Assembly: GCA_947384955.1 (NCBI GenBank)
Contig: CANDJC010000021.1
Location: 1 to 48,652, forward strand
Reading direction: 5' to 3'
Origin: an uncultured Eubacterium sp.
GTDB taxonomy: Bacteria > Bacillota > Clostridia > Lachnospirales > Lachnospiraceae
Length of the DNA: 48,652 nt
The notes under the pieces are model-generated. The model made no database searches and was not told where the DNA came from. It worked only from the letters and a program-made list of their open reading frames with translations. Positions 1 through 48,652 of the stretch are shown here, piece by piece. The first letter of the stretch is position 1; each line of letters begins with the position of its first letter. A program made the position numbers and the translations under genes.

Positions 1-286
1 CTGGCCTTCTGCCAGCAGCTACCGGTGCCGCTTCGGCTTCGCCGCCTGGTTTTTGAGCAGAATGCTAAGGGATTCTAAACATTCCTCCGATGTCCCAGGA
101 ATCCGGTGCATCTTCCCGTCACCCGGCTGGTTTTCATAAGTTTTACTTTTTATTTCTCTGATTACGGCAAAAATGCAAGGCATGGCAAACGCCGCGCCCC
201 GCATTTCTTTCTCGTTTTAATGTTTTATGAATCTTCTGTTCTGACTTTTTGGGTCACCTTTGCTTCTCATACAGATTATTGTTTTA
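1..286. other. Region beyond the 3' end of the fla/che run, no confident gene
   Basis: No gene is supported here. A 61-codon minus-strand frame (19-204) exists but has only a weak purine stretch before its ATG and no family I recognise. There is no GC-rich hairpin with a T-run just past the last fla/che gene, so no terminator is visible for that operon. Positions 1-15 form a small CTGGC/GCCAG hairpin. The stretch around 50-130 loosely resembles the right-hand end of the 280-bp repeat family found elsewhere in the window, but too weakly to call a copy. Confidence 0.4.
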
Positions 287-1084
287 TTATCTGGTCGTTA
301 GTATCTGCGCAATCTTCTTAAAATCCGCTCCCTTTGGAATCTTGTGCGTTCCTGGCTGCAGTTTATTATCATAATCATGCGCTCCCAGATAAGAATTGAA
401 TTCATCGGCACTTTCTACCAGTCCCGCATCGAACACCTTTGCAGAGACCATGCGCGACACATCTCCTGACTCAATTGTAATGATAACCTCATCATCGGAA
501 GCGCCGTTTCCAGAAGGCTTGTCGTCTTCTGAAGGTTTCTTATTATCGGAAGGCTTGTCCCCTTCCGCTTTATCTGAAGACGGTTTTTTGTCACCAGAAT
601 CTTTGTCATCCGAAGTTTTATCTTTTGAAGTTTTATCATTCGAAGTTCCGTTATTCGAAGTTTTATCTTTTGAAGCTTTATCATTCGAAGTTTTATTTTC
701 TGAAGCTTCGTTATCCGAAGTTTTATCACCGGAAGATTTATCGCTGCTGTTTCCTGACGCTCCGTCATCATCTGTTTTGCTGACTGACGGCTCTTCCCCG
801 GCATTATCATCTGCTTTTGTATCCGTATCCGGGCTGAGTGCATCGTCATCTGTATTTTGGCCGTCATCTGTTCCGCTTTCTAAATCTGCGGCTGTCATGT
901 CCGGCTGCTGCAGGTCCGCGAGGGTTCCGGGACCGTTTTCTTCCATAATCATGCCAAGCTTCATGGCCCGTCTTATGACTTCTTCATCGGATATATTATC
1001 CTGAAACAGAAAAGCAACAGACAGAATCAGCGTTGCCACAATCACACCGATTCCGGCTCCGCGTAAATAATATTTGAATCTCAT
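287..1084 (-). CDS. Membrane protein with MltG/YceG-type LysM-like C-terminus, no catalytic domain
   Basis: This is a 265-residue protein and the last gene of the fla/che run. It has a single N-terminal membrane segment (about residues 10-28), then a long Ser/Thr/Asp/Lys-rich linker built on a five-residue repeat, and a C-terminal ~65-residue domain resembling the LysM-like module preceding the catalytic part of MltG/YceG endolytic transglycosylases (patterns such as LQPGTHKIPKG and KKIAQILT). The catalytic domain is absent, so I infer a peptidoglycan-associated anchor rather than an enzyme. ATG at 1084 is chosen because AAGGAG lies about 10 bases upstream; the in-frame TTG at 1093 sits almost on that site. 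The gene starts 5 bases after the DUF6115 stop, so it is cotranscribed. Confidence 0.8.
   Translation of the reverse strand: MRFKYYLRGAGIGVIVATLILSVAFLFQDNISDEEVIRRAMKLGMIMEENGPGTLADLQQPDMTAADLESGTDDGQNTDDDALSPDTDTKADDNAGEEPSVSKTDDDGASGNSSDKSSGDKTSDNEASENKTSNDKASKDKTSNNGTSNDKTSKDKTSDDKDSGDKKPSSDKAEGDKPSDNKKPSEDDKPSGNGASDDEVIITIESGDVSRMVSAKVFDAGLVESADEFNSYLGAHDYDNKLQPGTHKIPKGADFKKIAQILTTR
612..746. repeat. 15-bp in-frame tandem repeat in the linker of the MltG-like gene
   Basis: The tetranucleotide GAAG recurs exactly every 15 bases at 612, 627, 642, 657, 672, 687, 702, 717 and 732, within imperfect 15-bp units. The period is five codons, so copy-number change would lengthen or shorten the KTSxD-type linker without shifting frame. 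Confidence 0.9.
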
Positions 1085-1089
1085 CTGAA

Positions 1090-1824
1090 TCAATCTCCTT
1101 TGTAAAGTCCCAGAATCAATCGTACTTCTCCTACGCCGAGTCCGAGTTTCTTTGCGATTGCAACCGAATCTCTTCCTTCTTCATAAAGGCGCAGAATTTC
1201 ATCACGGACATTTACTTCCTCTTCTGTTTCCGGCACGGTGCCTGCCTGTGTCTTTTGCTCAGCTGCTTTAGCGGTATCTGTATCGGCTGCCGGGGCTGCC
1301 GGCGCAAGCTGCTTTTCTGCCAGAACGGTCGGGGCTGCTGACGGCTCCGGCTGTTTTGGTTCTGGCGGCTTTTGATTTTTCAGCTGGCTGATATAGTAAT
1401 TTGTCATCTCCTCTTCCTGAGATTTAAAATCCTGCAAGTGCTGGGTCAGTTCAGAAGTAAAATCTGTCAGTTCCGTATGCTTGTCATTGAGCATGCTGTA
1501 TAAAAACATAATCTCATTATGAGTCTTATTCATTTTCTCTATTACCGTATCAGAATATTCATTGATTGCCATAATTTTTTCATTTGTCTGCTTTTCTAAT
1601 GACCGTTCTGTTTTTTCTTTGCTGGCATCAATCGTATCTTCCACAATATCCACAACCCGCTGCCTGGATTTATCCAGTTCATGTTCGAGCATGACGCTCA
1701 TTTCTTCCTTACTCAGTTCTGAAATATGCTCAAGTTCATCCGGAGACAGCTTTTCTGTCACCCAGAAGCTCGCCAGAATGAATACCATTCCGACAATAAT
1801 TAATATAATCTCTATGAACGTCAT
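1090..1824 (-). CDS. DUF6115 membrane-anchored coiled-coil protein with HTH-like C-terminus
   Basis: The protein has 244 residues. It has one N-terminal membrane segment (about residues 3-22), a long charged coiled-coil region (about 30-150), a Pro/Ala/Thr-rich linker, and a conserved C-terminus (about 205-244: NVRDEILRLYEEG followed by VAIAKKLGLGVGEVRLILG) that looks like a helix-turn-helix. This matches the DUF6115 family that commonly sits near sigD in clostridial flagellar operons. Function is unknown; a membrane-tethered DNA- or protein-binding helix-turn-helix is my inference. The ATG at 1824 has only a weak AGAGG upstream. It lies 18 bases after the preceding small gene. Confidence 0.8.
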   Translation of the reverse strand: MTFIEIILIIVGMVFILASFWVTEKLSPDELEHISELSKEEMSVMLEHELDKSRQRVVDIVEDTIDASKEKTERSLEKQTNEKIMAINEYSDTVIEKMNKTHNEIMFLYSMLNDKHTELTDFTSELTQHLQDFKSQEEEMTNYYISQLKNQKPPEPKQPEPSAAPTVLAEKQLAPAAPAADTDTAKAAEQKTQAGTVPETEEEVNVRDEILRLYEEGRDSVAIAKKLGLGVGEVRLILGLYKGD

Positions 1825-1842
1825 TCACACAACCTCTGCATC

Positions 1843-2169
1843 TCATATTTTAATATCAAAACCGCCGGACATTGTCATTTTGATTTTTACGCTGCCGTCC
1901 GGCAGATTTTCCTGTTTCTTTTTTTTCTTTTTCCTGCGCTGGTCCTCGTATTCATTAGAGCCTTTTTCTTTTGCGTCGAATTTTTTCTGTTCGTTATCCG
2001 CGTTATCTTTTTTATGAACCTCCTGCGCCTGGCTCTGTTCCTTTTGCTGTTCCTGAATCTGAATATGCTGCTGTTCCACTGCGGGCTTTTGGTTTTCCTG
2101 ATGCCTGATTGTACTTACATCCTGTGTGTTTTGTATCATTCCGTTTAAATGAACCGGACGTACCGTCAT
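1843..2169 (-). CDS. Small highly charged Gln/Lys-rich protein of unknown function
   Basis: The protein has 108 residues and no signal peptide or membrane segment. The middle is rich in Gln, Glu and Lys (about 25-80), a run of lysines follows at about 79-86, and a short hydrophobic/Gly C-terminus (SVKIKMTMSGGFDIKI) may be a folded strand pair. I recognise no domain. A GAAGGTGAAGG purine stretch precedes the ATG. It sits 21 bases after sigD and 18 before the DUF6115 gene, so it is part of the fla/che transcript; position suggests an accessory role, but nothing in the sequence defines it. Confidence 0.7.
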   Translation of the reverse strand: MTVRPVHLNGMIQNTQDVSTIRHQENQKPAVEQQHIQIQEQQKEQSQAQEVHKKDNADNEQKKFDAKEKGSNEYEDQRRKKKKKKQENLPDGSVKIKMTMSGGFDIKI

Positions 2170-2190
2170 GCCTTCACCTTCTTTTTTCTG

Positions 2191-2958
2191 TTATTTTCGA
2201 ATCATAATTTCCATATAAGGGCCCATCGTTCTCTGCATTTTTGATAAAGCCTTTGTATGCAGCTGGGATATCCTCGACTCCGATACTTCTAACACTCTGC
2301 TGATTTCTTTCAGTGTCAGATCTTCATAATAGTATAATAAGATTACTTTTTTTTCTTTTTCGGTAAGCTGCTCCATTGCTTTTTGCAGCATTTCCTTTAA
2401 CTCTGTCTCCTGTACCTGTTCCTCCGGCTGAATAAAATGGGAATTATGCCTGGCATCCATCACAGGCTCGGTTCCCTGCTCGATAAATTCATTTAAAGAT
2501 ACGACATTCGTAACTTTCAGCTGTGACTGCCACTCCTGCAGCTCGTTTTCCGATAAGCCGAGCTCGCTGGCTACCTCTTCGTCTAACGCGGTTTTGCCTG
2601 TCTGCATTTCCACACGCTTAATGGCCTCATCGATTTTTTTCTGTTTCTGACGGACGGTCCGCGGAATCCAGTCCATTTTCCGAATCTGGTCTAATATCGC
2701 TCCGCGTATCCGGAGGCTTGCATAGGTCTCAAACTTTACTTCCTTGTCCGTATCAAATTTATCAATCGCATCAATCAGCCCGAAGACTCCGTAGCTTACT
2801 AAATCGTCATATTCCACATTGTAGCCAAGGTACATGCTCAGCCTTCCTGCAACAACCCTGACAAGAGGCGCATATTCCAGAATAATCTGTTCTCTCAGCT
2901 CCGGCGTCTGTCTGGCCTGATACATTTCCCAAAGCTTTTCTTTTGAAACTTTACCCAT
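2191..2958 (-). CDS. sigD: RNA polymerase sigma factor for flagellar/motility genes (sigma-D/FliA family)
   Basis: This 255-residue group 3 sigma-70 factor has region 2 at about residues 20-95 (EYDDLVSYGVFGLIDAIDKF and FETYASLRIRGAILDQIR), region 3 at about 100-160, and region 4 near the C-terminus with the helix-turn-helix LTLKEISRVLEVSESRISQL. The FliA/SigD family directs RNA polymerase to late flagellar, chemotaxis and autolysin promoters. The start ATG has GGAGG 5 bases upstream. Being near the end of the fla/che run, its level should depend on full-length transcription, as known for B. subtilis sigD. No FlgM anti-sigma gene lies in the window. Confidence 0.97.
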   Translation of the reverse strand: MGKVSKEKLWEMYQARQTPELREQIILEYAPLVRVVAGRLSMYLGYNVEYDDLVSYGVFGLIDAIDKFDTDKEVKFETYASLRIRGAILDQIRKMDWIPRTVRQKQKKIDEAIKRVEMQTGKTALDEEVASELGLSENELQEWQSQLKVTNVVSLNEFIEQGTEPVMDARHNSHFIQPEEQVQETELKEMLQKAMEQLTEKEKKVILLYYYEDLTLKEISRVLEVSESRISQLHTKALSKMQRTMGPYMEIMIRK

Positions 2959-2987
2959 TTAAACCTCCAGACAATTCCTTATTACTA

Positions 2988-3260
2988 TCAGCTTTCCTTA
3001 TCTTCCTCAATAAATTCCATATCCTCAATAATTTCCCCGTCAGCGAATCCTAAATCCTGTGCCGTAAATTCCTCGTCCATCACAGACATATTTTTATCCA
3101 GAATGAGCTTGATTACACATCCCAGCAGAAAAAATCCGATTAATACAAAAAACATCGCACGGATTAAAAAGGAAAGGCTGAAATCATTAATATACGAAAT
3201 GATGCACATTGCAAAAGCTGCTGTCAGTGTCACCAGTGCAGGAATTTGTTTTGTTTTCAT
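2988..3260 (-). CDS. Small two-helix membrane protein between cheD and sigD
   Basis: The protein has 90 residues. Two hydrophobic segments (about 8-26 and 32-53) are followed by an acidic tail ending in EEDKES, which suggests a small inner-membrane protein with a cytoplasmic acidic C-terminus. I recognise no family. GGGGG lies 6 bases before the ATG, and gaps to neighbours are short (18 and 29 bases), so it is cotranscribed with cheD and sigD. Its role in motility is unknown. Confidence 0.75.
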   Translation of the reverse strand: MKTKQIPALVTLTAAFAMCIISYINDFSLSFLIRAMFFVLIGFFLLGCVIKLILDKNMSVMDEEFTAQDLGFADGEIIEDMEFIEEDKES

Positions 3261-3278
3261 AGAATTCCCCCAGTATGC

Positions 3279-3761
3279 TCAAATTATTTTCAGCGGCTTG
3301 CCCACTGATTTTATGTAATATTCTCCCGTATCACAGTGAAGCTCTACGGTCCGCCCGTAATTAAGGCCGGTATCCTCTGCAATCAGCCGGATTCCCAGCT
3401 CTCTTAATTTCTTCTTGGATGCCAGTGCATTTTTATCTCCGATACTGCCAATCGCTCCTCCGGACACTTCAAACATTTTCGCGCCCCCTGCGATTTTTGC
3501 CACCAGACGCCCCTTGTTTGCACCTGCCCTTACCATGCGGTGCACCAGCTCTGTAATGCCGGTATCCGCAAATTTTGCTATGTTGGCATTATTTCTGATC
3601 TGGGTACTGTCAGGAAGCATGATGTGCGCCAGACCGCCTATTTTTGTAACCGGGTCGTAAAGTGCGATTCCGATACAGGAGCCAAGCCCCAGTGTGGTAA
3701 TCGCATCCGGACTTTTGCATATGTTTAAGTCCGCCATTCCAACTTTTATCATCCGACTCAT
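3279..3761 (-). CDS. cheD: Chemoreceptor glutamine deamidase CheD
   Basis: The protein has 160 residues, the usual CheD size. CheD deamidates specific glutamines of chemoreceptors and, in B. subtilis-type systems, binds CheC to raise its CheY-P phosphatase activity. The catalytic Cys is in GLGSCIGIALYDP (about residues 25-37) and the His in GGLAHIMLP (about 42-50); a conserved Gly-rich segment with GGAKMF follows. The ATG at 3761 has GGGAG 8 bases upstream; an ATG three codons later is possible. Directly follows cheC, consistent with their known interaction. Confidence 0.96.
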   Translation of the reverse strand: MSRMIKVGMADLNICKSPDAITTLGLGSCIGIALYDPVTKIGGLAHIMLPDSTQIRNNANIAKFADTGITELVHRMVRAGANKGRLVAKIAGGAKMFEVSGGAIGSIGDKNALASKKKLRELGIRLIAEDTGLNYGRTVELHCDTGEYYIKSVGKPLKII

Positions 3762-3794
3762 CTGTTAAACTCCCATCCTGCGAATAGTTTATAT

Positions 3795-4415
3795 TTATAG
3801 CATGATTCCTAAAGATGTCAAAATCTTGTCGTAAGAATCCAGCTCCGGTAAAAGTATAAAATATCCCTGAAGCATGGTTTCGCCTCCAAATGATGTTTCT
3901 ATTAACAGTGCATTATCGCCAAACTGACCGAACTGAATTGCCGGAATGCTTAAAATTGCTCCCGCCATATCAATCGATATATAAGGAACCGTCGGTGAAA
4001 TATTAAGCCCGGTCATGCCAGACAGCGCAGATAAATAAGAGCCCGCAATAATATTTCCGATTTCCTTCATTGCAGATAAATCCATTTCGTCAAATGGTTC
4101 TCTGTAATCCATGCTCCTTCCCATCAAAAGATTGACCAGAACATGTGCGGCATCCATTTTCAAAAGAAACATAAGGCTGCCCTCGATATCGTTCTGCACA
4201 CCCAGATAAATACCGGCTATTTCTTCTTCTTCAGACCCGATTGCCGTATTCAGCTCCTGAACCGGCATCAGCTTGACATTCGGTACTTCCATATTTATTT
4301 TAATATTCAGCAGGGTAGCAATCGCAGTCGTTGCATTCCCTGCCCCGATATTCCCGATTTCCTTTAGTACATCAAAATACATGCTGTTTATTTCGTCAAA
4401 TGTAAATTTGCCCAT
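3795..4415 (-). CDS. cheC: CheY-P phosphatase CheC
   Basis: The protein has 206 residues. Two CheC-type phosphatase helices are present, EIGNIGAGNATTA at about residues 16-28 and EIGNIIAGSYLSA at about 116-128, each with the Glu and Asn that position water on phospho-CheY. CheC removes phosphate from CheY and is activated by CheD, whose gene is next. The start has GGGAGAGG 3-9 bases upstream. It is preceded by an 184-base gap after cheW that holds several hairpins, so its expression may be uncoupled from cheA/cheW. Confidence 0.95.
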   Translation of the reverse strand: MGKFTFDEINSMYFDVLKEIGNIGAGNATTAIATLLNIKINMEVPNVKLMPVQELNTAIGSEEEEIAGIYLGVQNDIEGSLMFLLKMDAAHVLVNLLMGRSMDYREPFDEMDLSAMKEIGNIIAGSYLSALSGMTGLNISPTVPYISIDMAGAILSIPAIQFGQFGDNALLIETSFGGETMLQGYFILLPELDSYDKILTSLGIML

Positions 4416-4471
4416 ATACCTCTCCCTGTATATTATTTCAAATCTATCTGAACATTATGATACATATAAGA

Positions 4472-4577
4472 TATAGTGAGACTCACAAAACAGCCTCACT
4501 ATACCTAATACCCTGCAGCAGCTTCCTTAAACCGCTGCGCATCAGTCCATGCAGACCCGTGCATGATGAATTGATGC
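4472..4577 (-). promoter_or_regulatory. Three consecutive hairpins in the cheW-cheC gap
   Basis: Reading the minus strand from cheW toward cheC, three potential stems follow each other: GCATCA/TGATGC enclosing a CATGCA/TGCATG inner stem (4539-4577), GCAGC/GCTGC near 4515-4538, and TATAGTGAG/CTCACTATA (4472-4480 with 4495-4503). None is followed by a T-run on the minus strand, so they are not typical terminators. They could be RNA processing or stability elements within the operon mRNA (inference). Confidence 0.5.
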
Positions 4578-4599
4578 CTCACTGCCATTATGCATTTTT

Positions 4600-5055
4600 C
4601 TATACAACCTCGTGTTCATCAATAATCGCATTGATATCAAACAAAGACACAAGCTCTTCTCCGTTTTTGCCAATGCCGTTAATGAACATTTCCTTGCCTT
4701 CTCTGTGAGACAGTTTGTCTATCTCGCTTGTTCCAAGATTGATAACTTCTTTTACCTCGTCCACAACAATGCCCAGTGCATCCTTCTGTTCGAATTTCAA
4801 AATGATAATCCTTGATGCCCCTGTGTATACATCATCCTCCAGTCCCATTTTCCTGCGGATGCTCATAACAGGAATGACCTCGCCGCGCAGATTGATGACG
4901 CCTTTAAAATAAAACTGTGCGGTCGGTACCCTGGTAATTTTCTGCATCCTTACAATATTATCGATAAAGCTGATATCGATTCCATACTGCTCACTGCCGA
5001 TTTTTACAACAATGTACTGTTTTTTTGTCTCTTCGACGGTTTCTATATATTCCAT
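4600..5055 (-). CDS. cheW: Chemotaxis coupling protein CheW
   Basis: The protein has 151 residues and a single CheW-like SH3-type domain across nearly the full length (VVKIGSEQYGIDISFIDNIVR; FKGVINLRGEVIPVMSIR; VDEVKEVINL). CheW links chemoreceptors to the kinase CheA in the polar signalling array. GGGAGGTG precedes the ATG, a strong ribosome site. It is 13 bases downstream of cheA, so the two are cotranscribed. Confidence 0.97.
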   Translation of the reverse strand: MEYIETVEETKKQYIVVKIGSEQYGIDISFIDNIVRMQKITRVPTAQFYFKGVINLRGEVIPVMSIRRKMGLEDDVYTGASRIIILKFEQKDALGIVVDEVKEVINLGTSEIDKLSHREGKEMFINGIGKNGEELVSLFDINAIIDEHEVV

Positions 5056-5068
5056 AACGGCACCTCCC

Positions 5069-7186
5069 TTACATTAAAGTATTTACATCCAGAATCAGCG
5101 CGATTTCGCCGTCGCCAAGTATCGTTGCACCGCTTATGATTTTGCTGTTGCTGATAAACTTGCCGAGCGATTTGATAACAATTTCCTGCTGTCCTAACAG
5201 GTTATCCACTACAAGCCCGGCCTGTTTTTCGCCCTTGTTTACAATTACGACCGTAAGGCTTTCCGGGGCAACCTCCGGCTCCTCAATATCCAGAATCTGA
5301 TTCAGACGAATCAGCGGAATTACATTGCCGCGCAGATTAATGACTTCTTCTGCCTGTACATACTTAATGTCGGATACCGATACATCTTCAATCGTAATGA
5401 TAGAGCCTAAGGCAATCGCAAACAGTTCATGATGCACTTCTACTAAAAGGGCCTGAATAATTGCCAGTGTCAGCGGCAGGCGTACGGTAAAAGTCGAGCC
5501 TTCGCCCAGCTTGCTCTTAACTTCTACATCTCCGCCCAGTGTCTCGATATTTGATTTTACAACATCTAAGCCTACGCCTCTGCCGGATACGTCCGTAATC
5601 TTTTTCGCCATGGAAAAACTCGGCATAAACAGAAAATCGATGATTTCCTTCTGGCTCAGGCTTTCTGCCTGTTCCGGCGTTACAAGTCCCCGTTCAATCG
5701 CTTTTTGCTTTACGGTTTCTGTATCAATGCCGTTGCCGTCGTCGCCGACCTCGATAACGACATTATTGCCTTCCTGATATGCCTTTAAGGTAATGGAGCC
5801 GACCTCCGGCTTGCCTCTTTCTTTACGAAGCTCCGCGCTTTCCAGTCCGTGGTCTGCGGAATTGCGCAGAAGATGCTGCAGCGGGTCGCCAATCTGGTCC
5901 ACAACGGTCCGGTCTAATTCTGTGTCTTCACCGGACATAAACAGTTCCATTTTTTTATCCAGCTTACGGGAAAGGTCACGAATCATGCGCGGGAATTTTG
6001 CTACCACGCTTTCAATCGGAACCATCCTCGCTTTCATGACAGATTCATGCAGGCTGGTCGTAATCCGTTCCAGATATTCAATCTGGTCGCGGAACGACTG
6101 GCTCTGCGTCCCGTCGCCGGAATCGCTGGAGCTGATGGAAACAAGGCTGTTCTTTGCAATAATCAGCTCGCTGACCTGATTCATTAAAGCATCCAGTTTT
6201 TCAATATCTACACGTACGGTACGGTTTGCGACAGGTTTATTAATCGGTTTGCCTTTTGCCGCCGAAGTGCCGGATGTTTTTGCCTGGTCTTCTTTTGCAG
6301 GCGCTGCCGCCGGAACCGGTGCCGGAACATTCTGCTCCAAAGCCTGTTTTTCCTCTTCGGCTTCTTTCCCGCTATGGTTTTCGATTAAAGTCTCATATTT
6401 CAGCTGCTCGCATAAAACTTCGTCAATTTCAGAAACGGCTTTTGCGGCAGAGATAAATTTATCTGCTCCTTCTTCATCGGAGGATGCAAAAAAGCTGAAT
6501 TCCAGCTCAAACTTTTCGTCTTCAATATCCTGTACGCTCGGATGATAAACTAAAATTTCTCCGAATTCTTCGACTGCCTTAAATACAAGAAATGCCCTTG
6601 CTGCTTTTAACAGACAGTCCTTATGCACATAAACTGTAAACCCGAACAGGACTTTCCCGCTGTCTTCCGCGTTTTTCAGATGCTCGCGGTCATCCTCTGA
6701 CAGTGTAAGCGTAAGGAATTTCTTCTCATATCCGCCTTCCTTAGCCGCTTCCTGCCCTGCATCAGGCTCTTCCTTAGCCGCTTCCTTAGGAGCAGGCGCG
6801 GCGTCTCCTTTCAAAATACCGTTTAATGCTGTAATAATTCCTTCGTTATCGTTTGTACCTTCGTCAGAAGTCTCTTTAATGATGTTCAGATAGCCCTCAA
6901 TTGCGTCCAGGCACTGAAACAGCACATCAATAATATCCCCGTTTACTTTAATCTTATCATTACGCACTTCCTGAAATACATTTTCCATGTCATGCGTTAA
7001 ATGCTGCATCCTTTTAAAGCCCATCGTACCAGCCATGCCTTTTAACGAATGAGCCGCCCGAAAGATTTCATTAATGACGTCATGGTCTTCCGGCTCATTT
7101 TCCAGTGCCATGATGTTATCGCTCAGGCTCTGGATATGTTCTGCTGTTTCATCAATAAAAATCTCTAAATACTGACTTACATCCAT
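5069..7186 (-). CDS. cheA: Chemotaxis sensor histidine kinase CheA
   Basis: The protein has 705 residues with the full CheA layout: an Hpt domain with the phosphorylated His at about 46 (RAAHSLKGMAGTMG), a CheY-binding P2-type region (about 155-260), a low-complexity Ala/Glu linker, a dimerisation domain (about 325-390), the ATP-binding domain with N-box HLLRNSADHGLE (about 438-449), G1 GDDGNGID (about 484) and G2 GRGVGLDVV (about 538), and a C-terminal CheW-like domain (about 570-705). It autophosphorylates and hands phosphate to CheY and CheB. All key ATP-binding motifs are intact. Confidence 0.98.
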   Translation of the reverse strand: MDVSQYLEIFIDETAEHIQSLSDNIMALENEPEDHDVINEIFRAAHSLKGMAGTMGFKRMQHLTHDMENVFQEVRNDKIKVNGDIIDVLFQCLDAIEGYLNIIKETSDEGTNDNEGIITALNGILKGDAAPAPKEAAKEEPDAGQEAAKEGGYEKKFLTLTLSEDDREHLKNAEDSGKVLFGFTVYVHKDCLLKAARAFLVFKAVEEFGEILVYHPSVQDIEDEKFELEFSFFASSDEEGADKFISAAKAVSEIDEVLCEQLKYETLIENHSGKEAEEEKQALEQNVPAPVPAAAPAKEDQAKTSGTSAAKGKPINKPVANRTVRVDIEKLDALMNQVSELIIAKNSLVSISSSDSGDGTQSQSFRDQIEYLERITTSLHESVMKARMVPIESVVAKFPRMIRDLSRKLDKKMELFMSGEDTELDRTVVDQIGDPLQHLLRNSADHGLESAELRKERGKPEVGSITLKAYQEGNNVVIEVGDDGNGIDTETVKQKAIERGLVTPEQAESLSQKEIIDFLFMPSFSMAKKITDVSGRGVGLDVVKSNIETLGGDVEVKSKLGEGSTFTVRLPLTLAIIQALLVEVHHELFAIALGSIITIEDVSVSDIKYVQAEEVINLRGNVIPLIRLNQILDIEEPEVAPESLTVVIVNKGEKQAGLVVDNLLGQQEIVIKSLGKFISNSKIISGATILGDGEIALILDVNTLM

Positions 7187-7187
7187 C

Positions 7188-8330
7188 TCATTTTACCCCC
7201 ACTTGATTAATTATACTTTTGGAAACATTCGTAAGCGGCACTACTTCATCGACAAGCCCTGTTTCTGCAATCGCTTTTGGCATGCCATATACAACACAAG
7301 TAGGTTCATCCTGGGCAATGACATAAATCGGTTTTGCCCGGTTCAGTTCGCGTATTCCTTCTGTACCGTCTGCACCCATGCCTGTAAGTACCACACAGAC
7401 AATCTGGTCATAAGATGATTTCTTCAAAGACTTATACATCACATTGGCACACGGGCGGAGTCCGCCGATTGCAGGCGCATCTGACAGATGTATTTTATGT
7501 GTCCCGTCTTTGGCTGCTACCACCTCTAAATGGAAGCCGCCCGGAGCTACATATACCCAGCCGTTTCTTAAAACATCATTTTCCTCAGCTTCTTTGACTC
7601 TGACCTTGCTCAGCTCATTTAAGCGCTCTGCCATTGATTTCGTAAACCCCGTCGGCATATGCTGCACCAGTACCATAGGCGCATCCATATTCCTGTCCAG
7701 ATACGGAATCACGCTCTGCAGCGACTTCGGTCCTCCGGTAGAGCACGCCAGTGCAACCAGCTTCTTATTTCCTCCTGCCGAAAGCTTTTTGACAGCGGCT
7801 TTCGGTGCCTGCGCACCGCTCGTGCGCGAGGATACTGCCGATACCGCAGCGGACGCGCTTGCGGCTGCGGCGGCCGCCGATTTTGCCGGCGATACGGCTG
7901 AGCCTGACAGCGGCGATATCCGCGGCTTTGGCTGGCCTAACACAGAATTCAGAATGGCCGTTATTTCACCGCGAAACCGAAGGCCTTTCGCTTCGATGAT
8001 ATTTTCCGGCTTTGTCACAAAGTCAATCGCGCCGTATTCCATAGCCTGTATCGTAATCTTTGCATCTTCTTTTGCCAGGGAACTGACAACAATTACCGTA
8101 GCACGAATATTCTCTTTTTGCAATTTCTGCAGAAGCTCCAGCCCATTCATCCTTGGCATGTTAATGTCCAAAAGCACAGCATCGTATTTGTTTTTCTTGA
8201 TTTTATCATATGCTTCCAGACCATCCCTGCATGTATCTGCTGCTTCATACTCATTACTTGTATTGATTATATCACAGATAGCTCTTCTCATGAGTGCAGA
8301 GTCATCTACTACTAAAATATTTTTTTTCAT
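7188..8330 (-). CDS. cheB: Receptor methylesterase/deamidase response regulator CheB
   Basis: The protein has 380 residues. The N-terminal receiver has acidic residues D9/D10 and phosphoacceptor D55 (AVLLDINMPRMNG). An unusually Ala/Ser-rich linker (about 140-185) leads to the CheB methylesterase domain with catalytic Ser in ALACSTGGPKSL, His in VLVQHMPTGF and Asp in VLTGMGADGTEGI. CheB removes methyl groups from chemoreceptors when phosphorylated by CheA. The partner methyltransferase CheR is not in the window. The ribosome site is weak (GAGAAAGAAG). It lies 77 bases after flhG and 1 base before cheA. Confidence 0.97.
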   Translation of the reverse strand: MKKNILVVDDSALMRRAICDIINTSNEYEAADTCRDGLEAYDKIKKNKYDAVLLDINMPRMNGLELLQKLQKENIRATVIVVSSLAKEDAKITIQAMEYGAIDFVTKPENIIEAKGLRFRGEITAILNSVLGQPKPRISPLSGSAVSPAKSAAAAAASASAAVSAVSSRTSGAQAPKAAVKKLSAGGNKKLVALACSTGGPKSLQSVIPYLDRNMDAPMVLVQHMPTGFTKSMAERLNELSKVRVKEAEENDVLRNGWVYVAPGGFHLEVVAAKDGTHKIHLSDAPAIGGLRPCANVMYKSLKKSSYDQIVCVVLTGMGADGTEGIRELNRAKPIYVIAQDEPTCVVYGMPKAIAETGLVDEVVPLTNVSKSIINQVGVK

Positions 8331-8407
8331 AACGCATCAGGACTTCTTTCTCTCATTCTATATTTACGTTCTTCATTCAAATATACCGGAGCATTTCCTC
8401 CTGCAAA

Positions 8408-9277
8408 TCATTGAAAAAGCCCCCGGAACAGTTCGCGAATCCCCTGCCTGTCAGGTTCAATCACAGGTTCTCCGTCAATCAGACTCTGTGCCAGCCTTTC
8501 AAAAGCCCGTACAGATTTTGCATTCGGCACGCTTAAGGAAACGATTCTCTGCGCCCGCACGGATTTTTCCAGCATAATATCCTGCGGTATCGTTCCAAAG
8601 AAATGTACCTCTCCCTGAAGAAACTTCGATATCACGGAACTGAGTTTTTCATAAACAGTCTGTCCGTCCTCCGGTGATACCGTCCGGTTTACGACTACTT
8701 CTATATTTGTACTGTGGCGGACAAAGCCCGGATTTCCGTACAGTGCTTTAATCAGGGAGTAAGAATCCGTCAGAGAGCTTGGCTCCGGCGTCAGCACTAA
8801 AAGAACCTCCGGGCTGGAAGTTACAAATTCCATGACATTGTTTGCGATGCCCGCGCCGGTATCAATTAAAATAAAATCTGTCAGTCCGTCTAACTCTCCC
8901 ATACTGTTGACCAGCCTGGAAAGCTGGTTTTTTGTTAAATTGTTCATTCCGGTAATCCCGTTGCCGCCAGAGATAAATCCGATTTCCATAGGACCTTCGG
9001 TAATAATTTCTTTCAGTTTCTTGCCATGGTATATCAAGTCACTCAGATTATATTTCGGTATTGCACCAAACATAACCTCAACATTTGCAAGGCCCATATC
9101 CGCATCAAAGATAATAACCTTTTTCCCCATTTTGCGCAGCTGGACTGCCAGGTTTACAGCAATGTTCGATTTGCCAACCCCGCCCTTACCACTGGTTATT
9201 GTGATAACTCTTGCTTTGGATACAGAACGGGCCTGTTTTGATTTCACCACGTTTCTCAGTTGTTCTGCCTGATCCAT
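8408..9277 (-). CDS. flhG: MinD-like ATPase FlhG (YlxH), flagellar number/placement
   Basis: The protein has 289 residues. It is a ParA/MinD-family ATPase with a deviant Walker A (SGKGGVGKSNIAVNLA, about residues 29-44), switch I/II with IIFDADMGLANVEVMFG, and ILIDTGAG. FlhG works with FlhF to set flagellar number and position and to assist C-ring assembly. ATG at 9277 is preferred because GGAGG lies 9 bases upstream; a TTG at 9283 is only 3 bases from it and would overlap flhF's stop. It immediately follows flhF, as usual. Confidence 0.95.
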   Translation of the reverse strand: MDQAEQLRNVVKSKQARSVSKARVITITSGKGGVGKSNIAVNLAVQLRKMGKKVIIFDADMGLANVEVMFGAIPKYNLSDLIYHGKKLKEIITEGPMEIGFISGGNGITGMNNLTKNQLSRLVNSMGELDGLTDFILIDTGAGIANNVMEFVTSSPEVLLVLTPEPSSLTDSYSLIKALYGNPGFVRHSTNIEVVVNRTVSPEDGQTVYEKLSSVISKFLQGEVHFFGTIPQDIMLEKSVRAQRIVSLSVPNAKSVRAFERLAQSLIDGEPVIEPDRQGIRELFRGLFQ

Positions 9278-9279
9278 GC

Positions 9280-10596
9280 TCAATCTCCTCCAAGTAATTT
9301 CTTCACAATCTTTTGTGTATCGAATACCTCTATGTCATCCGGCACATTCTGTCCGTACGTTACATAAGACAAATCTGCTCCCGAGTACAGATGAATATTC
9401 AAAAGGTTTCCATAACATGAGGTCTCGTCCAGTTTGGTAAAAATCAGCTTATAATTTGCAAAGGTCTGATAGATATTACACATATCCTGAAGATCCCGGT
9501 ATTTTGTCGTCGCGCTTAATACCAGATATACCTCTGTCTGGTAATCCGGCGAAAGCACGCTGACCAGATTTTTCACATCTTCACACTGCGCCGTATTTTT
9601 ATGGGAAAATCCGGCTGTGTCTACTAATATCAGGTCACAGTCAGACAGGTTCCTCACCGCATCCTTTACCTCTTCCGGAGAGTAAACGATAGTCAGCGAC
9701 ATATCCAGAATATTCGCATATGTACGAAGCTGCTCTGTTGCTGCGATACGGTAAGTGTCTGCTGTAAGAAATGCCACCTTCTTTCCCTCATCCACTTTAT
9801 AGCGCGACGCAATCTTTGCAATGGTAGTTGTCTTTCCTACTCCGGTCGGGCCGATAAAAAAAGCTACCTTCGGTCCCGATTTTCGAAACTCAATCGGTTT
9901 TGGCTGTCCGAATTTCAATACCAGCTTCTGATATATATGTGACAGAATATAATCAATATTGCTTCCCTTGCTTGATATTTTCTCCAGCTCATCTAAAATC
10001 TGATTTGCATATTTTTCATGCACCTCGTTGTCTAACAGTGTCTGGTAGAGCATCTTTACAAAAGAAAATCCCTCCTGAGCCCGTTCTTCTTTTGTGCCAA
10101 GGCCGTCCTCCTGATTTTTTTTCTCAGCCGAGATACGGTCTTCTAAGAGACTCTGCAGACTGTCGAGCCTTTCTTCAATCGCGCTGGAGGGCACCGCCGC
10201 GGGCGGCTGGGGCTGAGGCTCCGGCGCGGGTTCGCTGCTTCCCTGTTTCTGGAGCTGGCGCAGTACCATTTCTGCCTTTTCCTCCAGACGGTTTGAAGAC
10301 GGTGCTGTGACTGCCGGAATCTGTATCTTTTCATCTGCCGTCAGATTAATGCTTTCCGGCTTTGTTTCCTGTGCCTGGCTTTCTTTTGCTTCTGTCAGGC
10401 TCTTGGTGCTCATTTTGTCCAGCTCGTTTTCTTCAAGAGCGGCTGTTACCTCATAAGCGAGCCCTTTAAAAGCCCGGAACATTCCTTTTGGCTTTACCGT
10501 CTTTACACTCATAATTACGACGTCCGGGCCCATCTCTTTTTTTGCTTTCTCTATGGCTTCACTTTCGGTCCTTCCCTGAAATTTGTTTATTGTCAT
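9280..10596 (-). CDS. flhF: Signal-recognition-particle-type GTPase FlhF
   Basis: The protein has 438 residues. A basic/variable N-terminal B domain with a Pro/Gln-rich stretch (about 130-150) precedes the NG GTPase core: G1 FFIGPTGVGKTTTIAKIA (about 242-259), FLTADTYRIAATEQL, LILVDTAGFSH and FTKLDET. FlhF recruits early flagellar components to the assembly site. The stop of flhA directly abuts this ATG, and GGTGA lies 8 bases upstream, pointing to translational coupling. Confidence 0.97.
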   Translation of the reverse strand: MTINKFQGRTESEAIEKAKKEMGPDVVIMSVKTVKPKGMFRAFKGLAYEVTAALEENELDKMSTKSLTEAKESQAQETKPESINLTADEKIQIPAVTAPSSNRLEEKAEMVLRQLQKQGSSEPAPEPQPQPPAAVPSSAIEERLDSLQSLLEDRISAEKKNQEDGLGTKEERAQEGFSFVKMLYQTLLDNEVHEKYANQILDELEKISSKGSNIDYILSHIYQKLVLKFGQPKPIEFRKSGPKVAFFIGPTGVGKTTTIAKIASRYKVDEGKKVAFLTADTYRIAATEQLRTYANILDMSLTIVYSPEEVKDAVRNLSDCDLILVDTAGFSHKNTAQCEDVKNLVSVLSPDYQTEVYLVLSATTKYRDLQDMCNIYQTFANYKLIFTKLDETSCYGNLLNIHLYSGADLSYVTYGQNVPDDIEVFDTQKIVKKLLGGD

Positions 10597-12645
10597 TTAT
10601 GCTGTCACCATCCCTACTGACTGTAATTCTACATTAGAATCAATTTCATTATAAGACACTACGATCAGGTCTTTAAAATACTCTTCGGTCATTTTCTTAA
10701 AGTACATGCGCACAATCGGTGATGTAACAATGATTGGATTCTTTCCGAGATTTTCCAGTTTGGCAATTTCTGTTTCCACAGACGCCATAATCAGTTTTGT
10801 ACGTTCTGGATCTATTGTTAAATAAGCACCCTGTTCTGTCTGTTTTACAGAAGACATGATTTCCTGTTCAATATTCGGGTCAAGCGTTACAACGCTGGTC
10901 GCTTCATTCGGCATAAAATAGCGGTTCGATATCGCCCTCTTTAATGCCTGCCTTGTGTATTCTGTCAGCACATCCGTATCCCTGGAGGTCGCCGCATGAT
11001 CCGCTAATGTCTCAAAAATCGTTAAAAGGTCGCGGATGGAGATGCCTTCCGCCAGCAGGTTCTGCAGAACTTTCTGGATTTCCCCAATGCCTAACAGCTT
11101 CGGTACAAGCTCGTCTACAAGAACCGGATTATTTTCTTTCACATTGTCAATCAGGTTCTGTACATCCTGTCTTGTAAGCAGCTCGGCAATATGACTGCGG
11201 ATAACCTCTGTCAGATGCGTCGCAATAATCGAAGGCGGGTCTACCACGGTATAGCCAAGGCTCTCTGCCCGCTCCCTCTGGCTTTCCGTAATCCAGATAG
11301 CCGGCAGATGAAAGGAAGGCTCAAAGGTCGGAATACCGGTAATCTCTTCTTCTACATAACCCGGATTCATGGCCATATAATGGTCAAACAAAATCTCCCC
11401 TTCTGTAATCTGTATTCCTTTTATCTTGATGATATACTGGTTTGGATTCAGCTGGATATTATCGCGCAGACGGATAATCGGCACAACCGTGCCAAGCTCT
11501 AAGGCAATCTGCCTTCGAATCATAACCACGCGGTCCAAAAGGTCGCCGCCCTGGTTCACATCCGCTAGCGGAATAATCCCGTAGCCGAATTCCAGCTCAA
11601 TCGGGTCTACCTGCAGCAGGGAAACTACATTTTCCGGTTTCCTGATTTCTTCCGCCTCTTCTTCTGCCTGAGTCGTTTCTTCCTCGATAGCTTCTACCGC
11701 CATGCTCTTATCCATCGCACGTCCGACAATCAGATACACGACGCCGAAAGCGATAAATAATCCGGTATTTAACGGTGTTGTAATTCCAAGAAAGGCAAGC
11801 GTCATGCCTACCAGATACAATACCTTCGGGATTCCAAATAGCTGAGAGACAAGCACATCGCTGAAATCTGCCTCTTTGGAAGCCTTTGTAACCAGAATAC
11901 CTGTTGCAAGAGATATCATCAGGGAAGGCATCTGGGATGCCAGGCCGTCACCAATCGTAAGGATGCCGTACTGCTGGAGTGCATCTAATGCAGGAAGGCC
12001 TTCCCGCATCATGCCCATAACCGTACCGCCAACCAGGTTAATACCGGTAATTAAAAGACCCGCAGCCGCATCTCCCTTTACATACTTGGTAGCACCGTCC
12101 ATGGAGCCGAAAAACGCGGATTCCATCTGAATCTTTTCACGGCGGATTCTTGCCTCGCGGTCATCAATCGCCCCTGTATTTAAATCCGCATCAATTGCCA
12201 TCTGCTTGCCGGGCATAGCATCCAGCGTAAAACGTGCCGTTACTTCAGATACACGCTCAGAACCTTTATTAATAACAACAAACTGGATAATAACCAGAAC
12301 TATAAATATAATCGCGCCGACAATAATATCATTGCCGCCCACAAATGCGCCGAACGTTGCAACGACATTACCCGGGTCCCCAGTTGTCAGAATCAGTCTG
12401 GTAGAAGATACGTTTAATGCAATTCTGAAAATCGTTGTAAACAGCAGCAGGGTTGGGAAAAAAGACATATCCAGAACTTCCTGCACGAACAGACAGTTAA
12501 ACAGTACCACCAGAGCCAGCGAAATATTTAACGCCAGCATGACATCCAGTAATTGATTCGGGATTGGTACAATAAAAAACACAACCGCTGCCAAAAGATA
12601 AAGCGCAACGCCCACATCTGCTTTCTTCATACCTGTAAATCCCAC
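10597..12645 (-). CDS. flhA: Flagellar type III export gate protein FlhA
   Basis: The protein has 682 residues. The N-terminal half holds about eight membrane segments and the conserved FHIPEP-family signature region (VSEVTARFTLDAMPGKQMAIDADL, split here: residues about 132-155). The C-terminal half is the cytoplasmic nonameric ring domain that docks export substrates and chaperones. I keep the GTG start at 12645 (GAGG nearby); ATG five codons later at 12630 is an alternative. A 74-base gap separates it from flhB. Confidence 0.97.
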   Translation of the reverse strand: MGFTGMKKADVGVALYLLAAVVFFIVPIPNQLLDVMLALNISLALVVLFNCLFVQEVLDMSFFPTLLLFTTIFRIALNVSSTRLILTTGDPGNVVATFGAFVGGNDIIVGAIIFIVLVIIQFVVINKGSERVSEVTARFTLDAMPGKQMAIDADLNTGAIDDREARIRREKIQMESAFFGSMDGATKYVKGDAAAGLLITGINLVGGTVMGMMREGLPALDALQQYGILTIGDGLASQMPSLMISLATGILVTKASKEADFSDVLVSQLFGIPKVLYLVGMTLAFLGITTPLNTGLFIAFGVVYLIVGRAMDKSMAVEAIEEETTQAEEEAEEIRKPENVVSLLQVDPIELEFGYGIIPLADVNQGGDLLDRVVMIRRQIALELGTVVPIIRLRDNIQLNPNQYIIKIKGIQITEGEILFDHYMAMNPGYVEEEITGIPTFEPSFHLPAIWITESQRERAESLGYTVVDPPSIIATHLTEVIRSHIAELLTRQDVQNLIDNVKENNPVLVDELVPKLLGIGEIQKVLQNLLAEGISIRDLLTIFETLADHAATSRDTDVLTEYTRQALKRAISNRYFMPNEATSVVTLDPNIEQEIMSSVKQTEQGAYLTIDPERTKLIMASVETEIAKLENLGKNPIIVTSPIVRMYFKKMTEEYFKDLIVVSYNEIDSNVELQSVGMVTA

Positions 12646-12719
12646 CTTTCCTCAGTTAATTTTCTATGCTGATAAACGCAGTAATCCGTTTTTATTTTCC
12701 TTATGTTTATGCAAAACTT

Positions 12720-13847
12720 TTACAGTCTGTTCTTCATACGGTATACCGCAGCCAGAATTTCCGCAACCGTCTGATACAGCTCCGGCGGAATTTCTTCTCC
12801 GATTTCTACATTCGCGTATAACATACGCGCCAGCGGTTTATTTTCTACAATTTCTACATGCGCTTCTTTTGCTTTTTCTTTAATCTGAAGCGCTAAATAA
12901 TCTGTTCCCTTTGCCAATACGACCGGAGCCTCTGCTTTTTCGGCATCATACTTTAAGGCTACTGCATAATGCGTCGGGTTTGTAATCACGACATCCGCAT
13001 TCGGCACGTCCTGCATCATGCGCCTTTGGGAAGCCTCCCTCATGCGCTGCCTCTGCCTGCCTTTAATCTGCGGGTCACCTTCTGTATTTTTATATTCGTC
13101 CTTGACCTCCTGTTTGGTCATTTTGAGGTCATCTTTAAATTTCCATTTCTGATAAATGTAGTCTAAAATGGCTATGACAAAATAAGCCATCGATATTTTC
13201 ATTCCTGTATTAATGACTACCGAGCCGGAAAGCATTACCGCCTGCATCAGTGACATATTATACAGTAACAGCAGATTTCTGGAATTGTCTTTAATCGAAG
13301 AATAGGCAACCCAGGAAATCAGTATGATTTTTGCAATAGATTTTAATAATTCTACTAAGGATTCCTTTGAAAAAAGCCGCTTGATTCCATTCATCGGATT
13401 AAATTTCTTGAAATTCGGCTTTAAAGGCTTGGTTGTAACCTTCCATTTTACCTGCAGAATATTTATCACAACCATGGCAAAAAAACCGACTGCAAAAAAC
13501 GGCAGTACCATAAGCAGAAGCTCTGTCATGGATTTCTGCATAATCTGTGCCGCAGCCCGCCCGGTAAGCCCGCTGCGGTTTGCCGATACAAACTCCGGAA
13601 TCCGGCTGTAAAAAGTATCAAACAGGCCAATCAGCCCTTCTCCGAGATAAGACATCAAAACCTGAAGCAGGACAAATAAAATTAAAAGCCCCACTGCATT
13701 ATCCAGTTCCCTGCTTTTCGCAACCTTGCCGTCATTTCTGGCATCGGTAAGCTTCTTTGAGGTAGGCTCCTCTGTTTTTTCCCCGCCTTCCCCGTCTTTT
13801 GCAAACCACTGCAGGTTAAGCGGCATCCGCAATTGTTCGTTATTCAC
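12720..13847 (-). CDS. flhB: Flagellar export switch protein FlhB
   Basis: The protein has 375 residues. Four membrane segments (about 40-225) are followed by the cytoplasmic domain with the self-cleaving motif NPTH (VVITNPTHYAVAL, about 284-296). Cleavage between Asn and Pro switches export from rod/hook to filament substrates, together with FliK. The GTG start at 13847 overlaps fliR by 8 bases; ATG at codon 8 (giving MPLNLQWFAKDG) is possible. The N-terminal GEKTEEPT motif is typical of the family. Confidence 0.96.
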   Translation of the reverse strand: MNNEQLRMPLNLQWFAKDGEGGEKTEEPTSKKLTDARNDGKVAKSRELDNAVGLLILFVLLQVLMSYLGEGLIGLFDTFYSRIPEFVSANRSGLTGRAAAQIMQKSMTELLLMVLPFFAVGFFAMVVINILQVKWKVTTKPLKPNFKKFNPMNGIKRLFSKESLVELLKSIAKIILISWVAYSSIKDNSRNLLLLYNMSLMQAVMLSGSVVINTGMKISMAYFVIAILDYIYQKWKFKDDLKMTKQEVKDEYKNTEGDPQIKGRQRQRMREASQRRMMQDVPNADVVITNPTHYAVALKYDAEKAEAPVVLAKGTDYLALQIKEKAKEAHVEIVENKPLARMLYANVEIGEEIPPELYQTVAEILAAVYRMKNRL

Positions 13848-14628
13848 CTGTATACATCCCTTTTATCATATAAACAACCAGCCGCTTCATTTCCTGTGCC
13901 ACAGAACTTGCAACGCCCCCGATTAAGGATATTGCCAGATAAAGTACAATCAGGCCGATTAATACTTTCATCTGCATGCCGACTGCAAACATATTCATCT
14001 GCGGGGACACCTTCGCCATGATTCCAAGCACACAGTTTACTACCATCGTGCAGGCAAATACCGGAAGCGTAATCCGAAACCCCAGAATAATCAGAGAAGA
14101 CATATAGCTGATAATCCCTTCCAGCAGATAATCAAACTGGAACACCTGCTGGTTAATCGGTATCAGCTGATAAGACTCGCATACCGCACGGATAACATAA
14201 TGATACATATTCGTAGCCAGTAAAACCAGCATCGTCAGATAATTGTACATGCTGCCCGTAATGCTTTCTGTCATCTGTGTCATCGGATTAAATTCCTGTG
14301 CCATAGAAAAGCCAATCTGCATATCAATCAGAGAACCCGCAAACAAAACAATAGAATTACAGATATTGGCTGAATAACCGATCAGCAAACCCGTAATTCC
14401 TTCCTTAAGCACAATCACTCCATATTCCATTATTCCTGTGTAAGCAAGGTTCTGATCCGGCAAAACGCCTGTCAGCATAATCGCAATACAGCCTGCCAGA
14501 CCAATTTTGGTTTTAGACGGAACACCTCTTGTACTAAAAAAAGGCGCTGCAAACACACATGCAGAAATCCGTACCAGTATCAGCAGGAAATATTCAAATG
14601 TCTGTAACGAGTATGTTGCACTGACCAT
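13840..14628 (-). CDS. fliR: Flagellar export gate protein FliR
   Basis: The protein has 262 residues and about six hydrophobic segments; it begins with a family-typical FEYFLLILVRISACVFAAPFF segment (split: residues about 11-30). FliR forms the export gate core with FliP and FliQ. The conserved GFSMAQEFNPMTQ region is visible at about 107-119. AGGA lies close before the ATG. It follows fliQ by 18 bases and overlaps flhB. Confidence 0.96.
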   Translation of the reverse strand: MVSATYSLQTFEYFLLILVRISACVFAAPFFSTRGVPSKTKIGLAGCIAIMLTGVLPDQNLAYTGIMEYGVIVLKEGITGLLIGYSANICNSIVLFAGSLIDMQIGFSMAQEFNPMTQMTESITGSMYNYLTMLVLLATNMYHYVIRAVCESYQLIPINQQVFQFDYLLEGIISYMSSLIILGFRITLPVFACTMVVNCVLGIMAKVSPQMNMFAVGMQMKVLIGLIVLYLAISLIGGVASSVAQEMKRLVVYMIKGMYTGE

Positions 14629-14646
14629 GATACATTCCTATCCTAA

Positions 14647-14916
14647 CTACACATACAAACTAAAATCAGACCACAGCTCTACCATAAATGTGGACATATT
14701 ATTCAGCATCCATGCCCCGGCTAACAGCATGACTGCAAATACAGCCAGAATTTTCGGCACAAATGTCAGCGTCTGCTCCTGAATCGAAGTCACCGTCTGG
14801 AAAATACTGATAAGAAGGCCGACAATCAGCGAAGTCAGCAGCAGCGGAGCCGCAGTCAGTATAATCGTGTATACAGCTTCTCTGGAAATATCCATAACCT
14901 GTCCATCTGTAATCAT
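14647..14916 (-). CDS. fliQ: Flagellar export gate protein FliQ
   Basis: The protein has 89 residues and two membrane helices (about 16-38 and 52-75), with the family pattern SIFQTVTSIQEQTLTFVPK between them. It is a FliPQR export gate subunit. GGAGGAGA is placed 6-9 bases before the ATG. It sits between fliP and fliR as in most flagellar operons. Confidence 0.97.
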   Translation of the reverse strand: MITDGQVMDISREAVYTIILTAAPLLLTSLIVGLLISIFQTVTSIQEQTLTFVPKILAVFAVMLLAGAWMLNNMSTFMVELWSDFSLYV

Positions 14917-14931
14917 CGTATCTTCTCCTCC

Positions 14932-15771
14932 TTATGCTTTATAAAGAAATGTCCTGACCAGCTCACGGATAACCAGATTCCAGCCGTCTGCCAGCACAAA
15001 CAGCAGAATTTTAAACGGCATCGATATCGTTGTAGGCGGAAGCATCATCATACCCATTGACATCAGCACCGAGGATACCACCATGTCAATCACAATAAAC
15101 GGTATATAAATCAGAAAGCCAATAATAAATGCCGTCCGAAGCTCGCTGATAATAAAAGACGGAACCAAAACTGTAAATGGAATTTCATCTTTTGTTTCGT
15201 AAGTCACACCGGCAATCTCACAAAACATATTTACGTCTTTTTCCTGTGTCTGATTATACATGAATTCACGAAACGGCTGTTCTGCACGTTCCAGTGCAGT
15301 TTCCATTGTAATCTCACCCGCGTCAAGCGGCCGGATTACCTGTTCATTCACCTGTGAAAATACCGGCGACATAATAAATACTGTCAGAAAAAGCGCCAGC
15401 CCGACCATTACCTGATTCGGAGGTGATGACTGTGTACCAAGTGCAGTCCTCACAAAATGAAGCACAATAATGATACGGGTAAAAGAGGTCAGCATAATCA
15501 TGATAGAAGGCGCTAACGAAAGGACTGTCAGCACAATCAGCATCCGAATCGGCGCAGATATACCGCCTTCTTCATTCGGCCAGCTGATCCATAATCCATC
15601 ATTATAATCTGCGGGCGGCTCGTCCGGCTCTCTTGCGGAATCAAAGTTATCAATATTATCCCTTGCGGACGCATACGTATGCCTCTGACAGCAGAATACC
15701 AGACAAATAGCCAGCGCCACTATGGCAAGCATAAATGACGCCATGCAATATATTTTCTTTCCTTTACTCAT
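14932..15771 (-). CDS. fliP: Flagellar export gate protein FliP
   Basis: The protein has 279 residues. An N-terminal signal-like hydrophobic segment (about 9-26) and an acidic spacer (about 35-65) precede the FliP core with MIMLTSFTRIIIVLHFVR (about 95-112), ALGTQSSPPNQV and LVPSFIISELRTAF. It forms the export channel pentamer with FliQ/FliR. The ribosome site is weak, suggesting coupling to fliO 14 bases upstream. Confidence 0.97.
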   Translation of the reverse strand: MSKGKKIYCMASFMLAIVALAICLVFCCQRHTYASARDNIDNFDSAREPDEPPADYNDGLWISWPNEEGGISAPIRMLIVLTVLSLAPSIMIMLTSFTRIIIVLHFVRTALGTQSSPPNQVMVGLALFLTVFIMSPVFSQVNEQVIRPLDAGEITMETALERAEQPFREFMYNQTQEKDVNMFCEIAGVTYETKDEIPFTVLVPSFIISELRTAFIIGFLIYIPFIVIDMVVSSVLMSMGMMMLPPTTISMPFKILLFVLADGWNLVIRELVRTFLYKA

Positions 15772-15785
15772 TCTTACAGTCTGCC

Positions 15786-16169
15786 TTATTTTTTTGGAAG
15801 ATGATGTTTTACTTTTTCAAGAATGTCATGGAAACTTTCACCCATGTCAATCCTCTGCCCTGCTGTGCCTGCGGTATCTGTTTTTAACTGCTCCTTAGAA
15901 ATCTCGGTCAGTTTCTCCACATGATCCCTGCTGACTGCAATCACAAGGTATACATCTCCTGCTTCTATGATTTGTATGTAGCTGTTTGCTGAGATTTTCA
16001 ATGTCTCAATAATCTTAAGATTCTGATTATGCATCTGTCCCTGCTGATACCGCGCAATCCAGCGGGTTGTCAGCAAGGTGATGAGCAGTACAATGACAAA
16101 CAGGATTAAAATCTGAATCAGCTGTCCGACATTACTTAACCAGGAATCTGCAGAAACTGCCAGCAGCAT
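15786..16169 (-). CDS. fliO: Flagellar export assembly protein FliO/FliZ
   Basis: The protein has 127 residues. One membrane segment (about 18-38) is followed by a cytoplasmic domain with the family pattern LKIIETLKIS and GDVYLVIAVSRDHVEKL. FliO helps assemble the FliP ring. ATG at 16169 sits just past the cheY stop (TAA then AATG); a TTG at 16178 in the same frame would overlap cheY. Neither has a good ribosome site, so translation is probably coupled. Confidence 0.9.
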   Translation of the reverse strand: MLLAVSADSWLSNVGQLIQILILFVIVLLITLLTTRWIARYQQGQMHNQNLKIIETLKISANSYIQIIEAGDVYLVIAVSRDHVEKLTEISKEQLKTDTAGTAGQRIDMGESFHDILEKVKHHLPKK

Positions 16170-16170
16170 T

Positions 16171-16533
16171 TTAACCAACTACTTTTTTCACTGCTTCCAG
16201 CACGCGCTCTGCCTGGAAAGGTTTTACAATAAAATCTTTTGCGCCTGACTGGATTGCTTCAATAACCATCGCCTGCTGTCCCATAGCAGAACACATAATG
16301 ACACATGCACCCGGGTCTGCTTCTTTGATTGCCTTCAGAGCCTGGATACCGTCCATTTCCGGCATCGTAATATCCATCAGTACCAGATCCGGCTTTGTTT
16401 CATTATACTTCTCTACTGCTTTTAAACCATTCTCAGCTTCCCCGGCAATCTCGTAGCCGTTTTTCGACAGGATGTCCTTAATCATCATCCGCATAAATGC
16501 TGCATCATCACAAATTAAAACTTTCTTTGCCAT
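16171..16533 (-). CDS. cheY: Chemotaxis response regulator CheY
   Basis: The protein has 120 residues and a single receiver domain: D9/D10 metal-binding residues, phosphoacceptor D54 (LVLMDITMPEMDG), the conserved Ser in VIMCSAMG and Lys in FIVKPF. Phospho-CheY binds the FliM/FliY switch. ATG at 16533 has AGGGAG 10 bases upstream; the ATG at 16542 is nearly on that site and is rejected. It follows fliY, with its own candidate promoter between them. Confidence 0.95.
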   Translation of the reverse strand: MAKKVLICDDAAFMRMMIKDILSKNGYEIAGEAENGLKAVEKYNETKPDLVLMDITMPEMDGIQALKAIKEADPGACVIMCSAMGQQAMVIEAIQSGAKDFIVKPFQAERVLEAVKKVVG

Positions 16534-16590
16534 AATATACATTCTCCCTTATTTTCTAAAAATTGATGTCCTTGATGACATTCTTTTGCT

Positions 16591-16620
16591 ATTATAACAT
16601 ATAATCATGATTTTTAGCAA
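16591..16620 (-). promoter_or_regulatory. Internal sigma-A promoter candidate ahead of cheY
   Basis: On the minus strand, TTGCTA (16615-16620) and TATAAT (16591-16596) are 18 bases apart, and TGT just before TATAAT makes an extended -10. It lies between the fliY stop and cheY. The leader that follows contains a short ATGTC/GACAT hairpin and then a T-run, a weak attenuator-like layout. Confidence 0.6.
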
Positions 16621-17778
16621 TTATTTTATAATTTCTGTAATTCTTACGCCGAAGCTTTCTTCAATCACTACTACTTCGCCTTTTGCGACATACTTGCCGT
16701 TCACAAGCACATCAATCGGCTCGCCCGCAATCTTGTCAAGCTCTATAATTGTACCCGGTGCAAAATCAAGAATCTCCTGAATAGACTTCGTGGTACGTCC
16801 CAGTTCCACGGTGACCTCTAACGGTACATCCATAATCAGGTCAATATTTTCTTTCTGGAAAATTGCAGGATTAAAATCACCGGAAAAGCTCTGGAACTGT
16901 GCCTGCTGTACATTGACCGGCTGCTGCATCATTGGCTGCTGCATCATCATCGGCTGCTGCTGCATCATTGGCTGTCCCTGCATCATTGGCTGCTGCATCA
17001 TCGGCTGTGCCGGCTGCGGCGTTGCCTGCTGCTGCGGAGCCGGCTGCGGTGCTGCCTGCTGCTTCGGAGTCACATTTTCTTCCATATCTTTTGTCATATT
17101 CGTCTTGATGCATTCGCACATCTCTTTTGCAAACGAAATCGGATACAGCTGCATAATCGTACTGTCTACTAAATCTCCGATTTCCATCTTAAACGAAATC
17201 TTAATGAAATTCCCGGTTAAAAATTCATCAATTTCTTTTTCATCCAGGCTGTCTGTCATATCAATCAGATTTGCTTCCGGCGGGCTGATATCAATTACTT
17301 TATTCAGCATAGAAGAAAGAGAGGTAGCAGCTGAACCCATCATCTGATTCATTGCTTCGCTGATTGCGCTTAAATGCATTTCCCCTAATTCTACATCTAC
17401 ATTTGTTCCGTCGCCGCCCATCATCAGGTCCGTGATGACTTTTACATCCTGTTCCTTTAATACAAGAAGATTACTGCCGTCTAATCCGACTGTATAAGCA
17501 ATTCGGATAAACACACACGGTCTTTCATACTGGCTTACGATATCTTCCCAGGTAGCCATTGCTACAACAGGAGTGGATATATCTACCTTATGATTTACAA
17601 GGGAAAATAAAGTCGTAGCCGCCGTTCCCATACTGATATTGGCAATCTCTCCAATGGTATCCCGCTCGTCTGCTGTTACCTCTTCTGAAGATGCCGCCGA
17701 ACCAGAGGTCCCGCCTGCAGAATCCATGCCATTTTGAAGAAGGGCTGTTATTTCTTCCTGTGACAATACTCCATCCAT
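16621..17778 (-). CDS. fliY: Flagellar switch protein FliY/FliN with CheC-like phosphatase motifs
   Basis: The protein has 385 residues. It has an N-terminal peptide resembling the CheY-binding segment of FliM/FliY (VLSQEEITALLQNGM), a CheC-like domain with EIANISMGTAATTL (about 44-57) and EAMNQMMGSAATSL, a Gln/Pro/Met-rich low-complexity linker (about 220-285) built on QPMMQ-type repeats, and a C-terminal FliN/SpoA surface-presentation domain (about 300-385). FliY is a C-ring component that also dephosphorylates CheY-P in Bacillus-type systems. No separate fliN gene is in the window. Confidence 0.96.
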   Translation of the reverse strand: MDGVLSQEEITALLQNGMDSAGGTSGSAASSEEVTADERDTIGEIANISMGTAATTLFSLVNHKVDISTPVVAMATWEDIVSQYERPCVFIRIAYTVGLDGSNLLVLKEQDVKVITDLMMGGDGTNVDVELGEMHLSAISEAMNQMMGSAATSLSSMLNKVIDISPPEANLIDMTDSLDEKEIDEFLTGNFIKISFKMEIGDLVDSTIMQLYPISFAKEMCECIKTNMTKDMEENVTPKQQAAPQPAPQQQATPQPAQPMMQQPMMQGQPMMQQQPMMMQQPMMQQPVNVQQAQFQSFSGDFNPAIFQKENIDLIMDVPLEVTVELGRTTKSIQEILDFAPGTIIELDKIAGEPIDVLVNGKYVAKGEVVVIEESFGVRITEIIK

Positions 17779-17786
17779 AATGTTCT

Positions 17787-18764
17787 CTATTCCTCTCTAA
17801 TAATTGATGTTATCCTCACCGCATAATCATCACCCGATACCCCGGGCAGTGCTGTAAACTTTTTAATGCTTCCAACATAGATTTCCAGCTCATCTTCTAC
17901 TTTTGTATCCAGTCTGATAATATCCCCCGGCTGAATTCTCGCAAAATCGCTGATAGAGAATGCACTGTGCCCTAACACCGCTTTCACAGGTATTGGCGCT
18001 TTTTCCAGCAGGCTTTCTACCATGCCGCTGTAAGAAATTTCCTCTTTTTCCTGCTGACTGGAATACCAGAACTTTGTATTCAGCTTATCCATGACAACAT
18101 CCAGTGTAATATAAGGAAGACATACATTCATCAGGCCTTCTACATCGCCGATTTTGATATTAATCGTAACAATCGCAATCATCTCGCTCGGCGAAATAAT
18201 CTGTGCAAACTGTGAGTTTGTCTCAATCCGCTCTAATCTGGGATTCAGCTGCACGACATTTTTCCACGGTTCCCTTAAAAGGTTTACACATACAGTCAGA
18301 AGCCTTTCAATAATCAAAAGCTCGATTTCTGAAAATTCCCTTGTCTTTGCTAACGGCTCTCCCATTCCTCCTAACATCCGGTCTACCATCGCATAGCCCA
18401 CATTCGTCGCCATTTCCAAAAGGATATTTCCCTTTAAAGGCGAGAAATTAATTACTCCTAACAGCATCGGATTTGATAGGGAATTTGCAAATTCCGAATA
18501 GGTAACCGCCTCGGAATTGACTACTTCAACCTGTATATTTTTTCTCAGATATACTGGAAGATTCGTAGAAAGCAGCCGGCCATAATGTTCAAATATAATT
18601 TCAAGCGTTCGAAGATGTTCCTTTGAGAATTTAGAAGGCCTTGCAAAATCATAATTCTTGACCGGCTTCTCTTCTACATCTTTCATTTCATCTACATCAA
18701 CCTCGCCGCTGCTTAAGGCCTTCAATAGATTATCTATCTCACTTTGAGACAGAACATCAGCCAT
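17787..18764 (-). CDS. fliM: Flagellar motor switch protein FliM
   Basis: The protein has 325 residues. The N-terminal CheY-P-binding peptide LSQSEIDNLLKAL is followed by the CheC-like middle domain (about 45-230, with GGMGEPL) and a C-terminal SpoA domain (about 245-325). It is the main C-ring component controlling rotation sense. ATG at 18764 has GGTGAG just upstream; a GTG at 18776 is in frame but less likely. It is 8 bases before fliY. Confidence 0.97.
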   Translation of the reverse strand: MADVLSQSEIDNLLKALSSGEVDVDEMKDVEEKPVKNYDFARPSKFSKEHLRTLEIIFEHYGRLLSTNLPVYLRKNIQVEVVNSEAVTYSEFANSLSNPMLLGVINFSPLKGNILLEMATNVGYAMVDRMLGGMGEPLAKTREFSEIELLIIERLLTVCVNLLREPWKNVVQLNPRLERIETNSQFAQIISPSEMIAIVTINIKIGDVEGLMNVCLPYITLDVVMDKLNTKFWYSSQQEKEEISYSGMVESLLEKAPIPVKAVLGHSAFSISDFARIQPGDIIRLDTKVEDELEIYVGSIKKFTALPGVSGDDYAVRITSIIREE

Positions 18765-18818
18765 GAATCTCACCACCCGTCGTTTATTTTTATCTTACAC
18801 CTGTGTATCTGCTAAAGC

Positions 18819-19343
18819 TTACTGGTAATTTACGCTTGAAATATTAACAGCTACCATGAAATCTGAGTCAAACAGCTCCCGCATCTGGTCTAACATTTCG
18901 TCACGCGCTTCTTTCTGTCCGGCATCGGATTTAATATCCTCTAACGTATAGCGCAGGAATGTGTTGCCGACAATCTCCTTTAGCAAATCAATCCTGTCCG
19001 CGATTAACGGCTGCTTTTCCGCATAATCGCTGTCTTCCTTATTTAAGGTAACAGAAATGGTCGCTACTACGTAGTGCTGCTTGCCGTCGCCGCTGTCGCG
19101 CAGTGTAAACGTTGCCTCATTCTCGCCTGTAAGATTGACCACATCGGTCTGTTCAATCGGGATTGTGCTTACATTATAAGTCTTGCCGCTTTTCAGCTCT
19201 AACTCTACCGCGCTGCATACTGTCGCAACCAGTTCATTTGTCTTTTTTGCAGCAGGCACAAGCGTAATCATGATGACTGCAGAAAGCACGACATTCACAA
19301 ATACAAGCGCCATAATCAGCACAGTCATTAAATTCTTCTTCAT
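18819..19343 (-). CDS. fliL: Flagellar basal body-associated protein FliL
   Basis: The protein has 174 residues. An N-terminal membrane segment (about 6-28) precedes an extracytoplasmic domain with the FliL pattern near the C-terminus (LLKEIVGNTFLRYTLEDI and ARDEMLDQMRELFDSDFMV). FliL rings the stator and supports motor torque. ATG at 19343 has GGTGG 4 bases upstream; the ATG at 19355 has no room for a ribosome site. It follows motB by 15 bases. Confidence 0.93.
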   Translation of the reverse strand: MKKNLMTVLIMALVFVNVVLSAVIMITLVPAAKKTNELVATVCSAVELELKSGKTYNVSTIPIEQTDVVNLTGENEATFTLRDSGDGKQHYVVATISVTLNKEDSDYAEKQPLIADRIDLLKEIVGNTFLRYTLEDIKSDAGQKEARDEMLDQMRELFDSDFMVAVNISSVNYQ

Positions 19344-19358
19344 CTGTCCACCCATCCT

Positions 19359-20339
19359 TTATTTAGAATTATCCGAGCTATCGGAATTATACGAATTAAA
19401 TACTTTAATTTCCACCCTTCGGTTTAAAGCGCGTCCCTCCGGCGTCCCGTTATCGGCCACCGGCATATAATCTCCCCGCCCGGAAGACTTGATGCTGCCG
19501 GGATTTAAATTCGTTGTTTCCCGCAGATGGTCTGCCACCGTCAGCGCACGGTACATAGACAGCACATTATTATTCGGGAACCGCGCATTATGTACCGGAA
19601 CATTATCCGTATGTCCTTCAATTTCAATCGTATTATGATTAAATTTCTGAAGAATCTTTCCGATTTTATCTATAAGCGGAACTGCATCATCTGCTAAATC
19701 TGCGGAGCCTGACACAAATAAAATTGCGCCGTTTAAGGTAAGAGATACATACTGGCCGTTAAAATCTACAAGCACCTTATCCTGAATGCCGTATTTTGCT
19801 ACCAGCCTTTCTACTTTATCAGCCATCCGCTCCGACTCTTCTAACTGTGCTTCATCCAGAACATCTTTTGCAGCCGCCTCGGTAATTTCCGTATCCTGGG
19901 CACCCGCCACTTTATTTTCGCTTTCGTCCCGTGCCGCCTCAAGTCCTTCCAGCTGGCCCATCGACTCTGCAAACCCATTGTCCGGATTGGAATTCTGGCC
20001 GTCATTGTCTGCCATCGTTTTTAAAATATTATTCTCTTCCGCGTCTGATTTGCCGTCTCCTGAGCTGGTTGCTTTCGGATTAAAATAAACATCGTATTTC
20101 TGCATCTGGTTAATGCCCGCAGAAATCATCTTGCCTTCACCCACCGAAGAGCCTCCGCCCTTTAAAATACTGTACTGGCTCTGGAGCGATGCTACCAGCG
20201 CCTCAAACTTTGCTTCGTCCACCGAGGACATCGAGAACAAAAGCACGAAAAAGCACAAAAGAAGATTCATTAAGTCGCTAAATGTCGCCATCCACGCAGG
20301 CGAACCCTTTGGCGGTTCTTCTTTTTTCTGTCTAGCCAT
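19359..20339 (-). CDS. motB: Flagellar stator protein MotB
   Basis: The protein has 326 residues. The single membrane helix near the N-terminus carries the proton-binding Asp (ATFSDLMNLLLCFFVLLF, Asp about 22). A long variable periplasmic plug/linker (about 60-195) precedes the OmpA-like peptidoglycan-binding domain with IEIEGHTDNVPV, ALTVADHLRE and GRGDYMPVADNGTPEGRALNRRVEI. The linker is longer than in B. subtilis MotB. GGAGGTGGTGAG before the ATG overlaps the end of motA. Confidence 0.97.
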   Translation of the reverse strand: MARQKKEEPPKGSPAWMATFSDLMNLLLCFFVLLFSMSSVDEAKFEALVASLQSQYSILKGGGSSVGEGKMISAGINQMQKYDVYFNPKATSSGDGKSDAEENNILKTMADNDGQNSNPDNGFAESMGQLEGLEAARDESENKVAGAQDTEITEAAAKDVLDEAQLEESERMADKVERLVAKYGIQDKVLVDFNGQYVSLTLNGAILFVSGSADLADDAVPLIDKIGKILQKFNHNTIEIEGHTDNVPVHNARFPNNNVLSMYRALTVADHLRETTNLNPGSIKSSGRGDYMPVADNGTPEGRALNRRVEIKVFNSYNSDSSDNSK

Positions 20340-20341
20340 CT

Positions 20342-21157
20342 TTACTCACCACCTCCGCCAGCCTGGCCGCCGCTTAATCCTTCACGGACAGCCGGAGCTA
20401 AGAAGGATTTCAGCTTTTCTTCAATGACACGCGGGTTCTCGCCTGCCTGTATGGAAAGCAGTCCTTCGACTGTAATTTCTTTTACCATCATTTCCAGGTC
20501 ATTGTTTACCTTCAGCTTCGAAGCTGTCGGGTCACAGAGCCAGTTCGCAATAATGGAACCATACAGTGTCGTTAAGAGGGCAACCGCCATATTCGGTCCG
20601 ATGGTGGAAGAATCCGTTAAGTTCTTTAACATCTTTACCAGACCAATCAGCGTACCAATCATACCCCAGGCAGGACCTAAAGCGCCCCATTTCTCATAAA
20701 AGCTGATAACCGTCTTATGTCTTGTTTCAATACAGGTTAAATCTGTTTCCAGAATTCCGCGTACCAGTTCCGGGTCTGTACCATCGACAACAAGCATAAT
20801 TCCTTTTTTTAAGAATTCATCTTCGATTCCGTTCGCTGCCTCTTCCAGTGCCAGAAGGCCTTCCTTACGGGCAATGTTCGACAGATTAATGATATTGCGG
20901 ATTGCCTCTGCTGCATCTGCCGTCTGGTTTTTTAACGTCAGGGAAAATGCTTTGAAGGAATTGATCGTATCAGGAAGCTTATTACATGCCAGCACGCCGC
21001 AGAGGGAACCGCCGAGCGTAATAATGAACGAAGGAATATCAATGAAAGAATCCCCAATAACCCCGAAGTTGAAGCTCATGGTGGCCGTTTCGAAAGAGAT
21101 ACCGAAAACCATCATGGCTACACCAATAATCAAGCCTAATATTGTTGCTATGTCCAC
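20342..21157 (-). CDS. motA: Flagellar stator protein MotA
   Basis: The protein has 271 residues and four membrane segments. The conserved cytoplasmic/TM3 block WGALGPAWGMIGTLIGLV is followed by TIGPNMAVALLTTLYGSIIANWL (split across about 155-200). MotA and MotB form the ion-driven stator. GTG at 21157 (MDIATILG) is preferred over GTG at 21166 because GGTGA sits about 5 bases before it. Stop of motA and start of motB are almost adjacent. Confidence 0.96.
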   Translation of the reverse strand: MDIATILGLIIGVAMMVFGISFETATMSFNFGVIGDSFIDIPSFIITLGGSLCGVLACNKLPDTINSFKAFSLTLKNQTADAAEAIRNIINLSNIARKEGLLALEEAANGIEDEFLKKGIMLVVDGTDPELVRGILETDLTCIETRHKTVISFYEKWGALGPAWGMIGTLIGLVKMLKNLTDSSTIGPNMAVALLTTLYGSIIANWLCDPTASKLKVNNDLEMMVKEITVEGLLSIQAGENPRVIEEKLKSFLAPAVREGLSGGQAGGGGE

Positions 21158-21213
21158 TTTTTTCACCTACCAATAATTTTTTTCTCTTGTATAATATCCC
21201 TATGTATCTGCAG

Positions 21214-21432
21214 CTAGGCTTGTTCTGGCTGCTTGCGGAATATTAAACAATCGCTTAATATTTTCTTCTTATATAATATTACTAGATTTTGTATCTCTTG
21301 TCTACTTTCTTTTACAATAATTTTTTTACCGGACAAAAAGGATATTACGGTGTCCGGGGTTTCTTCTACAAATTCTATCTGGTCTGAATTAACTAATAAT
21401 TTTGTTTCGTTCAGTCTGGTTACTTCGATCAT
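21214..21432 (-). CDS. flbD: Flagellar FlbD family protein
   Basis: The protein has 72 residues and matches the short FlbD family (MIEVTRLNETKLLVNSDQI at the start, then VEETPDTVISFLSGKKIIV and KESRQEIQNLVI). In many Firmicutes and spirochetes it sits between flgE and motA, as here. The molecular role is poorly known. GGAGAA lies upstream of the ATG. Ends with a Cys- and Lys-containing tail (KKKILSDCLIFRKQPEQA). Confidence 0.93.
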   Translation of the reverse strand: MIEVTRLNETKLLVNSDQIEFVEETPDTVISFLSGKKIIVKESRQEIQNLVILYKKKILSDCLIFRKQPEQA

Positions 21433-21647
21433 AATATTCTCATTTTCTCCCGTTTGAAATGGCTGCAGATACCTGCTTCTGAGATTATGGTTAACGTATG
21501 CTTTACGGCCGGCTCAAAATGAATGCCGGATATTCTGCTTCTGACTGCTGTGAAGCTTCCCGGTCAGGACGGCAGACAGAAAACTGCCTGCCTTTTTCAA
21601 ACTGCCTGTACCGGATTTCACCAGTCACTGTAACTGTTTCTTACTTA
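21433..21647. other. 215-base gap between flgE and flbD
   Basis: This is the longest gap inside the fla/che run. It holds a GGCAGACAG/CTGCCTGCC hairpin near 21583-21605 followed by a T-run on the plus strand only, so it would not terminate the minus-strand operon. The stretch TTTCACCAGTC near 21617 also occurs in the 43.2-kb repeat. A 40-odd-codon minus-strand frame exists with no convincing ribosome site. Confidence 0.4.
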
Positions 21648-23861
21648 TTATCTCTTCAGATTTACTAACTCTTCCAGAATGCTGTCGGATGTAGAGATAA
21701 CTCTGGAGTTTGCCTGGTAACCGCGCTGTGTGGTAATCATCTGCGTAAACTCGGTTGCTAAGTCTACGTTGGACATTTCCAGTGTACCGCTGTCTATCGT
21801 GGAACCGTCGGAATCCATTTCCACGCCGATGCCGTCAAACTGGCCGGAGTTCATCGTCGTGCGGTAGCAGTTATCGCCAATGCTCTCCAAACCGGATGCA
21901 TTGCCGAACCTGGCTACGGCTATCTGGCCTAACAGCGTGGTATTGCCGTTGCTGTAGCTGCCGTAAATCATGCCGCTCTGGTTTACCGATAAGCCGATTA
22001 ACGTGCCGACACGCTTTCCTTCGCCTTCGTCACCGTTGCCCGGGGACATAGCCGCTGTGGAAGAACCGCCGTTGGAGAGGTTCTGCAGCGTAGAGAAGTC
22101 AATCTGGATGTCGGAAAATGGATTCGGCACGCCGCCTTCCATCTTGTAATTGGACATGCGCAGCGTCTGCGAGGTGCTTCCCTGCTGGCCGATATAAGTC
22201 AGGCTTCCGTCTGAAGTAGAAAACATCGCCTTAAAACCGTCAGTAGCCGGAGTTACAATTTCATAATGCTCATCTCCCGGATAAAAACGGAACTCAGCAT
22301 CCAGAGGAAGGTCTGTCGTAAAAATACCTTTTTTATTAATTTCTTCTGCACTTACGGATACATAGCCATATCCTAAATAATCGAGAAGTGTTGTACTCTT
22401 TGTATGATCTGCATTTGAAAGATCCGCATTTGCTGCTCCTGCTAACTTATCAAGCGGGCCGCCCGCCGGCTCTACTGTTACTGAAAACTGCGGATCCCTG
22501 CTGCCCGGATTTACGATTGTTACCGTTACCTTTGAGTTTGAAACATTTGTATTCGGGCCTACAAATTTATCTGCCAGCTGCTGCATCTGCGTATTGTTCA
22601 GCTCATATGCAGTTCCTTTATTCGGGTCAGCCGGATCAACCGGAGTGCCATTCTGAAAATCGCCCGCATCCAGCCAGTCCTTTAAGGTATCCAGCATAGT
22701 TTCTTTTTTGACAATTTCCATATTATTTGCATCATTCGGCTGGAAAGTTGCCTGAAGCCAGTTCGCATCCAAAACCGAAGCAGGGTCCTGCACTTCCCTT
22801 CCGGCAGCATCAATCAGGGTCATCGTATATTTTCTGGCACCTTCCTCTCCTTCCGGATTTGTAACAGTATACTTTACCGAATAACCATCCGGCATAGAAT
22901 ATTTCGCGGTATCATCCGAATAAGAAAGATACTGATTCACCACCGATGCCGGGAATGTATAAGTCAGAGTTCCGTCTGTCGCCTGTCCTCCGTCTGGTAT
23001 AGCCGGCGTCAGTGCAAGTCTTCTTAAAGCGCCTGCCATCCCGCTTGCCATAATATAGCTGTCTGTCACATACACGCCGCTGCCCTGTGCATTGTCGGTT
23101 CCGAACAAATCACTCAGCCTGGTATCCGAGCCTGAAATAATCGACTTTCCATTGCTGTCTAAGATATCGGTAAGGTTAATGGTGTATTCGCCGTCTCCGC
23201 CGGTTTTCTGTGCAGCAAATCTTGCATTATAAGCATATCCCAGGTTATCAAAAAAGGTTAAGCTCATGACATATCCGGCATCCGAGTTAACATTTGAAGT
23301 ATTATCATCTAAAATACCCGTACACGTGGCTCTCGTCGTATACTCCGGCTGGGAAGTCTGGTTCTGTGCAGACATGATTTTCAGCGGGGATACGGTGTCT
23401 TTGCGGATATTGCCGTTTGCGTCTACCTGCCAGCCCATTACCATATACCCGGTGGATTCCATACAAAGGTTCCCGGCGCCGTCTACATAAAAAGCGCCCG
23501 CCCTTGTAAATACATTTTCGGTTCCCGTATTGACAATATAAAAACTCGTAGAATTCTTATCGGAAAGCTTTAAGTCAAATGCTTTTCCGGTGGATTCGGA
23601 TGCGCCGCCCGTATCGATATCAATCGCGGTAGATGCAAATGTCGTACCAAGACCAATCTGTTTTGCGTTTACACCGCCCTTGCCGGTCTGTGCGTTTGCA
23701 CCGGATGCAAAGGATGTGGTCTGATACATCATGGTTGCAAATGTCGTACGGGATGATTTAAACCCTACGGTGTTTACGTTTGCAATGTTGTTACCAATTA
23801 CGTCCATTTTCGTCTGATGGGTCTTAAGACCTGCCACAGACGAATACAATGCTCTCATCAT
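21648..23861 (-). CDS. flgE: Flagellar hook protein FlgE, long form
   Basis: The protein has 737 residues. The N-terminus has the rod/hook signature (MRALYSSVAGLKTHQTKMDVIGNNIANVNTVG, split: residues about 2-33) and the C-terminus the matching helix (SNVDLATEFTQMITTQRGYQANSRVI). The large middle part holds variable surface domains, making it far longer than the 260-440 residues common in other bacteria. It polymerises into the hook. AGGAGG precedes ATG at 23861; a second ATG follows directly. A strong hairpin lies upstream. Confidence 0.96.
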   Translation of the reverse strand: MMRALYSSVAGLKTHQTKMDVIGNNIANVNTVGFKSSRTTFATMMYQTTSFASGANAQTGKGGVNAKQIGLGTTFASTAIDIDTGGASESTGKAFDLKLSDKNSTSFYIVNTGTENVFTRAGAFYVDGAGNLCMESTGYMVMGWQVDANGNIRKDTVSPLKIMSAQNQTSQPEYTTRATCTGILDDNTSNVNSDAGYVMSLTFFDNLGYAYNARFAAQKTGGDGEYTINLTDILDSNGKSIISGSDTRLSDLFGTDNAQGSGVYVTDSYIMASGMAGALRRLALTPAIPDGGQATDGTLTYTFPASVVNQYLSYSDDTAKYSMPDGYSVKYTVTNPEGEEGARKYTMTLIDAAGREVQDPASVLDANWLQATFQPNDANNMEIVKKETMLDTLKDWLDAGDFQNGTPVDPADPNKGTAYELNNTQMQQLADKFVGPNTNVSNSKVTVTIVNPGSRDPQFSVTVEPAGGPLDKLAGAANADLSNADHTKSTTLLDYLGYGYVSVSAEEINKKGIFTTDLPLDAEFRFYPGDEHYEIVTPATDGFKAMFSTSDGSLTYIGQQGSTSQTLRMSNYKMEGGVPNPFSDIQIDFSTLQNLSNGGSSTAAMSPGNGDEGEGKRVGTLIGLSVNQSGMIYGSYSNGNTTLLGQIAVARFGNASGLESIGDNCYRTTMNSGQFDGIGVEMDSDGSTIDSGTLEMSNVDLATEFTQMITTQRGYQANSRVISTSDSILEELVNLKR

Positions 23862-23888
23862 AATGAATTGACCTCCTGATTTTTGACT

Positions 23889-23908
23889 GGCGCAGCGAAC
23901 GCTGCGCC
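23889..23908. promoter_or_regulatory. Perfect 9-bp hairpin upstream of flgE
   Basis: GGCGCAGCG and CGCTGCGCC are separated by two bases, 28 bases before the flgE start. On the minus strand it is not followed by a T-run, so I read it as an mRNA stability or processing element for the abundant hook message rather than a terminator (inference). A second short stem (GGCTTC/GAAGCC) lies next to it. Confidence 0.55.
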
Positions 23909-23977
23909 TTAGTGTATGAGGCGCTGCCCGGCTTCTTCTGTCAGTCCGAAGCCGCAGCTATCCTGAATCGGTCCAGC

Positions 23978-24385
23978 CTACATAATTACAGCGCCGTCAA
24001 TGTTTGTAAAGATATTTTCGCCGGCTTCACTTTTTTCTAACGCAGTCACGACCGTTTTATTCGGCACGTTCACGATAAATGCCAGTGAATCGACAATCAC
24101 AAGGGAGTCGTTGATTCCTTTTTCCCCTGCTTTTCTGACACCGGATTCCAGACGCTCGTTCTGCTCTCTGGAAAGACTGATGTTGCGGTTTTCCAATCGC
24201 ATAGCCGCATGTTTGGAAAATTTTAAAGCGGGCTGATCTGCCTGAATCTGTGTCTTATGAGTCTGTCTTAACACTTCCTCAAAAGAAACTTTCGGGACTG
24301 CATCCGCTGCAGCATCATTTTTCTGCGTCAGATACTGATCCGTCATCTGCTGTATGGAAGTGAATTGTTTTTCGATTCCTTTCAT
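23978..24385 (-). CDS. Flagellar operon protein, TIGR02530 family
   Basis: The protein has 135 residues. It carries the family pattern FSKHAAMRLENRNISLSREQ and the C-terminal DSLAFIVNVPNKTVVTALEK (about 55-118). The family is found between flgD and flgE in Firmicute flagellar operons, as here; its precise job is unknown but position suggests hook assembly. GGAG lies 8 bases before the ATG. Confidence 0.9.
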   Translation of the reverse strand: MKGIEKQFTSIQQMTDQYLTQKNDAAADAVPKVSFEEVLRQTHKTQIQADQPALKFSKHAAMRLENRNISLSREQNERLESGVRKAGEKGINDSLVIVDSLAFIVNVPNKTVVTALEKSEAGENIFTNIDGAVIM

Positions 24386-24455
24386 GTCTTCGACTCCATC
24401 CTTTTGCCTGATAGTTTAAGCCTCCCTGCAATGCCTATCCTGCAAAGATTACGGC

Positions 24456-25415
24456 TTATTCGTTTTCTGTGCCTGCACCGTTTTGTGCTTTTAATTCATC
24501 TAAGATTTTCTGAAGAATTGCGGCTACGTCTTTCGAACCGTCTCCCGTATCATCCGGGTCTTCCTGCGTATTGCCGAATTTCTTATTCGCTGCGTCTACC
24601 GCTTCTTTTACAGCGTTATACTGATTGATTGTTTCTTCTGATACATTCTTGCGCTGGCTGTCGGTTAATTTCTCATAAAGCTCATCGGCTTTCTTCATCA
24701 GGCCTGTATATTCTGCAAGCTTATCCTTATCCGCTTCTTCTACCTGGCCGACAGACGGAAGGTTTTTGACTGCTCCGGTAAACTGCGTTGCCTTTAATGC
24801 ATCCATTTTGGTTTCAAGCGCGCGGAGCTTATCTAAAGATTCCTTATTTACGAATTTCTTCTGTGTCTCTGTCATCTTATCATATTCTTCGCGGGCTGAT
24901 TTGATAAGTCCTTCATCCTCTACAGTCAGATTCTTTTCAGGCGGAAGCAGAGCAACCATTTCGTGGAATTCGTTTGCTAATACCGAGCCTTTATAGTATT
25001 CTTCATCCGCTACGGTATCTAGCTTGTCGATGTCATAAAGCTTGTCATTGACACTCAGCTTTGTCTTGCCGTCTTCCTTTGTGATAAAGTCCACCTTGCC
25101 TCTTACAAATCCGTTGTCCCCGTCGTTAATCAGCACATATTTTCCGACAAGAGCGTTTGCGGACTGCTTGTCAAATGCCTGCTGCATGTTGTTTAAGGAT
25201 TCTACCATGGAAAATGTCGCCATCTGTGCCACCCATTCCGTATTGCTGGTAGGCTCTAACGGGTCCTGATACTGCATCTGCGCTACTAACAGCTGCAGAA
25301 ACTGGTCCTGGCCCATTTCATTTCCGACATTTTTCTTCTTGCCGCTGGAAGCCGCCGCGGTATCGGATGTGCCGTCTACTATCTTGCCATCTTTTACTTC
25401 CTGTATAAGAGCCAT
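24456..25415 (-). CDS. flgD: Flagellar hook cap protein FlgD with extra helical C-terminal region
   Basis: The protein has 319 residues. The N-terminus has the FlgD signature (MGQDQFLQLLVAQMQYQDPL at about 34-53, then NTEWVAQMATFSMVESLNNM). A small beta domain (about 92-135) follows. The C-terminal half holds two copies of a helical repeat, recognisable by YDKMTETQKKFVNKESLDKL (about 178-197) and YEKLTDSQRKNVSEETINQY, plus an acidic tail. That repeat is common in surface proteins of Firmicutes and is not a usual FlgD part. FlgD caps the growing hook. GGAG is well placed before ATG. Confidence 0.94.
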   Translation of the reverse strand: MALIQEVKDGKIVDGTSDTAAASSGKKKNVGNEMGQDQFLQLLVAQMQYQDPLEPTSNTEWVAQMATFSMVESLNNMQQAFDKQSANALVGKYVLINDGDNGFVRGKVDFITKEDGKTKLSVNDKLYDIDKLDTVADEEYYKGSVLANEFHEMVALLPPEKNLTVEDEGLIKSAREEYDKMTETQKKFVNKESLDKLRALETKMDALKATQFTGAVKNLPSVGQVEEADKDKLAEYTGLMKKADELYEKLTDSQRKNVSEETINQYNAVKEAVDAANKKFGNTQEDPDDTGDGSKDVAAILQKILDELKAQNGAGTENE

Positions 25416-25446
25416 AATTCATTCTCCTTTCTTTTTATCATGTTTT

Positions 25447-25498
25447 ATTATAGTTCTATCATATTTCTGCCGTATATCCTCATATCCCTATCATAGCA
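25447..25498 (-). promoter_or_regulatory. Possible internal promoter(s) ahead of flgD
   Basis: The 151-base gap between fliK and flgD contains on the minus strand TGCTATGAT (extended -10 type, 25490-25498) and further down TATAAT (25447-25452). Neither has a good -35 element, so this is a weak call. Confidence 0.25.
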
Positions 25499-25566
25499 TT
25501 TTACTGCCGGTTTTGTGTCCGTATTCCAGTTTCTTAGCAGTTTCTTTCCCTGATTTTCATATTCTG

Positions 25567-27144
25567 CTAAGCCTTAAAATCTACATTATTGCCGTTATCA
25601 CGCATAATCCGTGCAACAAGCTGTTCTTCTTCGGACATCAGCCCCGAAAGTCCGTCCATGCCGGATATACCGCCGTCGTCGTTTAAGTGAATGCTTCTTC
25701 TCGAACGTCTTGTATTCTGTTCTTCCTGCTGTCTGGCCTGTTCTTCCTGACCGTGCGCATCCTTTTCTAAATTGCTCTCAAACTCATGCGCGCCGGCGGA
25801 AACTTCGACCGCGTCGACCTTGATTCCCTGCTGATTCAGGTTTTCTTTCAAAATTGCTGCCTGCTGTACTAACGCTTCTTTGATATTTTCATTCTGCGCT
25901 GTCAGCTGTGCTGTAACGGTCCCCTGCTTTTCGGTCACATGCAGATATACCTTGCCGAGATTTTCCGGATTCAGCTGCATCTCAATCGATTTTGTATCCT
26001 GCGAAAGATTGATTCTGGTATACTCCACAATCTGGTCAATAACTTCCTGCATCGGTATCTGCGGCAGCGGGGCCTGTGTCTGGACATTCTGCGGCGTCTG
26101 CGGTGTCTGAACTGCATGCTGTGCATGCTGCACATCTGCGCCAAATTCAAAATGCGGGTTTTCAGTCACATTCTGCTTCTGCATCAGCGTCTGTTCCTGT
26201 CCGCCGTCCGCGGTTTCCTCCTGTCCGGCCTGGGACTGTTCCTGCCCGGTTTCTTCCTGCTGCACCGGTGCTGCCTTCTGTGTCTGAACCGTTTCCTCCT
26301 GTCCGGTCTGAGGCTGCTGTGTCTGCGCTTCTTCCGTTACTTCCGTCTTCTGTGCCTGCATGCCTGCTGCTTCCTTCGGAAGGTCTGTTTCGGCTGTTTT
26401 TACCGTTTCGGCTGCTGTTTCAGGCGCTGTGTGCTCCTGCCCGGTCAGAATCTGCACATTTGTATCCGGCTGCGCTTCTTCTGCTGTCAGTGTCTGTACA
26501 AAATCCGCTGTTTCCTGAGACTGCACAGGGACCTCTGACGCTTCTGTCAGCTTTGTCACAAGCTCATCCATGGAAATCCCAAGCTCGTTTAACAGTTCCT
26601 GGGTTACCGTATTCACATCTGCAAGCACCTGCTGGAAATTCTCATGAAACAGCATCATTCCCGGATTTTCATTTCCTGTCAGCTGTGCCGCAAGCGCTGT
26701 TAACTGCTGCGGATTCAGCAAATCAGCCTGAGTCAGCCCGAGCAGTTCCATAGCTGCTTCTATCTGTTCGTCGCTGACGCCCAGATTCTCTTTTAAAATC
26801 TCCTTAATCTCTTCTACAGCTTCCCCTGCTGCTTCTGCCACAGTATCCGCATCCGTGCTCTGCGCACCGTCCGCACTGCTTACCTTTTCCGCCTGAACCG
26901 CTGCTTTCCCCTGGCACTGCTCATACTGCTGCTGCAGGCTGCTGTCTGTGCCCTGTGTCTTCACATCCGCTTTCGGCATCACATTCTGCTGCTTCGCCGT
27001 CTGCATCATATTCGAAGAATTCTGACGCATATAATTCGTAAACGTCCCCTGCAGCCCTTGTGCCTTCTGCGTTCTCGCCCCGGATGTATCCGCCGTCTGC
27101 ACCGCATCCGTACCGGAAACCGGCATAAGTTGTATTGCTGGCAT
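25567..27144 (-). CDS. fliK: Flagellar hook-length control protein FliK
   Basis: The protein has 525 residues. A long Gln/Thr/Glu-rich ruler region (to about 400) precedes the compact C-terminal Flg_hook domain (about 395-475: IEMQLNPENLGKVYLHVTEKQGTVTAQLTAQN, split) that contacts FlhB. A charged Arg/Gln-rich tail follows. It sets hook length and triggers the substrate switch. ATG at 27144 is chosen because GGAGG lies 6 bases upstream; the frame stays open up to a TTG at 27192 without a ribosome site. Confidence 0.93.
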   Translation of the reverse strand: MPAIQLMPVSGTDAVQTADTSGARTQKAQGLQGTFTNYMRQNSSNMMQTAKQQNVMPKADVKTQGTDSSLQQQYEQCQGKAAVQAEKVSSADGAQSTDADTVAEAAGEAVEEIKEILKENLGVSDEQIEAAMELLGLTQADLLNPQQLTALAAQLTGNENPGMMLFHENFQQVLADVNTVTQELLNELGISMDELVTKLTEASEVPVQSQETADFVQTLTAEEAQPDTNVQILTGQEHTAPETAAETVKTAETDLPKEAAGMQAQKTEVTEEAQTQQPQTGQEETVQTQKAAPVQQEETGQEQSQAGQEETADGGQEQTLMQKQNVTENPHFEFGADVQHAQHAVQTPQTPQNVQTQAPLPQIPMQEVIDQIVEYTRINLSQDTKSIEMQLNPENLGKVYLHVTEKQGTVTAQLTAQNENIKEALVQQAAILKENLNQQGIKVDAVEVSAGAHEFESNLEKDAHGQEEQARQQEEQNTRRSRRSIHLNDDGGISGMDGLSGLMSEEEQLVARIMRDNGNNVDFKA

Positions 27145-27220
27145 CATCTGCCTCCTTTCCTTCTTTGAAACCTTCTTTGAAAATAAGCTCAAAGAATAAA
27201 AATAGTAAAAAGATTTATAT

Positions 27221-27241
27221 AAACTGTTCTGGAAACAGTTT
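27221..27241. promoter_or_regulatory. Small AT-rich hairpin in the gap before fliK
   Basis: AAACTGTT and AACAGTTT pair around a short loop within the 138-base gap between the MotE-like gene and fliK. The minus-strand sequence after it is AT-rich with T-runs a few bases away, so partial termination is conceivable. Confidence 0.35.
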
Positions 27242-27282
27242 CCTGTCTCCAGCCCAGAATATACCTGTCTGAATGAATCCGG

Positions 27283-28128
27283 CTAATTTCTGCTAGGCTC
27301 TAACATTTCTGTCAGCTTCGCCGCGTTCTCCTGATTCATTGCCGCTAAAATATCCGCTCTGTTTTCCGCAGACATCTTTTCTAAAATCCTTCTTACAAGC
27401 GACATATTATCGGTCATTGTATCAAAAATAGCTGCAGCTTCCTTCGGCTTCATCGATGAATAGGTATTTACATAAGTATCCACGCTGCTGTCATACTGCT
27501 GCTGCTCGATTACTTCTTTATAAAGCACCTCCGCATTATCCGGTTCAATTCCCTCATAATATTTCTGATATTCCGAAATATCCGGCGCGTCATCCCCGAA
27601 TACAACTTCCTCATAAAATTCCTGCTTCAGTGTCTCAAATGCCGCTTCATTATCCCGGTATTTGCGCAGCTTTCTTACCTGGGCCTGCAAATCTTCAATC
27701 TTTGCTTCCTGGTCTTTATTCGTCTGCAGGGATGCTTCCAGCTCCCCTTCCAGCTCCTGAATGCGGGCAATTGCTTCATCTAATGTCTTATACGGATAAT
27801 CTTCATTTTCTTTTTCATCTGCCTTTGGCTGCGGCAGTATTTTATTTACATACGGCACGTCTTTTAAAACCGGGTACAGCACAGTAGAGCCGAATCCGCC
27901 TACGTCAAGCCGTACCAGCAGCGCCAGAATGCCCAGCCAGATTGCGATAATTACAATCGTCGCTAAGAAGACGACCAGCTTCCCGCCGGCTGTTTCCTGC
28001 TCTTCGGCCATCTCGCTTTCCTGCCTTGCCGCTTTTTTCTCTTCTTTTTTCCGTCTTTTCTCTTCTTTTTTCCTGGCTTTTTCTTCTTTTTTGGAATCCT
28101 GCTGTGCTTCCATTGCATTTTCTGGCAT
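27283..28128 (-). CDS. MotE/FlbB-like membrane protein with MgtE-type C-terminal motif
   Basis: The protein has 281 residues. A highly charged Lys/Glu-rich cytoplasmic N-terminus (about 10-45), one membrane segment (about 52-72), a coiled coil (about 110-165) and a C-terminal helical domain with the MgtE N-domain pattern (MKPKEAAAIFDTMTDNMSLV then ILEKMSAENRADILAAMN) are visible. This layout fits MotE/FlbB-type proteins, which in other bacteria support the stator/collar. ATG at 28128 is 9 bases from AGGAGG, whereas ATG at 28137 abuts it. It sits between fliJ and fliK, where such genes are common. Confidence 0.85.
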   Translation of the reverse strand: MPENAMEAQQDSKKEEKARKKEEKRRKKEEKKAARQESEMAEEQETAGGKLVVFLATIVIIAIWLGILALLVRLDVGGFGSTVLYPVLKDVPYVNKILPQPKADEKENEDYPYKTLDEAIARIQELEGELEASLQTNKDQEAKIEDLQAQVRKLRKYRDNEAAFETLKQEFYEEVVFGDDAPDISEYQKYYEGIEPDNAEVLYKEVIEQQQYDSSVDTYVNTYSSMKPKEAAAIFDTMTDNMSLVRRILEKMSAENRADILAAMNQENAAKLTEMLEPSRN

Positions 28129-28142
28129 CCCGGACATCCTCC

Positions 28143-28589
28143 TTATGTACTTTCCCCATGATATGTATAACTGACAAGCTCATTTACCGCCTGATTTTCT
28201 TCATAGGACACTTCCTGCTTAAACTCTTCAAAAGCCCGCTCGCGCAGCTTTTCAAAAGTCTTGCGCTCTATCATCATTTCATTCAGTTTCAGCCTTGCCG
28301 CCTCGACCTGCTTTTCTGCCGCATGGACGACCATCATCTGCGCACGGATTCTTGACTTCATAATGTCAATGGACTGCTTATTTTCTCTGATATCGCGGAT
28401 GCTTATCACACCGTTTACCAAATCTACCGCTCTTTTTTCATACATGGAGCGCTGTGTAATGAGCATCTGCAGAGCGGCTTCCTCTTTCCGAAGCTTTGCG
28501 TTCGCCTGCCCGTATGCAATTTTTGCCTGGCTTTCGAGCTTTAACTTGATATCCAGAATGCTCTGCAGCTTAAATATAAACTTTGCCAT
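28143..28589 (-). CDS. fliJ: Flagellar export chaperone/stalk protein FliJ
   Basis: The protein has 148 residues and is almost wholly alpha-helical coiled coil, the usual FliJ size. It starts MAKFIFKLQSILDIKLKLE. FliJ sits in the centre of the FliI ATPase ring and links it to FlhA. ATG at 28589 has AGGGA upstream; a TTG at 28601 is in frame. It follows fliI by 15 bases. Confidence 0.92.
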   Translation of the reverse strand: MAKFIFKLQSILDIKLKLESQAKIAYGQANAKLRKEEAALQMLITQRSMYEKRAVDLVNGVISIRDIRENKQSIDIMKSRIRAQMMVVHAAEKQVEAARLKLNEMMIERKTFEKLRERAFEEFKQEVSYEENQAVNELVSYTYHGEST

Positions 28590-28604
28590 TGCTTCCCTCA
28601 AGAT

Positions 28605-29939
28605 TTAATCTTTAAAAATTTCTTCCAGACGCTGCAAAATTTCCTCAAAAGAAAATTTTTCCATCGTACCCTGCATTAAAAACTGATTGACCGCATTGAT
28701 TTTCTGAATCGCATAATCAATCGCTACATTAGAGCCGCTTTTATACGCACCGATATTAATCAGGTCTTCGGCTTCATCATAAGTACCCAGCACATTTCGA
28801 AGCTTTCCGGCGGCACTTTTATGTTCGTCCCCGGCAATCGCGCTCATACACCTTGAAATGCTTGCCAGCACATCAATCGCCGGATAATGGTTCTTCTGTC
28901 CCAGCCTTCTTGATAATACTATATGCCCGTCAAGTATGCTTCGTGCCGTATCCGTAATCGGTTCGTTAAAATCGTCACCGTCTACCAATACGGTATACAG
29001 TCCGGTAATTGAGCCTTTATCCGAATTTCCCGCCCGCTCTAAAAGCTTCGGCATCTCTGAATAAATGCTCGGCGGATATCCCCTTGTAACCGGGGGCTCG
29101 CCGGAAGCTAAGCCGATTTCACGCTGCGCCATGCAAAAACGCGTCAGGGAATCCATCATTAAAAGGACATCTTTTCCCTGGTCCCTGAAATATTCCGCAA
29201 TGGCTGTCGCGGTCTTGGCAGCTTTATTTCGAATCAGCGCCGGCTTATCAGAAGTAGCTACAATCACGACCGAGCGCTTCATGCCTTCCTCGCCCATATC
29301 ATTTTCTACAAATTCCCGGACTTCACGCCCGCGCTCTCCAATCAGTGCAATGACATTGACATCCGCTCTCGTATTGCGGGCAAACATGCCCATCAGCGTG
29401 CTCTTGCCCACGCCGGAGCCTGCGAAAATTCCGATACGCTGTCCCTTGCCGACGGTAATCAGTCCGTCTACCGCTTTTACCCCTAACGGCAGCACATCCC
29501 GGATAATGACACGGGACATCGGGTCCGGCGGCATCGCATCTACCGGATACTCAGCATCCAGCTCCAGTTCTTCCACGTCCGTCGGCCTTCCAAGCCCGTC
29601 TAACGTATGTCCCAGTATGTTTTCGCCTGTCAGTATGGATAACGGGTGTCCGGTATTTTCCACAATGCATCCGGCCCCAATGCCTTCTACGCTTTCAAAA
29701 GGCATTAAAAGCAGGCACTTATCACGGAATCCAACGACCTCCGCCATAACAAAAGCATCCTGTTCTCTGTCTATGTAGATTCTGCACAGGTCGTTTAATT
29801 TCGCATCCGGCCCTAAAGACTCAATCGTAAGGCCTACTACTTTTGCCACTTTTCCATAGCGGTTAAAATAAGTTTTGTCTATCAAAGGAAAGTATTTTTT
29901 ATCAAAATCATGATACTGCCTGTTTTCCATTTCACTCAC
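28605..29939 (-). CDS. fliI: Flagellar export ATPase FliI
   Basis: The protein has 444 residues. It resembles F1-ATPase beta subunits: Walker A GIFAGSGVGKSTLMG (about 170-184), LIGERGREVREFVE, and Walker B LLMMDSLTRF. FliI energises and orders export of flagellar subunits together with FliH and FliJ. GTG at 29939 is taken as start; ATG three codons later (MENRQY) is equally plausible. Confidence 0.97.
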   Translation of the reverse strand: MSEMENRQYHDFDKKYFPLIDKTYFNRYGKVAKVVGLTIESLGPDAKLNDLCRIYIDREQDAFVMAEVVGFRDKCLLLMPFESVEGIGAGCIVENTGHPLSILTGENILGHTLDGLGRPTDVEELELDAEYPVDAMPPDPMSRVIIRDVLPLGVKAVDGLITVGKGQRIGIFAGSGVGKSTLMGMFARNTRADVNVIALIGERGREVREFVENDMGEEGMKRSVVIVATSDKPALIRNKAAKTATAIAEYFRDQGKDVLLMMDSLTRFCMAQREIGLASGEPPVTRGYPPSIYSEMPKLLERAGNSDKGSITGLYTVLVDGDDFNEPITDTARSILDGHIVLSRRLGQKNHYPAIDVLASISRCMSAIAGDEHKSAAGKLRNVLGTYDEAEDLINIGAYKSGSNVAIDYAIQKINAVNQFLMQGTMEKFSFEEILQRLEEIFKD

Positions 29940-29954
29940 AATCCTGTTCCCAGA

Positions 29955-30824
29955 TTATCCCATACAGGACAGCTGTCTTAAGCTTTTTGTCAGATTTTCA
30001 AGCTGTACATCCAGTCCGCAGTCAAACAGGCCTTCGTCTGTGTCGATTTTGCACTGCCCCGGCTGCATGGATTCATCCATAATCACATCCAGCACTGCCT
30101 CACCGCCGATTTTCTGGAAGATTTCCTGTTTTCTGCCTTCAATTTCCTCATAGTCGTCTGCACTTACAAATATACGGAACTGCCGGCTGTTTTTGATATG
30201 CTGCACAGTCTGGCGGATTAAATGCAGAAGGATACGGCGGCATCCGGAAAGGTCCGTGTGCAGCACGCTGTCAAATACCTGAATCACGGTATCCATCAGC
30301 TCCGGCTCCATTGCTTCCAGCCTCTGCGCATAGTCCTGCTCTAAAACATCCCTTCTTTGCTGCAGCTGCTTTTGTCCCTCGGCTTCTATGGCGCGGGCAC
30401 GTTCCATGCCCTGTGCGTAACCTTTCTCTTCTGCCTGCTTTCTGGCTGTTTCCTTCAGATTTTCCGCTTCCTGCACCGCTTTTTTCAAAATCTCTTCCGC
30501 ATCGGCAGTCGCTTTGGAAAGAATCTGGTCCGCCTGCTCTTTTGCGCGCTCTACATAATCAATCTCCAGCTCCTGCGGCACTTCCAGATTTACTCCGAAA
30601 AGCCCTTCCTGAAAGACCGCGTCTGTTTCAGCGGATGCTTCTTCCCCCTCCTGGCCTTCCTTTTTCTTTTCGTGCGCCTGCTGGTACAGCTGTGCCTTGC
30701 GCTCAAATGTGAGCGCGGTCAGCTTTTGTTCTAGCAGCTCATTATGGTCAATCACGCGGGTAAAAACTTCTCCCTGGTTCTGATTCACCTGTGCCTTATA
30801 CAAATTAGACAACGATTTCGTCAC
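29955..30824 (-). CDS. fliH: Flagellar export ATPase regulator FliH
   Basis: The protein has 289 residues. A long coiled coil rich in Glu/Gln/Ala (about 85-165) precedes the C-terminal FliH/V-ATPase E-like domain ending in NLTKSLRQLSCMG. FliH binds and restrains FliI. GTG at 30824 (then TKSLSNLYK) fits best, with AGAGG 5 bases upstream; the frame is open to a TTG at 30845. It overlaps the end of fliG by 20 bases. Confidence 0.88.
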   Translation of the reverse strand: MTKSLSNLYKAQVNQNQGEVFTRVIDHNELLEQKLTALTFERKAQLYQQAHEKKKEGQEGEEASAETDAVFQEGLFGVNLEVPQELEIDYVERAKEQADQILSKATADAEEILKKAVQEAENLKETARKQAEEKGYAQGMERARAIEAEGQKQLQQRRDVLEQDYAQRLEAMEPELMDTVIQVFDSVLHTDLSGCRRILLHLIRQTVQHIKNSRQFRIFVSADDYEEIEGRKQEIFQKIGGEAVLDVIMDESMQPGQCKIDTDEGLFDCGLDVQLENLTKSLRQLSCMG

Positions 30825-31809
30825 CTCCGCCTCTTGAAATGACAATCTCAGCGGAATCTTCTAACTTACGGATGACAGCAACAATCTTCTGCTGTGCTTC
30901 CTCTACATCTTTCATTCTTACAGGGCCCATGAATTCCATGTCTTCTTCTATCATAGCAGCAAGACGTTTGGAAAGGTTCTTAAGAATTGCGCCTTTCACT
31001 TCTTCATTCGAGCCCTTCAGAGCAATTGCAAGATCGCTGTTTTCAACATCACGCAGCACTCGCTGAATCGCACGGTCGTCCAGAAGAAGGATATCTTCGA
31101 ATACGAACATCTTCTTGCGGATTTCGTCTGCCAGTTCCGGTTCTTCCACCTCGAGTGTTTCCATAATGTGTTTTTCTGTACTCCGGTCTACGGTATTCAA
31201 AATGCTGACAATCGCATCGACACCGCCCACAATCGTGTAATCCTGATTTGCCAGTGAGGCCAGCTTGCGCTCTAATACGCTTTCTACCTCTTTAATAACA
31301 TCCGGCGATGTCCGGTCCATCATCGCTATACGCTTCGCTACGTCAGCCTGCTTTTCCGCATCCAGCGAGCCGATAATCATAGATGCCTGATTCGGAGACA
31401 GATAGGACAGAATCATGGCAATCGTCTGCGGATGTTCGTCCTGGATAAAGTTCAGTACCTGGCTGGCATCTGTTTTACGCACAAACTCGAACGGACGCAC
31501 CTGTAAGGATGCCGTCAGCTTGGTAATCACCTGCTGCGCGCGTTCCTCTCCGAGCGCTTTGTCCAAAAGGTCTTTTGCGTATCCGATACCGCCTTCTGAT
31601 ATGTACTGCTGTGCCAGGCACACCTGATAAAATTCGTTGATGATGTCGTCCTTAAGCTGCGGGGCAATACTTCTTGTATTCGCAATTTCCAGCGTCAGCT
31701 CCTCGATTTCATCTTCTTTTAAATATCTAAAAATGCTTGCTGATTTTTCCGGCCCCAGAGCAATCAAAAGGACTGCCGCTTTTTGAAGGCCACTCATCTT
31801 ATCCGCCAT
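30805..31809 (-). CDS. fliG: Flagellar motor switch protein FliG
   Basis: The protein has 334 residues. It contains the EHPQ motif (FIQDEHPQTIAMILSYL, about 125-141) of the middle domain and the C-terminal torque helix region with MFVFEDILLLDDRAIQRVLR. FliG couples stator action to rotor turning and sits on FliF. AGGGAG precedes the ATG. It is 19 bases after fliF. Confidence 0.98.
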   Translation of the reverse strand: MADKMSGLQKAAVLLIALGPEKSASIFRYLKEDEIEELTLEIANTRSIAPQLKDDIINEFYQVCLAQQYISEGGIGYAKDLLDKALGEERAQQVITKLTASLQVRPFEFVRKTDASQVLNFIQDEHPQTIAMILSYLSPNQASMIIGSLDAEKQADVAKRIAMMDRTSPDVIKEVESVLERKLASLANQDYTIVGGVDAIVSILNTVDRSTEKHIMETLEVEEPELADEIRKKMFVFEDILLLDDRAIQRVLRDVENSDLAIALKGSNEEVKGAILKNLSKRLAAMIEEDMEFMGPVRMKDVEEAQQKIVAVIRKLEDSAEIVISRGGGDEIVV

Positions 31810-31828
31810 GTTTCTCCCTCGATTCGAA

Positions 31829-33448
31829 CTATTCCCAGTCTTCGTTCAGCCAGTTACGCAGCAGTGACGCAACAGCTTCTGGTTTTTCTTCTACGAATTT
31901 TTCGATCAAAACCCTTGCCTCGGATTTTTCCTTGAATCCGATATCTTCCAGATTTTCTTCTTCGTTTTCTTTTGTAGTCTGCAGTAATGTCTCTACCGAC
32001 AGTTCCGGTTCTATTTCCGGAGCCTTCTCTTTTCTTGTGCTCATAAATACAACAAATCCAAGCAGTGCAAAAATTAAGACTGCGAGTATGATTTCCAGAT
32101 AATCCGTCAGTGTCCTGCCGCCCTCAGAAGGAATAAACAGCGGTTCCTGGTATGCAATTACAGAAATCCGTTCCGGGTCTATCCCGGTCGCCATGGCAAG
32201 AGACTCGATAATCTGCTGGTCTACCTGCTGCATCTGCGCCGGCTGGCTTTCAATCTGCGCCCGGTATTCATCAAATGTCATGCCCTCTAATGTACCGTCG
32301 CTTCTTAAAGCATCTTCATCATATTTGACATAGGAACGGAGTGAAACTGACAAAGAGGCATTTTCATACTGAATTCCGCCAATGCCTTTTCTCGTATTTT
32401 CTATTCTTTCATTTAAAGCATATTCTGCAGAAGCGTCTGAAATGGTCTGCTGTGTCTGCTCTCCGTTATCAAGCATATATGTATTGCCGTCTTCTCCATT
32501 CGCATCTGTGCCAGGCACTCCGGCATTTCCTGAAATCGTTTCCTCATCATAAGTGGAATTGTTTTTATAAGGCCCCTGGGCTCCGCCGCCCGGTACATCG
32601 TATTCCTTGCTCGTAATCGTCGTATCGTCAAAGTTCAAAGGCAGGTTTACGCCCACTTCCGCGCTCTGGTACTGTCCGGTTCCAAGCAGGATGTTTTTCA
32701 CATCTCCTTTGACCTTGCTTTCCAGCTTCTGCTGATAAGAAAGCTGTGAAGCCGTCATCCCGGAAGCGGTTGCTAATTCACCCATGCCGCCGGAATACAG
32801 CAGATTTAAGTTGCTGTCCATAATGGAGATATTATCTGTCGTCTTATTTCCAAGTCCTGTTGCAATCATCCTTGCCAGGCCTACTGCCTGATCTTCGCTC
32901 ATTTCACCGTCTAATTCCAGAAATACTTCTGCAAAGGATTCTTTCTCATTTGCAATCAGAGTTCCGTCATCGTTTGGAATGTCCAGATTTACAGTCGCCG
33001 TTACAACATTCGAAAGAGACTCCAGGTCTGTCTCCATTTTATTTTCCTGATATTCTTTGTATAATTTTGCCTTATCTGCTTCTGTGGTGCTCAGACTGCC
33101 GTTTAAAATCTGGCTGAGCTGATCATCGTTTGTTGTAATGGCATTTGAACCTAAAAGAATATTAGCCTGGGAAGAATCCTTTTTCTTTATCGTAAAGGTC
33201 ATCCCGTCATCCGAGACTTCATGATAGATGTCTGCATCATTTAGCAATGTCTGTACTGTGGACGCTTCTTTGGCTGTCTCACATATTTTTATAATCACCA
33301 TTTCCGGACGCGTCAGCACAGCTGCAAGAATAGCTACTGCAAGGATAACCACCAGCGCTGAGCTTGCAATGATCATCTGCTGCTTTTTGGTGAATTTTTT
33401 CCACCATTCTACAATTCTATTTAATAACTCTCTGATTCTGTCTGGCAT
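31829..33448 (-). CDS. fliF: Flagellar MS-ring protein FliF
   Basis: The protein has 539 residues. Two membrane segments (about 24-44 and 435-455) flank a large extracytoplasmic part containing ring-building motifs; the C-terminal tail (about 500-539) has the FliG-binding pattern LIEKFVEEKPEAVASLLRNWL. It nucleates the basal body. ATG at 33448 is chosen over GTG at 33454 on spacing to GAGAGTGAG. Confidence 0.97.
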   Translation of the reverse strand: MPDRIRELLNRIVEWWKKFTKKQQMIIASSALVVILAVAILAAVLTRPEMVIIKICETAKEASTVQTLLNDADIYHEVSDDGMTFTIKKKDSSQANILLGSNAITTNDDQLSQILNGSLSTTEADKAKLYKEYQENKMETDLESLSNVVTATVNLDIPNDDGTLIANEKESFAEVFLELDGEMSEDQAVGLARMIATGLGNKTTDNISIMDSNLNLLYSGGMGELATASGMTASQLSYQQKLESKVKGDVKNILLGTGQYQSAEVGVNLPLNFDDTTITSKEYDVPGGGAQGPYKNNSTYDEETISGNAGVPGTDANGEDGNTYMLDNGEQTQQTISDASAEYALNERIENTRKGIGGIQYENASLSVSLRSYVKYDEDALRSDGTLEGMTFDEYRAQIESQPAQMQQVDQQIIESLAMATGIDPERISVIAYQEPLFIPSEGGRTLTDYLEIILAVLIFALLGFVVFMSTRKEKAPEIEPELSVETLLQTTKENEEENLEDIGFKEKSEARVLIEKFVEEKPEAVASLLRNWLNEDWE

Positions 33449-33474
33449 TTTCACTCACTCTCCGTATCTTCCTG

Positions 33475-33795
33475 TTAAATCTGCATCTGCATGATTTCCC
33501 GATAAGCATCAATAATCTTGTCTTTCACCGATACGGTATACTGCAGAGCGACATTTGCTTTGGACTGTGCAATTAATAAATCATGTGTATTTTCTGATTT
33601 TCCTAATGCAAACTGAATCATAGCTGATTCTGCATCGTTGTGCAAGTCATTTGTCTCTTCTACCATCCCAAGAGCAGACTGAAAAACAGTTTCAAAATCC
33701 TCTGAATATTCCTGTGCCGCAGTCAGAAACTGCTTCTGCGCCGCCGCAAAAGCTGATTCCGCTTCCGTGGCTCCTGTTATACCTGATACATCCAT
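33475..33795 (-). CDS. fliE: Flagellar hook-basal body protein FliE
   Basis: The protein has 106 residues. It shows the FliE C-terminal pattern (NTHDLLIAQSKANVALQYTV then KDKIIDAYREIMQMQI). FliE joins the MS ring to the rod. AGGAGTG lies before the ATG. It follows flgC by 30 bases. Confidence 0.97.
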   Translation of the reverse strand: MDVSGITGATEAESAFAAAQKQFLTAAQEYSEDFETVFQSALGMVEETNDLHNDAESAMIQFALGKSENTHDLLIAQSKANVALQYTVSVKDKIIDAYREIMQMQI

Positions 33796-33825
33796 TTCCT
33801 ACACTCCTATTTTACATCTTCTCCA

Positions 33826-34272
33826 TTATTTTCCAATCTGCAGTCCTGCCTGAGCCATCGATTTTCCTGCTTCAAATGCAGTAATATTGGCTTCATATGC
33901 CCGGCTGGCATCGATTAAGTTTGTCATTTCTGTCACAAGATTCACATTCGGATAAGAAACATATCCGTTTTCATCAGCATCCGGATGCGCCGGGTCGTAT
34001 TCCATAATGAAATCTGACGTATTATCTTCCCCGACCTCCACGACCTTTACGCCGTTTCCAATATGGCTGCCCCTCTTCCTGCTCTCTGTTAAATACCGGT
34101 CAAACCGGTTTACGCCTTTTTCCTGAAAAGAGACTACCTTGCGCCGGTACGGTGTCCCTGCATCTGTCCTTGTCGTATTGACATTTGCTAAATTCTCTGC
34201 AATGATATCTGCCCGAAACTGCTGAGCCGTCATTCCCGTCGCACTGATATTAAATGATTGAAATAATGCCAT
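33826..34272 (-). CDS. flgC: Flagellar basal-body rod protein FlgC
   Basis: The protein has 148 residues with the rod-protein N-terminus (FNISATGMTAQQFRADIIAENLANVNTTRT, split: about 7-36), the FlgC signature GVKVVEVGEDNT, and the C-terminal helix MTNLIDASRAYEANITAFE. It forms the proximal rod with FlgB. GGAG lies 7-10 bases before ATG. Confidence 0.98.
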   Translation of the reverse strand: MALFQSFNISATGMTAQQFRADIIAENLANVNTTRTDAGTPYRRKVVSFQEKGVNRFDRYLTESRKRGSHIGNGVKVVEVGEDNTSDFIMEYDPAHPDADENGYVSYPNVNLVTEMTNLIDASRAYEANITAFEAGKSMAQAGLQIGK

Positions 34273-34311
34273 ATGCTTTTTCTCCTTTTCTTAAATTTTC
34301 ATGCTTTCGCG

Positions 34312-34713
34312 TTATTTGCTCATTGCAGTTCTCATACGTGCAAATTCCTGGGAAATGCTGTCTGTCAGCGCGGAATAACGAATCTGCTCAGAAGCCAGCT
34401 CTACATTTTCCGTATGCATATCTACATTGTTACCGTCGAGCCGGTAAGAAAAAGACTCGGCTGCCATATCAATCTGTGATGTCGCTGTCAGACGGCTCAG
34501 ATTCATATTGCGAATCCTGCTGTCCAGATTCCGGTTATATTTCGAATCCATCAGCTCCCGTTCCAAAAGAGACTGGAAATCCACATCGTACCGTTTAAAA
34601 TCCGGCGTTGTTGCATTTGCAATATTATTTGCAAGCGTACTTTCCCTCAGCCAGCTTGCATCAGCCGCTTTGTCTAAAACATTGATATAATCAAATGCGG
34701 ATGACTGAAACAT
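34312..34713 (-). CDS. flgB: Flagellar basal-body rod protein FlgB
   Basis: The protein has 133 residues with the rod N-terminus (ASWLRESTLANNIANATTPDF, split) and a C-terminal helix ending in EFARMRTAMSK. It is the first gene of the fla/che run; AGGAGGGG precedes the ATG and a strong promoter lies about 70-100 bases upstream. Confidence 0.98.
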   Translation of the reverse strand: MFQSSAFDYINVLDKAADASWLRESTLANNIANATTPDFKRYDVDFQSLLERELMDSKYNRNLDSRIRNMNLSRLTATSQIDMAAESFSYRLDGNNVDMHTENVELASEQIRYSALTDSISQEFARMRTAMSK

Positions 34714-34781
34714 ACTACCCCCTCCTGTTCTTCGTTCTATTTCTTTGCAGTTTTACATTTTTCTCTTGTAACCTATCTTAT

Positions 34782-34810
34782 ATATTAAAATATTCACACT
34801 ATTTTGACAA
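34782..34810 (-). promoter_or_regulatory. Sigma-A promoter of the fla/che operon
   Basis: On the minus strand TTGTCA (34805-34810) and TAATAT (34782-34787) are exactly 17 bases apart, in the codY-flgB gap and about 70 bases upstream of flgB. The spacer (34789-34803) matches the CodY box AATTTTCWGAAAATT at 11 of 15 positions, which could be a weak operator or simply AT-richness. Confidence 0.75.
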
Positions 34811-34857
34811 GAGGAAATTTACATAATGCGATACTTTTTTATCGACCAGATATTACA

Positions 34858-35634
34858 TCATTGATTTTTCTTTTTCATGGCCTCTAATTCCGAAAATACA
34901 ACGTCATTTGTCACTTTGATATATGTACCTTTCATTCCCGAAGAACGCGATTCAATGACCCCGGCGCTTTCAAATTTGCGCAGTGCGTTGACAATGACAG
35001 AGCGCGTGATTCCGACGCGGTCCGCTACTTTGCTCGCAACTAAAATGCCTTCCGTACCGTTTAACTCCTCGAAAATATGCATAATTGCTTCGAGTTCGGA
35101 AAAAGACAGTGTGCTGATTGCAGAACGGACAATCTGGATTTTTCTTGTTTCTTCCTCTGTTTCCTCATTTACGGAACGCATCATTTCAAGCCCTACAACT
35201 GTGGTGCCGTACTCGCATAATATAATGTCGTCGATGTCATACGGCTCATCCATGCGGTATACGAACAGCGTCCCAAGCCGCTCGCCTGCAATGTCAATCG
35301 GTGTTATAATCGCGGAATATTTCTTGATATCCTGTACAAAACCAAGCGTTTCTAAATTTACATTTTCTTTTGTAGACAGTATGCCAAGCAGCCGTTCGTT
35401 CAGCATGACATCAATAAGCTCCCCCACTTCGTCCACAATCAGTTCTGAAATCTCCGCAATCCCGCTGCAGCGGCTGGTTCCAAGTACCTTTCCCTTTTTA
35501 CTTATGACCAGGATGTTTGACTTTAGAATGTCAGTCATGACTTCACAGATATCGCTGAATACTACTTTCGACGAATTGTTGTTGTGGAGCAGTTTATTTA
35601 TCTTTCTTGTTTTATCTAGCAGTTGAACACTCAT
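34858..35634 (-). CDS. codY: GTP- and branched-chain amino acid-sensing repressor CodY
   Basis: The protein has 258 residues, the standard CodY length. The N-terminal GAF domain (about 1-155) binds isoleucine/valine in the family; the C-terminal winged helix has VASKVADRVGITRSVIVNAL (about 204-223) and RSSGMKGTYIKV. CodY represses nutrient-limitation genes, including motility genes in several Firmicutes. AGGAGG lies about 7 bases before the ATG. Its position between topA and flgB is a conserved arrangement. Confidence 0.98.
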   Translation of the reverse strand: MSVQLLDKTRKINKLLHNNNSSKVVFSDICEVMTDILKSNILVISKKGKVLGTSRCSGIAEISELIVDEVGELIDVMLNERLLGILSTKENVNLETLGFVQDIKKYSAIITPIDIAGERLGTLFVYRMDEPYDIDDIILCEYGTTVVGLEMMRSVNEETEEETRKIQIVRSAISTLSFSELEAIMHIFEELNGTEGILVASKVADRVGITRSVIVNALRKFESAGVIESRSSGMKGTYIKVTNDVVFSELEAMKKKNQ

Positions 35635-35687
35635 TGGTGCCTACCTCCTCCTTTTCTGCGGCTTTTTAAGCATTCATGGTGTATTTT

Positions 35688-35716
35688 ATGATAACACTTC
35701 TTTTCTGATAATTCAA
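35688..35716 (-). promoter_or_regulatory. Sigma-A promoter of codY
   Basis: TTGAAT (35711-35716) and TATCAT (35688-35693) on the minus strand are 17 bases apart, about 55 bases upstream of the codY start. Confidence 0.7.
35699..35713 (-). promoter_or_regulatory. Probable CodY box overlapping the codY promoter
   Basis: The minus-strand 15-mer AATTATCAGAAAAGA matches the CodY consensus AATTTTCWGAAAATT at 12 of 15 positions and overlaps the -35 element and spacer. This fits negative autoregulation (inference). Confidence 0.6.
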
Positions 35717-35820
35717 CCGATTTTGGGTAATTTCATGAATTGTTTGTTACCTATTTGTTACAAAAATGTTTAATGCTGGAAGAAGGGGGGATGAGGGATA
35801 GGGGGGGTGGAGGACGGACG

Positions 35821-36098
35821 CTGGAGGGAGAAACTTTTTCCTGCTGCTGTGCGGTTTACGAAAAGTAAGAAGTTCTAAGTTTTCTGCGGAAAGGCTGTGG
35901 CAGCGGACGGACCGGCGCCTGATGCCCTGGCGTTTTTGCTGGCTGAAGGTATTGGCGCTGGCAGGCGCCTTTTGGGGACTTGAAGGCTGTTTAAGGGGAT
36001 AGTCTGTGTGTCCCCAAATCCTGGGTGATGAGCAGAAAACTAAGAACTTCTAACTTTTCTCCAAATGCACAGCAGCAAGAAAAAGTTTCTCCCTCCAG
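35821..36098 (+). repeat. 280-bp structured repeat family, copy A
   Basis: Terminal arms 35821-35852 and 36067-36098 are inverted repeats (31 of 32 positions). Inside are a second inverted pair (35868-35887 with 36032-36051, 19 of 20), GGCGCCTG/CAGGCGCC (35914-35921 with 35962-35969) and TTTGGGGAC/GTCCCCAAA (35971-35979 with 36010-36018). The same four stems occur in copies B and C. There is no reading frame of substance. A run of 7 G (35801-35807) lies just to the left. It could be a MITE or a structured RNA. Confidence 0.85.
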
Positions 36099-36333
36099 CT
36101 GGTTTTTGGCTGGTCCGCATTGTATTGCTTTTCTAAAGCTTTGGTGCAGGTTTTGGGGGCTTTGTTCTGCCAGGATGTTTTTGTTTTATTAAATACAGAT
36201 TGGGAAAGGTTTCTCCCTCTGGCTCGTTTGGGCTTGCATGGCTCTGTTTTTCTAAAGTTGTGGTGTGGTATGGGATGTTGTTCCGCCAGGATGCTTTCTT
36301 TTTAGAGAACGGCAGAATAGGATTTTCTGCTTT
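36086..36333. repeat. Imperfect ~124-bp tandem duplication of copy A's right end and flank
   Basis: Starting with TTTCTCCCTC at 36086 and again at 36210, two units share landmarks such as TTTTCTAAAG and CCAGGATG in the same order, with many differences. The duplication therefore starts within the terminal arm of copy A. I see no gene here. Confidence 0.6.
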
Positions 36334-36357
36334 TTTCTCAGAGAACGGGTGCGTGAC

Positions 36358-36545
36358 AGGATTTTCTGTTTTTATTTCTCTGAAATTGTCCGGGCTGCTT
36401 CTTTTTTAGAAACCGGATTTCGAAATCTGATTTCTTGTTTTTGTTTCTGCAAGATTGTTTCGGGGTGTCTCTTTCTCAGAAGACAGGGTCGGGATAGAAT
36501 TTCTGTTCCTGTATCCTTGAAATTATCCGAGCTGCTTCTTTAATT
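36358..36545. repeat. Three degenerate ~67-72-bp direct repeats
   Basis: Units beginning near 36358, 36430 and 36497 share a pattern of TTTCTGTTTTT, a GAAATTGTCCG-like block and GCTGCTTCTTT. They are pyrimidine-rich on the plus strand. Short plus-strand frames across them have no ribosome site and are not called. Confidence 0.5.
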
Positions 36546-36555
36546 AAATGTAAAT

Positions 36556-36585
36556 GCCGCCATACAGTTTCGCCTGTATAGTGGC
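36556..36585. other. 12-bp hairpin in the codY-topA gap
   Basis: GCCGCCATACAG (36556-36567) pairs with CTGTATAGTGGC (36574-36585) with one mismatch and one G-T pair around a six-base loop. No T-run follows on either strand. Its role is unknown. Confidence 0.5.
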
Positions 36586-36613
36586 ACTTACGCTCATAAT
36601 AATTATTTTAGAT

Positions 36614-36820
36614 TCTGACTGCCCCAAAACTTATCAGACTGCTTCTTTTTCTTCTCTTCTTTCATTATTTCAATACTTATCGGAACATAATTCTTCATTA
36701 TATATATCTGATTTCCAGCAAATTAGATTCTCGATTTTTCATACGACAGTTTTCGAACAGTCTGTTCTTATTTTTCATATTTTTCTTCCAAGCATCAGCA
36801 GCCCTGTTAATATATAATAT
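36614..36820 (-). repeat. Second dispersed repeat family, degenerate copy at 36.6 kb
   Basis: The best-matching part (36614-36770) aligns with 43166-43326 in the same orientation: ACTGCCCC, GACTGCTT, CATTATTTC, ATAATTCTTCATTATA-like and CAGTTTTC..ACAGTCTG blocks follow in the same order. The ends are a weak inverted repeat. Toward 36820 a CACCAGTC block also matches. The short reading frame of the 43.2-kb copy is broken here by frameshifts and stops. Confidence 0.6.
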
Positions 36821-36864
36821 CAGCCAAAACGTCTCACCAGTCCGCCTAAATTAAGCCAATACCA

Positions 36865-37145
36865 GCCGGGCGGAGAAACTTTTTCCTGCTGCTGTGCATT
36901 CGGAGAAATGCTGGAAGTTCTTAGTTTTCTGCTCACTGCACAGGATTTGGGGACACACAGCCTTCCGTCTTATAAAACCCTGAAGTCCCCAAAAGGCGCC
37001 TGCCTGATGCCAAAACACAAAGCCAGCAAAAACGCCAGGGTATCAGGCGCCGGTCCGTCCGCTGCCACAGCCTTTCCGCAGAAAACTTAGAACTTCCTGC
37101 TTTTCTCCGACAGCACAGCAGCAGGAAAAAGTTTCTCCGCCCGGC
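36865..37145 (-). repeat. 280-bp structured repeat family, copy B (inverted relative to A)
   Basis: Terminal arms 36865-36897 and 37113-37145 are a perfect 33-bp inverted repeat. The inner arms (36911-36932 with 37078-37100) and the GGCGCC and GGGGAC stems match copy A read on the other strand. It lies 37 bases past the topA stop, in the sense direction of topA readthrough. Confidence 0.85.
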
Positions 37146-37150
37146 GTCCT

Positions 37151-37162
37151 CCCCCCCCCCCC
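37151..37162. repeat. Run of 12 C (12 G on the minus strand)
   Basis: A homopolymer tract of 12 bases lies between repeat copy B and the topA stop codon. Such tracts vary in length by slippage. It is outside coding sequence, so an effect on frame is not expected. Confidence 0.9.
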
Positions 37163-37181
37163 TTACCAGCACGCTGCCATT

Positions 37182-39278
37182 TCAAGCCCCCTCCTGCTTC
37201 TTCTTCTCAAACATATACCCGCACTGCTCATCCGCGCACACAATTTTATTCCCTTTTTCTACCATAAACCCGCCGCACTTCGGACATTTATCCGCTGTCG
37301 GCTTCTGCCATGACATAAAATCGCACTCATCCGGCCCAGCCTCGCATCCAAAAAACCGTCTTCCCTTTTTTGTTTTTCGCACCACAATATCTTTCCCGCA
37401 TTTCGGACAGGCGATGCCGATTTTTTCCAGATACGGCTTTGTACTGCGGCAGTCCGGGAATCCGGGGCAGGCAAGGAATTTCCCGTGAGGGCCGTATTTA
37501 ATGACCATATTGCGGCCGCATTCTTCGCAGATAACATCTGTGACCTCATCTGCAATCTTCACTTTTTCCAGCGTTTTTTCCGCATTCAAAACGGCTTCTT
37601 CCAAATCCGGGTAAAAGTTGCTGACGATAACTTTCCAGCTGACGTTTCCCTCCTCCACTTTATCCAGCAGCATTTCCATATTTGCAGTGAATTCTTCATC
37701 TACAATCGTTGTGAAAGCTTCTTTCATGATGGTATTGACTGCTTCGCCGAGTTCTGTCAGAAAAAGGTTTTTATTTTCTTTTAATACATAACGGCGTGCA
37801 AGCAGGGTCGTGATAGTAGGCGCATAGGTACTCGGGCGTCCGATTCCGTGTTCTTCGAGTGCTTTTACAAGCGCGGCCTCTGTGTAATGTGCCGGAGGCT
37901 GTGTAAAATGCTGGGTGCTGGTTACATCTGCCAGTGTCAGTTTGGAAGATTTATCTATGGATTTAAGCAAAACATTGTTGTCACCTTTTTCATCTTCATC
38001 GCTCATGTATACAGACATAAAACCGTCAAAAGCTATTCTGGATGCGGATACTGTCAGACGGTATTCTCCCGCGCCTATTTTTACACTGGTAGTTTCGTAT
38101 TTTGCCGCGCTCATGCGGCTTGCTGTAAAACGCTTCCAGATAAGCTGATAGAGCCTGAACTGGTCTCTGGAAAGTGATTCTTTTACTTCTGCAGGCGTTC
38201 GTTCAATATCTGTCGGACGGATGGCTTCATGGGCATCCTGTATCTTCCCGGATTTTTTCTTTTCTTCCTGAGCTTCTGCAATATAGTTTTCCCCATAAGC
38301 TCTTCCGATATATTCTCTTGCCTGGGCATCTGCTTCTTCTGAGATACGCACGGAATCTGTTCTCAGATAAGTAATCAGGCCGATGACACCAGAACCTTTG
38401 ATTTCTACTCCTTCATAAAGCTGCTGTGCAAGCCGCATCGTCTTAAGTGTAGAAAAATTCAGCACCTTGGAGGCTTCCTGCTGCAGCGTGCTTGTCGTAA
38501 ACGGAAACGGAGCTTTTTTCGTCCGCTCGCTCTTTTTTACATCTTCCACCTGATACTGTGCCTTAAGCAGCTCCTGCCTGATTTTTTCTGCCTGTTCGCC
38601 GTTTTCAATTTTCATGCGGCCCGAGGCAGTTCCATAAAATTTTGCGTCGAGCTTTTTTCGCTCCCCTGCAACGGACAGGGATGCGTCAATCGTCCAGTAT
38701 TCCTCCGGGATAAATTCGCTGATTTCACTTTCACGGTCCGCAATAATGCGCAGGGCAACCGACTGCACACGTCCTGCACTTAAGCCGCGTTTTACTTTTT
38801 CCCAGAGCACCGGGCTTATTTTATAGCCGACCATGCGGTCTAAAATCCGCCTTGCCTGCTGGGCGTTTACAAGGTCCATATCAATCTCACGCGGCTGTTT
38901 TAAGGAAGCTTTGACTGCATTTTTAGTAATTTCATTAAAGCTGATGCGGTACACTTCTTTCTCGTCTTTATTTTCGTCCAGTTTCAGCGCTTTGGACAGG
39001 TGCCAGGAAATTGCCTCTCCTTCCCGGTCAGGGTCAGTTGCCAGATATATGCGCTCTGCTTTTTTCACTTCTTTGCGCAGTTTTGCCAGTATCTCGCCTT
39101 TCCCGCGGATTGTAATGTACTTTGGTTCAAAATCATGTTCAATATCAATCCCCATCTGACTCTTTGGCAAGTCTCTGACATGTCCATTCGAGGCAGTGAC
39201 TTCATAATTTTTCCCCAGAAATTTTTTGATCGTCTTTACCTTTGCCGGTGATTCCACGATTACCAGATATTTTGCCAT
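37182..39278 (-). CDS. topA: DNA topoisomerase I
   Basis: The protein has 698 residues. It has the Toprim domain (VIVESPAKVKTIKKFLG at the start, DPDREGEAISWHL at about 85-97), the active-site Tyr in LITYLRTDS (about 300-308), and three C-terminal zinc ribbons with paired CxxC motifs (CEECGRN..CPGFPDC, CPKCGKD..CEAGPDEC, CPKCGGF..CADEQC). It relaxes negative supercoils. GAGGAG precedes ATG. It forms a run with comM and dprA, which lie 18 and more bases upstream. Confidence 0.98.
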   Translation of the reverse strand: MAKYLVIVESPAKVKTIKKFLGKNYEVTASNGHVRDLPKSQMGIDIEHDFEPKYITIRGKGEILAKLRKEVKKAERIYLATDPDREGEAISWHLSKALKLDENKDEKEVYRISFNEITKNAVKASLKQPREIDMDLVNAQQARRILDRMVGYKISPVLWEKVKRGLSAGRVQSVALRIIADRESEISEFIPEEYWTIDASLSVAGERKKLDAKFYGTASGRMKIENGEQAEKIRQELLKAQYQVEDVKKSERTKKAPFPFTTSTLQQEASKVLNFSTLKTMRLAQQLYEGVEIKGSGVIGLITYLRTDSVRISEEADAQAREYIGRAYGENYIAEAQEEKKKSGKIQDAHEAIRPTDIERTPAEVKESLSRDQFRLYQLIWKRFTASRMSAAKYETTSVKIGAGEYRLTVSASRIAFDGFMSVYMSDEDEKGDNNVLLKSIDKSSKLTLADVTSTQHFTQPPAHYTEAALVKALEEHGIGRPSTYAPTITTLLARRYVLKENKNLFLTELGEAVNTIMKEAFTTIVDEEFTANMEMLLDKVEEGNVSWKVIVSNFYPDLEEAVLNAEKTLEKVKIADEVTDVICEECGRNMVIKYGPHGKFLACPGFPDCRSTKPYLEKIGIACPKCGKDIVVRKTKKGRRFFGCEAGPDECDFMSWQKPTADKCPKCGGFMVEKGNKIVCADEQCGYMFEKKKQEGA

Positions 39279-39296
39279 AATTACTCCTCAAGCTGC

Positions 39297-40460
39297 TTAC
39301 TTTGTCATTATCTTATAGCAGTTTTTAAATACTTCTTCAATATAGTGCTTTTGCAAAAGGGCAGACAGCGCCTGGCAGACCGTCTGTACATCCAGTCCGG
39401 TCCGTTCCAGTATTTCTTCGATGTCCAATGGCAAAAGACCAAGACAACCATACACCAACGACTCATCTTTTTCAAGAGAAAATTTATGTAAATTGCCAGA
39501 ATTTTGATTTGCCTCCTCGAAATCATGCGTAAATTCGGGCTTTTTTTGTGAAATATTTTTTTTGCGGCCGGCATGTACAAACAGCTCGTTCAGACAGTCC
39601 TCCACAGATAAAATGACACCTGCCCCTTGTGCAATCAGCTGATTACAGCCGCTGCTTAACGCATCGGTAATCCGGCCCGGCAGCGCGCAGACCTCCTTTC
39701 CCTGCTCTAAAGCAAAATCAGCAGTAATTAAAGAGCCGCTTTTTTCTTTTGCTTCTATTATAAGAACTACATCCGACAAAGCGCTTATCATCCGGTTGCG
39801 CTGCGGAAAATGAAAGCCTTCCGGCTTTGTGCCCGGCGGATATTCAGACATTACTCCTCCATGATTTACAATTTCATAATACAGCTGTCTGTGAAAACTC
39901 GGATAGCACACATCCACGCCGCAGCCAAAGACCGCATAAGTATCGCCCCCGCTGTCTAATGCCCCTCTGTGTCCCGCCGCATCAATCCCCCTGGCCATTC
40001 CGCTTATCACAGACACATCATGCTTAGCCAGTTCTCTTGCAATCTCCCTGGCAATCGTTCTCCCATATTCCGAACACATCCTGGCACCTACAATGGCAGC
40101 CCTGAATTTATGCGTTTCCGGAAGGCTTCCGCGGTAAAAAAGGCCGTAAGGAGCATCGGCCAGCTGGCGAATCTGGGGCGGATAATGTGCCTGTTCCAGG
40201 CTGACAAAAGAAATGCCCGCCTGCTTTAAGCGCTGCCACTGCCCGTCAGTATCCCATGTTTGTTTAGATTCTATGATATGCTCAATATCCTTATGCATAA
40301 GTCCCGGAATTTTTTCCAGCTCTTTTCTGCTAAGACTGTATACTTCCTTCGCATCCGCACACTCGCGAAAGAGACATTTCTGCATCCGGTATGACCAGTC
40401 CCTGATACAGCAAAGCCAGTATGCATATTTTTCCATTTCATATTCTTTTTTCTGGCACAT
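39297..40460 (-). CDS. dprA: DNA-processing protein DprA (Smf)
   Basis: The protein has 387 residues. An N-terminal helical/SAM-like part, the Rossmann-like DprA domain (about 85-290: SGMARGIDAAGHRGAL, AVFGCGVDVCYP, MSEYPPGTKPEGFHFPQRNR split, SGSLITADFALEQG) and a C-terminal winged helix (about 320-385) are present. DprA loads RecA on incoming single-stranded DNA during transformation. GGTGA lies 7 bases before ATG. Gap to comM is 10 bases. Confidence 0.97.
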   Translation of the reverse strand: MCQKKEYEMEKYAYWLCCIRDWSYRMQKCLFRECADAKEVYSLSRKELEKIPGLMHKDIEHIIESKQTWDTDGQWQRLKQAGISFVSLEQAHYPPQIRQLADAPYGLFYRGSLPETHKFRAAIVGARMCSEYGRTIAREIARELAKHDVSVISGMARGIDAAGHRGALDSGGDTYAVFGCGVDVCYPSFHRQLYYEIVNHGGVMSEYPPGTKPEGFHFPQRNRMISALSDVVLIIEAKEKSGSLITADFALEQGKEVCALPGRITDALSSGCNQLIAQGAGVILSVEDCLNELFVHAGRKKNISQKKPEFTHDFEEANQNSGNLHKFSLEKDESLVYGCLGLLPLDIEEILERTGLDVQTVCQALSALLQKHYIEEVFKNCYKIMTK

Positions 40461-40470
40461 AATCTATCTG

Positions 40471-42030
40471 TCACCTTTCCCAGAATTTCCGGTCCAGGCT
40501 GCGGTAACAAAGCGCCTCGGATAAATGGCTCACTCTGACAGACTTGCTGTGCGACAAATCTGCGGCCGTTCTGGCAACACGCAGGATTTTGTGATACGAA
40601 CGCGCGGTCAGATGAAATTTCTGGTACATTTCTTTTAAGTATTTTTCTTCTTTCGACGTAATCTGACAGATTTCCTTCAGGCAGTCCGCCGGAATCTGAC
40701 TGTTAAAATGGATACCGGTTCCCTCAAAGCGTTCTTTCTGCAGTTCCCAGGCTTCACAGACCCTGGCACGGATTTGCGCAGAGCTTTCATTTCCCGCTTT
40801 ATCCGTAAGCTCCGCATAGGTAAGCTGTGATGTTTTTACACAGATGTCAATACGGTCTAACAGCGGCTGGCTGATGCGGCCAAGATAACGGTCAATTGCA
40901 TTCTGTGTACAGCGGCAGCGCTGCATATCCGGGTATGCCCCGCAGGGACACGGATTTGTGGCCGCAGCCAGCATAAAATCTGACGGATAGCTGCAGTTTC
41001 CATGTACCCTGGATATATGAATCTGTTTTTCCTCCATAGGCTGGCGCAGCAGTTCCAGTGTAGACTTTTGAAATTCAGCCAGCTCGTCCAAAAACAGCAC
41101 GCCTTTATGAGCCAGAGATATCTCTCCCGGTTTCGGCACTTTTCCGCCTCCGGCAAGCCCCTGAGGCGTAATCGTATGATGCGGGCTTCGAAACGGGCGC
41201 TTTGTTATCAAATGGCTGTTGTGCAAAAGCATTCCGCTGATACTGTAGATTTTGGCTAACTCCAGCTGTTCTTCTTCACACATCGGCGGAAGTATGGTGG
41301 GAATGCGCTGTGCAATCATCGTCTTTCCCGCACCGGGCGGGCCGACCATCAAAAGATTGTGCATCCCCGCTGCCGCTACTTCGCTGGCTCTGCGTACCAG
41401 CCGCTGTCCGTTTATCTGTGAAAAATCCAGTTCCTGTCCGTTACTGTCAGAAGCATTTTGTATATTTTTAGAGCTTAGAAACATTTCATTCGTATCCATG
41501 ACAAATGCTTTCTGCGATGACGGATGAGTGAAATAATCTATTACATCTTTGATTTCTTTCACGGCAACTGTCTGAATGTTTTTAATCATGCACGCTTCCA
41601 TGCGGTTTTCATAAGGCACCATGCAGTGCGTAAAACCATGTTCCCTGGCCTGTGCCGCAATCGGAAGTATGCCTTCCACAGGCTGTACTTTGCCGTTTAA
41701 TCCGATTTCTCCTACAATCAGTATAGAGGTTAGATTTTCGGGCGGTATAATGCGAAATGCTGCAAGAATGGCTGCGGCAACCGGCAGGTCAAAGGCTGAA
41801 CCGGTTTTTTTGATATTGGCCGGGGACAGATTTACTGTAATCCGCTTTGCAGGCAGACGATATCCGCTGTTGCGCAGAGCGGTCCTGACACGTTCCCTGG
41901 CTTCTTTTACTTCCGATGCAAGAAAGCCTACCATATCAAACATCGGCAGGCCGTCGCTGACATCTGCTTCTACCTGTACGGGAATGCTGCTGATACCGCG
42001 GATGATGGCTGTTGATACAATACTATACAA
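40471..42030 (-). CDS. comM: YifB/ComM-family Mg-chelatase-like AAA ATPase
   Basis: The protein has 519 residues. It has an N-terminal ChlI-type domain, an AAA+ core with Walker A MVGPPGAGKTMIAQRIP (about 226-242) and Walker B-like KGVLFLDELAEF, and a C-terminal Mg-chelatase-like domain. In other bacteria ComM is a helicase promoting branch migration in transformation. The start is TTG at 42030, with GGAGG 6 bases upstream and family-like N-terminus after it (YSIVSTAIIRGI); the open frame upstream lacks such support. Confidence 0.95.
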   Translation of the reverse strand: MYSIVSTAIIRGISSIPVQVEADVSDGLPMFDMVGFLASEVKEARERVRTALRNSGYRLPAKRITVNLSPANIKKTGSAFDLPVAAAILAAFRIIPPENLTSILIVGEIGLNGKVQPVEGILPIAAQAREHGFTHCMVPYENRMEACMIKNIQTVAVKEIKDVIDYFTHPSSQKAFVMDTNEMFLSSKNIQNASDSNGQELDFSQINGQRLVRRASEVAAAGMHNLLMVGPPGAGKTMIAQRIPTILPPMCEEEQLELAKIYSISGMLLHNSHLITKRPFRSPHHTITPQGLAGGGKVPKPGEISLAHKGVLFLDELAEFQKSTLELLRQPMEEKQIHISRVHGNCSYPSDFMLAAATNPCPCGAYPDMQRCRCTQNAIDRYLGRISQPLLDRIDICVKTSQLTYAELTDKAGNESSAQIRARVCEAWELQKERFEGTGIHFNSQIPADCLKEICQITSKEEKYLKEMYQKFHLTARSYHKILRVARTAADLSHSKSVRVSHLSEALCYRSLDRKFWER

Positions 42031-42097
42031 GAAATTCCTCCTTTTTGTTTTTGGGGGTTCTGGATGTGTCTGCTGGATTAAGAGGATTTCAAAAGGA

Positions 42098-42116
42098 GCC
42101 ACGCTTGGGGTGTGGC
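42098..42116. terminator. Hairpin upstream of comM, terminator-like on the plus strand
   Basis: GCCACGC and GTGTGGC pair (one G-T) around a short loop; TTTTT follows on the plus strand. On the minus strand only TCCTTTTG follows. It lies within the comM leader, so it might act as a weak attenuator there. Confidence 0.35.
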
Positions 42117-42145
42117 AGAATTTTTAGATACAAAAAGATGAAGTT

Positions 42146-42154
42146 ATTATAGCA
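42146..42154 (-). promoter_or_regulatory. Extended -10 promoter candidate for comM-dprA-topA
   Basis: TGCTATAAT on the minus strand gives a perfect -10 with the TG extension, about 115 bases upstream of the comM start. I see no good -35. Confidence 0.55.
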
Positions 42155-42213
42155 TAAAAATGAGGGGTTGGGAAGGGGGTTTTGTAAATTTATTTTTTTT
42201 TGAAGGGAGGGAC

Positions 42214-42493
42214 GCCGGACGGAGAAATGTTTTCCTTTGGATGTTCCGCTTCCAAAAAGCAGGAAGTTCTAAGTTTTCTGCGGTTAAGTTCTGGCAGCGG
42301 ACGGACCGGCGCCTGATACCCTGGCGTTTTCGTATGCTGAAGGTATTGGCTCTGGCAGGCGCCTTTTGGGGACTTTAGCGGTTTTTCAGGCGGCAGACTG
42401 TGTGTCCCCAAATCCTGGGTAATGAGCAGAAAACTAAGAACTTCCAGCTTTTTTCCAGAGTCACATCCAAAGGAAAATATTTCTCCGTCCGGC
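42214..42493 (+). repeat. 280-bp structured repeat family, copy C
   Basis: Terminal arms 42214-42244 and 42463-42493 are inverted repeats (30 of 31). Inner arms 42259-42281 and 42426-42448 pair at 21 of 23. The GGCGCCTG/CAGGCGCC and TTTGGGGAC/GTCCCCAAA stems are also present. The arm sequence differs clearly from copies A and B (a CTTTGGATGT block replaces CTGCTGCTGTGC) on both sides, keeping the pairing. Confidence 0.85.
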
Positions 42494-42532
42494 TGGTTTT
42501 GGCTAAATTTACGTTTCGGACTGTGTTGTACG

Positions 42533-43162
42533 TCAGGCTTTTCTCTTAAGGATGTCTGATATAAAGGAGCTGTCACTGTTATTTTGTAAATTTGGGTCAA
42601 AGTCAGCCGGGAGGGAAGAAATTTTCCCGCACGGCGTCCCGAAAGATACACTGTCCTGAATCAGATGTCTCGTATTATATTTCCACAAATCCTCGCTTGC
42701 CGGACATTTCCTGTAAAATTTCTCTGCCAGCTTCCTTTCTTTGGCCAGAAACAGCACAAGAGAACTGTCCTGCGGCACAATTTCCAGTTCTGCCAGCGGA
42801 TGCTGCAGGAAAACCGGATTTTTCCAAAAGAGGTCCGAATCTGCACAGGGAAGCGGGCAGCTTAGTGCCTGTTCTTTGGAAATAGTTTTGGGAAAACCCG
42901 AAAAAGCACCCCAGATAAACTGCAGGTTCTTGTATTTTTGAATCATTTCTGTTAATTCATCACCGCTCATCCAGCAGTATCTGCGGGACTCGGTTTCATG
43001 CAGTATCTGGCTGGCGCAGTCTAATTCTTTCACCGGCTGATTGCATTCCCAGTCTGTAATCAGCCAGCTATAGTTTGTCTGCACATTGCCTGCTGACTGA
43101 AAAACAAAGTTTAAATCTGTATACCATTTCTGCCCTTTTTGTAAAATTAGCCCATATGCCAT
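42533..43162 (-). CDS. Orphan protein of unknown function
   Basis: The protein has 209 residues, no signal peptide or membrane segment, and many aromatic residues (for example WLITDWECN at about 33-41, YCWMSGDEL at about 62-70 and LQFIWGAFSGFPK at about 80-92). I do not recognise the family. GAGGGGG lies 8 bases before the ATG. It stands alone: its 3' end is 40 bases from repeat copy C and it is preceded by a ~400-base leader with a strong promoter. The last ~30 residues are Ser/Asp/Asn-rich. Confidence 0.7.
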   Translation of the reverse strand: MAYGLILQKGQKWYTDLNFVFQSAGNVQTNYSWLITDWECNQPVKELDCASQILHETESRRYCWMSGDELTEMIQKYKNLQFIWGAFSGFPKTISKEQALSCPLPCADSDLFWKNPVFLQHPLAELEIVPQDSSLVLFLAKERKLAEKFYRKCPASEDLWKYNTRHLIQDSVSFGTPCGKISSLPADFDPNLQNNSDSSFISDILKRKA

Positions 43163-43165
43163 GTC

Positions 43166-43388
43166 TGCTGCCCCCTCAAACTGTCCGAAAACTCATTCGA
43201 CTGCTTTTGCCCACTCTGCTCCAGGCATTATTTCCAGTTTACACGGGTATAATTCTTCATTTATACCCATGATATCTGTTAAATTTAGGTTTTCCATTTT
43301 TGCGCAAGGCAGTTTTCAGACAGTCTGACCTGCCTTGCCGGCCTGTATCCATACACATTCTGGCTGCAGAATTTCACCAGTCTGTTAC
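43166..43388 (-). repeat. Second dispersed repeat family, fuller copy in the orphan gene's leader
   Basis: The stretch 43177-43192 (AAACTGTCCGAAAACT) is the inverted partner of AGTTTTCAGACAGTCT near 43311-43326. Between them a perfect GGGTATAA/TTATACCC hairpin (about 43238-43267) is present. It aligns with 36614-36820 block by block. It lies directly in front of the gene at 42533-43162. Confidence 0.65.
43193..43297 (-). CDS. Possible 34-residue leader peptide
   Basis: A short frame beginning MENLNLTDIMGINEEL and ending WAKAVE ends 30 bases before the orphan gene. No ribosome site precedes its ATG, and the related copy at 36.6 kb is frameshifted. It has one Cys and is acidic. It might be an upstream control peptide or chance. 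Confidence 0.25.
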   Translation of the reverse strand: MENLNLTDIMGINEELYPCKLEIMPGAEWAKAVE

Positions 43389-43423
43389 AAATCCTGTTAC
43401 ATTTTACTGCCGTTTGGCTCTCT

Positions 43424-43453
43424 GGGACATGGGTATACCCGAAGTCTTGTCCC
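43424..43453. promoter_or_regulatory. Hairpin in the orphan gene's leader
   Basis: GGGACA (43424-43429) pairs with TGTCCC (43448-43453), enclosing a GGGTATACCC palindrome. A second small stem, CTGTTT/AAACAG (43460-43473), is next to it. Both lie between the promoter at 43.58 kb and the orphan gene. Confidence 0.5.
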
Positions 43454-43576
43454 AAAATACTGTTTTTAAACAGCACAGCTCCTGTCCCAGCATTAAAACA
43501 GCTCCTTTATCTCAAATGTCTTATCATCAGGCAAAGCTGCTTTATACGTTAAACACATGATTTTCTCTTTTCAGCA

Positions 43577-43605
43577 ATGATACAGAAGGCATCGGCAAAT
43601 GTCAA
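43577..43605 (-). promoter_or_regulatory. Strong sigma-A promoter driving the orphan gene's leader
   Basis: TTGACA (43600-43605) and TATCAT (43577-43582) are 17 bases apart on the minus strand. A transcript from here would have about 400 bases of leader before the start at 43162. Confidence 0.7.
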
Positions 43606-43844
43606 TACTTATCTTATGCTGCCAGTGTTTAGAAACGCTTTATAATGAGGTTTTGTGGCATTGACACTTATTTGAGAACCAGGCAGAACAGGGTGCAGAG
43701 TTTTACTTCTAAATCTCTTTTGCACGGTCTATGCAGTGATTTCCAGACCTGTCTGAACTGTTTTGATAATTTCCCCAGGTTCTGAAAGAGCGCTCTGCAT
43801 CTTCTCCCCTGCACAGCATACGGCGCTCTTTTCATCGCCTGCAA
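43606..43844. other. Gene-free stretch between the repeat array and the 43.58-kb promoter
   Basis: No supported gene or clear repeat. A minus-strand frame continuing from the repeat array runs through it without a plausible start. There is no obvious terminator for sigK. Confidence 0.4.
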
Positions 43845-44252
43845 TTTTGCACATTCTCCGTTTTCGCACAGTCAGTATTTTCACGCATTCCATCTCTCCG
43901 GTTCCGTCAGTATTTTGACACGTTCCTTTTCTCTGCATATTTTCATCCATCTCTGCTTTTCTGGTCCGTATGCTCAGCATTGCTCCTTCTCCGGCCTGGT
44001 TTGTATTTCTTATATTGATGCTTCTTCGGCCCTGGTCTGCATTCTTATGCATTTCTGTTTCTCCAGTCTGGTCCGTATGCTCAAGACTGTTCCTTCTCCC
44101 GCCTGGTACGCATTCTTATGCATTTTTGTTTCTCCAGTCTGGTCCGTATGCTCAAGACTGCTCCTTCTCCCGCCTGGTACGCATCTTATATATTGCTGCT
44201 TCTCTGCCCTGGTTCGTATCTCATATGCTGCTTCTTTAACCCTGGTACGCAT
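43845..44252. repeat. Degenerate tandem-repeat array downstream of sigK
   Basis: Units 44041-44111 and 44112-44182 are a 71-bp tandem duplication differing at two positions. Each is itself built of two ~35-bp halves marked by CTTCTCC and GCCTGGT-like blocks, which continue more weakly on both sides. A TCAGTATTTT-containing pair near 43870 and 43905 may be the oldest units. The 71-bp period is not a multiple of three, so the reading frames inside are not credible genes. Confidence 0.75.
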
Positions 44253-44885
44253 TCACACGTTTCCGCTTTCAAGCCCTGCCCTCATCTTTTCCAGCGCTCT
44301 TTTTTCAATTCTGCTCACATATGACCTGGATATTCCCAGACGCCCTGCAATCTGTTTCTGTGTTACCGGCTTATCGTCCATCAGCCCGTAACGCAGAATA
44401 ATAATTTCCCGTTCCCGTTCTGATAAAATCTCAGGCAGCAGTTTTTGAAGGTAACAAATCTTCCCGTTTTTGTCCAGGCGTTCCACTACATCCGGTTCTT
44501 CGCTTTCTATGATATCTATAAAGTTAATCTGATTGCCCTCTTTATCCGTTCCAATCGGTTCATAAATAGAAACTTCCCTGGCGGCCTTGCGTCTGCCCCG
44601 CAGGTGCATGAGCAGTTCATTGTCAATACATCTTGCGGCATAAGTTGACAATCTGGAGCCTTTTTCCGGCTGAAACGTCATTACCGCTTTAATCAGTCCA
44701 ATCGTACCAATCGAAATCATTTCTTCCATGTCTTCGTCTGCATTCTGGTATTTTTTTGCGATATGTGCTACCAGGCGCATATTATGCACTATCAGTGTAT
44801 TTCGGGCCTCAAGGCTTCCTCCCTGCATCTCTTCTAAAACTTTTCTCTCCTCCTGTATACCCAAAGGCGGCAAAAAAGTCTTCAA
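44253..44885 (-). CDS. sigK: Sporulation sigma factor SigK, without pro-sequence
   Basis: The protein has 210 residues. It follows SigK closely: NMRLVAHIAKKYQNADEDME, MISIGTIGLIKAVMTFQPEKG, LSTYAARCIDNELLMHLR, EPIGTDKEGNQINFIDI and GISRSYVSRIEKRALEKM. SigK directs late mother-cell genes in sporulation. The start is TTG at 44885 with GAGGAG 6 bases upstream; an in-frame stop nine codons further up leaves no room for the ~20-residue membrane pro-peptide of B. subtilis pro-SigK. The gene is not interrupted by a skin-type element. Confidence 0.93.
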   Translation of the reverse strand: MKTFLPPLGIQEERKVLEEMQGGSLEARNTLIVHNMRLVAHIAKKYQNADEDMEEMISIGTIGLIKAVMTFQPEKGSRLSTYAARCIDNELLMHLRGRRKAAREVSIYEPIGTDKEGNQINFIDIIESEEPDVVERLDKNGKICYLQKLLPEILSEREREIIILRYGLMDDKPVTQKQIAGRLGISRSYVSRIEKRALEKMRAGLESGNV

Positions 44886-44912
44886 AACCCACTCCTCAAA
44901 GCCACTTTCTTA

Positions 44913-44940
44913 TATTCTATGTAGATACAGGCTGCTTCGT
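44913..44940 (-). promoter_or_regulatory. Sigma-K/sigma-E-like promoter candidate of sigK
   Basis: On the minus strand CATAGAATA (44913-44921) fits the sigma-K -10 CATAnnnTA and resembles the sigma-E -10. An AC (44939-44940) lies 17 bases upstream, as in sigma-K promoters. This would allow mother-cell expression and autoregulation (inference). Confidence 0.45.
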
Positions 44941-44943
44941 GCC

Positions 44944-44972
44944 TTTCCATTTTTCAGATTTTCGTGTATAAT
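44944..44972 (+). promoter_or_regulatory. Sigma-A promoter candidate of rluA, overlapping the gene start
   Basis: TTTCCA (44944-44949) and TATAAT (44967-44972) are 17 bases apart. Transcription would start near 44979, next to the ATG at 44980, giving an almost leaderless message. Confidence 0.5.
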
Positions 44973-44979
44973 GAGGATT

Positions 44980-45879
44980 ATGGATAGAATATTAACATAT
45001 ACAATTACAAAAGATGCTGACGGATGGAGCATTTTAAGGTTTTTAAAAGAAATACACTGTTCCCACAGTGTCATAACAAGGCTTAAGAAAACAGAATGCG
45101 GTATTTTAGTAAACGGGGAATGGGTACATGTCACACATCTGCTAAAGGCGGGTGATACGCTTGTTCTAAAGCTGACAGAGCCCGAATCTGCTGTGCAGAG
45201 CATTCTTCCCTGCAGTCTGCCTGTTTCCATTGTTTATGAAGATGCAGACCTTCTGGTGGTAAACAAGCCTTCGGGAATGCCGGTGCACCCTTCTTTGGGG
45301 CATTTCGAAAATACCCTGGCCAATGCAGCCGCTTACCATGCACAGCAGAAACATGAATCCTACCCGTTTCGCTGCATCAGCCGGCTTGACCGCGACACAA
45401 GCGGGCTTACCGTGATAGCGAAGCATGCATACAGCAGCTGTATTTTAAATGAACAGATGCGTGAGCGGAAAATCCAGCGGATTTATTATGCCATTGCAGA
45501 AGGAAAAACAGACACGGAGGGAACAATTTATGCGCCTATTGCACGAAAAAAAGACACGATTATTGAACGTACCGTAGATTTTCTGTCAGGAGAAGCTGCC
45601 ATTACTCATTACCAGAGACTGGCGTACAAAGACGGTCTTTCTTTTCTAAGGCTTCATTTAGAAACCGGGCGCACACATCAGATACGGGTGCACATGCAGT
45701 ACACAGGGCACCCGCTGATTGGAGATTTTCTCTATAATCCAAAAGACACCCGCATGAAAAGACAGGCGCTTCATGCCGGAAATCTAAAATTTGTCCATCC
45801 GGTGAGAGGAGAGCTGCTGCAGTTTACAGCACCGCTTCCCGAAGATATGCTGCAGTTTTTCCCAATGATTATTTCTTAA
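44980..45879 (+). CDS. RluA-family 23S rRNA/tRNA pseudouridine synthase
   Basis: The protein has 299 residues and is the only confident plus-strand gene. An S4-like N-terminus (about 14-62) is followed by the catalytic domain with VNKPSGMPVHPS (about 87-98), the catalytic Asp in CISRLDRDTSGLTVIAK (about 131-147) and LETGRTHQIRVHM. It converts specific RNA uridines to pseudouridine; substrate is unclear between RluC/RluD-type paralogs. ATG at 44980 is preferred since ATG at 44971 overlaps the -10. The last 96 bases overlap the convergent DUF5662 gene. Confidence 0.93.
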   Translation: MDRILTYTITKDADGWSILRFLKEIHCSHSVITRLKKTECGILVNGEWVHVTHLLKAGDTLVLKLTEPESAVQSILPCSLPVSIVYEDADLLVVNKPSGMPVHPSLGHFENTLANAAAYHAQQKHESYPFRCISRLDRDTSGLTVIAKHAYSSCILNEQMRERKIQRIYYAIAEGKTDTEGTIYAPIARKKDTIIERTVDFLSGEAAITHYQRLAYKDGLSFLRLHLETGRTHQIRVHMQYTGHPLIGDFLYNPKDTRMKRQALHAGNLKFVHPVRGELLQFTAPLPEDMLQFFPMIIS

Positions 45880-46419
45880 TACAGAACGGCGGATATAGGC
45901 AAAAGTTTCATCCTCGCCTCTGCGTGCCAGCATATGGAGCAGAATTTCCAGCTGTTTTCTTGTATCTTCGTGAACAATCATGTAGGATTTGCGCTTCTCA
46001 TAATATTCAAGCGGGTCGCAGTCCCTGTACTGGCTGCCACGGTAATTTTTCGAAGCGCTGACGCGGTCCACAAACATTTCAACAAGATATTTTACCGGCA
46101 TCTTCATTCCTGCTATATGTCTGTCATCAGGATCAGGGTCTGCGGTATAATCAATCCAATACTCTGCATGATGCCTGTTGCGTCCCTTATGATGCAGCCA
46201 TGCAGTAGAATAGCCGAATCTGCGGCGTTCTCCGTTATGCGGACTCTGACCGTCCATATAATAAAGAACGCCCGTTCGAAACTCCGGCCAGGTATATTTA
46301 GACAGGTCGTGCGTCAGCCCTTGCCAGTACAGTCCCAGCCGGAAGCAGCCCTGCATGACCAGCTTTTTATGATGATTAATCGTTTTGAAATGCTGCAAAG
46401 CATTGTAAACATACTTCAT
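45784..46419 (-). CDS. DUF5662 family protein
   Basis: The protein has 211 residues. It matches DUF5662 by YWQGLTHDLSKYTWPEF (about 31-47), AWLHHKGRNRHHAEYW (about 73-88) and KMPVKYLVEMFVDRVSASK. The many His and Asp residues (HDLSK, HHKGRNRHH) suggest a metal site, by analogy with HD-like folds; this is inference. Its 3' end overlaps rluA from the other strand. It begins 6 bases after the GlgX-like gene, so the two are cotranscribed. Confidence 0.88.
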   Translation of the reverse strand: MKYVYNALQHFKTINHHKKLVMQGCFRLGLYWQGLTHDLSKYTWPEFRTGVLYYMDGQSPHNGERRRFGYSTAWLHHKGRNRHHAEYWIDYTADPDPDDRHIAGMKMPVKYLVEMFVDRVSASKNYRGSQYRDCDPLEYYEKRKSYMIVHEDTRKQLEILLHMLARRGEDETFAYIRRSVLRNNHWEKLQHIFGKRCCKLQQLSSHRMDKF

Positions 46420-46425
46420 ACGAAC

Positions 46426-48312
46426 TCACTTTCCAACTAAAATCAATATTGTCTGCGACGGAATCTGAATCTGGTGTTTCTTCTCTAACAGACGGGGCGG
46501 TTCTAAAAACGGCATATTTTTATCCGCAGTGTTGACCGCCAGATACCAGCGGCGTTTATGAGGCAGCTTTGGAAGTGCCAGACTGCGTGATTCTTCATGA
46601 AAATTCATCCCGATGTAAACAAAATCGTCCTCTGAGCCGTCTTTCCGCACCGCATAAGCGCCATAGTAAAGCATCCCGATTGCATGCGGATAGAATCCCG
46701 GCGACATCATCCATGCACTCTCTCCATGATAGGACAAGTCCGGGTAGCCTTTCAGCTTATAATCACACATCTGCATCGTCTGGCTGCTTCTCAGTATCGG
46801 ATGTTCTTTGCGAAATGCAATCATCTGTTTTACAAACCGGGCAAATGCTGCGTTTTTTCTGCGGCCGGACCAGTTTACCCATCCGGTTTTGTTATCCTGG
46901 CAGTAGCAGTTATTATTTCCCTCCTGTGAATTGCCAAACTCATCGCCCGCCATCAGCAAAGGCACCCCCTGCCCGATCATCACAAGCAGTACAGCATTGC
47001 GCATCAGCTTTCTGCGGTATTCAATAATGCTCCGCCTGCGGGTCGGCCCTTCTGCACCCCCGTTCATGCTGAAGTTCCATAAAAGTCCGTCCTGATTTCC
47101 TTCCCCGTTCGCTTCATTATGCTTTTCGGCATAACTGAATAAATCCGCAAGCGTAAAACCGTTATTTCCCGCAATAAAATTCACAAATCCAAAAACATCA
47201 TTCTGCCGCTTCAGCTGATTCAGCATCTCCTGCATATTTCCGCGGTTTCTGCTTAACAGTTTTCTGGCCGCATATAAAAAATCATCGTTATAAACAAATA
47301 AACGCGGATAGGATACTTTTTTTTCGAATAAATGCTCATTAAATCCTTCTGCAAACAGCTTTGTACGCCGCAGAATCAAATCCTGCGCCATGGCATTCAC
47401 CGGCATGGACGCGCCCAGCAGATGAAATCCATCCACATGATACTCCATAACCCAGTAACGCAGAATTTCAATCGCAATATTCTGATTCATCTTTTCATCA
47501 AAATACATTTCTAAAATACACTCCATCCGGTTTTTATGAAGTGTACGTATCAGTGTCTTTAATTCTACAGACGGCTCTAAAACTGCGGCATAAGATGCTT
47601 TTGGCGCATAATAATCGCCTGGCACATAGCCCCAGCAGTTTATTTTATACAAATGATTTTCCTGCATTTCCTCTTTTTCAAGCTCGAGCCCGGCCATGGC
47701 ATTTTCACTCCAGCCTTTTACATCCTGTGGCGCAGACTCGTTTTTTATAAGCTCTTCGAATTCATAAACCGGCATCAGTTCTAAAGAGGTAACGCCCAGT
47801 TCTTTCAAATACGCAATCTTATCCATGACTCCGGCAAACGTTCCCTTTTTTCTGCCGGCAGCTCCTGCATCCATTGTAAAGCTGCGTATATTCAGCTTAT
47901 ACATCACCATTTCTTCTCTTGGAATCTCCGGGAAACGGTCCCCCTGCCAGTCAAATTCTGTAAAATCAAACCCTGCCCGCAGCGGCTCCTCTGTCCCCAG
48001 GCGGCCCGCATCTGCCCAGGATTCCCGGCCGATTACCTTATGCGCATGCTGATCAAACACAATTTTTCCGTCTATTTCATAGTTATAATGTAATTTCTTC
48101 CATTTTAATCCTTTTATCCCGACCGAACGAAGCGCCCCGATACAATATTCATCCGGAACCGGAATGCGTACTGGTGCCTCATCTGCTTTATATAGCCAGA
48201 TTGCACATTTCTGTTCTTTTTCTCCTTCGAATGTAAAATAAACAGTATCTGCTATTCTGGAGACACCGATTTTTGCGTAATTCCCCTCAATGATTGTATA
48301 TTCCATATTCAT
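46426..48312 (-). CDS. GH13/GlgX-like glycogen debranching protein with degenerate active site
   Basis: The protein has 628 residues. An N-terminal CBM48-like part (about 1-120) precedes a GH13 barrel with isoamylase/GlgX traits (GDEFGNSQEGNNN, AEKHNEANGEGNQDG). The catalytic signatures are altered: region I reads ILEMYFDEK where ILDVVYNHT is usual, region II VDGFHLLGA where VDGFRFDLA carries the nucleophile (Leu at about 299 in its place), and AGNNGFTL replaces AHDGFTL. The Glu in AEG (about 322) remains. I infer a non-hydrolytic glycan-binding or regulatory protein. GGAG lies 5-6 bases before ATG. Confidence 0.9.
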   Translation of the reverse strand: MNMEYTIIEGNYAKIGVSRIADTVYFTFEGEKEQKCAIWLYKADEAPVRIPVPDEYCIGALRSVGIKGLKWKKLHYNYEIDGKIVFDQHAHKVIGRESWADAGRLGTEEPLRAGFDFTEFDWQGDRFPEIPREEMVMYKLNIRSFTMDAGAAGRKKGTFAGVMDKIAYLKELGVTSLELMPVYEFEELIKNESAPQDVKGWSENAMAGLELEKEEMQENHLYKINCWGYVPGDYYAPKASYAAVLEPSVELKTLIRTLHKNRMECILEMYFDEKMNQNIAIEILRYWVMEYHVDGFHLLGASMPVNAMAQDLILRRTKLFAEGFNEHLFEKKVSYPRLFVYNDDFLYAARKLLSRNRGNMQEMLNQLKRQNDVFGFVNFIAGNNGFTLADLFSYAEKHNEANGEGNQDGLLWNFSMNGGAEGPTRRRSIIEYRRKLMRNAVLLVMIGQGVPLLMAGDEFGNSQEGNNNCYCQDNKTGWVNWSGRRKNAAFARFVKQMIAFRKEHPILRSSQTMQMCDYKLKGYPDLSYHGESAWMMSPGFYPHAIGMLYYGAYAVRKDGSEDDFVYIGMNFHEESRSLALPKLPHKRRWYLAVNTADKNMPFLEPPRLLEKKHQIQIPSQTILILVGK

Positions 48313-48386
48313 GCCTTCTCCTGTCTGCCTGTTAATCGGAAACTAATCTTGTCCTGTATCCGCTCTGTCTTATGTCTCTTTGATGT

Positions 48387-48395
48387 ATTATAGCA
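48387..48395 (-). promoter_or_regulatory. Extended -10 promoter candidate for the GlgX-like gene
   Basis: TGCTATAAT on the minus strand lies about 75 bases upstream of the ATG at 48312, with no clear -35. The same motif precedes comM. Confidence 0.5.
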
Positions 48396-48490
48396 TTAAG
48401 TTCTGGCATTTGTATATCTTTTTCTTTAAATTCATTGAATTTTCTGGAATATTCTGTGCGGAGTGAATAAATTTCGGATGTAAGCTGGTT

Positions 48491-48610
48491 TGCGGATGTT
48501 TCTTTCGGGATGTCAGGCGGAGGGATGTTTTGCGGATATTTCTTTCGGTACGCCAGGCGGAGGGATGTTTTGCGGATGTTTCTTTCGGTACGCCAGGCGG
48601 AGAAATGTTT
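48491..48610 (+). repeat. Three 40-bp tandem repeats
   Basis: Units start at 48491, 48531 and 48571 with an exact 40-base period and few differences. Each contains GGCGGAGGGATGTTT, which resembles the terminal arm of the 280-bp repeat family; the third unit runs straight into copy D. There are no unique spacers. Confidence 0.9.
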
Positions 48611-48652
48611 TCCTTCGGATGTTCCGCTTCCAAAAAGCAGGAAGTTCTAAGT
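48594..48652 (+). repeat. 280-bp structured repeat family, copy D, cut by the window edge
   Basis: The left arm and the start of the second stem (AGGAAGTTCTAAGT) are nearly identical to copy C. The remainder lies beyond the window. Confidence 0.8.

Follow-up and report, generated by a model that had tools for sequence, protein, structure and literature searches.

Paired nested palindromes of the TwoAYGGAY family in a Lachnospiraceae genome seem closer to mobile DNA than to an RNA gene

Results

Nested palindromes in the window

The window, by which we mean the whole stretch of 48,652 nucleotides of DNA that was analyzed, carries the features listed in Table 1. The initial annotation had described a repeat with copies A (35821-36098), B (36865-37145) and C (42214-42493) and a partial copy D, and all of them are present, B as an inverted copy and D as a 60-base stub cut by the end of the contig. 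A, B and C are nested palindromes of about 286 bp each, and the four nested stems proposed for them were recovered as an outer arm of 31 pairs, an inner arm of 25 pairs that carries conserved A.A mismatches, and two GC-rich hairpins of 8+2 and 9 pairs. Units A (+) and B (-) form a single head-to-head element. The initial annotation contained neither the inverted pairing nor the partial unit at positions 1-127, nor what is probably a mate of C reduced to its tips. In the A/B region, scans found 4 promoters and 4 terminators, where 2.3 and 2.4 were expected.

Table 1. Repeat units and neighboring features in the window
Feature	Position	Strand	Remarks
3' half-unit of a second, shorter subfamily	1..127	+	truncated by contig start; match 37-96; end set by eye
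codY	34858..35634	-	downstream neighbor of the A/B pair; flagellar genes next
Unit A	35816..36101	+	GGACG foot outer, CTG foot inner; RF01731-sense strand -; R2 match 35854-36065 (-), 109.1 bits
Spacer A-B	36102..36862	.	single 92-aa ORF (36265-36543, +) with no Pfam match above cut-off
Unit B	36863..37149	-	mate of A in inverted orientation, with GGACG as its outermost foot; RF01731 sense on + strand; R2 match 36899-37111 (+), 99.3 bits
topA	37182..39278	-	upstream neighbor of the A/B pair
Unit C	42210..42495	+	R2 match 42248-42459 (-), 107.9 bits
Probable mate of C	42604..42639	-	both outer tips left (CAG ... CGTCC feet kept), interior probably gone; judged by eye
40-bp tandem repeat, 3.1 copies	48489..48611	+	ends in outer tip of D
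Unit D	48593..48652	+	5' arm only; truncated by contig end

Copies and head-to-head pairing

Further copies of the repeat were found in this genome both by BLAST with A, which gave at least 41 matches spanning at least 238 of 278 bases (40 of the 247 candidate places were scored), and by a covariance model, which gave at least 150. From 775 kb of the genome we collected 45 full units. Identity among them peaked at 0.97 for mates and at 0.93 for units that are not mates, so that no fresh copy was seen, although contigs break inside units. Exact-pattern searches of genome and viral contig collections found no copy, and distant BLAST searches with A against plasmids and phages found nothing. The literature on Lachnospiraceae MITEs, nested palindromes, Clostridia CGTC repeats and Lachnospiraceae CsrA sRNAs yielded no account of these repeats among the papers listed.

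A full or partial mate in + then - order accompanies 38 of the 45 full units. Neighboring full units no more than 3 kb apart follow the same order in 14 of 15 cases; in the lone exception (+ +, 2522 bp apart) the second unit already belongs to one of the 14 pairs. Paired units are inverted and lie 90-1059 bp apart, with the GGACG foot outside and the CTG foot inside. Inverted palindrome pairs with tagged feet, a feature of REP and REPIN sequences, are found in this genome. A close parallel in the accessible text of Di Nocera 2013 (PMC3733652) is the CGTC-tagged REPs, which likewise have an unpaired foot tag (GGACG/CGTCC here, compared regardless of strand) and a short tail at the other foot, and which likewise form head-to-head dimers with the tags outside and without a dedicated transposase. 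However, those REPs measure 20-40 bp, a size range well below the roughly 286 bp of the units here (about 230-286 bp overall), and have 8-9 bp stems and mostly a CCA tail instead of CTG; they are listed there from five phyla, Firmicutes not among them.

In other genera, pairs in - then + order (Rfam strand, at most 1500 bp apart) hold 20 of 77 units at 60 loci; outside the genus, pairing is a minority feature that involves about a quarter of the units. Other arrangements of neighbors in these genera comprise two tandem cases (L211, L191) and one case of + then - order (L191). Among 57 single units of other genera, a weak match was seen on the inner side in 6 of the 51 with enough inner flank, and on the outer side in 4 of the 57. 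Among 76 units of other genera, 15 have exact feet; letter-permuted controls averaged 0.67 with a maximum of 15, and the self-complementary GCAG/CTG control scored 14.

Relationship to RF01731 TwoAYGGAY

The initial annotation knew of no named family that fits the repeat. This view has to be given up: by homology, resting on matches of the R2 model and of sibling units, the units are a divergent branch of Rfam RF01731 (TwoAYGGAY), a family described in 2010 with its function listed as unknown. Rfam searches of the window had suggested no family, a reading we rejected; A and B gave no RF01731 match at E <= 1 (35500-37400; also L001), the whole window gave none at the gathering threshold (43 bits), and the weak matches to eukaryotic microRNAs and snoRNAs are probably hairpin artefacts. 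Across this genome, 105 places were scored with RF01731 and gave 19 matches, 17 of them above the 43-bit threshold; the best (76.1 bits, C27:17859-18071) is a sibling 81% identical to A. RF01731 also matches congeners and, within a sample of 250 genomes, 38 further genera. The R2 model, made of 27 RF01731-positive units that all come from other genomes, matches A, B and C at E <= 1.3e-21 (scores in Table 1), which establishes the window units, as judged by sequence, as homologues of bona fide TwoAYGGAY members.

Common to both are the homologous core, the two hairpins, the arms and a T.T mismatch (A.A on the unit strand). In contrast to the Rfam family, the window copies have about 45 extra core bases, arms that extend past the Rfam model, head-to-head pairs and some 150 or more copies. 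Both AYGGAY apical loops are absent from the window units. GGA (Rfam strand) occurs anywhere in the loop stretches of only 4 of 44 (hp2) and 3 of 44 (hp1) own units, and in none of A, B and C, compared with 63 and 64 of 76 units in other genera. The window branch has apparently replaced both loops by longer stretches, and this loss explains why Rfam misses the window copies.

Covariation of the stems

The stems covary between copies, as first reported. In 44 of the 45 full units (L033:3026-3333 was excluded for an insert), both partners changed in 33 of 79 stem pairs, and 99.2% of cells are paired. Changes affected both sides in 257 cells and one side in 8, while controls gave 65.4 ± 7.7 both-side cells for shuffles and 1-23 for partners slid by 1-3 columns. 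A one-base indel is shared by 6 units, each of which carries it in both of its arms.

The composition of the non-canonical pairs bears on the level at which the stems are maintained. On the unit strand, the 45 own units have 20 GU, 23 AC and 21 other mismatches beside 3343 Watson-Crick pairs, and the outer arms of 23 congeneric units have 17 GU, 15 AC and 679 Watson-Crick pairs. On the Rfam strand, the arm stems of 76 units from other genera have 27 GU, 28 AC and 1650 Watson-Crick pairs. The wider outer arms of 57 units are noisy, with a GU/AC count of 90/78 on the unit strand, equal to 78/90 on the Rfam strand, and 213 other mismatches. A control of 7 tRNAs gave 9 GU and 0 AC, although the tRNA finder itself favors GU. 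Since G-U intermediates are not more frequent than A-C, the covariation here is no sign of selection on RNA; equal numbers would, however, also be expected if both strands had to fold. Of the two options first offered for the covariation, the one in which a DNA process keeps the arms matched is preferable, and a functional RNA is not what the covariation indicates. Covariation without a G-U count can make a DNA palindrome pass for a conserved RNA.

It is unlikely that the repeats are a gene for a structured RNA, or a cis-regulatory RNA, with stems that covary because the transcript must fold. The hairpins and their GGA loops are conserved in other genera, where the hairpins lean to GU (12 GU, 7 AC) and the units are mostly single, and the Rfam type of RF01731 is Cis-reg. 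On the other hand, the arms lack a GU excess, this genome has at least 150 matches, the loops have been lost here, and a 2010 table scores TwoAYGGAY 'y' for RNA but 'n' for cis-reg. Moreover, the pairs in this genome are intergenic in all orientations of the flanking genes (5 --, 4 -+, 3 ++ and 2 +-, from a simple ORF caller).

Genomic sites and mobility

Orthologous sites were compared at the topA-codY gap, which is 1550 bp here. The site is filled here and in L089, where it holds an RF01731 pair, and empty in L090, L091, L094 and L095; in L088 the gap is 698 bp and has no model match. No target-site duplication was found at 14 pairs with ends set at GGACG, where the longest shared word averaged 6.2 compared with 6.05 in mismatched controls.

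We found no mobilizer for the repeats among recurrent neighboring genes or Y1 transposases. To look for a recurrent gene beside the units, we compared 306 ORFs of 20 loci in other genera all against all with blastp, and rejected the idea: the twelve widest groups resemble, by eye, regulators, transporters and housekeeping genes, and none of them occurred in more than 8 genomes. The Y1 transposase was rejected as well. Mobilization of a REPIN by a Y1/RAYT transposase would account for tag-footed palindromes in head-to-head dimers, a pattern described in the accessible text of PMC3733652, and REPIN/RAYT systems likewise consist of paired, dispersed palindromes. However, the repeats show no association with Y1 genes (PF01797 is absent from 20 of 39 positive genomes, p = 0.29), and the two Y1 genes of this genome, one intact and one broken, have no unit in the roughly 6 kb around them, which makes such a transposase improbable. 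A classical MITE, whose long terminal inverted repeats a DDE transposase would mobilize, is improbable as well: the 286-bp inverted ends are dispersed and intergenic, but the 14 pairs have no duplication at their ends, the ends are themselves palindromic, and most spacers between paired units have little sequence in common.

Association with csrA

We found csrA in 38 of 39 RF01731-positive genomes of a family sample (background 128/250; Fisher 9.7e-12) and in 34 of 34 of an order sample (background 225/392; Fisher 2.9e-9). Combined, 61 of 62 positive genomes carry csrA against a background of 51-57%; the samples have 11 positive genomes in common, and the genomes are related. Two of the 39 and two of the 34 positives fall under the Rfam threshold. 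This genome has 3 csrA-like genes. The association supports the idea, proposed in PMC4333381, that TwoAYGGAY loops may bind CsrA; csrA may also simply accompany flagella. In addition, the hairpin ACAUGGAUGU resembles the site RUACARGGAUGU reported from SELEX with E. coli CsrA.

These findings, together with that published idea, are what would recommend a CsrA sponge, that is, a dispersed CsrB-like RNA array under selection to titrate CsrA. Like the CsrA-binding RNAs of the CsrB/CsrC type, the ancestral units have GGA hairpin loops and csrA is nearly always present. Unlike them, the window units lack the loops, occur in far more copies and are not known to be transcribed. A sponge would also leave the DNA-level arms unexplained, and we consider it distinctly unlikely.

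Interpretation

Taken as a whole, the repeats resemble mobile DNA more closely than they do an RNA gene. Our preferred explanation, to which we assign a probability of a little under 0.6, is that the units are dispersed, REPIN-like palindromes of the TwoAYGGAY family with arms maintained at the DNA level, moved in trans, whose ancestors had putative CsrA-type loops. The unit would be the nested palindrome with its GGACG foot outside and CTG foot inside, and two inverted units would make up the element in this genome. At the sites examined, the repeats behave as dispersed non-coding sequences of the REPIN kind, with one site filled or empty between species and intergenic positions in every gene orientation. 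They were probably moved in trans by some enzyme. The palindrome may fold back in single-stranded DNA during replication or transfer, with one arm re-copied from the other, as the matched block changes, the matched indels and the lack of a G-U excess suggest. In the ancestral form, the Rfam strand would present two GGA hairpin loops predicted to bind CsrA, and the window copies, having lost them, are probably passengers.

With this explanation TwoAYGGAY becomes testable as a family of long palindromes, paired where abundant, with arms evolving at the DNA level and csrA in carrier genomes. A bolder version, which we regard as unlikely, is that TwoAYGGAY, instead of being a family of RNA genes, is a new class of mobile palindromes in Lachnospiraceae, giant, tag-footed and often paired, whose spread is curbed by CsrA bound to the GGA loops of their transcripts, and that loop-less branches escape and multiply. 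The proposed relation of loop loss to copy number has exceptions among congeners. The numbers of RF01731 and R1 matches, the former being distinct from the number of intact loops, are 19 and at least 150 in G000, 0 and at least 150 in both G003 and G005, 40 and 111 in G009, 7 and 92 in G010, 20 and 69 in G008, 0 and 41 in G002, 16 and 35 in G006, 9 and 17 in G001, 0 and 16 in G007, 0 and 2 in G004, and 0 and 0 in both G011 and G012.

Membership in Rfam family RF01731

The initial annotation had found no named family that fits the units A, B and C, a view that did not hold. In a first BLAST search across relatives, 7 of 61 genomes had matches, the own genome included and all of one genus; the congeneric units had the core in common and different arms. 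The covariance model and Rfam comparison proposed in that annotation both yielded matches. R1, a covariance model from 31 units, had matches in 11 of the 13 congeneric genomes, counting the own genome, and in 14 of 250 genomes of the family, sampled at one genome per genus; these 14 were the own genome plus 13 from other genera. All 15 R1-found loci compared (14 from other genera and the congeneric locus L089) matched RF01731, the TwoAYGGAY family, at 88–142 bits against a threshold of 43. Among 20 congeneric and own loci, 11 exceeded this threshold and two were weaker; seven, including L001, which contains A and B, gave no RF01731 match. The own genome had 19 RF01731 matches at 105 scored places, 17 of them over threshold, the best being a sibling 81% identical to A. 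R2, a model from RF01731-positive units of other genomes only, matched A, B and C at 99–109 bits, and the alignment was continuous. These three results together place the window units in RF01731. The Rfam model strand is the reverse of the unit strand, and the AYGGAY loops are absent from the window units, which are a new, multiplied, loop-less branch of this known family.

Copies and anatomy of the unit

The own genome comprises 5.06 Mb in 271 contigs, the window being one of them. The positions first assigned to A, B and C were confirmed, with B inverted, and D, described earlier as a partial copy, is a stub that abuts the end of the contig. Further copies do exist: in 775 kb of the own genome, 45 full units and numerous partial ones were detected with an iterated profile. 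Both ends of the window fall within units, as do the ends of several other own-genome contigs; the assembly is broken by the repeats. The outer tip of D is tandemly repeated outward (40-bp period, 3.1 copies), and by eye similar repetition occurs in the flanks of units at L049, L044 and L045 and at L089. Beyond both pair ends, the outward strand flanking the 45 units has a strong bias towards G and against C (C 4–10% at 16–75 bases from the end, G reaching 50%); the bias is mirrored between the two sides and fades within ~120 bases.

Features of the window and of locus L051
Feature	Sequence	Position	Strand	Remark
Unit at contig start	window	1-127
codY-headed run	window	5069-35634		flagellar and chemotaxis genes: flgC, fliE, fliF, fliG, fliI-like, fliK, flgD, fliP, flhB, flhA, flhF-like, cheA
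A	window	35821-36098	+
B	window	36865-37145	-
C	window	42214-42493
209-aa ORF	window	42533-43162	-	no Pfam match
Putative mate of C	window	42604-42639		36-bp remnant of two tips, by eye
Tandem outer tip of D	window	48489-48611
D	window	48593-48652
csrA-like gene	L051	12461-12760
862-aa ORF	L051	12855-15443		flagellin by eye

On the unit strand, from outside to inside, a unit consists of the GGACG foot, an outer arm of 31 pairs, an internal loop, an inner arm of 25 pairs, hairpins 1 and 2, and the returning arms, ending in the CTG foot, which adjoins a conserved stretch like TTTTGGC. Two A.A mismatches of the inner arm are conserved in 42 and 45 of the 45 units. Across 44 own-genome units, 99.2% of stem cells are paired, and 33 of 79 stem pairs have changed on both sides. 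The covariation noted earlier is well beyond chance, with 257 cells changed on both sides versus 8 on one side, compared with 65.4 both-side cells for shuffled 3' partners and 1 to 23 for slid partners; kinship of the units inflates such counts, and the slid-partner control carries equal inflation.

Covariation at the DNA or RNA level

Because G-U is tolerated in a transcript under selection, it is expected to outnumber A-C. No such excess was found: G-U and A-C numbered 20 versus 23 in the own genome, 17 versus 15 in the outer arms of 23 congeneric units, and, for 76 units from other genera, 27 versus 28 in the arm stems; a wider, noisier arm count on the Rfam strand gave 78 versus 90. The hairpins (12 versus 7) provided too few cases to judge. 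In addition, the same six units carry a one-base indel in both arms, and differences between arms occur in blocks. Copying of one arm from the other in folded single strands would account for the lack of a G-U excess, the shared indel and the blocks; an alternative account is that both strands are under selection. If such copying occurs, it does not correct everything: in 65 of the 76 units from other genera the inner arm adjoins a T.T mismatch, at a place that is probably under selection.

Pairing of units

Two full units neighbour each other within 3 kb in 15 cases. In 14 of these the order is + then -, the GGACG feet lie at the outer ends and the separation is 90 to 1059 bp; the other case is + + at 2522 bp and adjoins one of the 14. 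When partial mates are included, a mate in this order exists for 38 of the 45 full units, and most of the remaining seven lie close to a contig or stretch end. Mean identity is 0.89 between mates versus 0.82 between other units. Thirteen of the 14 spacers contain no ORF of 90 aa, and the 92-aa ORF of the A/B spacer had no Pfam match over cut-off. Five spacers (L033, L035, L042, L046, L047) have in common a ~135-bp repeat of their own, in either orientation. The mate of C seems to be reduced to a remnant, which is crossed by the final ~35 codons of the 209-aa ORF, so that this gene may end within element DNA.

Congeners have + then - neighbours at eight loci and same-direction neighbours at one, L024. 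In other genera, 20 of 77 units are paired in the order - then + on the Rfam strand, which corresponds to the geometry of the own genome; three further neighbour arrangements differ, and for most single units no remnant of a mate is evident. Since only a minority of units outside the genus are paired, the ancestral entity may be the unit and not the pair.

Genomic location and possible movement

topA and codY flank the A/B pair, which is located just upstream of codY and the flagellar genes that follow it. The topA–codY gap is 1550 bp in the own genome and 1243 bp in L089, where it contains an RF01731 pair; L092 starts within a unit 245 bp before codY. No element was found in the gaps of L090, L091, L094 and L095 (228, 270, 260 and 165 bp) and of L096–L100, and the 698-bp gap of L088 gave no model match. 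The comparison of orthologous sites proposed initially involved species too distant to show exact element ends, and no target-site duplications were seen at the ends of the 14 pairs. With a simple ORF caller, median distances from these pairs were ~50 bp to facing gene ends (12 cases) and ~190 bp to facing gene starts (16 cases). We infer that the elements would be mobilized in trans and that the window copies would be passengers.

Association with csrA

It was noted in 2014 that two RF01731 loops fit the CsrA site, and the authors called for tests (PMC4333381). In the family sample of 250 genomes, RF01731 occurs in 39 (37 over the Rfam threshold) and csrA in 128 (126 over the Pfam cut-off), with csrA in 38 of the 39 positives (Fisher 9.7e-12). 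In an order sample of 392 genomes, RF01731 occurs in 34 (32 over threshold) and csrA in 225, including all 34 positives (2.9e-9); at genus level csrA accompanies RF01731 in each of the 20 positive genera (p 5e-5). These statistics take no account of shared descent or flagella. The samples have 11 positive genomes in common, and together csrA is present in 61 of 62 positives; in the exception, genome G203, the single match lies close to the start of a contig. Y1 transposase, a control gene of similar frequency to csrA, showed no association in the family sample (19 of 39 positives versus 144 of 250 overall, p = 0.29). The results as a whole provide evidence for a family of palindromic DNA with a link to csrA, and ancestral units are predicted to bind CsrA. 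The own genome has three csrA-like genes, one of which, in L051, directly precedes the 862-aa ORF that by eye reads as a flagellin.
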